A stretch of 37,398 bases of DNA, taken from positions 1 through 37,398 of the forward strand of contig NZ_JARUKW010000027.1 of assembly GCF_029688845.1 (NCBI RefSeq), read 5' to 3'. Below, in pieces: positions 1 to 37,398 of the stretch. Made by a program: the position numbers and the translations under genes. Numbering within the stretch: the stretch's first letter is position 1; every line of letters begins with the position of its first letter. The DNA comes from Natronococcus sp. A-GB1. Its GTDB lineage: Archaea; Halobacteriota; Halobacteria; Halobacteriales; Natrialbaceae. The notes under the pieces are model-generated. The model ran no database searches. It was not told the origin of the DNA and was given only the letters and a program-made list of their open reading frames with translations.

Positions 1-1141
1 TTCTAGGAAAGATCTCTAGAGTTTCATCGGACCGACTAGTATACTGTACGGCGGACGAAACGGAAACAGGCTAGTGCACGGAGTGGACGAACAGTGTACC
101 GACGCCAAAGAAGCCCGTCCCAGAGGACGATTCGGCCACTGAGCCAACTTTCTGTTCTCGACTGCTGACGGAAGTGAGCGAGTCCGTCGGAGATCGGAGG
201 CGTATTTCATCGGGAAAGGCGAATAAAATATCATTTTTGAATACAGTTTGGATTTCAACCACGAACACGCGTCACGGCGTATCATGATTGATGCTATTGC
301 AACGCATAGTACAAATATGATATCTGTATGCTCAAACGACAAATTGTGCTGCAACCGTTCCGGTAATAGAGTGTGACCGACGCGGTTTCGACGACGGTTC
401 CGAGTACCGACAGCTCGCCGCGATCCGTCTGCGACGAGCGGGAGTACCACGTGCCCGGCGGCGCCGAATCATCGCCCGTCCTCGAGCCCGAGACCTCGAT
501 CACCGATAGGATGGCCGTCCCGATCGAGAGCGACGAACCGGTGATCGCTCGCACTCGAGTGGTGACTGCCGATAGCCGTACACCACTATCGTCCCGCCGG
601 GAGCTACGGCAGCCGAACCGGCGGACCCCGTGAGCACCAGACCGCTGAACGCTGCGCCCTCTCTACTTTCGACCGTGCGTGTGCGTCGTCTGTGATCGTC
701 CGCAGCAACGGTTTCGACCGACTGACACTCACTATCCGCCGAACGGCGTGATCGAGGAACGACTGCACCGGCCGGCCGAGTCGGTCGAGTCGTCGGGGCC
801 GTTGCGGTTCCGCTGTGGTCTCGAGACGTCGAGTTCTGACCTCTCCAGCGGGAGTAATACCAAGATTCGAAATCTGACCGTCGATGATCGATCTGCCGAC
901 AGGATCGGCTGCGGCCGCCTCTTCGATACCGATCGTCGGTTTTCGGGCCGAGACCGAGATCCCGCGTCGGCGGAACGACGTGCGACCGTCTTCGACCGGT
1001 CGCCGACTACGGGCTCCTCGCTCGGTGAGCAACACCACGTCGGTGACCGGAACACAGTGACTCGTTGTGCCTGAATCGAGCGTGTTAACGCCCGGAACGA
1101 TCGTTTCGGCTTTTGAAACCCTCTGCCCATGGTGAGAGAAC
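1..1141. other. Gene-poor left edge, no supported gene
   Basis: The first 370 bases are clearly more AT-rich than what follows. The rest is GC-rich and open in several frames at once, as GC-rich halophile DNA often is. None of the open frames (for example 294-554 minus, 604-1179 minus, 679-1074 plus) shows a domain, a membrane pattern or the acidic composition of the genes further right. They are rich in Arg and Ser, typical of antisense or out-of-frame reading. I see no RNA gene. The stretch may be the decayed upstream part of the glycan cluster, since a degenerate gene follows directly. Confidence 0.5.
1111..1118 (+). promoter_or_regulatory. TATA-like box before the decayed acyltransferase
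   Basis: The sequence TTTTGAAA lies about 25-30 nt before the ATG at 1142, the spacing expected for an archaeal TATA box driving a leaderless or nearly leaderless transcript. It could serve the whole operon 1464-5522. The assignment rests on spacing and composition only. Confidence 0.35.
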
Positions 1142-1474
1142 ATGAGCGAGGGACCACGGAGCAAGCGAGCGTCGCCCACCGGGACGATCGGCTACGTGTA
1201 CCGAATCGGCTCCCGGCAGTCGAGGATCGAGGTCGATCCGGTCATCGGACCAGGAACGGACGTCCGTGACGGTGTCGCTGACGGCGATCGGTGCCGGACC
1301 GGGCGTTTCGCGTCGACCCGTGAACGAACGCTCCGGCGGGGGCCGACCGGATGCAGTTCGGACGTCCATCGACGTATCCACGACGGGTCGGCGGTTTCAC
1401 TGTCCGCCTATCAAATGTGTTCGGAGGCCGACTTCGACCACGTGACGGAGGTGATCGCGTCCGATGACGCCTGA
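1142..1474 (+). pseudogene. Degenerate hexapeptide-repeat acyltransferase (WlbB-like remnant)
   Basis: This open frame of 110 codons keeps scattered pieces of the left-handed beta-helix acyltransferases that acylate nucleotide-linked amino sugars. Visible pieces in order are GYVY near residue 17, PVIGPGTDVRDGV near residues 33-45, GDRCRTGRFAS and TRERT near residues 48-63, and HDGSAVSLSAY near residues 80-90. In an intact member these are successive coils with regular small and aliphatic positions. Here many are replaced by Arg, and the C-terminal half of the usual protein is missing. The frame overlaps the next gene (its TGA at 1472-1474 lies beyond the ATG at 1464). Such acyltransferases commonly sit beside Gfo/Idh/MocA dehydrogenases, as WlbA/WlbB do, which supports the reading. 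It could still be a short expressed protein of another kind. Confidence 0.4.
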
Positions 1475-2450
1475 ACGCCCGCTCGCCGTCGGCGTGATCG
1501 GCGTCGGGACGATGGGTCAACACCATGCCCGGGTGTACGACGACCTCGAGGAGGCGACCCTCGTCGGCGTCTTCGACGTCGACGCCGAGCGAGCGAAGGC
1601 CATCGCCGAGCGCCACGGAACAGCTGCGATGGGTCTCGAGGCCTTACTCGAGCGGGTCGACGCCGTCTCGGTTGCGGTTCCGACGGCCCATCACCACTCG
1701 GTCGCGACGACCTGTCTCGACGCCGGCGTCCCGGTACTCGTCGAGAAACCGGTCGTCGCCGACCCCGAAACCGGCCGGGACCTCCTCGCGAGAGCCGACG
1801 CGGCGGGCGTCCCGGTTCAGGTTGGTCACGTCGAGCGGTTCAACCCGGCCGTCGAAACGCTCGCCGAGATCGTCGAGGAGCTGTCGATTGTCGCCCTCAC
1901 TGCCAGTCGGCTCGGCCCACCGCCTGCCCGACGAATCGAGGACAGCGCCGTTCTCGACCTGATGATCCACGACATCGACGTCGTCCTCGCCTTGCTCGGC
2001 GAGGAGCCCGTCGACGTCGCCGGCTGTGGCGTCGCCGGAAACCGCCACGCGGGCGCCCTTCTCGAGTTTCCCGAGGCGATGGCGTCGCTGACCGCGAGCC
2101 GGCTGACCCAGCGAAAGGTTCGCACCCTCGAGATCACCGCCGAGGAGTGTCTCGTCGTGGTCGACTACCTCGAGCAGTCAGTCGAGATCCATCGGCGGTC
2201 GGTCCCCGAGTACGTCGAACGCGCGGAGGGGGTCCGGTTCAGACACGAGAGCCTGATCGAACGGGTACGGGTTCCGAACGACGAACCCCTGCGAAACGAA
2301 CTCGCATCGTTTCTCGAGACCGTCCGGACGGGGTCGACCCCCGAGGTGACGATCGACGACGGGCTCGCCGCCCTCGAGATCGCACGGCGTATCGAGGCAC
2401 GGAAGCCTTCCGAACGACCGCGAGCCGATCTGGGGGTGCTCCATGACTGA
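1464..2450 (+). CDS. Gfo/Idh/MocA family NAD(P)-dependent sugar oxidoreductase
   Basis: A 328-residue cytoplasmic dehydrogenase expected to oxidise or isomerise a nucleotide sugar. The N-terminus has the dinucleotide-binding loop GVIGVGTMGQHHARVY (residues 10-25). The family Glu-Lys-Pro signature, whose Lys is the usual catalytic residue, is at residues 94-96 in VLVEKPVV. GHVERFNP and the MIHDIDVVL helix follow in the C-terminal alpha/beta domain. Length is normal. It is the first intact gene of an operon with a glycosyltransferase, a DUF354 protein and a deacetylase, and lies next to an acyltransferase remnant, the WlbA-type setting in which the substrate would be a UDP-N-acetylhexosaminuronic acid. 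The family is clear; the substrate is inferred from context. ATG 1464 is the only start giving a complete Rossmann strand. Confidence 0.88.
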   Translation: MTPERPLAVGVIGVGTMGQHHARVYDDLEEATLVGVFDVDAERAKAIAERHGTAAMGLEALLERVDAVSVAVPTAHHHSVATTCLDAGVPVLVEKPVVADPETGRDLLARADAAGVPVQVGHVERFNPAVETLAEIVEELSIVALTASRLGPPPARRIEDSAVLDLMIHDIDVVLALLGEEPVDVAGCGVAGNRHAGALLEFPEAMASLTASRLTQRKVRTLEITAEECLVVVDYLEQSVEIHRRSVPEYVERAEGVRFRHESLIERVRVPNDEPLRNELASFLETVRTGSTPEVTIDDGLAALEIARRIEARKPSERPRADLGVLHD

Positions 2451-2502
2451 CTTGCGGACGCGCGATCGGTCGCGGCGACCGAACCGGCGAGGGTCGAACT
2501 GA
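2443..2502 (+). other. 19-codon bridging open frame
   Basis: An ATG at 2443 overlaps the last codons of the oxidoreductase gene, and this frame ends with a TGA sharing its A with the ATG of the glycosyltransferase at 2502 (TGATG). The product would be Arg-rich and without a domain. It may couple translation across the 51-base gap between the genes, or be what is left of a deleted gene. It could also be chance. Confidence 0.25.
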
Positions 2503-3521
2503 TGTACGGCGGACGAACGATCGGTGTCGTCGTCCCGGCGTACAACGAGGCGGGGTTCGTCGGCGAGGTTCTCGAGACGATCCCCGACTACGTCGATCGC
2601 GTCTACGCGGTCGACGATCGCTCGAGGGATCGTACCTGGCTCGAGATCACCGATCGCGCGACCCGACTCAACCGCGACGCGGCGGCCGACCGCGGCCGGG
2701 GCGCGCTCGTCGCCAACGACGCGGCGTTCGAGCGGCGTATCGTTCCGATCCGTCACGGGCGAAACCGCGGCGTCGGCGCCGCGATCACGACGGGGTACCG
2801 CCGGGCGGTCGCCGACGGCATCGACGTGACTGCGGTGATGGCCGGGGACGGTCAGATGGATCCCGCGTACCTGCCCGCGCTGCTGGACCCGATCGTCGAC
2901 GGCGAGGCCGACTACGCGAAGGGGAACCGACTGACCGACGGTGCCTACAGGGCAGAGATGCCCCGGTTCCGGCTGGTCGGGAACGCGATCCTGACCCTCC
3001 TAACTCGAATCGCCTCGGGGTACTGGCGGATCGGCGACCCACAGAACGGGTACGCTGCGATCTCCCGGCGCGCGCTCGACGCGCTCGACCTCGACGCGGT
3101 CTACGATCGGTACGGCTACCCCAACGACCTGCTCGCCCGGTGTAACGCCGCGGGGCTGCGCGTCGCCGACGTCCCGATCCCCGCACGGTACGGCGACGAG
3201 GAGTCGTCGATCGCGTACGCCACGTACGTGCCGACGGTGTCGGCGCTGCTCGTTCGCACATTCGTCCGGCGACTCGCGAGGCGGTACCCGCTCCGGGAGC
3301 GCCACCCCGTCTCGCTGTCGTACGCGCTCGGCGCGTTCGCCCTCGGCGGGAGCGCCCTCGAGGGGGTACGGTGGGTTCTCGGTCGCCGGTCGCGCGCTGG
3401 CGGTCGGGGTTCGGTCGCCCTCGGACGCGCTGCGTTCCTGGCAATCGCGGGGACGGCGCTACTGGCGCTCGCGGCTCGCCTCGAGAAGCGCCTGAACGCG
3501 TACCTGGAGGTGCGCAAATGA
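2502..3521 (+). CDS. Family 2 glycosyltransferase with C-terminal membrane segments
   Basis: A 339-residue GT-A fold glycosyltransferase resembling dolichol-phosphate mannose/glucose synthases, which load a sugar onto a polyprenyl phosphate at the inner membrane face. IGVVVPAYNEAGFV (residues 7-20) is the first nucleotide-binding strand and loop. DDRS (38-41) replaces the more usual DDGS. AGDGQMDP (114-121) carries the metal-binding acidic pair. The C-terminal third has two hydrophobic stretches, around residues 270-290 and 305-325, so it is probably membrane-anchored. The stop overlaps the next start (ATGA at 3518), indicating coupled translation. The exact donor and acceptor cannot be read from sequence. 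Confidence 0.87.
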   Translation: MYGGRTIGVVVPAYNEAGFVGEVLETIPDYVDRVYAVDDRSRDRTWLEITDRATRLNRDAAADRGRGALVANDAAFERRIVPIRHGRNRGVGAAITTGYRRAVADGIDVTAVMAGDGQMDPAYLPALLDPIVDGEADYAKGNRLTDGAYRAEMPRFRLVGNAILTLLTRIASGYWRIGDPQNGYAAISRRALDALDLDAVYDRYGYPNDLLARCNAAGLRVADVPIPARYGDEESSIAYATYVPTVSALLVRTFVRRLARRYPLRERHPVSLSYALGAFALGGSALEGVRWVLGRRSRAGGRGSVALGRAAFLAIAGTALLALAARLEKRLNAYLEVRK

Positions 3522-4597
3522 GCGAGCGCGTCATCGTCACGATCCAACACCCCGCCCACGTTCACTTCTTCAGACACGCGATCGTGGAGCTACGCGAGCG
3601 AGGGTACGACGTTCGGGTCCTCGTCCGGGAGCGCAAGCCGGCTCGCGAGCTGCTCGAGCGCTACGGCATCGACCATCGACGGATCGCCGGCCCCGCGGGG
3701 TCCCCGCTGAAACTGCTCTCGGTCCAGCCCCGATACGAGTACGAGATCCTTCGCCGCGTTCGCCGTCTCGAGCCCGCCGCGATCGTGGGGATCGGCGAGC
3801 CAGCGGTCGCCCACGCGGGCACCTTCGCCGACTGCAAGGGGATCCTGTTTACCGACACCGAGCACGCGGCGCTGCAAAATGCTATCTCGCTTCCACTTGC
3901 TGATCGACTCTACACGCCGACGGCGTTCTGGGACGAGTACGGCGCCCACCACCGCCGATACCCCGGCTACCACGAGCTGGCGTACCTTCACCCAGATCGG
4001 TTCGCTCCCGACCCTGCGGGGCTGGCCGGGGTCGGCGACGGAGGGCCGCTCGTCGTGGTCCGGCTCGTCTCCTGGACGGCCGCCCACGACGTCGGTCGGA
4101 GCGGGCTGGCCGACCTCGAGCGAGTGATCGCCGGCCTCGAGCGCTTCGGTGCGACGGTTCGCGTCACCGCCGAGGGACGGCTACCGCCAACGCTCGAGAC
4201 CCGTCGGCTCGCAATCGCTCCCGATCGGATTCACGACCTGCTCGCTCGAGCCGATCTGTTCCTCGGCGAGGGCGCGACGATGGCGATCGAGAGCGCGCTG
4301 CTCGGGACGCCCGCGCTTTACGTTTCGGGGCTTCGAGCAGGCGTCCTTGAGGAACTCGAGGGGCGGTACCGGCTGCTGCGGTGGCTCTCTGCGGACGTTC
4401 GTCCGGTCGAGGTTCTCGCGCACGCGCAGGAGCTGCTTCGGATCCGCGAGTCGACCTGGACGCGTCGACGACGACGAGTCCTTGAGGAGACGGTCGACAC
4501 GACCGACGTTATCGTGGGCGCCGTCGAGGACGCCGTCCGGGACCGGCGCTCGAGGGAGCCGGCAGCACCAGTCGTTCCGGAAGTGGTCCGACGATGA
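3518..4597 (+). CDS. DUF354 family predicted glycosyltransferase
   Basis: A 359-residue protein of the DUF354 family, which resembles GT-B glycosyltransferases of the UDP-GlcNAc 2-epimerase/MurG type. The N-terminal Rossmann-like half begins with VTIQHPAHVHFFRHAI, typical of the family. The C-terminal half contains GEGATMAIESALLGTPALY near residues 247-265, the region that would bind the nucleotide sugar. The ATG at 3518 is chosen over a frame opening at 3371 because it overlaps the preceding stop (ATGA) and begins exactly at the conserved N-terminus. No membrane segment is seen. The role is inferred: a sugar transfer or epimerisation step in the same surface glycan as its neighbours. The 3-prime end carries the first copy of a 35-bp tandem duplication. 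Confidence 0.82.
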   Translation: MSERVIVTIQHPAHVHFFRHAIVELRERGYDVRVLVRERKPARELLERYGIDHRRIAGPAGSPLKLLSVQPRYEYEILRRVRRLEPAAIVGIGEPAVAHAGTFADCKGILFTDTEHAALQNAISLPLADRLYTPTAFWDEYGAHHRRYPGYHELAYLHPDRFAPDPAGLAGVGDGGPLVVVRLVSWTAAHDVGRSGLADLERVIAGLERFGATVRVTAEGRLPPTLETRRLAIAPDRIHDLLARADLFLGEGATMAIESALLGTPALYVSGLRAGVLEELEGRYRLLRWLSADVRPVEVLAHAQELLRIRESTWTRRRRRVLEETVDTTDVIVGAVEDAVRDRRSREPAAPVVPEVVRR

Positions 4598-4650
4598 CTG
4601 AAACGGTTGTCCCGGAGGTGGTCCAGCGGTGACCGACACGGCCGTTCCGG
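4571..4650 (+). repeat. 35-bp tandem duplication across a gene junction
   Basis: Copy one (4571-4605) covers the last codons and stop of the DUF354 gene. Copy two (4606-4640) is diverged. A third, partial copy starts at 4641 inside the deacetylase gene (GTCGTTCCGG, GTTGTCCCGG and GCCGTTCCGG at exactly 35-base spacing). The duplication copied the stop/start overlap itself, leaving a 12-codon open frame (4594-4632) linked by four-base overlaps to the gene before (ATGA) and after (GTGA). Because 35 is not a multiple of 3, the extra copy cannot be read through in one frame. Confidence 0.75.
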
Positions 4651-5522
4651 GAGAGTTCGCGCTCTGTCTCACTCACGACGTCGATCGGGTGTACAAGACC
4701 TACCAGGCGCCGTACTACGCCGTCCTGGAGCGCGACCCCTCGCACCTGCGCTCTCTCGTTACTGGCGAGCGACCGTACTGGCAGTTCGAGGAGTTGATGG
4801 CCCTCGAGGACGAACTCGACGTCCGCTCGTCGTGGTACGTCCTCGACGAGCAGTCGCTGCTGCGCGATCGGCCGCTCCGGGAGTGGCTCCAGCCGGAGAG
4901 CTGGACGCTCTATGCGGGGCGGTACGACCCCACGAATCCGGAGCTCGTTGAAGTCTTCCGAACCCTCGAGCGCGGCGGCTGGGAGGTCGGGCTGCACGGC
5001 TCCTACGAGTCAGCGAACGACCGGGAGCGGCTGCGAGCCGAGAAGCGGACAGTCGAGGGGATCCTCGAGGGGAACGTGGTCGGCGGCCGCCAGCACTACC
5101 TGAATCTCGTCGGACGCCGCACCTGGCAACACCACCGCGCGATCGGGCTCCGATACGACGCCAGCTACGGCTCGAGTACTCGCTACGGGTTCGACGGGCG
5201 CTACGACGTGCTCCGGCCGTTCGACGACTCGTTCGTCGTCTTCCCGCTGACGCTGATGGAGCGGGCGCTGCTCCCCTCGGCGCCCTCCCTCGAGTGGGCC
5301 TGGCGGGAGTGTCGACGGCTACTGGAGGAGGCCCACGACCACGGTGCTGTGATGACCGTACTCTGGCATCCCCGGTACATGAACGAGGACGAGTTTCCGG
5401 GCTACCGCACGCTCTACGAGCGGCTGATCCGCGAGGCGAAGGCGATGGGGGCCTGGATCGGCCCCTGCCGGGAGTGTTACGAACTGCTCGAGGCCCGACG
5501 GGAGGCGTCATCACAGCAGTAA
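4629..5522 (+). CDS. NodB-like polysaccharide deacetylase family protein
   Basis: A 297-residue protein with the landmarks of the NodB/CE4-like metal-dependent deacetylase fold. THDVD (residues 15-19) supplies the catalytic and metal-binding Asp/His. GLHGSYES (121-128) matches the second metal-binding motif. RQHYL (154-158) matches the Arg-containing motif, and TVLWHPRY near 243-250 contains the late His. No signal peptide is present, so it probably acts in the cytoplasm on a nucleotide- or lipid-linked N-acetyl sugar rather than on an exported polymer (inference). The start is the GTG at 4629 overlapping the previous stop; the catalytic motif begins only 15 residues later, so no shorter start is possible. 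It is the last gene of the operon that starts at 1464. Confidence 0.83.
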   Translation: MTDTAVPGEFALCLTHDVDRVYKTYQAPYYAVLERDPSHLRSLVTGERPYWQFEELMALEDELDVRSSWYVLDEQSLLRDRPLREWLQPESWTLYAGRYDPTNPELVEVFRTLERGGWEVGLHGSYESANDRERLRAEKRTVEGILEGNVVGGRQHYLNLVGRRTWQHHRAIGLRYDASYGSSTRYGFDGRYDVLRPFDDSFVVFPLTLMERALLPSAPSLEWAWRECRRLLEEAHDHGAVMTVLWHPRYMNEDEFPGYRTLYERLIREAKAMGAWIGPCRECYELLEARREASSQQ

Positions 5523-5557
5523 CCGGCCCAGTCACCGCAGTAATCGGCCCTGTCACC
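5516..5557 (+). repeat. 21-bp tandem repeat over the deacetylase stop codon
   Basis: Two adjacent 21-bp copies (5516-5536 and 5537-5557) differ at two positions. The stop codon TAA (5520-5522) lies in the first copy, so the duplication falls in the trailer of the deacetylase gene. It is the second small tandem duplication in this operon. Confidence 0.7.
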
Positions 5558-5681
5558 GAACGTCGAGCGAAACGCCGGTGTCGTCGCCGATCGTTCCGGG
5601 ATTTCGGCAGGGACGACGCGAGGAAAGCGTCCCTCGAGGTAGTGACGTCGCTCGCTCGAACGGCACCGCACTGACGGGCAG

Positions 5682-5689
5682 ATATATAT
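5682..5689 (+). promoter_or_regulatory. TATA box of the trehalase gene
   Basis: ATATATAT stands out in GC-rich surroundings, 50-57 nt before the ATG at 5739. A transcript starting about 25 nt downstream would begin near 5710, leaving a leader of roughly 28 nt. It would also fit a leaderless start at the in-frame TTG at 5709. Confidence 0.55.
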
Positions 5690-5738
5690 CCGAGCGGAAC
5701 ACGACAGATTGAAACGAGTTACTACAATAGTAGCAAAC

Positions 5739-7241
5739 ATGTCATCGTTCGCGTCATATCCCCAGCTCGCCGGCGAGCTCTTCGAGCGGGTGCAGCTCTC
5801 GGAGACGTTCGACGACTCGAAGGCGTTCGTCGATACGATTCCCGAGGGCGAAGTCGAGGCGATCAGGGACCGCTTCGAGCGCGAACGAACCGAACCGGAG
5901 TTCGACCTCGAGGCGTTCGTCGCCGACAGCTTCAGGCACCCGGAGGATCCCGTCACCGCCGCCGACCCCTCGACGGTCTCGATGGAGCGCTACATCGACG
6001 AGCTGTGGACACACCTCATCAGACGCCCGAGCGAGGAACCCGAGTGGAGCACGCTGCTCTCGGTGCCAGGCCGGTACGTGATCCCCGGTGGGCGGTTCCG
6101 GGAGAGCTACTACTGGGATACGTACTTCGCCGCGACCGGACTCGCCGTGACGGGCCGGATCGACCTCATCGACGAACTCGCCGAGAACAACGCGGCGCTC
6201 ATCGAGGAGTACGGCTGCGTTCCCAACGGGAATCGCCTCTACTACTCGAGCCGATCGAACCCGCCGATGTTCTGTCACCTGCTCGATATCCTCAAGAGCG
6301 AGCGCGGGCTCGAGTCGATCGAGCCCTACCTTCCGGCGCTGCGACGCGAACACGAGTTCTGGATGGACGGCACGGAGACCGCGACGGCAGACGACCGGGG
6401 GACCCGCCGCGTCGTTCGGACCGACGAGGGGGTGCTCAACCGGTACTGGGACGACCGCGCCGCTCCGCGCGAGGAGTCCTACCGGGAGGACGTCGCCCTC
6501 GCAGAGGAGGCCGATCGGGAGGGCAGACGGCTCTACCGGGATGTCCGGGCCGCCTGCGAGTCGGGCTGGGACTTCAGCAGCCGCTGGCTCGCAGATGACG
6601 ACCTGACGTCGATCCGGACGACGGAGCTGCTCCCGGTCGATCTGAACGCGCTGTGTTACGCGATGGAGGACAAGCTCGCGCGGTGGGAGCGAGGTGCCGG
6701 CAACCCCGATCGAGCCGACCGCTACGCTCGAGCCGCATACGAGCGACGCCGGGCGATCGACACCTACTGCTGGGACGACGAGGCGGGCTTTTATTTCGAC
6801 TACTGCTGGACCGGGGAGCGACGAACCGACAGCTGGTCGCTGGCGGCCGTCGTCCCGCTGTTTTGCGGGCTGGCGACGGATCAGCAGGCGGCCGCGGTCG
6901 CGGCCCACCTCGAGGAGCACTTTCTCCACTCGGGCGGGCTGGTGACGACGCTGGCCGAGTCAGGCGAGCAGTGGGACTACCCGAACGGGTGGGCGCCGCT
7001 GCACTGGATGGCTGTCGTGGGCCTTCGCCAGTACGGCTACGACGAGCTGGCGGAGACGATCGCCGGCCGGTGGCTGGACCTCAACCGCGACGTCTTCGAT
7101 CGCAGCGGACTGATGCTCGAGAAGTACGACGTCACCGACAGCACCAGTTCCGGCGCCGGCGGAGGCGGGGAGTACCCGCTGCAGTTCGGCTTCGGCTGGA
7201 CGAACGGCGTCGCGCTCGCGCTGCCGGCGCTGTTCTACTAG
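5739..7241 (+). CDS. Trehalase (glycoside hydrolase family 37)
   Basis: A 500-residue alpha,alpha-trehalase that would hydrolyse trehalose to two glucose molecules. Both family signatures are present: PGGRFRESYYWDTYF at residues 116-130 and QWDYPNGWAPLHW at 411-423. ESGWDFSSRW at 274-283 holds the Asp that acts as catalytic acid in characterised GH37 enzymes, and EKYDV at 461-465 holds a likely partner Glu. The Gly-rich GGGGEYPLQFGFGWTNG end is also typical. No signal peptide is seen, so it is probably cytoplasmic, acting on trehalose as a compatible solute or carbon source. The ATG at 5739 is preferred; an in-frame TTG at 5709 would add ten residues of no family similarity. It has its own TATA box and is not obviously part of the glycan operon. 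Confidence 0.9.
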   Translation: MSSFASYPQLAGELFERVQLSETFDDSKAFVDTIPEGEVEAIRDRFERERTEPEFDLEAFVADSFRHPEDPVTAADPSTVSMERYIDELWTHLIRRPSEEPEWSTLLSVPGRYVIPGGRFRESYYWDTYFAATGLAVTGRIDLIDELAENNAALIEEYGCVPNGNRLYYSSRSNPPMFCHLLDILKSERGLESIEPYLPALRREHEFWMDGTETATADDRGTRRVVRTDEGVLNRYWDDRAAPREESYREDVALAEEADREGRRLYRDVRAACESGWDFSSRWLADDDLTSIRTTELLPVDLNALCYAMEDKLARWERGAGNPDRADRYARAAYERRRAIDTYCWDDEAGFYFDYCWTGERRTDSWSLAAVVPLFCGLATDQQAAAVAAHLEEHFLHSGGLVTTLAESGEQWDYPNGWAPLHWMAVVGLRQYGYDELAETIAGRWLDLNRDVFDRSGLMLEKYDVTDSTSSGAGGGGEYPLQFGFGWTNGVALALPALFY

Positions 7242-7349
7242 GCTGGCCGTTCCGTTGCCACCGGAGCTGCCCGTACATACCCTCGGCCGACTGTTGTCAA
7301 GCAAGGCGAACCCCTTCCCCGATCTACCGAGTACGGCCGACCGAGACAC

Positions 7350-7889
7350 GTGGTCGTCGCTACCGAAGTGCTGGTCGCGCTGGTCGCCCTGGCCTTCCTC
7401 GGCGGAATCGTCGTCGCCACGATCGGCCCTGGCGGGATCCTCATCGTCACCGGGCTCTACCTCACGACGTCGCTCTCGAGCGCCGAGGTCGCGGGAACCT
7501 CGAGCGCCGTCTTCACGATCGGCGCGGTGCTCGGCAGCCTCGTCTACGCGCGCTCCGGCGAGATCGACTGGTGGATTGCGGTCGTCGTCAGCGCGGCCGC
7601 CGCGGCGGGCACCTGGGTGGGCGTACAGGCCAACGCCTCCCTCTCGCGGGCGCTGTACGGCCTCCTCCTCGCAGGGCTGCTCGCCGTCGTCGGCGCCACG
7701 ATCGTCTACCGGGAGTACCACGACCTCGAGCCCCGCGTCGAACTCGAGCGGGGCGGCTGGGACACCATCGGCTTCGTCGCCGTCGGGCTCGTGATCGGCT
7801 GGTGGGTCGCCCACCGGACCGAGCCGGGCCGGCTCAAGTTCGCGCTCGGCGTGGCGCTGCTCGGGCTGGCGGGCTCGCTGGTCGTCTAG
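7350..7889 (+). CDS. Short TauE/SafE-like membrane permease
   Basis: A 179-residue protein with about five or six hydrophobic helices. The N-terminal half (FLGGIVVATIGPGGIL, then AGTSSAVFTIGAVLGSLVY) matches the first repeat of TauE/SafE anion exporters, which normally have two such repeats and about 250 residues. The second Gly-rich repeat is missing: after residue 140 there is only a degenerate pair of hydrophobic segments. It is therefore a truncated or minimal member and may not be functional. The start is a GTG at 7350. The stop overlaps the convergent gene's stop by four bases. In full-length relatives the role is export of sulfite, sulfoacetate or similar organic anions. Confidence 0.65.
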   Translation: MVVATEVLVALVALAFLGGIVVATIGPGGILIVTGLYLTTSLSSAEVAGTSSAVFTIGAVLGSLVYARSGEIDWWIAVVVSAAAAAGTWVGVQANASLSRALYGLLLAGLLAVVGATIVYREYHDLEPRVELERGGWDTIGFVAVGLVIGWWVAHRTEPGRLKFALGVALLGLAGSLVV

Positions 7890-8809
7890 AGGTCGAGCTC
7901 CCGCCGAGCTTCCTCACGGCCCATTCCGAGGCCGAGCTGGTGTTCGCCGTAGTAGAGCGCCCCGCCGCCGCTGCCGACGATGTAGCCGAGCGGACCGACA
8001 GCCTCGATGCGGTTGTCGTCGCTCGCCGTAAAGCGCATCGAGGTGTCCTCGAAGGCGAGCTCACCGTTGACCCAGTACCGCATCGTCCCGTCGGCCTCGG
8101 CGGTCCCGCCGTCGTAGGAGTTGGTCTCGATGTAACACTCGATCTCGTTCCACTCGTCTATCTCCACGACGGCGTCGGTCATCTGGAAGTCGCCCGTGCC
8201 GTCCATGTGATAGGCGTACGAGAAGAACTTGTACCCCTCCGGCGCGGGCGAGTCGTTCCGGTTGGCGAACCCGATCGCGTTCGACCAGCCGTTCTGCCCG
8301 TCGGCCGCGCCACCCCCCGAGGAGCCGTCGCCGTTGGTCAGCGGCGCCCAGAACATCCGGACCGTATCGTCGGCGCCCAGGTCGAACCCCTCGGGATAGA
8401 CCGTAAAGCGCGTGTAGAGCACCTCCTGCTGCTCGCCGACGTGGTCGGGGAGGCGGTACTCGCAGTTCGCGATCTTCGAGTCGCCGGTGAACTCCGTGCG
8501 CAGCGAGTGGTCGTTTCGCGTTCCCCGATCCGCGACGAACTCCGGTTCGTGCGACCCCCGGACGTCGTTGACGTCGTACACGTCCTCCGGACTCGCGTAC
8601 TCGTCGTAGTCGACGTCGATCACCGCGGAGTCGGTCTCGGCTGCCGCGGTCCTGCTCGCGCCCGCGCCGGTACCGACGCCGAGCGCGGCCAGCGTCCCGC
8701 CCGCGAGGCCGAGGTACGATCGCCGGCCGAGAACATCCCCGTTACTCCCGCGAAATCCGTTGTTACGCGTCTCGTCGGTTCGGTCTTGAGCCGGATGCTG
8801 TCGTTCCAT
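7886..8809 (-). CDS. Tat-exported protein, polysaccharide-lyase-like jelly-roll fold
   Basis: A 307-residue protein with a twin-arginine signal (GRRSYLGLAGG near residues 28-38, then a hydrophobic stretch to an Ala-rich site near 50), so it is expected to be exported folded. The mature part is acidic and beta-rich. FFSYAYHMDGTGDFQMTDA, WNEIECYIETNS and MRYWVNGELAFEDTSMRF correspond in order to the strands of PL14/concanavalin-like polysaccharide lyases. It is a paralog of the lipoprotein at 10328-11656 over about 250 residues. It may bind or cleave an acidic surface polysaccharide made by the cluster. Catalytic residues cannot be assigned with certainty, so a binding role is equally possible. 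Confidence 0.7.
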   Translation of the reverse strand: MERQHPAQDRTDETRNNGFRGSNGDVLGRRSYLGLAGGTLAALGVGTGAGASRTAAAETDSAVIDVDYDEYASPEDVYDVNDVRGSHEPEFVADRGTRNDHSLRTEFTGDSKIANCEYRLPDHVGEQQEVLYTRFTVYPEGFDLGADDTVRMFWAPLTNGDGSSGGGAADGQNGWSNAIGFANRNDSPAPEGYKFFSYAYHMDGTGDFQMTDAVVEIDEWNEIECYIETNSYDGGTAEADGTMRYWVNGELAFEDTSMRFTASDDNRIEAVGPLGYIVGSGGGALYYGEHQLGLGMGREEARRELDL

Positions 8810-9120
8810 GCGGTCGGGAAACGGGGAACAACGGTTATCAATTTTCCCTTTCTGGAGACTGTAATAAAATCCGAAACTGATTCTGACTGGCCGGATCCTG
8901 TGTTACGTTTGACCGGATCCGACGGCGTATATACTCCGGTCCCAATCGTCTGTTACACTGAGCAACACGTGGTTCACCGCGATCAATCGCAAGTTAGACG
9001 TGGCGAGACACGTATCCGCGGCCGCTCGTCGAACCGGCGACGGCGAGAAAGACGCAATTACCCGCCGATCGCAGCCGTGACGATCGGGGTCACTTTGCCT
9101 GTGGCCGTCGCTCTCGGTCT
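8810..9120. promoter_or_regulatory. Divergent intergenic region with two TATA-like boxes
   Basis: This 311-base region separates two divergently transcribed genes and is locally AT-rich between about 8820 and 8960. Reading leftward, ATTTTATTAC (8861-8870 on the complement) would serve the exported protein, with a leader of roughly 30 nt. Reading rightward, GTATATAC near 8927-8934 could serve the ATP-grasp gene but would give a long leader. The motif CCGGATCC occurs twice, 19 bases apart (8893 and 8912), as a possible operator pair. No ORF of interest is seen. Confidence 0.4.
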
Positions 9121-10341
9121 ATGCCACCGGGGCCGCGAGTGCTGGTCCTCGACGGAGACTATCCGACCTCGCTGACGATCGCCGGCGAACTCTCGAGGGA
9201 CCTCGAGGCGACGATCGTCGGCGCCGGGAGCTCGCGGCACACCCGTCTCTGCCGCTCGCGGTACTGTGACGTCGCAGTGAAGATCCCCTCACCGGACGAT
9301 CCGGACTACCTCGAGGCGCTGTGGGCCGTCCTCGAGGCGACCCGCCCACAACTCGTACTTCCAGTCGGATACGAGTCGGCCGCAGCGCTTGAGTCCGCCC
9401 GCGACGAACTCCCTGCCCCGACAGCGGTGTGTCTCCCCGATCCCGACGCCTTCGAGACCGCCGCCGACAAGACGGCGACGATGGCGCTGGCCAAACGGGT
9501 CGGGATCGGCGTTCCGGCCGACTACTCGAGTCTCGTCGAGACGCTCGACGCCGAGGGACGGGAGCGGGGCGCGCTCGAGACCCTCGAGTTCCCGCTGTTT
9601 TGCAAAGCGCGTCGGGAGGCCGGTGGCGGCCACGAGACGACCGCCCGCGTCGTCGATCCCGCGCGGTTCTGGAATGTTTACGATCGACTCCAGAACGTAT
9701 CCCCGACTGGCGAGGTCCTCGTCCAAGAGTCGATCGACGGCTCGAGTGTGACCTACGGCTGCGGACTGTTCTGTCGAAACGGAGAGATCGAACTGCGGAT
9801 GGCTCACGAGGAGCTGCGCTCGGTCCCCCGCCGCGGTGGGAGCGGCACGCACCTCCGGCTGCGTCAGGACCCCGATCTCGAGACCGCGGCGAGCGACCTG
9901 CTCCGAGCGCTCGAGTGGGACGGCGTCGCCCTCGTCGAGTGCAAGCGCCGCGCGGACGGCGAACTCGTCCTCATGGAGATCAACCCGAAGTTCTGGGCGT
10001 CCTACGCGCTGGCCAGCGGCCACGGCTACCGGTTCGCCTCGCGGCTGGTCGCGACGACGCTGGGGCTCGAGGACCGACTGCCCGATCGTCCGCCCGAGGC
10101 GACCGGAGAGATGACGTTCCCGCTGCGGGAGCTGTACTACTACGCGCGAAACCGGGAGGAGGAGCGACTGCTCGAGTGCGTGCGCGCGGTCGCGAGGCCG
10201 GGAGTTCGCTGGAACGTCGATCGCTCGGACCTCCGGGCGTGGCTGACGCCACCGAGCGCAATCCTCGAGCGACTCCCGGCCGGGTACACCGACGCAAATC
10301 TATCCGGCGACCGCGAGGCGGTCGCGTTTACGCGTCGCTAG
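9121..10341 (+). CDS. ATP-grasp carboxylate-amine ligase-like protein
   Basis: A 406-residue protein with an N-terminal Rossmann-like preATP-grasp domain (residues 1-110: VLVLDGDYPTSLTIAGEL, then LVLPVGYESAAAL) and an ATP-grasp domain from about 115 to 330. FPLFCKARREAGGGHET carries the ATP-binding Lys and glycine loop, VLVQESIDGSSVTYGCG the hinge strand, and LMEINPKFWAS (284-294) the Mg-binding Glu/Asn. Family members join a carboxylate to an amine or similar nucleophile through an acyl phosphate; in surface-glycan loci they often attach an amino acid to a sugar. The actual substrates are unknown. The gene overlaps the stop of the convergent lipoprotein gene by 14 bases. Confidence 0.8.
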   Translation: MPPGPRVLVLDGDYPTSLTIAGELSRDLEATIVGAGSSRHTRLCRSRYCDVAVKIPSPDDPDYLEALWAVLEATRPQLVLPVGYESAAALESARDELPAPTAVCLPDPDAFETAADKTATMALAKRVGIGVPADYSSLVETLDAEGRERGALETLEFPLFCKARREAGGGHETTARVVDPARFWNVYDRLQNVSPTGEVLVQESIDGSSVTYGCGLFCRNGEIELRMAHEELRSVPRRGGSGTHLRLRQDPDLETAASDLLRALEWDGVALVECKRRADGELVLMEINPKFWASYALASGHGYRFASRLVATTLGLEDRLPDRPPEATGEMTFPLRELYYYARNREEERLLECVRAVARPGVRWNVDRSDLRAWLTPPSAILERLPAGYTDANLSGDREAVAFTRR

Positions 10342-11656
10342 GCTCGTCGGAGTAGTCGTCGGGATCGACCTCGTCGCCGCCGACCCACACCTCGTCGGGC
10401 GGGGGATCGGCCTCGAGGGCGACGACCTCGCCGTCGAAGAGGTAGCCGTCGACGGTCTCGGGTTCGGCCGTCGCCTCGGCCGTCGCGTACCCGCTCTCGG
10501 ACTCCTCGGCGGGCGTGATCTCGACGGTCGCGTTGTAGGTCGCCTGGTGGCCGTCCGCATTGCTCCAGTCGGTGTGGACGACGTGGCCGTCGACGTGGAG
10601 GCGATACGCCGCCCGCTCGTCGCCGTTGGCGTAGGTCACTCGACCGTCGTAGGCGTCCATGTTCGCGGGATCCTCGAAGTACGGATGCTGATCGTACGGC
10701 GGGATCTCCGGGATTCCTTCGGCGAGCAGTTCGTGACCGTCGTAGTGGACCGAGAGATCCGTCGGCGCCGTCTCGCCGCCCCCGTAGCGTACTAACGGCC
10801 CAGCGTACTCGACGGCCTGCTCCTCGATCGTCGTCCAGCGGAAATCGGTCCGTTCGTAGGCGAGGGCGCCGTCGATCCAGCAGCGGACCTCGCCGTCGTG
10901 AACCGCCTCGCCGTCCTCGATCGAGTTCATCGCGACCTCGGTCTCGAGCGCAAACCACTCGCCGGTCGGCACCTGCGCGTCCGTCAGTTCGAACTCGCCG
11001 CTCACCCACAACTGATCCATGTGGTAGGTGTACGCCGCCAGTTTGTACTCGTCGCTCGACCGACTTTCCCGGTTCGTGATCGCCAGCATGCTCGACCAGC
11101 CGTCGGTCCCGGATGGGGTGCCACGACTGCCCGATCCCTGCGTTCCTGCCTCCGTATTCAGCCCGAGACACCAGAACCGACAAACGTCGCCCGCCTCCAT
11201 CGTCCAGTTCTCGCTCAGCCGGACCATCGCTCGCTGGCGGACGTCGAGCGGCTGGCCGTATCCGTTCGCCGGGAACCAGAAGGCAGCGTTGCTACCGTTG
11301 TTTTCGCCCCGCGGAATGTCACACTGCAGCGCCGTCTGGCCCTCGAAGACGTGATTGTCGACGAACGAGAACACGGTCGGGTCCCCGGACCAGACCCGGT
11401 AGACGTCGGTCGGCTCCTCGAGTTCGTCGTAGTCGATCTGGACGACGTCGGCCCCCGTCTCGTCCTCGTCGACGTGATCGGCGAGCGAGTCCTCGAATCC
11501 TGCTGGCTCCTCCTCGGTCTCTTCGACCGCCGCGTCCTCGGGCGGCTCGTCGTCCTCGTCCGGCTCGTCGGAGTCTTCCGTCTCGGCCGGACATCCCGCT
11601 ACGAGTACCGCTGCGGCAACGGCTCCGCTCGTCTTCAGAACGGTTCGCCGATCCAT
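10328..11656 (-). CDS. Tat lipoprotein, paralog of the exported lyase-like protein
   Basis: A 442-residue exported lipoprotein. The N-terminus has a twin-arginine motif (MDRRTVLKTSG), a hydrophobic core and a lipobox LVAGC at about residue 22, so it should be anchored to the outer face of the membrane. A long Glu/Asp-rich linker follows (about 25-75). The central 250 residues align by eye with the protein at 7886-8809 (shared YDEL/YDEY start, YTYHMD, WFALETEVAMNS, CWIDGALAYERTDFRW, YDGHELL). A further C-terminal domain of about 110 residues, lacking in the paralog, is unidentified and beta-rich. The ATG at 11656 is chosen over two upstream GTG codons because the TATA box at 11682 fits a leaderless start there. 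A glycan-binding or lyase role at the cell surface is inferred. Confidence 0.72.
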   Translation of the reverse strand: MDRRTVLKTSGAVAAAVLVAGCPAETEDSDEPDEDDEPPEDAAVEETEEEPAGFEDSLADHVDEDETGADVVQIDYDELEEPTDVYRVWSGDPTVFSFVDNHVFEGQTALQCDIPRGENNGSNAAFWFPANGYGQPLDVRQRAMVRLSENWTMEAGDVCRFWCLGLNTEAGTQGSGSRGTPSGTDGWSSMLAITNRESRSSDEYKLAAYTYHMDQLWVSGEFELTDAQVPTGEWFALETEVAMNSIEDGEAVHDGEVRCWIDGALAYERTDFRWTTIEEQAVEYAGPLVRYGGGETAPTDLSVHYDGHELLAEGIPEIPPYDQHPYFEDPANMDAYDGRVTYANGDERAAYRLHVDGHVVHTDWSNADGHQATYNATVEITPAEESESGYATAEATAEPETVDGYLFDGEVVALEADPPPDEVWVGGDEVDPDDYSDEPSDA

Positions 11657-11670
11657 CACCACCGTATACG

Positions 11671-11708
11671 CTCGGCACGTCCTATAGCGTTCATACCGTC
11701 GTGCCGAG
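11671..11708 (-). promoter_or_regulatory. Promoter with a 9-bp inverted repeat enclosing its TATA box
   Basis: CTCGGCACG (11671-11679) and CGTGCCGAG (11700-11708) form a perfect inverted repeat with a 20-base spacer. Inside the spacer, CTATAG (11682-11687) lies about 26-31 bases before the lipoprotein ATG at 11656, the correct distance for a TATA box. A repressor or activator dimer bound to the half-sites would control access of TBP to the box. This is a direct sequence observation; the regulator is unknown. Confidence 0.55.
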
Positions 11709-11909
11709 GAAGCGCGATGTTGTCCAGGGACGGTCGCGGTAATCTCGATCTACCTCGGCTTTACGGCCGCCTCGGAAGGTATCGAGGCCGGATTTGGCAT
11801 AAACCACGGCGATCGATCGTCGCTCGCGGCCGGAGTTCCGAAAACCGATCATACCGGCTGAACGTGCTGTAACGTTTTTCGCGGTGGCTCGCATAGCGGA
11901 CCCTCGACC

Positions 11910-12020
11910 ATGCAGGACCGCCCGACGACGACACTCAAGTCGGTACCCGCCTGCAATCGTCGAGCCGACCGGCCGAGTCGTGCCGTTCGGGGCGACCAAA
12001 CAGAGGGGGGGTACCCGTGA
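11910..12020 (+). CDS. Possible 36-residue leader peptide overlapping the next gene
   Basis: An open frame from ATG 11910 ends with a TGA that overlaps the GTG start of the membrane protein at 12017 (GTGA). An AT-containing stretch, GTAACGTTTTT near 11868-11878, could be its TATA box, placing the transcript start just before the ATG. The product is basic and without a domain. It could be a coupling leader for the downstream gene, or an accidental open frame in GC-rich DNA. Confidence 0.28.
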   Translation: MQDRPTTTLKSVPACNRRADRPSRAVRGDQTEGGYP

Positions 12021-13912
12021 GCGTTTCCGGCCTCGAGCCGTCTCGACTGCTCGCGGTCGCGCTCGTCGGAGCGGCCGTGGTGGGTGTCGCCGTGCCGTTG
12101 GTCCTCGGCCTTCCCAACCTGTCGATTCTGGGTCTGTACGTCGCTGTCCCGATGATCGCAGCGCCGCTCGTCGCTCGCGGCGTCCGTACCGGCACCGAGA
12201 CCGGCGGCTGGTCGGCGCCCGTCCGGATCGACTGGCGACTCCCGTCGACGCTCTTTCACCTCGCGGTGGGCGCGCTCGTGGTGGTACTGGTCGCCACCGA
12301 CGTCCGGCCTTACGCGTTCTACGCGGGCGTCACTGTCCTCTATCTCCTCGCTTTTCTCCTGATCGCGACGACGCCCCAGGGTCGGGCCAGTCGCGCGATC
12401 GCGCTCTATCATCTGGCGGCCACCGTCCTGCTCGTGATCTACAGTGTCACGCTGAACTACGGGTTCTTCGTCGGTCACACTGACCTCACGGCGCATATCT
12501 CGATGACGACCGCCATCGTCGAAACGGGTCGAACGTCGATGCTCCTGCCGGGCTACGAGGCGTTCCAGCTGTGGCACGTCTACGCCGCGTTTGCCTCGCT
12601 GGTCTTCGGCAACTGGATCGCGCCCCACACCGCGATGTACCTCCTCTCGGGCGGCGTCTTCGCCGCGGGCGTCGGACTCACGTTCGGCCTCGCCCGACGG
12701 CTCTACCCGGACGAGAAGTACGCCCTCCTCGCCAGTCTGGTGGCGATCTCCTTCCCGCTGTACCTCTTCTACGGGATGTACTCGATCCCTCGCAGCGTCG
12801 CGTCGATCTTCTTCCTCGCGCTGTTGCTCGCGCTCGTGAGCCGTCCGACGCCGGGCGTGCGGCTCCTGACCGTCGGCCTCGTCGCGGCTATCGTCGTCAT
12901 CCATCCCGTGACGATCCCGTTCGTACTCGCGATCCTCGTCCTCGTTGCGCTTGCAGAGCGCGTCCTCACCCGGGCCGAACCGATCGTCGACGCCTACGTA
13001 TTCGCCGTCTCGTTCCTGTTCATGAGTCTCTATTGGCTGTACGCCGCGGAGTTCCTCGTCGTGCGACTCGTCGGAACGATCTACGCGGTCCTGTTCGAGC
13101 CGACGGAGTCGGCAGTCCCGGAAGGCGTGATCGCGAGCCCATGGACGGAGGTCGCGAACTACGTTCCCTACGGGTTCGCCCTCTTCTTCCTGCTTCTGGG
13201 CGTTCTGTTCCTGTTACAGCGGCGCCGGACACCCGGGACCGCCGATACGGACGGAGCAGTCGTCGCCGATGGGGGCGAAGATCCCGGTGCCGACACCGGC
13301 CGGTTCCACCCCCGTCGCACGGCAACCGTCGGAATCGTGGCAGTGGCACTCGTTCCGCTGGTCTTTCCCGGCCCGTTGCTCCTGTTCGACGCGCTCGCCG
13401 GCGTGAACGTCGATCGATTCGGTCACTACGGCTTCATGTTCGTCGCGCTGGCCGGCGGCTACGGCCTGTACGAACTCGTCCGCCGCGGCGGACTGGCGAC
13501 GCTGCTCGCGCTCCTGTTGATCCTGTCGCTGTTTAGCTTCACCGCGGTCTCGAACGACTTCACCGCCTCCGACAACCCGGTCGTCGAACGGCCGTTCTAC
13601 ACGTTCTACCTCGCCGACGACGAGCGCCAGTCGTTCGCGGCGATCGACGACGGCTACCGTGGCGAGGTCGGCACCGACCGGATCAGCTGTCGGTATATGG
13701 GCGAGATACACGGCTCGACCTGTTCGGTGATCGACGTCGGGGCCGGCGACGCCATGTTCGACGACTACGACGCCGTCCTCCTCCGGGAAGGCGAACTCGA
13801 GGACCGGCCGCTCCAGTTCTCGGCGTACGTCGACGAGGCGGACCTCCCGCGCGAGGGACTCGAGGACCGCGATCGCGTCTACGACTCGAGTTCGGTGGCG
13901 CTGCACGCGTAG
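12017..13912 (+). CDS. Large multi-pass membrane protein, GT-C glycosyltransferase-like
   Basis: A 631-residue integral membrane protein with roughly 12-13 hydrophobic helices spread from residue 10 to about 515 and a soluble acidic C-terminal tail of about 115 residues. Features typical of GT-C polyprenyl-sugar-dependent transferases are a first extracytoplasmic loop with acidic and His residues (GHTDLTAHISMTTAIVETGR, then LPGYEAFQLWHVYAAFA) and paired Pro/Gly-rich helices (FPLYLFYGMYSIPRS, then IHPVTIPFVL). I do not recognise the exact family. By context it could transfer a lipid-linked sugar on the outer face or polymerise the glycan. The GTG start at 12017 is the first that includes the opening membrane helix. 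The convergent neighbour ends far away, so it is probably monocistronic. Confidence 0.68.
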   Translation: MSVSGLEPSRLLAVALVGAAVVGVAVPLVLGLPNLSILGLYVAVPMIAAPLVARGVRTGTETGGWSAPVRIDWRLPSTLFHLAVGALVVVLVATDVRPYAFYAGVTVLYLLAFLLIATTPQGRASRAIALYHLAATVLLVIYSVTLNYGFFVGHTDLTAHISMTTAIVETGRTSMLLPGYEAFQLWHVYAAFASLVFGNWIAPHTAMYLLSGGVFAAGVGLTFGLARRLYPDEKYALLASLVAISFPLYLFYGMYSIPRSVASIFFLALLLALVSRPTPGVRLLTVGLVAAIVVIHPVTIPFVLAILVLVALAERVLTRAEPIVDAYVFAVSFLFMSLYWLYAAEFLVVRLVGTIYAVLFEPTESAVPEGVIASPWTEVANYVPYGFALFFLLLGVLFLLQRRRTPGTADTDGAVVADGGEDPGADTGRFHPRRTATVGIVAVALVPLVFPGPLLLFDALAGVNVDRFGHYGFMFVALAGGYGLYELVRRGGLATLLALLLILSLFSFTAVSNDFTASDNPVVERPFYTFYLADDERQSFAAIDDGYRGEVGTDRISCRYMGEIHGSTCSVIDVGAGDAMFDDYDAVLLREGELEDRPLQFSAYVDEADLPREGLEDRDRVYDSSSVALHA

Positions 13913-13952
13913 CCTCGCGGTCCTCTTCCCCTTCGTTCGGCCGTTTTTAATC

Positions 13953-14072
13953 GTGAACTCGGCTTCTCGCCGGACGCCTCGAAGAGCGGTTGCCTCGTGG
14001 ATTCTCGCCAGCGTCGGGATCGGCCTCTTCTCGCTGATCGTCGGCTGCACCGCACTCGGCCGCCCGCGCTGA
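13953..14072 (+). CDS. Possible 39-residue single-span membrane protein
   Basis: A short frame starting with GTG encodes a basic N-terminus (residues 1-12) followed by one hydrophobic helix, VASWILASVGIGLFSLIVG, and a short basic tail. A basic start and a clean 19-residue hydrophobic core are what a small haloarchaeal membrane protein would show. TTTTTAA lies only a few bases upstream, too close to be its TATA box unless the true start is further downstream. It may also be the remnant of a longer gene. Confidence 0.3.
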   Translation: MNSASRRTPRRAVASWILASVGIGLFSLIVGCTALGRPR

Positions 14073-14455
14073 CGCGCTCGTTCGTCTCCAGAACCGGCGC
14101 GCCCTCCTTTCGCTCGAGAGATCGGCCTTCGAGGACGCGTTATCCGACGACGAGGGCCCGATACTATCGCTCGGGAGGACGTCCTGTTCGAGACGCCCCT
14201 CGAACCCACCGACTACGTCGAGCAAGGATAGGGCAGCGTGGGATCCAACGAACGGGTGGACGATCGCTGTCCGGACCATCTCGAACGAGCTATCGCGACG
14301 GCGATCACGGCTCGTGGGGGTTCCGGTCGCACTCGACGACTGCGTGACGAGCGGGTCGGGAACGGTTCGGAACCCCGGTAATTTCGTGTTAGCACGCCCT
14401 CGAGTTCGAAACCGACTGCTAGATTTACCCGATTGCCCGTGATCGGTGGTCGTCG
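14073..14455. other. Intergenic, no supported gene
   Basis: This stretch of 383 bases has open frames on both strands with Arg/Ser-rich translations and no recognisable domain. DUF4350 genes in haloarchaea usually have MoxR-type ATPase and DUF58 genes beside them; none can be read here, even in broken form. Confidence 0.4.
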
Positions 14456-14734
14456 ATGCCAACGCCGCGGCGCCGTCGGTACCTCCGTCTGCAACTCGCC
14501 TGGCTGCTCGGAGCGTTGCTCGTCCTCGTCGCGCTGGGGGTGTTCTCTGCCGGTGCGTACGTGCTGCTCGCCGTCCTCGGATTCGTCGTCGTCGACGAGG
14601 TGCTGGCGTCTCCAGACGCCGAGCCGCGCTGGCGGGGACGGACCCGCAAGCTCGCCGCGGTCGGTCTCCTCGGTGCCGCAGTCGTCGTCGCGGTCCGCAC
14701 GATCCAACTGGTCGCGCCGGGGGTGATCCCGTGA
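14456..14734 (+). CDS. Small two-helix membrane protein upstream of DUF4350
   Basis: A 92-residue protein with a basic N-terminus (MPTPRRRRYLRLQ), a long hydrophobic stretch at about residues 14-50 that could be two helices in a hairpin, a polar Arg-rich segment, and a last hydrophobic helix near 68-90. Its stop overlaps the GTG start of the DUF4350 gene (GTGA at 14731), so the two are translated together and probably act together. Proteins of this shape accompany DUF4350 in haloarchaeal MoxR/DUF58/transglutaminase-type membrane clusters. No specific function can be given. Confidence 0.68.
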   Translation: MPTPRRRRYLRLQLAWLLGALLVLVALGVFSAGAYVLLAVLGFVVVDEVLASPDAEPRWRGRTRKLAAVGLLGAAVVVAVRTIQLVAPGVIP

Positions 14735-15555
14735 GCGCGGACGGTGATAGCGATCGCGCGCGATTCGGGCTCGTCGTCTTCGGGGTCGTCGTCCTCGTCG
14801 CGCTGGCCTGGGCCGGCGCGACCACGAGTGCCGCGTACGATCCGTACAACCCCGGTGATGACGGGACGAGCGAACTCCGCCAGCAGGTCGAGTCCGACCC
14901 CGCCGTCGAGTACACGAGCGCGGACGGATACGACGCGCTCGAGCCCGAGGGTACCGTCGCCATCACCGTCCCGTCGGCGGCCGACGAAGCGGACGCTGCG
15001 ACCGCGGCGGCGTTCGTCCGGGACGGCGGCACGCTCGTCGTGACCGACGAGTCACCCGAGGCGAACGCCTTCCTCGAGGCCGTCGGCGCGGAGGCCCGAC
15101 TCGACGGCGAGGTACTCCGTGACGAGCGCGACTACTACCGCGGACCGACGATGCCCGTCGCGACGGGCGTCGAAGACCACGCGCTGACCGCGGACGTAGA
15201 CCGGCTAGGATTCTCCCACGCAACGGCGATCGAACCGTACGGCGCGACGGTGCTCGCGACGACGAGCGATGCTACCTACCTCGTCGACGGCCCCGATGCG
15301 ACGCCCGGGGAAGACGCCACGCCGTCGGCCTACCCCGTCGCGACGGTCGAGGACGTCGGTGACGGTACCGTCGTCCTCGTGGGCGACTCGGCGTTCGCGA
15401 CCAACGAACTGCTCGAGAACGAGGACAACGTGCGGTTCCTCGCGAACGGGTACGCCGAGGCCGACCGTGTCGCCGTCGTCTCCTCGGCGGCCGACGAGCC
15501 GCCGCTTGCGGCGCTTCACTCGGCGGTGATCGACCGCCTGACTTCCGTGCTGTGA
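14731..15555 (+). CDS. DUF4350 domain membrane-anchored protein
   Basis: A 274-residue protein with one N-terminal membrane anchor (residues 11-33) and a soluble domain of the DUF4350 type, distantly related to class I glutamine amidotransferase/ThuA-like folds. Readable features are TSELRQQVE near 48, GTVAITVPSAADEADAATAA, then FVRDGGTLVVTDES, the Gly-rich strand turn typical of the fold, and GTVVLVGDSAFATNELLENEDNV in abbreviated form near 212-234. The ORF is open upstream to 14446, but GTG 14731 is chosen because it overlaps the preceding stop and directly precedes the membrane anchor. Relatives sit in MoxR/DUF58 clusters; here that cluster is reduced to two genes. Confidence 0.72.
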   Translation: MSADGDSDRARFGLVVFGVVVLVALAWAGATTSAAYDPYNPGDDGTSELRQQVESDPAVEYTSADGYDALEPEGTVAITVPSAADEADAATAAAFVRDGGTLVVTDESPEANAFLEAVGAEARLDGEVLRDERDYYRGPTMPVATGVEDHALTADVDRLGFSHATAIEPYGATVLATTSDATYLVDGPDATPGEDATPSAYPVATVEDVGDGTVVLVGDSAFATNELLENEDNVRFLANGYAEADRVAVVSSAADEPPLAALHSAVIDRLTSVL

Positions 15556-15734
15556 GAGCCGGTGGATCGACGCGTCGTCTCCGCTGAGTTATCGGATCAA
15601 GTTACCGTTTCCCCCAGGGTCGGAACACGAGCGCCACGGCTCGAGGTGGGTAACCCGATCGTGTTCGGCGGACGCTCCAAAGCTATTTCTTCGAGCGCGG
15701 CGGTGGGAGAACGGTACGCGACGAGGTCTCGTAG

Positions 15735-16766
15735 ATGTCCCTCGAAGTAGAACACATCGACACCATCGACGCGGTGAACCGAAACCAGTGGAACAACGTC
15801 GTCGAACAGTCCGGGCTGGGATGCGTCTTCCATCGGTACGAGTGGCTCCGGGCGGTCGAGGAAGGGTTGGGTCGCGAGCCGCGACACGTGCTCGTCTCGA
15901 AGAAGGGAAACCCGATCGCTGCCCTTCCGAACTTCGTCACCGCACTCGGACCGGTCGCCCAGCTGAAGTCGATCGAGCCGGGGTACGGTGGGCCGATCGC
16001 GATGACCGACGAGGAGCGCTCGCTGGAACTCCTGCTCGACGGCGTCGCGGATCGCTGCGACGGACGCATCCTGTTCAACCAACTGCGGACCTACGATCAG
16101 GGGTACGTCCGCTACCACAACGCGCTTCGGGAGCGCGGCTACGACGTCGCCGTCCGTTCGTGTCGGTTCGCGCTCGATCTCACCCGCGGCTGGGACGCGA
16201 TCCTCGAGGGAATGCACAGCGAGCGCAGACGCGGCATCAGGCGCGGGCGGGAAACCGACTTCGAGGTCGTCGAGGAGCCGGTGACGGCCGCGGTGCTGTC
16301 GACGTTTTACGACGACTACGCGAGGGTGATGGACCGCGTCGGGATGGAGGCGTTCCCGTACTCGTTTCTGGCCGAACTCGAGCGACTCGAGGACCGGATC
16401 ACGATCTTCTCGCTCAGGGTCGACGGCTCGAGGCGGGGAATGTACCTCTACATTTCCGACGACGAGCAGGCGACGTTCCAGCACCTCTACACGGCCGTCA
16501 CCGAGGATCACTTCGAGTACCACGCGCCGGAACTGCTCCACGAGCACGCGATCATGTGGGCGATCGACCGGGAGTACGAGACCTACGAACTCCGCGGCTC
16601 GACGCCCGACTTCCGGAACGGCGTGTTCAGCTTCAAGGAGTACTTCGGCGCCCGGCCGATCCCGCTGTTGCTCTGGGAGCGGGGCCGTCCCGCGCCCGCG
16701 CTGCCGGCGCTGAACCTCGGCCGGACGGTCTGGCGACGGTTCCGGGCGTCGCGGGACGACGAGTGA
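15735..16766 (+). CDS. FemAB/GNAT-type acyl- or aminoacyl-transferase (1)
   Basis: A 343-residue cytoplasmic protein of the FemAB-like group of the GNAT superfamily (the BioF2/Acetyltransf_6 type). The first GNAT-like half starts with the family WNNVVEQSGLGCVFHRYEWL (residues 18-37). A central helix pair with MHSERRRGIRRGRETDFEV (156-174) is typical. The second half carries GMYLYISDDEQATFQHLYTA and ends with YELRGSTPDFRNGVFSFKEY, the acceptor-site signature of the family. Members transfer an acyl or aminoacyl group to an amino sugar or peptide. It is similar in plan to the gene at 23578-24573. With the ATP-grasp enzyme it suggests that the surface glycan is decorated on an amine. The substrate is unknown. 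Confidence 0.8.
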   Translation: MSLEVEHIDTIDAVNRNQWNNVVEQSGLGCVFHRYEWLRAVEEGLGREPRHVLVSKKGNPIAALPNFVTALGPVAQLKSIEPGYGGPIAMTDEERSLELLLDGVADRCDGRILFNQLRTYDQGYVRYHNALRERGYDVAVRSCRFALDLTRGWDAILEGMHSERRRGIRRGRETDFEVVEEPVTAAVLSTFYDDYARVMDRVGMEAFPYSFLAELERLEDRITIFSLRVDGSRRGMYLYISDDEQATFQHLYTAVTEDHFEYHAPELLHEHAIMWAIDREYETYELRGSTPDFRNGVFSFKEYFGARPIPLLLWERGRPAPALPALNLGRTVWRRFRASRDDE

Positions 16767-16840
16767 ACCGACGCCCGCGAACGGTTTCTCCAGAGCTATC
16801 GGAACGCGTGATAGACCCGACAGCGAACCGATCCACACCC

Positions 16841-16848
16841 GGATTAAG
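16841..16848 (+). promoter_or_regulatory. TATA-like box of flippase gene 1
   Basis: GGATTAAG lies 33-40 bases before the ATG at 16881. The same eight bases occur, on the other strand, upstream of the proline dehydrogenase gene. The position supports choosing ATG 16881 over the upstream in-frame GTG at 16848. Confidence 0.45.
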
Positions 16849-16880
16849 TGAGCCGCGAGCGTCGACTCGACCGAGCCCGC

Positions 16881-18407
16881 ATGGCTGACTCGCTCTCGTC
16901 GGCGGTTCGATCCGTCGTCGCCTCGAAGCTCTTTGTCGTCCTCGCCGGCTTTCTCTTCACCCCGGCGCTGGTCCGGCTGCTCGGACCGACCGAGTACGGC
17001 CGGTACGCGCTCGTGCTCTCGATCTTCGGGATCGTCAACATCGTCGTCATCGGTGGCACCAGTGACGCGGTTCGGAAGTACATCTCCGAGCGATCGGACC
17101 CCGCGTGGCAGGCGGCCGTCTACGGCTACGTGTTTCGGCCGGCGCTCGGCCTCGGGCTGGCCGTCGGCGCCACCTTCTGGCTCGCCGCCTGGTCCGGACT
17201 CGCCGCGCGGGCGTTCGGCGACCCGTTCACGTCGCTGTTTTACCTCCTCGGGGTGTACGCCGTCGCCAGCCAGCTCGCATACCACAACCTGCGGACCCTG
17301 ATGGGCCTCGAGCGCGAGTCGCGCTCGGAGCCGCTGAAGGTGCTCGAGAAGACGCTGTTCGTCACGGTCGCGCTGGGACTTGTCTACGCGGGGTTCGGCG
17401 TCGAAGGGGTCCTCCTCGGCCACATCCTCGCCAGTTTGGCAGCGTTCGTGCTCGCGCTGGTCTTCATCGCCCAGTCGCTCCCGCTTCGCTCGCTTTTCTC
17501 GCCCCCGAGCGTCGACCTCCCCAAACGCGGGATCGTCGGATATCTCGGAAGCACGATCCTCTTCTTTCTGTTCCTGAACTCGTTGTACCACGTCGACGTG
17601 ATCTTGCTGCAGTACTGGTGGACCGACGAGACCGTCGGCTACTACAAGGGGGCACTCTCGATTGCCGAGTTCCTCTGGCTCGCACCGACGGCGGTCCAGC
17701 TCGTGCTCCTCCAGCGCATCTCGAACCTCTGGGCCAGCGACGACCTCGAGGCCATCCAGCAGCAGGCCCGACGAGCGACACGGTACGTCTTCCTGTTCAC
17801 GACGTTGCTCGCGGTAGGCGTCGCCGCGCTCGCCGCCGACTTCGTCCCGCTGTATCTCGGAACCGCGTTCGAGCCGTCGGTCACGCCGCTGCTGTTGCTA
17901 CTTCCGGGCGTGCTCGGATTCGCGGTCGCCCGGCCGACGCTGGCGATCAACCAGGGTCGGCGGTCCCTGCGGCCCCTGCTGGCCGCGACGGGCGCGTGTT
18001 CGCTCGTCAATCTCGCGCTGAACCTGGTCCTGATCCCGCCGTACGGGATGGTCGGCGCGGCGGTCGCGACCTCGATCGGATACGGCAGCCTCGTCGCCTT
18101 CCAGTCGCTGGCCGCCCGCTACCTGGGCTACCGGCCCCTCGAGGGGCTGCGCTGGCGGCGGATCCTCCTCTCGAGCGTCGCGACCGCCGCCGTGATCGTC
18201 CCAGTGGCGGCGGTGCTGCCCGCCTTGCTGGCCCTCGTCGTCGTGCCGCCACTCGGCGCGGCGGTGTACGCGACGTTGGTGATCGTGACCGGCGCACTGA
18301 CCGGCGAGGAACTCGCCGACCTCATGGACGGGAGCGGCGTCGTGCCGGTCCGACTCGAGCGCCGACTGCTCGTCGTCGTCGATCGACTCCCGAAAGTCAA
18401 CGAGTAA
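16881..18407 (+). CDS. Oligosaccharide flippase (Wzx/AglR-like), copy 1
   Basis: A 508-residue protein with about 14 membrane helices of the MOP/polysaccharide-synthase superfamily. KLFVVLAGFLFTPALVRLLG (residues 16-35) and TEYGRYALVLSIFGIVN form the characteristic first two helices, with the conserved Leu-Gly-x-x-Glu-Tyr-Gly turn. Later helices include FLNSLYHVDVILLQYWW and YLGTAFEPSVTPLLLLLPG. Family members move lipid-linked oligosaccharides from the cytoplasmic to the outer face of the membrane; AglR has this role in haloarchaeal N-glycosylation. An upstream GTG would add eleven basic residues but would precede the expected transcript start. The window has a second flippase on the other strand, 1 kb downstream. 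Confidence 0.87.
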   Translation: MADSLSSAVRSVVASKLFVVLAGFLFTPALVRLLGPTEYGRYALVLSIFGIVNIVVIGGTSDAVRKYISERSDPAWQAAVYGYVFRPALGLGLAVGATFWLAAWSGLAARAFGDPFTSLFYLLGVYAVASQLAYHNLRTLMGLERESRSEPLKVLEKTLFVTVALGLVYAGFGVEGVLLGHILASLAAFVLALVFIAQSLPLRSLFSPPSVDLPKRGIVGYLGSTILFFLFLNSLYHVDVILLQYWWTDETVGYYKGALSIAEFLWLAPTAVQLVLLQRISNLWASDDLEAIQQQARRATRYVFLFTTLLAVGVAALAADFVPLYLGTAFEPSVTPLLLLLPGVLGFAVARPTLAINQGRRSLRPLLAATGACSLVNLALNLVLIPPYGMVGAAVATSIGYGSLVAFQSLAARYLGYRPLEGLRWRRILLSSVATAAVIVPVAAVLPALLALVVVPPLGAAVYATLVIVTGALTGEELADLMDGSGVVPVRLERRLLVVVDRLPKVNE

Positions 18408-18423
18408 TGGACGGAAGACAGAA

Positions 18424-18462
18424 CGCCCGGCAAAACAACACCCAGCGGCGTTTCGCCGGGCG
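18424..18462. terminator. Inverted repeat between convergent genes
   Basis: CGCCCGGC (18424-18431) and GCCGGGCG (18455-18462) pair perfectly around a 23-base loop that contains a smaller hairpin, GGCG-TTT-CGCC. The element lies between the flippase stop and the convergent proline dehydrogenase stop. Archaeal termination depends mainly on T-rich tracts, and only a weak one follows, so a terminator role is tentative. Confidence 0.3.
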
Positions 18463-18504
18463 ATCGTCGTACTCTTCGTTCCGCTGCTCGGTCTCGTGCT
18501 GTCC

Positions 18505-19383
18505 TTATCTTTCGGCTGGGACGGAACGTAAGTCGCCGCGGCGCACTCCCTCGAGCAGCGCCCGCGCGGCGAACCGAACCGTGCGCCCGTTCTCGGTTAC
18601 CCGGTTCAGGAAGTATCGCTTCCAGCGGGTGCCGTAGGGGACGTACTGCCAGACGTCGTACTCCTTGGCCAGTTCGACCTGCGCGTCCGGCCGCACCCCC
18701 ATCAGCATCTGGATCTCGAACGGCGTCCCGTAGCGCTCGTGCAGCGAAATCGCGTGCTCGACCATTGCGGGGTCGTGGGTGGCGACCGCGACGCCGTCGT
18801 CGAAGCGTTCGAAGGCGGCCTCGAGCAGGTCGCGGTAGGCGCGGTCCATCCGATCACGGTCGCGGTAGGCGACCGCCCGCGGTTCGTCGTAGGCCCCTCC
18901 CTTGACGAGTCGGACCTTTCCCGGGAGGTCCGCGAGCCGATCGAGATCCTCGCGGCTCCGTTTCAGGTTCGCCTGGAGACAGACTCCGATCCCCTCGCCG
19001 TACTCGGGGGCGAGCGCCTCGAACGCCGCGAGCGTCGCGTCGGTCGACGCGTGTGCTTCCATGTCCAGCCAGACGACGACGTCGCGTGGCGCCGCCGCCT
19101 CGAGGACCTCCCGCAGCGAGTCCCGAAACACGTCCGCGCCGAGGTCCAGCCCGAGCTGGGACGGTTTGACGGAGACGCCGCCCTCGAGTCCCGTGTTGCC
19201 GACGTCCTCGACCAGCAGCCGGTAGGCCCGCGCGTCGTCGCGAACCCGCCGACGATCGCGGTGGTGTGTCCCCAGTCGGTTGAGCATCCCGTTGATATCC
19301 AGCTCGTTGAGGCGTCTGACGTGCTCGAGCGCCTCGGCCGACGTCTCCCCGGCGACGAACTGCCTCGCAACGGGCGGGAGCAT
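18505..19383 (-). CDS. Proline dehydrogenase (monofunctional, FAD-dependent)
   Basis: A 292-residue TIM-barrel flavoenzyme that would oxidise proline to pyrroline-5-carboxylate. GGVSVKPSQLGLDLG (residues 68-82), VVWLDMEAH, GVCLQANLKRS and KVRLVKGGAYDEP (156-168, with one more Gly than the usual LVKGAY) follow the family order. ATHDP (201-205), PFEIQMLMG (221-229) and VPYGTRW (248-254) continue it. At the end, where characterised enzymes have an Arg pair that holds the proline carboxylate, this protein reads Asn260-Arg261 (YFLNRVTEN). The ATG at 19383 is preferred over the GTG at 19395 because a TATA-like box fits a leaderless start there. It is a metabolic gene lodged between two flippase genes, with no P5C dehydrogenase beside it. 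Confidence 0.87.
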   Translation of the reverse strand: MLPPVARQFVAGETSAEALEHVRRLNELDINGMLNRLGTHHRDRRRVRDDARAYRLLVEDVGNTGLEGGVSVKPSQLGLDLGADVFRDSLREVLEAAAPRDVVVWLDMEAHASTDATLAAFEALAPEYGEGIGVCLQANLKRSREDLDRLADLPGKVRLVKGGAYDEPRAVAYRDRDRMDRAYRDLLEAAFERFDDGVAVATHDPAMVEHAISLHERYGTPFEIQMLMGVRPDAQVELAKEYDVWQYVPYGTRWKRYFLNRVTENGRTVRFAARALLEGVRRGDLRSVPAER

Positions 19384-19407
19384 ACCCCAATACACGCGGG
19401 CGATTCC

Positions 19408-19415
19408 CTTAATCC
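19408..19415 (-). promoter_or_regulatory. TATA-like box of the proline dehydrogenase gene
   Basis: Read on the minus strand this is GGATTAAG, 25-32 bases before the ATG at 19383, a good distance for a leaderless transcript. It lies in the short gap (19384-19423) behind the stop of the flippase gene, so proline dehydrogenase can be transcribed independently of it. Confidence 0.5.
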
Positions 19416-19423
19416 ACGGGTGA

Positions 19424-20884
19424 TCAGCCGTGGCGGAGTTCGACCAGCCGCGTGACGTTCAGGAGGTCGAACAGGTGACAGGCGACGAGCCAGGTCCCGA
19501 CGCCGATCGCGATCCCGCCGACCATCGCGACGGCGCCGCTCAGGTACGCCGTGAACGCGACGACGACGAGGCTCATTAAGAGTGCGATCGCCGAGATCAG
19601 GACGAAGCAGTTTCCGATCCGTCGCAGATCGAACGCGAGTTCGGTGTACATGATCCCCAGCGAGAGCAGCGAGTAACAGCCGGTCGTGATCACCGTCGCG
19701 TACGCGGCGCCCACGACGCCGAACGTCGGAATGAACAGGACGTTCAGAACGATGTTCGAGGCCGACGTGACCGCGTTGACGATCGCTCTGGCGCGCGCCC
19801 GACCGAGGTAGTCCAGGCCCGGCCCGGTGATCTTGAGCAGCGCGTCGAAGAAGACGAACAGCGCGAGCACCTGCACGACGACGACGGCCCCCGTATAGTC
19901 GGCCCCGAAAACGACCGGGATCGCCGTCTCGGCGATGACGATGATTCCCGCACAGGCCGGCACGTACAACACGAGCGTCTTCGAGAGGCTCTCCTCGAAG
20001 ACGGCGGTCGCGTGCTCGACGCTCCCGCTCGACTTCTCCGACCCGTAGGTCGGCGACAGTGCGAACCCGATCGACGCCGCCGGCGTTCGCACGAACTCGG
20101 CGATACGGAGGCCGAGCGCGTAAAACGCGACACCGATCGGGGTGGTGAAGTACGCTATCAGGAGGACGTCCGCCTCGTTGTCGACGACGTTCGACAGTCG
20201 CGTCGCGCTCAGCGGGAGGTTGTACCGAAGTACCTTCCGGCGGATCGACGCGCGTTCGGTGAGGACGGCGGAGCCGAGATCGCCGGTGTGCGAAACCGCG
20301 ACGAAGCCGGCGAGGGCGGCGACGGCGTAGGCGGCCGCGTAGCCGAACACTGCGGTCAGCGGCGTCGGCCGGTACAGGACGAGGCCGGCGACGAGCGCGA
20401 GCGTCGCGACCCCCTCGAACGCGTGCAGCGCTGCGCTCCGTCCGATCGCCTCGTACCCTTGGAGGATGTGGCGGTTGTACCGGTGGAGCGAGTACCAGAA
20501 TACGACGCCCGCCCCGGCGACGAGGAGCGTCGAGAGCGCCGGCTCCGCGAGCACCGCCGCGATCCGGTCGGCCGTTGCGGCCAGTCCGACGGCAACGACC
20601 GTGGCGGCCGCGAGCACCAGCCGCCGGGATTCGACGACGACCGTCGCTGCGGCGTCCGGTCGTTCGGCTTTGAACTCGGCGACGTACTTCGCCGCCGACC
20701 AGTGCAGGCCGGACTCGCTCAGGAACCTCGAGACGGTAAAGACCGAGATCGCGAGTGCGAGCAGGCCGTAGCCGTCGGGACCGAGCAATCGCGTCAGCAG
20801 TATCAGGAGAAGCCCCGAGGTGATGACGTGGACGAGCCGCCCCCCGAACTCGGACGTGACTCTCGAGAGCAACGCGCTAGTCAT
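19424..20884 (-). CDS. Oligosaccharide flippase (Wzx-like), copy 2
   Basis: A 486-residue protein with about 14 membrane helices of the polysaccharide-synthase/MOP family. GGRLVHVITSGLLLILLTRLLG (abbreviated: GGRLVHVITSGLLLILLT) and PDGYGLLALAISVF form the first two helices, with the family turn Leu-Gly-Pro-Asp-Gly-Tyr-Gly. FTTPIGVAFYALGLRIAEF and ASIGFALSPTYG follow near the middle. The frame is open back to 21001, but the first 39 codons are Arg/Thr-rich and unlike the family, so ATG 20884 is chosen. Sequence identity to the copy at 16881-18407 is low by eye, so they are old paralogs or serve different glycans rather than being a recent duplication. Its own upstream neighbour is the formyltransferase-like gene on the same strand. 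Confidence 0.86.
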   Translation of the reverse strand: MTSALLSRVTSEFGGRLVHVITSGLLLILLTRLLGPDGYGLLALAISVFTVSRFLSESGLHWSAAKYVAEFKAERPDAAATVVVESRRLVLAAATVVAVGLAATADRIAAVLAEPALSTLLVAGAGVVFWYSLHRYNRHILQGYEAIGRSAALHAFEGVATLALVAGLVLYRPTPLTAVFGYAAAYAVAALAGFVAVSHTGDLGSAVLTERASIRRKVLRYNLPLSATRLSNVVDNEADVLLIAYFTTPIGVAFYALGLRIAEFVRTPAASIGFALSPTYGSEKSSGSVEHATAVFEESLSKTLVLYVPACAGIIVIAETAIPVVFGADYTGAVVVVQVLALFVFFDALLKITGPGLDYLGRARARAIVNAVTSASNIVLNVLFIPTFGVVGAAYATVITTGCYSLLSLGIMYTELAFDLRRIGNCFVLISAIALLMSLVVVAFTAYLSGAVAMVGGIAIGVGTWLVACHLFDLLNVTRLVELRHG

Positions 20885-21004
20885 CGACGTTCGACCCCTG
20901 CTCGCGTACCGTGTCGCGAACGTGCGAGGTATCCCAATCCGGGGGAGACCATAGCTGTTGGGCTCCGTTCGGCGGGAAACCGCGGGATACCGCGCTCCCA
21001 CGAC

Positions 21005-21868
21005 TCACGACAGCCGCCGGCGCACGTTTCGCAGCACCGTCCGCACGGCGAACCCGGGTCGTCGCCGCCGATCCATCGAGTAGTAGGGTCCCACCGCCTC
21101 CGGCACCGTCGGTTCGAACGCTGGATCGCGGACGTTTCGAATCCCCTCGGCCAGGAGGTCGAGCTGGCGCTCGTGGATACGGTCGTAGACGTCCCACAGG
21201 GTGTCGCCGTCGTCGACGGCGACCGTCGCCTCGGCGACGATCTCGCCGCCGTCGATCTCCTCGGTCAGCCGCTGGAGCGTAACGCCGACCGTCTCCCGAC
21301 CGTCCAGAAAGGCCATTGGCGTCCCGAGCCCGCGGTACCGGCGGACGTCCGCCGGGTGAAAGCTGAGCACCCCGTGGTCGGGCGCCTCGAGGACGCCGCC
21401 CCGGAGCAGGCCGAACCCGTACCTAACGACGATGTCGCAGCGCTCGGCGATCTCGCGGACGGTTTCGGACGGCAACTCGCGCCAGTTCCCGTCGATCCGC
21501 GGTGAGACGTGGCGGATCTCCGCGCTCGCAAGGCAGTCGACATCCGTCACCGCTCGTCGCTCGGAGAGTGGATGCTCGGCGCCGAAGCGCCTGGCGAGTT
21601 CGCGCTCCCCGACGACCAGCGTCCAGGCCCGTTCCCGCTCGAGGGTCAGCCGGAGGAGGTCGAGGGCGTTGCGACCGGATTCGAGCCTTCCGTTCACCGC
21701 GGCCGCGAGCGCATCCGGGTCGGCGTCCGATTCGGCCGGCTCGTCGACAACCACGAGCGAAACCGCGACGTCGGTGTCGGCGGTCGCCCGCTCGAGCGAT
21801 CGAGCCTGCCACTCGCGGAGGTACGGTGCCGCCAGCACTCCAACGCGGAACCCATCGGATCGAGTCAT
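21005..21868 (-). CDS. Formyltransferase-like enzyme (Fmt/ArnA N-domain family)
   Basis: A 287-residue protein of the formyltransferase fold, which transfers a formyl group from 10-formyltetrahydrofolate to an amine. The N-terminal part (residues 1-110) is divergent. The core reads DIVVRYGFGLLRGGVLEAP (145-163), HGVLSFHPADVRRYRGLGTP (165-184), VGVTLQRLTEEIDGGEIVA (194-212), the order seen in Fmt and in sugar N-formyltransferases. His171 and Asp206 match the catalytic His and Asp; the usual Asn two residues before the His is Ser169. In a glycan cluster the likely acceptor is an amino sugar such as a 4-amino-hexose nucleotide, not Met-tRNA (inference). It lies 120 bases upstream of flippase 2 on the same strand and is divergent from the phosphodiesterase gene. 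Confidence 0.8.
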   Translation of the reverse strand: MTRSDGFRVGVLAAPYLREWQARSLERATADTDVAVSLVVVDEPAESDADPDALAAAVNGRLESGRNALDLLRLTLERERAWTLVVGERELARRFGAEHPLSERRAVTDVDCLASAEIRHVSPRIDGNWRELPSETVREIAERCDIVVRYGFGLLRGGVLEAPDHGVLSFHPADVRRYRGLGTPMAFLDGRETVGVTLQRLTEEIDGGEIVAEATVAVDDGDTLWDVYDRIHERQLDLLAEGIRNVRDPAFEPTVPEAVGPYYSMDRRRRPGFAVRTVLRNVRRRLS

Positions 21869-21910
21869 CGAACTACTCTCGAATCCGTCTCCGGCCGATC
21901 GTATAGTTCG

Positions 21911-21948
21911 CTGGTACGCCGATCCGGACTGTCATCGTCCGGAACCAG
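21911..21948. promoter_or_regulatory. Hairpin in a divergent promoter region
   Basis: TCCGGAC (21923-21929) and GTCCGGA (21937-21943) pair perfectly around a 7-base loop. Outside them CTGGT (21911-21915) and ACCAG (21944-21948) also pair, leaving a one-sided 7-base bulge. The element is in the 133-base gap between the divergent formyltransferase and phosphodiesterase genes. TATA-like sequences flank it: ACTATAC on the minus strand (21901-21907) and ACTATG on the plus strand near 21969-21974. It could be an operator dyad for both. Confidence 0.4.
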
Positions 21949-22001
21949 TGGCCGGGACGGGTGATACTACTATGTAGGTCGGGACGGTGTGATACCGGTG
22001 G

Positions 22002-23570
22002 ATGGCCGGAGAGACGATGACAGACAGCGTACTTCTGATCGGAATCGACGCCGGCGACTTCCGCACGATCGATCCCCTGATCGAGGACGGGACGATGCCG
22101 ACCATCGCCGCGCTGCTCGAGAACGGCTACCACGCGACGCTCGAGAGTTCGCTCCCCCCGTGGACGCCGGCGGCGTGGACGTCGCTGACCAGCGGGAAGA
22201 ATCCGGGGAAACACGGCGTGTTCGATTTCGAGACGCCTGACGGGGAGCGGCTGGTCGACGCACGCGACGTCCGGACGCGCCGGATCTGGGACTACCTTTC
22301 CGAAGCGGGACGTCGATCGATCGTCGTGAACGTTCCGGTGACCGACCCCGCTCCGACGATCGACGGCGTCGTGGTCCCCGGCTTCCTGGGTCGGGAAGTC
22401 GACCGCGCGAAGGCCCACCCCGACGGGATCCTCGAGGAACTCCGGGAGGCGATCGGCGAGTATCGCGTCTACGCCGACGACTCGCTCGAGGGCGAGGCCC
22501 TGTGTGAGGAGTACGTCCGAACGATGCGTACCCGGCGGGACGCGATCGAGTACCTCTGTGACAGCTACGAGTGGGAGTTCGCGATGGTCGAGTTCCAGGC
22601 GACCGACCTCGTCTTTCACGATCTTCCCGAGCCGCGTCACGTTCGACACGTCTACCGCGAACTCGACGCGTTCGTCGAGAGCGTAATCGACGTCGCCGAC
22701 GCGGACGTGACGCTGCTCGCGTCGGATCACGGGATGGGGCCTACGGGCGAGTGGGACGTCCGGCTCAATGCCTGGCTGAAACGCCGCGGATACCTCGAGA
22801 CCGCCGTCGACGGGCGGGAACACGGCTGGACCAAGCCCGGAACCGAAACCGACCGCACGGGGGGAGGCGGACGTACCGCGCGCCTGACGCGAACGTTGTC
22901 GCGGCTCGGCCTGACCCCACAGCGGATCGAGTCGGGTCTGGCGGCCGTCGGCGCCGACACGCTGGCGAAACGAGCGCTGCCGGAAGCGGTGCTCGAGCGG
23001 GTCGTCGCGGGGGGCGAGAAGATCGATCCGGAGGCCTCCGCGGCGTACTTTCCCTCCAGTTCGGGACTGGGAATCTACTGCGACGCGGCGATTCGGCGGG
23101 ATCTCGTCGACGAACTCCGGACGCTGACGGCACCAGACGGCGATCCGGTCTTCGAGCGAGTCGAACCGTCCGAGCAGGTGTTCGACGGCCCGTACGCGAC
23201 CGACGGGCCGGATATCGTCGTCGTGCCCAACCGGTTCGACTACTTCCTCAGCGCGGCCGTCTCCGCGTCGGTATTCGACCGATCGCGGTACGCGTTCAAT
23301 CACAAGCGCGAGGGGATCCTGATCGGGTCGGGTCCGGCCGTCGAGACGGCGACGACCCGCGAATCGCGGTCGATTTACGACGTGGCGCCGACGGTGCTCG
23401 GACTGCTGGACGTTCCCCGGGACGCGGCGTTCGACGGCGAGCCGGTTCCGGAACTCGCGGACGGAACACCCCTGAAAGCGTACGACGACCGAGACGCCGA
23501 CGAGATCGGTTCCGACGGCGAGCGGAGGGAGGTCCGGTCTCGGCTCGAGGACCTGGGGTACTTCGACTGA
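22002..23570 (+). CDS. Alkaline phosphatase superfamily phosphodiesterase/pyrophosphatase
   Basis: A 522-residue enzyme of the type I phosphodiesterase/nucleotide pyrophosphatase group. VLLIGIDAGDFRTIDPLIE (residues 9-27) gives the first metal-binding Asp. PPWTPAAWTSLTSGKNPGKH (residues 52-71) contains the Thr that acts as nucleophile in the family, followed by GVFDF. TLLASDHGMGPTGEWDVRLN (abbreviated around 239-258) gives the Asp-His metal pair, and SIYDVAPTVLGLLDVP the C-terminal helix. No signal peptide is seen. It may hydrolyse a nucleotide sugar, a lipid phosphate or a glycan phosphodiester. ATG 22002 fits a nearly leaderless transcript; ATG 22017 (MTDSVLL) is an alternative. The convergent neighbour's stop is 7 bases away. 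Confidence 0.82.
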   Translation: MAGETMTDSVLLIGIDAGDFRTIDPLIEDGTMPTIAALLENGYHATLESSLPPWTPAAWTSLTSGKNPGKHGVFDFETPDGERLVDARDVRTRRIWDYLSEAGRRSIVVNVPVTDPAPTIDGVVVPGFLGREVDRAKAHPDGILEELREAIGEYRVYADDSLEGEALCEEYVRTMRTRRDAIEYLCDSYEWEFAMVEFQATDLVFHDLPEPRHVRHVYRELDAFVESVIDVADADVTLLASDHGMGPTGEWDVRLNAWLKRRGYLETAVDGREHGWTKPGTETDRTGGGGRTARLTRTLSRLGLTPQRIESGLAAVGADTLAKRALPEAVLERVVAGGEKIDPEASAAYFPSSSGLGIYCDAAIRRDLVDELRTLTAPDGDPVFERVEPSEQVFDGPYATDGPDIVVVPNRFDYFLSAAVSASVFDRSRYAFNHKREGILIGSGPAVETATTRESRSIYDVAPTVLGLLDVPRDAAFDGEPVPELADGTPLKAYDDRDADEIGSDGERREVRSRLEDLGYFD

Positions 23571-23577
23571 GTGCCCG

Positions 23578-24573
23578 CTATCTGAGCCGCCGGTAACACG
23601 CCGAGGCCAGCCGCATGAGCGGCGTCCCCCGCTCGAGTTCGTAGTAGGAGCGCAGCCGCGGGTTGAACTTGGCTTTGTACTCACAGATGCGCGGAACGTT
23701 CGCCCCCTGCAGATCGTAGCGCGAAAGGCGCCTCGCCTTGGCGTCGCGGATAACCCGCCAGTGAAGGTGATCGTTACACGAAACGTCGGCATCGGGTTTC
23801 CCACCGCCCTCGGAGAAGTAGACCGTGTTCTCGTCCTCGAGGGTGATCAGCCCCGCGGTCGGTTCGTCGTCGATCCTGCCGACGTACGTCCGGACCGTCC
23901 GGGGTGGCGTCGCCTCGCGCAAGTCGAGCAGGAACTCGAGCGGGACGGTGTAGCGCTTCCCCTGTGTCTCGTACCGGGAGCGGATCTGGTCGTGAATGAA
24001 GCGAATCTCCTCCGCGCTCCCGTTCGTGATCTCGAGGTCGGCGTCGTTCGATTCGATGTTCTTGCGCGGCGTCCGCGAGAACGAGCGTTTGATCGCGTCC
24101 GGATCCGGCGTCAGATCGATGGTGTACGTGTACCGCGGCGTGGCCGTGTACGACGCCCACTCGAACGGGCGGACGTCCTCGTATCCCGGCGTCGTACAGA
24201 CGCGCACGTACCGGGGGGCGAACGCGTCGTCGATCCACTCGAGGCAGGCGTCGATGAACCGCCGGTTTCGCCGTTCGCGTTTGCGCTGTTTCAACCCGTT
24301 CTGATCGAACAGGACGGGACCCTGGAAGGGGACGCCCAGCCGCGGCGGTGGCGAAAACGCGGCTGTGACCCCGGCTTTCGCCAGTTCGAACACCGGAAAC
24401 ACGCCGATCGGCTCCCGGCCTTTGTACCCGACGAGTCGGTGGACGGTCCCCGCCGAGTGGTCCGCGAGAACGTTCAGAACCGACGATCGGTGGAAGACGG
24501 ACGCGGCGGTCATCCGATCGAGCAGTTCGTTCCACTCGTCCCCGTCCGCACACCGTTCGACGCTGAAACTCAC
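23578..24573 (-). CDS. FemAB/GNAT-type acyl- or aminoacyl-transferase (2)
   Basis: A 331-residue protein of the same FemAB-like group as the one at 15735-16766. The first domain begins with WNELLDRMTAASVFHRSSVL (residues 14-33) and includes VGYKGREPIGVFPVFELA. The central part has SFSRTPRKNIESNDADLEIT (174-193), matching the basic helix of the family. The second GNAT-like half contains TAGLITLEDENTVYFSEGG and LSRYDLQGANVPRICEYKAK, then FNPRLRSYYELE at the acceptor-site end. By family it transfers an acyl or aminoacyl group to an amine. Two different members in one cluster suggest two modification steps, or two glycans. It is convergent with the phosphodiesterase gene. Confidence 0.8.
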   Translation of the reverse strand: MSFSVERCADGDEWNELLDRMTAASVFHRSSVLNVLADHSAGTVHRLVGYKGREPIGVFPVFELAKAGVTAAFSPPPRLGVPFQGPVLFDQNGLKQRKRERRNRRFIDACLEWIDDAFAPRYVRVCTTPGYEDVRPFEWASYTATPRYTYTIDLTPDPDAIKRSFSRTPRKNIESNDADLEITNGSAEEIRFIHDQIRSRYETQGKRYTVPLEFLLDLREATPPRTVRTYVGRIDDEPTAGLITLEDENTVYFSEGGGKPDADVSCNDHLHWRVIRDAKARRLSRYDLQGANVPRICEYKAKFNPRLRSYYELERGTPLMRLASACYRRLR

Positions 24574-24912
24574 GGTTTACCCCGTCCGACGCATCGAGCG
24601 AACCGATCGGTACGGCGTCGCGGACCGTCCTGCCACCGTTCGGATACCCCCCGGCCGAGGCGGTCCGGACCCTGTCCGAGCGCTGCTCAGCTTCTGCTTC
24701 TGTCGCCCCATGCCGGTTGCAGTCGGTAGATCGGCGCATAAGTGTGTAGATCGTTTTGAGAAGTAAGTGACACATCGGCAACTGGTCACCGAACGAGCTG
24801 GCCGAACGCGACGATCGACCCAGGCGGGATTCGGCCGGGAGAGACGGCGTTTCGCGGGCGGTTTCCAAACGTTACGTCTTGGTAAAACGGCTGCTTTCTC
24901 GCTCGACTCCGC
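24574..24912. other. Intergenic region upstream of FemAB gene 2
   Basis: The 339 bases between the FemAB start and the stop of the next minus-strand gene hold no gene that I can support. A TATA-like ACTTATG on the minus strand (24736-24742) with AT-rich flanks could be the FemAB promoter, giving a leader of about 140 bases, which is long for a haloarchaeon. Open frames crossing this region are out-of-frame extensions of the neighbours. Confidence 0.4.
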
Positions 24913-25764
24913 TCACTCGACGCCGTCTTCGATGGCCGCGTTTCCCGTCCAGCGGCAGGTCACGAGCCACTGCCCGCGGTCCGTCTCCGGACTGACCGCG
25001 ACGTCGACGGGGCGCTCGAGGCCGGCGGCGAGCCCGACCGCCAGCGTCGAGACGACCGGATGATCGAACTGGTCGACGGGACCGAAGACGTCGTCCGCGA
25101 CCGCGACGTCGACGCGTCCGGCTTCGGCGTCGACGGCCGGTTCGGCGCGACCGACGAGTTCGAATCGGTCCACGAGCGCGGCGGTCAGCCGCTCGGCGAG
25201 CGGCTCGGGCCGGTTCGGGAGGCCGTCCTCGAGCTCCCGAACGAACGACGCGCCGGTCGGCTCGAGAAACAGGCCGGGGCCGTCCGAACCTTCCGCGAGT
25301 GTCTCCGCCGCGTCGAACCCGGCCGGAACGAACAGTCGAACGCCGTCCGCATCCGTCTCCTGGGTCGGAACGTAGCAGCCGTCGGCCGGCTCCCCTAGCT
25401 CGGCCGCGAGCCGGGAGACGTTCGTCGCGCACGTCTCGTACACCCGCCGGCCGTCCCGAGCCTCGATCACGCGTTCGGGCGCCAGCGCGTACGTGAGCAC
25501 CGCGGCGAACCCGCCGACGCCCGCAAGCGCGAACAGGACCTGCTGCCCGCTCGTGAGGGCAAGACCACCGACGAAGCTGATCACGCCGAGCAGGGCAAAC
25601 CCCAGCGCCGTGTTTCGATCCCTGATCCGTCGAACGCGATCCCGGTCGCGTTCGACACCGCCCGCCCGGTCGAGCCGCGACTCGAGGTCGTCGGTCGAGA
25701 GCAGGTCTTCCGAGACCTCTCTGGGGATCGTCGAGGCTCCGTCGTCGTCGACGTCGGTCGTCAT
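24913..25764 (-). CDS. Halophile-specific two-TM protein (DUF7982-like)
   Basis: A 283-residue acidic protein. Residues 1-45 are charged and may form a helix (STDDLESRLDRAGG, then RDRVRRIRDRNTA). Two hydrophobic helices follow at about 49-69 and 74-95. The rest is soluble, with alternating short strands and helices (DGCYVPTQETDADGVRLFVP, then GLFLEPTGASFVRELED). It has the layout of a haloarchaeal family of unknown function that I associate with DUF7982; the number is from memory. ATG 25764 is chosen over GTG 25770. It is divergent from the DUF1616 gene across 326 bases, and no functional link to the glycan genes is evident. Confidence 0.65.
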   Translation of the reverse strand: MTTDVDDDGASTIPREVSEDLLSTDDLESRLDRAGGVERDRDRVRRIRDRNTALGFALLGVISFVGGLALTSGQQVLFALAGVGGFAAVLTYALAPERVIEARDGRRVYETCATNVSRLAAELGEPADGCYVPTQETDADGVRLFVPAGFDAAETLAEGSDGPGLFLEPTGASFVRELEDGLPNRPEPLAERLTAALVDRFELVGRAEPAVDAEAGRVDVAVADDVFGPVDQFDHPVVSTLAVGLAAGLERPVDVAVSPETDRGQWLVTCRWTGNAAIEDGVE

Positions 25765-25920
25765 AGCCACCTCGGCGGACGAGTTCCGACGGCAGTGCTA
25801 CCCCACGGAATGCGAACGAACCCAACGAGCGTCGAAGCGAGATTCACGAGAGACACCCGACGAACGTACGTCGAAGGGGTGTTTGAAACTGTGGGCTCGA
25901 AACGTCGTATTTCCGCCGCC

Positions 25921-25957
25921 GAGTCGCTATAACCGGAGATTTACCCAGCCGCGACTC
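25921..25957. promoter_or_regulatory. Inverted repeat enclosing a TATA-like element
   Basis: GAGTCGC (25921-25927) and GCGACTC (25951-25957) form a perfect 7-bp inverted repeat with a 23-base spacer that opens with TATAACC. It lies in the divergent gap between the two-TM gene and the DUF1616 gene. The arrangement resembles that at 11671-11708, where a dyad also brackets a TATA box. The rest of the gap (25771-26090) holds no gene that I can support. Confidence 0.35.
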
Positions 25958-26059
25958 TCATTGTTCGTCTCCGGTTTCGCATGCGTGTCGGCCGGCGTCC
26001 TCGGCCCGGCCGCCCGATTACTCACGTGGTCCAGACCGTTCGGAACGACGACAGACGGG

Positions 26060-26065
26060 TTTTAT
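26060..26065 (+). promoter_or_regulatory. TATA box of the DUF1616 gene
   Basis: TTTTAT lies 26-31 bases before the ATG at 26091, the ideal distance for a leaderless archaeal transcript. Confidence 0.55.
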
Positions 26066-26090
26066 CCTTCGAGCGTGGAAGAAACGGGCG

Positions 26091-27056
26091 ATGGGAGCGA
26101 ACGGGCGAACCGACTCGAACCGTGGCTGGTGGCTCGATCTCGCCGTGGCGCTGCTGGTGACGGGGCTCGTCATCGTCGCGGCGGTCGCGCCGGAGCTTCG
26201 CGAGACGCCGGTTCGCGTCGTCTTCGGCCTCCCGTTTTTGCTGTTCGTTCCCGGATACGTCGCGGTCGCCGCGCTGTTTCCGGAACGGGAGCGATCGGGC
26301 CTCGACGGGATCGACCGGCTCTCGCTGTCGGTCGTCGCGAGCGTAATCGTGGTCGCCGTGACCGGGCTGGCGATGAGCGCCTCGCCGTGGGGAGTCGGGC
26401 TCGGACCGACGCTGGCGGCGGTGGCGCTCGTCACCGTGGCGCTGACGGCCGGCGCCGCGCGCCGCCGGCTGGCGGTTTCGCCCGCCGACAGGTTCCGCGT
26501 GCCCTACCGCGAGTGGGCGCGAACGGGCACAAGCGCGCTTCGACCGACCGGCGTCACCGACCTCGCGTTGACGCTATCGCTGGCCGTCGCGGTCGCGATC
26601 GCGGTCGGCGCGGTCGGGTTCGCGATCGCCGACCACCACGCAGGGTACGGACCTGACCTAGGCGAGGACGACGACGCCGCGGCGATCTCGCTGCTCGATT
26701 CCGACGGCGATCTACTGACGGACGGATCGGACGTGACCCTCGAGCAGGGATCGGCCGATTCCGTGTTCGTCGGCGTCGATAACTACGGGGACGAGCCGAA
26801 AAGTTACACCGTCCTCGCGCTCGAGCAGGAACTCGAGGACGGGGCCACTGAAGACGAGCGCGAACTCGAGCGGTTCGACGTAACCGTCAGCGACGGCGAA
26901 AGCGAGACGTTCGAACACGAGCTCGAACCGGCGACAGGAGACGATGTGCAGTTCGTCTGGTTGCTGTATCCGGATGCGGTGCCCGAGGAGCCGTCGATCG
27001 ACTCCGCCGATGCATACGTTTCCCTGACGGTCGGTAGTGAGGAGGCTGACGGGTAG
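26091..27056 (+). CDS. DUF1616 family membrane protein
   Basis: A 321-residue protein of the DUF1616 family. Four hydrophobic helices are seen: about residues 15-33, 43-60, 76-98 (with the next helix at 102-121) and 157-178. The LPFLLFVPGYVAVAALFPER segment (44-63) is the family hallmark. The C-terminal 140 residues are an acidic, beta-rich extracellular domain resembling an Ig-like fold (VDNYGDEPKSYTVLALEQEL, then VTVSDGESETFEHELEPATG). In haloarchaea DUF1616 genes commonly lie near N-glycosylation and S-layer-related genes, consistent with this cluster. Function unknown; an envelope role is inferred. It is the last high-GC gene before the composition change. Confidence 0.8.
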   Translation: MGANGRTDSNRGWWLDLAVALLVTGLVIVAAVAPELRETPVRVVFGLPFLLFVPGYVAVAALFPERERSGLDGIDRLSLSVVASVIVVAVTGLAMSASPWGVGLGPTLAAVALVTVALTAGAARRRLAVSPADRFRVPYREWARTGTSALRPTGVTDLALTLSLAVAVAIAVGAVGFAIADHHAGYGPDLGEDDDAAAISLLDSDGDLLTDGSDVTLEQGSADSVFVGVDNYGDEPKSYTVLALEQELEDGATEDERELERFDVTVSDGESETFEHELEPATGDDVQFVWLLYPDAVPEEPSIDSADAYVSLTVGSEEADG

Positions 27057-27337
27057 TTCCTCAGTCGTTAGAGCAGTATCGACGACCCGAAGAATAGATG
27101 GTTCTCTACCCGCTCAAGAGAGCACAGTCAGTTGTTCAAAGTCAATAGTATCGGGACTGAATACGGCGAATTCAGCACGATTCATCTCAGTAAAGGGAAG
27201 TATATGCAGTAAGAGGCGAGCCGCTCGAGCAGATAGCTTCGGTTGGGACGATCAGTGGTGATCTTGTTTGCCGTCCAGAACCGTTATCTGTAGGTGACAT
27301 AGAAACACATACACTCGTAGTTCCGCTGGAAGCTCCT
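27057..27337. other. AT-rich boundary between glycan cluster and accessory region
   Basis: Base composition falls abruptly here from very GC-rich to roughly balanced and stays lower for most of the remaining window. The region contains no gene I can support. GTTATCTG near 27283-27290 could be a TATA box of the cdc6 gene, with a leader of about 25-30 bases. No attachment-site repeat matching the far end of the window was found by eye. Confidence 0.4.
27320..27332 (+). other. Origin-recognition-box-like element before cdc6
   Basis: GTTCCGCTGGAAG has the short dyad (TTCC...GGAA) seen in the core of haloarchaeal origin recognition boxes, which Orc1/Cdc6 proteins bind. It ends 5 bases before the ATG of the cdc6 gene. 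A near match lies just after the gene. The adjoining G-tract of a full box is not present, so this is a core-only match. Confidence 0.35.
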
Positions 27338-28579
27338 ATGACCAAGTACGACGACCTCTTCGAGACGACAACGCCTAGCGAGAGTGTTTTCACCGATAAA
27401 CGCGCGCTTGACCCGCTCGCTGAGCCTGAAGAGATTGTTGCTCGCGAAGGGCAGGAGCGCGAGCTTGCAACTATTCTCAATGGTATTCACGAGGGGTATC
27501 TTCCGACGACTGTCTCGATCTACGGACCCCCAGGGACTGGTAAGACGCTCACGACCCGGCGAGTCTGTCAGGAATTCGCTGCCCGGCACGACGATGTCGC
27601 TGCCGAATATATCAACCTGAAGGAGTGTCGATCGCTGTTCAGTGCGGCTAACGAAATCCTGTATGAGCTCACGGGTGAGAAGAAAGGCGCCTATGAGGGG
27701 ATCGACGGTGTTTTCGAAGGTATCTGGACAGCATTCGAAGATTATCCGGAGTGGACGGTACTGTTGCTCGATGAGATCGACCATATCCAGCAGGATACGA
27801 ACTACGATCCCAGCGACTTTTTCTACCGGTTACTACGCGGCGAAGGACGACTCCAACGCGATATCGAACTATCGGTGTTTCTCATAAGCAACGAACTCCT
27901 CGAGGTGGATCTGCGACTCGACAGTCGCGTCCAGAGTGCGATGAGCGGCGAGGAAGTGTTCTTCCCACCGTATGGTATCGAAACGCTGCGGAAAGTTCTC
28001 GCTCCCCGTCTCGAGCGAGCGTTCCGGGACAGCGCCCTTCCCGACTCCGTTCGAGACGTCGGTACCAAACAGGCGGCCCGGCGCTGGGGTGACGCACGGA
28101 AGGCACTGACGCTGTTTCGTCAGGCTGGCGAAACTGCGAACGAACGCGGGCTCGAGACGGTCACGGAGGAGTGTCTCGACGCAAATCTCGAGTCGACTGA
28201 ACAGGCAGCCCTCGAAGAGAAGTTACTGAGCCTGCCGTTCAATCACTTTCTCGTCTTGACTGTCGTCGCTAGCGTGCGAGACGCTCAGGGCGACGTCGTC
28301 CAGCCGGTGACGACGAACCAAATCGCCGAACGCATCGACGACGATGCACTGGCCGAGGAGGTCAGCCTCGGCGAGCGCGCGATTCGCGAGGTGCTTACCG
28401 ACCTCGAGACGATGGCTCTCGTGGAGACGTGGATCGACTCCCGAGGTCGCGACGGTCGGGTGAAGCAAGTCGAGACGACGTTCGATCCACAGTGGATTCG
28501 AGACGCGATCATGCCCTATCTCGAGACGACCGATCAGATCTCTCCTGACGAGCTATTTGCATCGCCGGAGTTCGAGTGA
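27338..28579 (+). CDS. Orc1/Cdc6 replication initiator (AAA+)
   Basis: A 413-residue archaeal Orc1/Cdc6 protein. The AAA+ core has Walker A GPPGTGKT (about residues 63-70), Walker B VLLLDEIDHI (about 140-149) and sensor 1 SVFLISNELLEVDLRLDSRV (near 179-198). Sensor 2 lies in AARRWGDARKALTLFRQAGE (near 247-266). The C-terminal winged helix (about 305-400) contains TTNQIAERID and GERAIREVLTDLETMALVE. Haloarchaea carry many such genes on chromosome and plasmids. Most bind origin boxes next to their own gene. This one is in an AT-shifted accessory region with box-like elements on both sides, so it may run a local, plasmid-derived origin. ATG 27338 is the natural start. Confidence 0.93.
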   Translation: MTKYDDLFETTTPSESVFTDKRALDPLAEPEEIVAREGQERELATILNGIHEGYLPTTVSIYGPPGTGKTLTTRRVCQEFAARHDDVAAEYINLKECRSLFSAANEILYELTGEKKGAYEGIDGVFEGIWTAFEDYPEWTVLLLDEIDHIQQDTNYDPSDFFYRLLRGEGRLQRDIELSVFLISNELLEVDLRLDSRVQSAMSGEEVFFPPYGIETLRKVLAPRLERAFRDSALPDSVRDVGTKQAARRWGDARKALTLFRQAGETANERGLETVTEECLDANLESTEQAALEEKLLSLPFNHFLVLTVVASVRDAQGDVVQPVTTNQIAERIDDDALAEEVSLGERAIREVLTDLETMALVETWIDSRGRDGRVKQVETTFDPQWIRDAIMPYLETTDQISPDELFASPEFE

Positions 28580-28658
28580 CCTCACGGAGTAGCTCCCTGT
28601 TCGGAGGGAGGACCACTTCCACTCCGGTTTCCCACCCCTTTTCCGAGTGCCGCCGGTA

Positions 28659-28672
28659 GTTTCCACTGGAGA
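28659..28672. other. Origin-recognition-box-like element after cdc6
   Basis: GTTTCCACTGGAGA shares the core TTCC[AG]CTGGA with the element at 27320. About 30-45 bases to the left there is a C-run, TTTCCCACCCCTTTTCC (28628-28644), a G-run on the other strand as in full haloarchaeal boxes but at an unusual distance. It lies in the gap between cdc6 (ends 28579) and the next gene (28776). Origin function is untested. Confidence 0.35.
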
Positions 28673-28775
28673 TGTATAGAGAAGATTTCCGAGCAAGTAC
28701 AATCTCGTCTTCGAATGCGGTTACCTCTCGTCTCACGAATATCACCTCTCGCAAACTCTCTCCAAGTGAACACCC

Positions 28776-29051
28776 GTGACTAACTCGAAAGCACCCAGCG
28801 AGGACGCCGACCGAAGTGATCGTGAGGAGATTCAGCAGATCCTCTCCCAGAACATCCAGTTTATTCACAATCATCTCGAGGAAATGGACCTGGACTCAAC
28901 GGACGACCAAGAACTGGCGATCAAGTGGATGCGGACTCTCGGCACTCTTTCCGGGCAGTATCGACTGTTAATGAAAGATGCGGATATCGACGAGATGCAG
29001 GACGAACTCGAGCTACTGCAAGACGCCAGAAAGGTGAAATCCGATGAGTAA
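28776..29051 (+). CDS. Small acidic helical protein downstream of cdc6
   Basis: A 91-residue protein starting with GTG. After a polar N-terminus (1-18), most of it is predicted helical: REEIQQILSQNIQFIHNHLE (16-35), DQELAIKWMRTLGTLSGQYR (44-63) and MQDELELLQDARKV (73-86), with Leu/Ile spacing compatible with a helical bundle or coiled coil. I do not recognise the family. It overlaps a 23-codon frame that in turn overlaps the following gene, so it is probably cotranscribed with the 220-residue protein. A role alongside Cdc6 in replication or partition of the element is possible but only by position. Confidence 0.62.
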   Translation: MTNSKAPSEDADRSDREEIQQILSQNIQFIHNHLEEMDLDSTDDQELAIKWMRTLGTLSGQYRLLMKDADIDEMQDELELLQDARKVKSDE

Positions 29052-29115
29052 TCGTACTGATCGGCAGTCAGTGACGACCGATTCGACGCCGCTCAACAGG
29101 AGGGTCGATAGATGA
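29044..29115 (+). CDS. 23-codon open frame bridging two genes
   Basis: The ATG at 29044 lies inside the last codons of the preceding gene, and the TGA at 29113-29115 overlaps the ATG of the next (ATGA). It thus spans exactly the gap between the two, and the strong ribosome binding site of the next gene lies inside it. The peptide is polar and basic with no domain. It may serve only to carry ribosomes across the gap. Confidence 0.3.
   Translation: MSNRTDRQSVTTDSTPLNRRVDR
29098..29104 (+). promoter_or_regulatory. Strong Shine-Dalgarno site
   Basis: AGGAGGG lies 7 bases before ATG 29112 and fixes that start. Strong Shine-Dalgarno sites are uncommon in this window, where many genes look leaderless, and here it fits an internal gene of an operon. 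Confidence 0.7.
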
Positions 29116-29774
29116 CCAAGCGTCGAATCGAACGCGATCTCGAAGAGGTTCGTGAAGAGGTCCTCGAAGACCTGTCACCCGAAGACCGTCTCCAGCTATA
29201 CTTGGAAGCGGCGGCCAAGGAGAAAGACGGGTGGATCGAGAGCCTTCTCGAGACGTGTCCCCGAAGGCGGTATCGCACGACAGATCTCGAGTTCAGCGAA
29301 CGTCGCCAACTCGCATCGACGCTTCGTCTGAATACACTCTACAAGTTACATACGGCCTTGTTAGAGCTTCAGATGCTAAGGCAGCGCCAAGAGTTGACGT
29401 GGATCAATACGGATGGGGACGATGATCTCACCGAATCGGAACGTGAGCGGGCGGATGAGCGAGCCGAAGAGCTCCGATTCCAATATAGTGAACTGTATAC
29501 GCTGTATCACTCCTACCGACAGTTCTCTGAAGAGGTGCTTGGTGTCGATCTCGAGACGTGGCTCGGAAGTCACCCGAACGGACAGCACGTTCTCGAGGTG
29601 ATTACCAAGGAACTCGATAATTCCATCCAGCAGGAACTCGTCGAGGAGGATCTGAATCCGTCCGATGCGGAGCCCGAGGATGATGAGTGGGTTACGATCG
29701 ACGAAATCGCTGACCTTCGATACGAGGAGTATATCAGTATGTGGTCAGATGTGATCGAGGAGCGGACCCCGTGA
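29112..29774 (+). CDS. Hypothetical 220-residue helical acidic protein
   Basis: A soluble protein without signal peptide or membrane segment. It is rich in Glu, Arg and Leu with long predicted helices: RIERDLEEVREEVLEDLSPE (5-24), QLASTLRLNTLYKLHTALLE (66-85), SERERADERAEELRFQYSEL (108-127) and VLEVITKELDNSIQQELVEE (160-179). The C-terminal 40 residues are very acidic. I do not recognise a family. It follows the Cdc6 gene and a small helical protein on the same strand, with a strong ribosome binding site. Its last 41 bases overlap the 3-prime end of the convergent 850-residue protein gene, an unusually long coding overlap that suggests both belong to one long-lived module. Confidence 0.65.
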   Translation: MTKRRIERDLEEVREEVLEDLSPEDRLQLYLEAAAKEKDGWIESLLETCPRRRYRTTDLEFSERRQLASTLRLNTLYKLHTALLELQMLRQRQELTWINTDGDDDLTESERERADERAEELRFQYSELYTLYHSYRQFSEEVLGVDLETWLGSHPNGQHVLEVITKELDNSIQQELVEEDLNPSDAEPEDDEWVTIDEIADLRYEEYISMWSDVIEERTP

Positions 29775-32289
29775 TCGATAGCTGTTCGATCGGTGGGCCC
29801 ATCGCGATCGTTCGGTTATCAACCGGATATTCTGCACCTGCGAGTGCTGCCGCGACGCGAATCCACGGCCCAACTTTTGGCTGATCGATTAGCTGGAATG
29901 GACCGGGCGGCCAGAACAGGGTTCCACCGACCGCATCATCGGGATTACCGTACCGGTCGGATGGTAACATCGTCTCGAGAACGGCGTCGGTAGCGTCAAG
30001 CAATGATTGCTTCTCCTCGACGATGGCTGGTGTGACTGGATCGCGTCGCTCTACTGGGTCCCGGAAGGACAGCACGAGCCGATACCCGTCATCGGTGTGG
30101 GTGACGAGATCGAGCGCCTTGAGAAGATCTCGGTACTTCCGAATCGACCGCGTCGAGACTCCCGCTCGATCGGCGATCTCCCGCTGGGACAGACGGTCGG
30201 TGGCTGTCAAGAGCGCATGGACAACGCGGCCGACTGTCGGCGGGAGATCGGGGAGGAGGCGATCGGGTTCGAGCGTTCCCAAAGCGTACCGCAGGTCGTC
30301 CGGCCGAACGTTACGCGTGCTGCTGTCCTCGCCGGCGAGCTGGTGGAGAGCGCGAGCGGCGGCGTACGGTGAACCACAGAGCGCGTGAAGGAGCGAGACG
30401 ACTTCTCGAGTCGGTCGCAGATTCTTGGCCTGGAGGACCCAGGTCGCAGCTGCTGCAGAGGCGGTGCGATCGGCCGTCGAGAGCGGGACGTGGATAGCGA
30501 ATTCGGGGGCGTCATCGACGACTTCTGCCGGTGTCTCGAGAGCGGTCTCGAGGTGTGGCCGGAGGCGGTGAACATCCGCACCGCGAACGACGATCGAGCC
30601 GATAAGCGTCCCGAGGGGCTCCGCCGCGTCGACGGTCGGTGAGGGTGCAGTGCGACGTTTCTCTTCGCGCGACTCGAACAGCTGTCGGTAGCAGGCAAAG
30701 GCACCGTATCTGGCCTGGATCGCCGCCGAAATACCAATCGAGGTCGCGAGGGCCTCCAGCGAGTTCTGGTCGAGGCCGGCTGGAACGCGGATTTCGCGGA
30801 CGACGTCGATGCCGAGAGTATCGAACAGGTGGATGATGGACCCTGCGAGGCCGTGGGCCGAGCGAATGATCGAGCTCCGGAAGCGGTCGCGATCCTCGTA
30901 CTCGCCAGCCGCGAGTTTCGCCGTCATCGACTCGAGGTCGGTCCCCCACCCGATGAGTGCCTCCCGCAGGGTTACGGGATCCTCGAGGACCTCATCCGAG
31001 AGCGCACCGATACAGCGAGCATCGCGAAGGAGTGCCGGCGGATCGTCCAGCGACTCGAGGCGGCTGTCAGTGAGGACGCGATCGAGCAATCGTGGCGACG
31101 TTAACGCCGTCGCGAGACTCACCACGTACTGGAGTGGCCCGCTCGCTCGAACGGCGACGACCGCGTCCTCGCGCTCAGCATCGAAACTCACGTACCGGAC
31201 GTGTTCATTTCCGCCCGTCCGGTCCGCAAACGGGGCGTCAGTGAAGGTAATGCCGCCATCCTGGCTGCACCCAATCGCTCCGGCATGGGCCGGCCGATCG
31301 AGGTAGGTCGTTCGGTAGGGAGCGTGGGTACCGGTGTTACCGGGATTGTCCGCTTCCCCCTCGTCCCGTGGCCGCGTGGTTACACGGCACTGTTGGGAGG
31401 ACGTTCCGGTGTCGTTCACGGCCGCCGTCAGTTGCTGTTGGCGGCCCCGTTGGCTGTCCAGTGCCTCGAGGACCTGCCGACCGGCTTCGAGGAGTTCGAC
31501 GACTCGATCATCGGCGGGCCCGAACTCGGTCACGAGACCCAGCTCGGTGAGCGAATCGGACTCCGACACGAGAAGCTGGGAGATCCGACTCCGATCGACG
31601 TCGTGCATCGCACGCAACGCGTGCCGGGAGAGCGTTTCGGCTGGTTCGGCCGCGAGTTGCCGGAGGAGGTTCACTTTGCGGCCGTCCGGATCCAGTGTCT
31701 CGAGGGCCGCGTCGACACGATCGTCGACAGACGAATCGTAGGGTGTGTCTCGCCACTCGCTCACGCCGGGGAGGTCCTCGCGGTGGTGTTGGGCCAGCCA
31801 GTGGAGGGTGCGACCGCTGGCGACGACGCGGACATCGAACCCCATCGCGAGGACGGCGAGCAGTCGACAGACCGTTTCCCGTTTTCGTCGTGGTTCGCCT
31901 TCGAACGCGCGGTCGATAGTGACCACGATCGTCGGTGGCTGCTCGTCGGACACGTGTTCAGCGACGAAGTGGGCGGTTGCGAACAGGTCCTCGAGACTCG
32001 AGTGTCCCTGCCCGAGAGTCGGCACGAGATCGGCGGCGAGTCGCCAGGCTTCACGGCGGTCACCACGGGCGACGTTCAAGAATCGTGAGCGAAGCCAGTA
32101 CGGAACGTCGTGGGTCTCGAGGGCGTCGTAGCACTCCGAGATCGTCCGTCCAGTGGCGAACCGGCGAACGGCACGAACGAACGCGTCGCGGATCGCCTGG
32201 TGCTCGAAGAGGCGCTCCCAGAGCGTCGAGACCGGCGCGTCGGTGACCTCAAGGGTGGCCAGCGCCGACAGTGGCGGCTGCTGTGTCAT
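29734..32289 (-). CDS. Large hypothetical protein (about 850 residues) with C-terminal winged helix
   Basis: I do not recognise this family. ATG 32289 (MTQQPPLSALATLEV) is chosen over the GTG at 32310. Residues 40-110 are helical (RAVRRFATGRTISECYDALE). Around 115-175 a strand-rich part, PPTIVVTIDRAFEG then RETVCRLLAVLAMGFDVRVV and ASGRTLHWLAQHH, looks like an alpha/beta core but has no visible Walker A motif. The middle (about 200-640) is mostly helical. A typical winged helix-turn-helix, RLSQREIADRAGVSTRSIRK then YRDLLKALDLVTHTDDGYRL, lies near 690-735, so DNA binding is likely. It is the last gene of a four-gene minus-strand cassette next to cdc6. A role in maintenance, control or defence of an integrated element is possible; nothing in the sequence decides. 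Confidence 0.72.
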   Translation of the reverse strand: MTQQPPLSALATLEVTDAPVSTLWERLFEHQAIRDAFVRAVRRFATGRTISECYDALETHDVPYWLRSRFLNVARGDRREAWRLAADLVPTLGQGHSSLEDLFATAHFVAEHVSDEQPPTIVVTIDRAFEGEPRRKRETVCRLLAVLAMGFDVRVVASGRTLHWLAQHHREDLPGVSEWRDTPYDSSVDDRVDAALETLDPDGRKVNLLRQLAAEPAETLSRHALRAMHDVDRSRISQLLVSESDSLTELGLVTEFGPADDRVVELLEAGRQVLEALDSQRGRQQQLTAAVNDTGTSSQQCRVTTRPRDEGEADNPGNTGTHAPYRTTYLDRPAHAGAIGCSQDGGITFTDAPFADRTGGNEHVRYVSFDAEREDAVVAVRASGPLQYVVSLATALTSPRLLDRVLTDSRLESLDDPPALLRDARCIGALSDEVLEDPVTLREALIGWGTDLESMTAKLAAGEYEDRDRFRSSIIRSAHGLAGSIIHLFDTLGIDVVREIRVPAGLDQNSLEALATSIGISAAIQARYGAFACYRQLFESREEKRRTAPSPTVDAAEPLGTLIGSIVVRGADVHRLRPHLETALETPAEVVDDAPEFAIHVPLSTADRTASAAAATWVLQAKNLRPTREVVSLLHALCGSPYAAARALHQLAGEDSSTRNVRPDDLRYALGTLEPDRLLPDLPPTVGRVVHALLTATDRLSQREIADRAGVSTRSIRKYRDLLKALDLVTHTDDGYRLVLSFRDPVERRDPVTPAIVEEKQSLLDATDAVLETMLPSDRYGNPDDAVGGTLFWPPGPFQLIDQPKVGPWIRVAAALAGAEYPVDNRTIAMGPPIEQLSITGSAPRSHLTTY

Positions 32290-32434
32290 CGTCAGGCCCG
32301 CGTCGGTCACGGCGGGCCCACCTCGAGGACAGGCGAGTGGCGTGGTGACTGGCGACTGCAGTGTAGAGACATTCAGTTCGAGCGAGTTGAGAGGGCGATA
32401 GCCGAGCGCGGCGGTTCGCCGACCGGCTACCGGG

Positions 32435-32788
32435 TTACCGGTGTGTGGCAGGAGTCGCCGTGTTGGTGGGCTCGCTCACGTCCTGGAGCTCGGGCTCGAG
32501 GACGACCAGCCTGGTTTGCTGGGTGGCGAGGTCGGCCCGGGTGCCGAGCCGACACTGGGCGAGCAGTTCCGTACAGCCCAGCGTCGGCTGGGAAATGGTG
32601 TCGGGACTACAGGCCACACAGTAGGGCCGATGGATCGCCCAGCGGTCGGTGTCGGCCGGCCGGGATGCGAGGACGGTCACGCGGTCGCCTTCGTACAGTG
32701 TGGTCCCGCAGTGCTGGCACGCGGTAGTGCCCTGGAGTCCGATTGGGAACCCTTCGAGGAGTTGCTCGGCGGTGGTGGTGACCCTCAT
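32435..32788 (-). CDS. Small CxxC...CxxC zinc-ribbon-like protein
   Basis: A 117-residue protein with two Cys pairs, CQHC at residues 24-27 and CVAC at 57-60, separated by about 30 residues that read as short strands (GDRVTVLASRPADTDRWAIH). This is the layout of a small zinc ribbon. The C-terminal half is polar. The frame is open upstream, but ATG 32788 is chosen because it overlaps the stop of the preceding gene (ATGA) and starts a normal acidic sequence. It may bind nucleic acid or act as an adaptor for the large protein encoded next, 146 bases downstream. Confidence 0.66.
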   Translation of the reverse strand: MRVTTTAEQLLEGFPIGLQGTTACQHCGTTLYEGDRVTVLASRPADTDRWAIHRPYCVACSPDTISQPTLGCTELLAQCRLGTRADLATQQTRLVVLEPELQDVSEPTNTATPATHR

Positions 32789-33105
32789 CGGTCGGCACCT
32801 CCGGGCAATAGGGTGATGGGATCGAGGCGAGCGCATGAAACGGGGTACGTAAGGAGGTCGGTGATCGGCGGCTGTGGGTGGGCGATCGGGAAGATCTCAT
32901 CGTCGGAGTCGTACTCCGGGTGGATGTCCACGACGGTCGTGGACGTCTCCCCAACGATGTAGTCGTGGGCGGGGATTGGAGTGCGTTCAGCAACGAGCGG
33001 GGCTTGGGCTAGGTTTTCCAGGTCATGGACGTGGTCGCCGACAGAGAGAATTTGTCTGTCATTCGTTTGTGTGGAGGGCTGCTCGAGGTCGGTAGCGTCC
33101 GTCAT
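32785..33105 (-). CDS. Small hypothetical acidic protein in the minus-strand cassette
   Basis: A 106-residue acidic protein with no membrane segment. Strand-rich patches include RQILSVGDHVHDLENLAQAP (17-36), HDYIVGETSTTVVDIHPEYD (47-66) and DEIFPIAHPQPPITDLLTYP (69-88). The middle portion, with an Asp-x-x-Pro-Glu-Tyr surface motif, looks like a small beta domain. I do not recognise the family. Its start codon shares a base with the stop of the 100-residue gene before it (TAATG), and its stop overlaps the start of the zinc-ribbon gene (ATGA), so the three small genes are tightly coupled in translation. Confidence 0.64.
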   Translation of the reverse strand: MTDATDLEQPSTQTNDRQILSVGDHVHDLENLAQAPLVAERTPIPAHDYIVGETSTTVVDIHPEYDSDDEIFPIAHPQPPITDLLTYPVSCARLDPITLLPGGADR

Positions 33106-33407
33106 TAGGCTTCCCCTCCCCCGATCGCGTCAGCGAGTGCGTCCGCGAGCCCTGTGTAGAGGTGTTGCGTCGGAAAGCCGCGGCGGGTCGTGACGTAGTT
33201 GATCCAGTCATCGATCGTTTGTTCGAGGGCCTCGAGGTCGTAGCGGTAGGTGCGCTCGGGACCATCGATAACGTGGACGGTCTCGTCGGTCGTCCGATAG
33301 ACGTGGTGGGCGCCCTCGGTGTCGATGCCGACGAGAATGTAGTCTGGTCGGAGGTCAGTGCGACTGCGAGCCGAAACCGTTTCGGTCGTGCGTGTTGGAG
33401 TTGACAT
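33105..33407 (-). CDS. First gene of the cassette, small hypothetical protein
   Basis: A 100-residue protein: RPDYILVGIDTEGAHHVYRT (20-39), TVHVIDGPERTYRYDLEALE (44-63) and QTIDDWINYVTTRRGFPTQH (64-83) give a small alpha/beta layout with a helix after three strands. The end is Ala/Asp-rich. I do not recognise the family. The coding sequence contains a perfect 15-base palindrome, CCGAAACCGTTTCGG, at 33371-33385. The gene starts two bases after a hairpin-forming leader and is the first of four genes (down to 29734) that are probably transcribed together from the divergent promoter region shared with the winged-helix regulator. Confidence 0.66.
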   Translation of the reverse strand: MSTPTRTTETVSARSRTDLRPDYILVGIDTEGAHHVYRTTDETVHVIDGPERTYRYDLEALEQTIDDWINYVTTRRGFPTQHLYTGLADALADAIGGGEA

Positions 33408-33408
33408 T

Positions 33409-33478
33409 GGTCTGTTGCTCCAGACCGAGGTCGGCTGTCCCTAGCAGCCGGCCAGGATTTTCCCGGCGTCCTCGGTCT
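33409..33478 (-). promoter_or_regulatory. Structured 5-prime leader: three-way junction with competing start-site hairpin
   Basis: Bases 33422-33478 fold into three helices: P1, AGACCGAGG with CCTCGGTCT (33422-33430/33470-33478, 9 bp); a 6-bp hairpin CGGCTG/CAGCCG (33432-33437/33445-33450, 7-base loop); and a 6-bp hairpin at 33451-33456/33462-33467 (5-base loop). Junction strands are only 0-2 bases. In the last hairpin the plus strand has an A-C mismatch, which in minus-strand RNA is a G-U pair, so the fold favours RNA transcribed toward the cassette. GGTCTG (33409-33414) and CAGACC (33421-33426) form an alternative hairpin that shares bases with P1, covers a GGAG ribosome-binding sequence and ends one base from the ATG at 33407. 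The two states exclude each other, as in a riboswitch or protein-binding leader. Function is inference. Confidence 0.5.
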
Positions 33479-33504
33479 CTACTCTATAGTATAACAGTGC
33501 ATCA

Positions 33505-33512
33505 CTTATAGT
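33505..33512 (-). promoter_or_regulatory. TATA-like box of the minus-strand cassette
   Basis: Read on the minus strand, ACTATAAG lies about 27-34 bases before position 33478, so a transcript from it would begin just before the three-way junction. It overlaps the first of three operator-like 10-mers. A second AT-rich stretch at 33484-33495 (TTATACTATAGA on the minus strand) is an alternative box but would start the RNA inside the structure. Confidence 0.45.
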
Positions 33513-33583
33513 TTACTGTAGTCAATTACGTCGTAGTATACAAAAGTAAACCATTTGCATGAGTGAAGACAATAGTAAACTAT
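33508..33583. promoter_or_regulatory. Three operator-like 10-mers between divergent genes
   Basis: ATAGTTTACT (33508-33517), AGTAAACCAT (33545-33554) and AGTAAACTAT (33574-33583) are one 10-mer, the first in inverted orientation, the second with one mismatch. The first overlaps the cassette TATA box; the second follows a TATA-like GTATACAA (33536-33543) facing the regulator gene; the third overlaps the regulator ATG at 33582. This is the expected layout for an autoregulated repressor controlling both directions. Confidence 0.55.
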
Positions 33584-33962
33584 GTCGATACAGAACCAGT
33601 CAGTGATGGGCTTAGATCGGAAGGAGATCGATGATAAAATCCTCAATGAATTACACGAAGGAAGAAATGTTCCGTCAAACTTAGCCGATGAATTCGGTGT
33701 TTCTCGTCAGTATATTCAACAACGCCTCAAGTTGTTAGAGGCTGCAAATTATGTTGAAAATATTGGACGTGGTGTTTACGAAATTATTAATGATCCCCGA
33801 GACGAGCGGGCTGTTGATGACACCCGTGCGGATGTAAGTCGTATTTGTCATAGCGTGCGTGCAGCGTTGACAGCTCTTGAAGATGAAAGTCCAAATATCG
33901 AGACGTGTCGATCCGAGCTCGAAGATGCGCTTGAAGAGTGTGATGCTCGTACCAGTCGATAA
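33582..33962 (+). CDS. Winged helix-turn-helix transcriptional regulator
   Basis: A 126-residue DNA-binding protein. Residues 8-72 form a winged helix: DRKEIDDKILNELHEGRNVP (12-31), NLADEFGVSRQYIQQRLKLL (33-52, the recognition helix region), then a wing, YVENIGRGVYEI. A helical C-terminal part (DTRADVSRICHSVRAALTAL, about 80-99) may dimerise. It resembles haloarchaeal MarR/ArsR-like or phage-type winged-helix repressors. Codon use is more AT-rich than in nearby genes, a sign of transfer. The divergent placement with operator-like sites at its own start codon suggests autoregulation and control of the four-gene cassette. A second in-frame ATG at 33606 is possible. Confidence 0.78.
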   Translation: MSIQNQSVMGLDRKEIDDKILNELHEGRNVPSNLADEFGVSRQYIQQRLKLLEAANYVENIGRGVYEIINDPRDERAVDDTRADVSRICHSVRAALTALEDESPNIETCRSELEDALEECDARTSR

Positions 33963-34108
33963 TGGATATCATCCACTCGACACATCCAAATACGAAATAA
34001 GGTATGCGACATCCGTCATTGTGATGGAATATGGGAGAACATCTCAATTACTGGGGGCGGATATCATATCCATCCGTACGCTGACCAGCGGAACAGAAGG
34101 AATTTGCC
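33963..34108. other. AT-rich gap before the insertion sequence
   Basis: No gene is supported. GGATATCAT occurs twice (33964-33972 and 34059-34067), the second copy as part of a perfect 13-base palindrome, GGATATCATATCC (34059-34071). It is the last stretch of pre-insertion sequence and would have joined directly to base 36099. Confidence 0.4.
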
Positions 34109-34115
34109 TGTGTAG
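34109..34115 (+). repeat. Target-site duplication, left copy
   Basis: TGTGTAG directly precedes the left terminal inverted repeat and recurs directly after the right one at 36092-36098. The match could be extended by one C if the element ends are placed one base inward. Confidence 0.7.
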
Positions 34116-34164
34116 GAGCGTGTCATAGAAAGCGTCACGTACGAAGCAGCAGGGTGCGGAAAGT

Positions 34165-34551
34165 GTGTCCAGCACCAGCGCAACCCTGCAAGACGTAGCT
34201 TCGGTAGACGACTTCTTGAATGTCGCGGCTACCGAGACAGTACCGCTGTTCAAGCACCTTGAGTTCGAGTTTCTGCTGGAGTACGACGTGTTCGCCTCCT
34301 CGAAGCGGGGGCGAACACGAGTTCACCAGCCACCAGACCTCTTTCGCGGCTTTCTGCACTGCTACTACAAGGATATCCACGGCACACGACCGGTTGCACG
34401 AGAACTCCAGCACGGCCTCGCTTGGTACTACTGCGGACTTGAGAAACCGCCATCGAGAGACACGATTGATCGATTTCTCACCGACCTCGAACACGTCATC
34501 GCCGATGTCTTCAACAGGCTTGTCGAGCAGGCCGCCGGAGTGGTCTGCGAA
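34165..34551 (+). pseudogene. Outer IS transposase, 5-prime part
   Basis: The GTG at 34165 starts the N-terminal 129 codons of a haloarchaeal DDE transposase of the IS4/IS5 superfamily. HCYYKDIHGTRPVARELQHG (residues 68-87) and PPSRDTIDRFLTDLEHV (95-111) are the usual N-terminal signatures. Homology stops after FNRLVEQAA, where the inner element begins. The reading frame happens to continue into the inner transposase, making a chimeric 329-codon frame that ends at 35154. The segment with the first catalytic Asp, usually directly after this point, is missing. Confidence 0.75.
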
Positions 34552-35650
34552 AGCGTTGACCCCTTTGGAAGCGTATTTTTCTCGATGAGCAACAGTCAGC
34601 GTGGTTTGTTGGTGCGGTATCTGTCTGAAGAAGAATTCGATCAAGCGATTGAATCGGCCCAGGAGGCGGACGAGAGCCGTCTCGTCCGGCGACTGTGTTA
34701 CATCAAGAATCTCTATCTGGGAGAGACACGCAAGCAAGCAGGTCGACGCGTCGGGATTTCCCGGTCCACGACGCGTCGGTGGGCACTGGCGTGGAACGAT
34801 GGTGGCGTAGAGGGTCTCCACCCACGCTTCGGCGGCGGCCGGCCGCCGAAGCTCACCCCGCAACAGGGGGGCGAACTCTGTGAGATTCTCGAAGAGGGTC
34901 AACCATGGACTCCGAAGCAGATTCACGCGCTTATCGAAGACCGATACAGCGTCACGTACCACCCGTCCCATCTCAGCCGAAAACTTCGAGAAGCAGGCAT
35001 GAACTACGCCAAACCGCGGCCGATGGATCCACGACGACCCGACGATGCTGAAGAGATTCTCGCCGAGCGCCTGATCAAGGCGCTCGGCGAGGACGACCCG
35101 GAGGAGCCAGACAAAAAGGAAGAAGACCCGGTCGTGTTCGGGTTCTTTCGATGAAGCGTGGCCACAACCGTTCGACAACTCTCAGCGAATGTGGTCGTTC
35201 GACCGGCCGGTGACGATCGAGAAACCGCTGATAACGTTTCCCAAGCGGTCGATTGCTTCTACGCGCTCACTGGCCAGAGCGTACTCACGTTCAAAGAACG
35301 GTTGGTCAAAGAGACGATCGTTGAGGCACTCGAAGAGATCCGCGAGCAGAATCCCGTCGGACGGATTCTGCTCGTAGCCGACAACTACGGCTCTCATCAC
35401 GCAAACCTCACCCAACAACGGGCCGACGAACTCGACATCGAGTTCGTCTTCATCCCGCCGTATTCACCGACGTTAAACGCCATCGAACCGCTGTGGAAAG
35501 ATCTGAAGCGCGAGATCTCGCCAGAGATCTTCGCGGACCGAGATCTCTTCAGAGCGTTCCTCACCGAGACATTTCTCCGCTTGAGCCATCGGCTGAGTTT
35601 CGCTAGTGAGTGGATCGAGACGTTCCTTCCAGATGTTCAAAGGTTACGCT
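34552..35650. mobile_element. Nested IS630-type insertion sequence
   Basis: The boundaries are approximate. They are placed at weakly similar inverted ends, AGCGTTGACCCCTTTG (left, 34552) and AGCGTAACCTTTG (complement of the right end, 35638-35650), and by where homology to the outer transposase stops and restarts. About 1.1 kb is normal for this group. No clear TA target duplication could be identified. Confidence 0.6.
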
Positions 35651-35652
35651 GA
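34585..35652 (+). pseudogene. IS630-type transposase with two frameshifts
   Basis: From ATG 34585 the N-terminal helix-turn-helix part is intact: RRLCYIKNLYLGETRKQAGR then VGISRSTTRRWALAWNDGGV, then the linker VTYHPSHLSRKLREAG. After EDPVVFGFF an extra C at 35149 shifts the frame and creates a TGA at 35152-35154. Reading one frame over restores DEAWPQPFDNSQRMWSFDRP. A base is then lost near 35255, after which LTGQSVLTFKERLVKETIVE, LLVADNYGSHHANL and FIPPYSPTLNAIEPLWKDLK follow, with the catalytic Asp and Glu of the DDE domain, to the stop at 35652. The two shifts cancel, so only about 35 codons are out of frame. The gene is inactive unless frameshifting rescues it. Confidence 0.8.
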
Positions 35653-36070
35653 TCACTCGGTGACGCGCATCGCCGTCGATACACCGATCTGGATGCTTGG
35701 AGACAGCGCCTACGACATCCTCGATTGGCACGACCACCTGCTGGCCGCAGGGGTCGTGCCAATCGCTCCATACAATCCGCGAAACACTGACGACCCGAAA
35801 AACATCGAGTACAGGGTCGAAGACCGAATCGAAGAACACAGCGAGGACGTTCAGCTGAAACAATCCGTTCTGGACGAGACGTACAACAACCGGATAGGAG
35901 TCGAACGAACCAACGATGCAGTCAAGGACTGCGGCCTCGGGCACGTTCGCGCCCGAGGCCGCGTCCACGCACGAACAGAAGTGTTCGTTGCGCTGTGTCT
36001 TCGGATCGTCATTGCAATCACCAACTACGAGCGAGGACACGATCCGGGACGTGAGATGCTCAAGCTATGA
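35651..36070 (+). pseudogene. Outer IS transposase, 3-prime part
   Basis: The C-terminal part of the outer transposase resumes with VTRIAVDTPIWMLGDSAYDI (containing the second catalytic Asp) and continues through LDWHDHLLAAGVVPIAPYNP and LDETYNNRIGVERTNDAVKD (with the catalytic Glu) to the stop at 36070. With the 5-prime part it gives only about 265 codons, roughly 70 fewer than I would expect for an intact member, so part of the host gene, including the first catalytic Asp, was probably lost when the inner element arrived. Confidence 0.75.
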
Positions 36071-36091
36071 GTTGGATTCTGTGACACGCTC

Positions 36092-36098
36092 TGTGTAG
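36092..36098 (+). repeat. Target-site duplication, right copy
   Basis: TGTGTAG follows the right inverted repeat and matches 34109-34115. Confidence 0.7.
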
Positions 36099-36268
36099 TG
36101 TTAACCAGCGAGGAGCACATTGACGATGACTTCATGCTGATCCTCGGGGAGCTATCTTCTGAACGAGCCTCAAGGATGTTGTTCACCGCCAGCAAAAAGA
36201 ACGCGCCGACGCTGCAGCCGACTGAGTGTGGCTTTCGCGTGTTCGCTATTAGCGAACGTTATATCTGA
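36098..36268 (+). CDS. Possible 56-residue gene remnant right of the insertion sequence
   Basis: A frame from GTG 36098, overlapping the end of the target duplication, reads LTSEEHIDDDFMLILGELSS then TASKKNAPTLQPTECGFRVF and ends at 36268. The first half is acidic and amphipathic like a real haloarchaeal protein. It could be the 3-prime part of a gene cut by the insertion, but joining it to the sequence left of the element meets a stop within a few codons, so the gene was already short or broken. No family is recognised. Confidence 0.3.
   Translation: MLTSEEHIDDDFMLILGELSSERASRMLFTASKKNAPTLQPTECGFRVFAISERYI
36241..36257. promoter_or_regulatory. Perfect 17-base palindrome
   Basis: GTTCGCTATTAGCGAAC is an 8-bp inverted repeat around one central T. 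Such AT-centred dyads are typical operators for dimeric winged-helix regulators. AACGTTATAT follows directly. It may mark a promoter of something now lost, in either direction. Confidence 0.4.
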
Positions 36269-37398
36269 CACTCGGCGTATCAAATTCCCGCTCCCGTGAG
36301 AACCTGACGGCGTAATTGGAAGAGGAGACCTTACCAGACACTTCTTCGGACCTACCACGATGGATTATATCGAGTCCGAACCATCCACGACCGAACAAGG
36401 GAAATACCCACAACTATAAGACCCATCTAATAAGACTGCTGCCAATACAATATATGGTGTAGTATTGATAATATTCTACAATAAGAAGTGGCTTGAGAGT
36501 GCTCTTGATAGAAAGAATTCGGACAACGAGGTTCCGATCCAGCTGCTGCATTTCTGCACTGTTCGAACAAAAAACGCGATTTCCCAGGCATAGAATCTCT
36601 TATCGATGTCTACCGTAATCTGATTGTCCCCCTCCTGAGGAGCGTTGAGCGACTGGTTCAGCTATATCGAATGAATTTGCACCGAAAAGTGGTTTCATAC
36701 GCTCAAAACGTGGGTTGGCCGCTTCTATAACTCGTGAGATCGGCAGTTGGAAGGATACAAATTATTGTACAACATCTACATATCTAAGGTATGTAATAGA
36801 TAGAAAATTCACCTATAGTATATTTCTAGCGGAGGTACTAAACGAGGTGATGATGCCGTCCTATAGAATCGATTGATATAGCTACATCTACTTTCTTATG
36901 TGTTGGAAAAAAGGACTTGCAGAAATTTTACACCAGTACTTCTGTATAACGTCGCCTTCGGAACAGGATGACTAGAATCTTGCTAAAGATTACCGAGTTC
37001 CTGATCCTTTAACCGAGAATCGTACCAGAGGCGTCGGCAAAGTCGTACTAACTCGACAGTCACATCTCATCCCAGAATATAGCGAAGCGGATCGCTTCTA
37101 TGAGGGCGTTCGGATCCGGGGAATTCGATCACCTAACCGGTGTATACAATCCGAGAATACCGACGTCGATTCGACTATTCCAGTAGCAAACTCGGAATTT
37201 AATCCCAGAGAAAGTAACTGAATCAATATTGTCCAGACAAACTCATCTCGAGGGATCAATTCTCTTTGAGATTACGTGGCTGCCGATTAATCCACTGGTG
37301 GGTAATATCGTGGATTGAGCCCTAGTACTAGTGAAAAACTGGCTGCTAATCCGAGCCGGTAGCCACTAGACTCCTCAGGATACGGAGTTCCTCCTCTT
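36269..37398. other. AT-rich right end with no intact gene
   Basis: About 1.1 kb of roughly balanced composition with frequent stops in all frames. Two stretches remain open without a start codon: 36512-36730, whose translation includes GIESLIDVYRNLIVPLLRSV, and about 36976-37221, which includes HLIPEYSEADRFYEGVRIRG. These could be remnants of genes or chance. A perfect small hairpin, GAAGCG-GAT-CGCTTC, is at 37084-37098. No RNA gene, repeat array or insertion-sequence end is recognised. Confidence 0.45.

Follow-up and report, generated by a model that had tools for sequence, protein, structure and literature searches.

The 37,398-nucleotide stretch of Natronococcus sp. A-GB1 DNA analyzed here (the window; contig 20 of a 4.5-Mb genome) carries, just ahead of a minus-strand operon, a short structured RNA that is very likely a cis-acting bistable mRNA leader belonging to an RNA class widespread on haloarchaeal plasmids, viruses, and integrated elements. 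In our interpretation, these leaders form a new class of cis-regulatory RNA whose role on mobile elements is to gate the translation of early or replication operons; the leader is apparently undescribed as a class and is of a known kind, the mRNA-leader switch. An Rfam 15 search of the window leader gave best matches with E values of 3 to 7, far below the gathering scores, and thus no family membership, in keeping with the original prediction of a riboswitch-like element, which had recognized no known class in it. A literature search found no earlier description of the leader (the original phiH papers of the 1990s lie outside that search), and a 104-motif survey, when searched, revealed no comparable archaeal motif. 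To our knowledge, very few cis-regulatory RNAs have been described in haloarchaea, and what is known of early-gene regulation in archaeal plasmids and viruses concerns repressors almost exclusively. With a two-state leader preceding the early or replication operons of mobile elements in nearly half of the haloarchaeal genomes sampled, lysogeny and plasmid control in archaea would gain a further layer, at the RNA level, and haloarchaeal genetics a naturally occurring expression switch; the proposal can be tested directly in Haloferax volcanii, which has a weaker relative on pHV2, and in the classical phiH system.

Folding of the minus-strand RNA from 33482 to 33405 gives a minimum free energy of −36.6 kcal/mol (z −4.5), a stability equaled by none of 200 shuffled sequences. 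The fold is a three-way junction (33479–33405) in which a 9-bp closing helix, P1 (33478–33470 paired with 33430–33422), encloses the hairpins P2 (7 bp) and P3 (6 bp), with junction strands of AC, zero, and A (Table 1). The closing helix and two hairpins proposed from the sequence are thus confirmed, with one amendment: both hairpins had been put at 6 bp, which is correct for P3, and P2 is one pair longer. The plus strand folds less stably (z −3.4), and its single mismatch, located in P2, becomes a G–U pair in the minus-strand RNA, as had been predicted. About 150 loci have this architecture, with compensatory changes between them, and the structure in the window is thus not due to chance.

Table 1. 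Features of the leader and its surroundings, in window coordinates.
Feature	Position	Strand	Basis or remarks
P1 5′ arm (strand 1), AGACCGAGG	33470–33478	−	RNA fold; covariation of the homologous helix
P2 hairpin, GCCGGGA-AAA-UCCUGGC	33451–33467	−	Fold; covariation
P3 hairpin, CGGCUG-CUAGGGA-CAGCCG, then junction A (33431)	33432–33450	−	Fold; covariation; conservation
P1 3′ arm (strand 2), CCUCGGUCU; outer GGUCU common to P1 and P4	33422–33430	−	Fold
P4 alternative hairpin, GGUCUG-GAGCAA-CAGACC	33409–33426	−	Sequence; P4 tests on 111 loci and 40 hold-out loci
TATA-like box TATAAG, 26–31 nt upstream of the element	33505–33510	−	Sequence; upstream logo of 112 loci; putative function
Inverted repeat ATAGTTTACTGTAGTC...GACAATAGTAAACTAT, arms 33508–33523 and 33568–33583	33508–33583		Putative function
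Divergent winged-helix regulator gene, 126 aa	33582–33962	+	Positional counterpart of phiH/phiCh1 repR
First gene, 100 aa	33105–33407	−	phrog_32485 match, E 2.1e-9
Second gene, 106 aa	32785–33105	−	
Third gene, 117 aa, Cys-rich	32435–32788	−	
RepH-type plasmid/virus replication protein, 858 aa	29734–32310	−	phrog_17376, E 1.6e-134; repH of ChaoS9, phiH, and phiCh1

The same junction, very different in sequence, stands upstream of about 26 homologues of the 100-aa first gene. MAFFT misaligned the helices of leaders this divergent, and the covariance model was therefore seeded on a clean subset; this first model, built from 11 leaders, matched 100 of the 391 genomes of the class that were searched. 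A rebuilt model of 99 elements (R2), applied with a cut-off of E ≤ 0.001, matched 173 of these 391 haloarchaeal genomes, representing 65 of 86 genera. When 393 genomes were drawn from across the phylum, 34 matched, all of them in the same genus, family, or order as the window, and this restricted distribution doubles as a specificity control. The window element, itself one of the 99 training sequences, scores 56.4 bits under R2 (E 1.1e-9 in its own genome), and it combines the two features that define the class, a P1–P2–P3 junction recognized by the covariance model and a P4 helix at the AUG (see below). Two further good copies are present in the same genome, and R2 matches on named records include pHTUR03, N. 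occultus plasmid 2, and a Natrinema halophilum plasmid, with weak matches on pHV2 (H. volcanii) and pHG4 (H. gibbonsii), both directly upstream of a small gene. The leader is also carried by viral contigs in IMG/VR. One such contig (IMGVR_UViG_3300023197_000205) bears the leader twice, with a tyrosine recombinase gene behind one of the two copies; six IMG/VR pattern matches with no ATG (L292, L296, L300, L304, L308, and L320) are probably chance and were rejected. A sub-group of near-identical elements (L140, L141, L178, L183, and L184), which have a common first peptide beginning MFAYILTGYKHPA and, in one genus, are present more than once per genome, has the appearance of a repeat in recent expansion.

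The compensatory changes expected of homologous leaders, a check that the original prediction had proposed, are abundant. The 99-element alignment was fitted to the model and hence leans towards structure; in it, 95.6% of pairing cells are paired, and 22 of the 23 pairs of P1–P3 have changed on both sides, with 476 such cells compared with 129 in shuffles (none of 500 shuffles is as high). Sliding the pairing partners abolishes the signal. Under a tree-based null with independent columns, 14 of the 23 junction pairs exceed everything in 200 simulations, as does a contact closing the P3 loop that varies among C-A, U-G, and G-A, with the reservations that the simulated alignments changed less per column than the data (10.8 versus 14.0 parsimony steps), so that the null is approximate, and that the loci are related by descent, a kinship that such a null handles only approximately. 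Given the leaning of the alignment, independent support comes from the elements that were first spotted by eye in unaligned sequence and from P4. Among the unpaired parts, the junction A is kept in 88 of 99 elements, the P2 loop is A-rich, and the P3 loop is mostly a U/G-N-N-A tetraloop. G–U cells outnumber A–C cells by 147 to 47, the bias expected of a structure that functions on the mRNA strand; this agrees with the prediction that the minus-strand leader is the active molecule and disfavors, at least in its pure form, the DNA cruciform that had been offered as an alternative.

The alternative hairpin, P4, lies outside the covariance models and was examined by pairing the 9 nt before the first ATG with the end of the element, a procedure that uses no alignment. 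Across 111 loci, the P4 helix averages 5.80 bp and reaches at least 5 bp in 91, compared with a mean of 3.70 bp when strands are swapped among loci (maximum of 1000 swaps, 4.08) and 3.62 bp in an ORF control segment; in the other 20 loci P4 is under 5 bp, and L066, L128, and L129 are loci with a shorter or absent P4. The result was reproduced in 40 hold-out loci chosen by junction score alone, all 40 of which have an ATG within 28 nt and 38 of which have a P4 of at least 5 bp (swapped strands: mean 22, maximum 28; ORF control: 11). These two tests are the unbiased ones; the P4 pairs that entered the tree-based covariation test came from a complementarity search and are biased. An ATG follows within 28 nt in 111 of 112 elements, and the distance from the end of P4 to the AUG is 0 or 1 nt in 99 of 108 cases. 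In the window, P4 is 6 bp long and ends one base before the ATG (33407–33405), and the original claim that one fold abuts the start codon holds.

The claim that the two folds are mutually exclusive is upheld in a narrower form, in that exclusion is limited to the outer 5 to 6 bp of P1 and does not extend over the whole junction, so that either state is compatible with P2, P3, and the inner pairs of P1. The median difference between the P1 and P4 folds is 0.6 kcal/mol (interquartile range −1.2 to +2.5, n = 94), in nearest-neighbor energies for 1 M NaCl and 37 °C, from which the haloarchaeal cytoplasm differs; in the window copy, P1 is favored by about 4 kcal/mol, and this copy may thus sit mostly in the P1 fold. 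In many loci the 5′ arm of P4 reaches 1 to 2 nt past P1, as a toehold. A bistable switch requires just such a pair of conserved helices, drawing on a shared strand, close in energy, and fixed in place at the start codon. The leader shares two features with riboswitches, a position in the mRNA leader and mutually exclusive alternative folds that involve the start site, with P1 and P4 both conserved and coupled. Separately, L128 and L129 have a good three-way junction and no P4 at the ATG, and both lie ahead of a 130- to 140-aa gene beginning MNTKTRDGNKR; L129 is the second copy in the genome of the window (contig C2), and the type is possibly a variant with another expression platform.

The prediction that the start-site hairpin covers a GGAG is correct for the window, where the P4 loop contains most of this motif, but it does not generalize: no more than 39 of 94 leaders contain a 4-mer resembling a Shine-Dalgarno site (shuffling predicts 23), and masking of a Shine-Dalgarno site in P4 was rejected as a general mechanism. 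A Shine-Dalgarno sequence is not a strict requirement for translation in haloarchaea (PMC8241225), and together with these counts this makes occlusion of the start codon the better general model.

Sequences upstream of the element point to where the leader would begin. Across 112 loci, a TATA-like signal lies about 27 to 31 nt upstream of P1 and places the transcript start at the P1 5′ end. The original prediction would have been undercut by a start downstream of 33430; the window box and the annotated phiH T4 transcript (see below) both indicate a start at P1, and the leader structure should therefore be transcribed. The inverted repeat in the window, which overlaps both the TATA box and the beginning of the divergent regulator gene, is probably a repressor operator, and many homologous loci show similar repeats. 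In most of the 23 loci examined, a small winged-helix gene is encoded divergently about 100 to 130 bp upstream.

A comparable arrangement is found in the L region of the viruses phiH and phiCh1 (repR-T4-repH), where a divergent winged-helix repressor gene, a junction at the annotated T4 start, and a downstream repH recur. In phiH, whose transcripts were mapped, the early lytic transcript T4 has its annotated start at record position 34556, and this base opens a GACGAAGG...CCUUCGUC helix. Two hairpins lie inside the helix, the P3 loop reads CUGGUAU, and the three-way junction has a z of −6.6; phiCh1 has a counterpart. These leaders differ from the window element in their longer P1, greater length (about 170 nt), extra hairpins, and distance from the AUG; R2 did not match them, and we consider them likely members of the class on the strength of matching by eye and folding. 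In phiH, the P1 3′ arm (GCCUUC) has a second partner (GAAGGC) that is itself part of a further hairpin. This alternative partner is held by a second strong hairpin of the T4 leader (GAAGGCACU...AGUGUCUUC; L035, 4705–4870), and the phiH T4 leader as a whole has an attenuator-like 1:2 / 2:3 / 3:4 arrangement.

Loci related to that of the window are found in five other species of its genus, and relatives occur on named plasmids of Natronococcus occultus, Haloterrigena turkmenica, and others. For the 100-aa protein, a sequence-only search of genome contigs and viral contigs gave no match, a separate genome search gave the homologues, and phage records contained no relative. The first genes behind the leader fall into many unrelated groups, comprising the family of the window (44 loci), SWIM-finger proteins (10), small Cys-containing proteins (10), and others found singly, and further downstream genes include ParB, homing endonuclease, HNH, and terminase-like genes. 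The leader heads a rep operon in the window (RepH) and on several plasmids, and at many other loci the annotated genes downstream do not include a rep gene. Because the first genes are unrelated and the divergent winged-helix gene is present in most examined loci, the common factor is the leader with its promoter/repressor module and not a protein. Autoregulation by the first gene product is thus unlikely, and an intrinsic, host-factor, or metabolite trigger is favored.

We propose that transcription would begin at the 5′ end of P1, from a promoter flanked by the divergent winged-helix repressor gene, and that the new transcript would fold first into the P1–P2–P3 junction, with its 5′ end buried or sheltered and the start codon region single-stranded (the presumed ON state). 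The strand ending 0 to 2 nt before the AUG would then take over the P1 3′ arm, and P4 would close the start region (the presumed OFF state); a factor, an antisense RNA, or time would set the P1/P4 balance and with it translation of the first gene. Since the two folds are close in energy, any factor or rate that favors one of them would set first-gene translation. In the window, the switch would set the operon leading to RepH and so probably plasmid establishment or copy number. We think it quite possible, if short of probable, that the leaders form a signal-sensing switch class of archaeal mobile elements, in which one conserved junction sensor is reused before replication, recombination, and other early operons, adding an RNA-level activation decision atop the winged-helix repressor in answer to a host molecule or protein.

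What would set the balance can be weighed against the same data. Binding of a host or element protein to P2/P3 or to the junction, which would lock one fold in the manner of ribosomal-protein and phage-coat translational operators, has a modest chance of being correct: the conserved stem-loops with covarying loop closure are consistent with it, and the presence of the leader on unrelated elements within one order suggests a shared host factor, but no candidate RNA-binding protein was identified, and the unrelated first-gene products make simple autoregulation unlikely. A kinetic timer or antisense-triggered attenuator, in which P1 forms first and P4 later or once an antisense RNA captures strand 1, would allow only newly made transcripts to be translated, a principle familiar from the control of plasmid copy number. 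This mechanism likewise has a modest chance of being correct; the near-equal fold energies, the toehold of P4, and the replication protein made by the window operon are consistent with it, as is the antisense RNA control for which the phiH L region is known, though on T1 and not T4 (PMC6210493), whereas an antisense promoter was not found, at many loci the first gene is not a replication gene, and the P3 loops have no strict kissing-loop motif. The countertranscript-controlled leaders of pT181, pIP501, and R1 likewise combine a rep operon, alternative leader pairings, and a transcriptional repressor, but the present class is archaeal, has yielded no antisense RNA, and also precedes non-replication genes. 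In hok-type mRNAs, metastable 5′ structures are found in which folding order and alternative helices would control translation; unlike in these, no toxin–antitoxin pair or 3′ processing was seen here.

A riboswitch in the strict sense, in which a small molecule or ion binds the three-way junction, stabilizes P1, and so sets the P1/P4 balance, is unlikely. The compact junction with its conserved unpaired bases and the expression platform at the AUG would suit such a mechanism, and translational riboswitches similarly place a junction-type domain and a mutually exclusive start-site hairpin in a 5′ leader; the loop sequences, however, are only moderately conserved for a ligand pocket, and the class resides on mobile elements, has no Rfam match, and precedes replication, recombinase, SWIM-finger, and other mobile-element proteins with no metabolic theme. 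Finally, it is highly improbable that the element acts at the DNA level, as a cruciform or protein site, or that it is a passive 5′ stem that only shields the mRNA from nucleases. The plus strand folds too, and a stem starting at the predicted transcript start would be protective, but G–U cells exceed A–C cells, and neither passive protection nor a cruciform needs a P4 that is conserved at the AUG and coupled to P1.

Several further observations concern the genes around the leader. A nucleotide motif at codons 9 to 13 (GAAAnnGTTTCG or GAAAAGCGTACCG), 24 to 36 nt after the A of the ATG, recurs in unrelated first genes and lies at 33383–33371 (−) in the window; codon 9 is GAA 47 times and never GAG, which is the commoner codon elsewhere in these genes. 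In a subset of loci, a hairpin of variable sequence has the motif in its loop (GCCGGA-CUUGAAGAC-UCCGGC is one case); a general hairpin in codons 7 to 14 was rejected, as stems around codon 9 are no commoner than at control positions. In L124 (1575–2462), the leader precedes a RAMP-like gene (its match to a RAMP family associated with type III CRISPR systems is weak, E 6e-4) beside glycosyltransferase-like genes. An Orc1/Cdc6-like gene followed by two small genes is found in the window (27338–29774, convergent to repH) and again in L130 (3110–5777), where the set adjoins another copy of the element from a different family.
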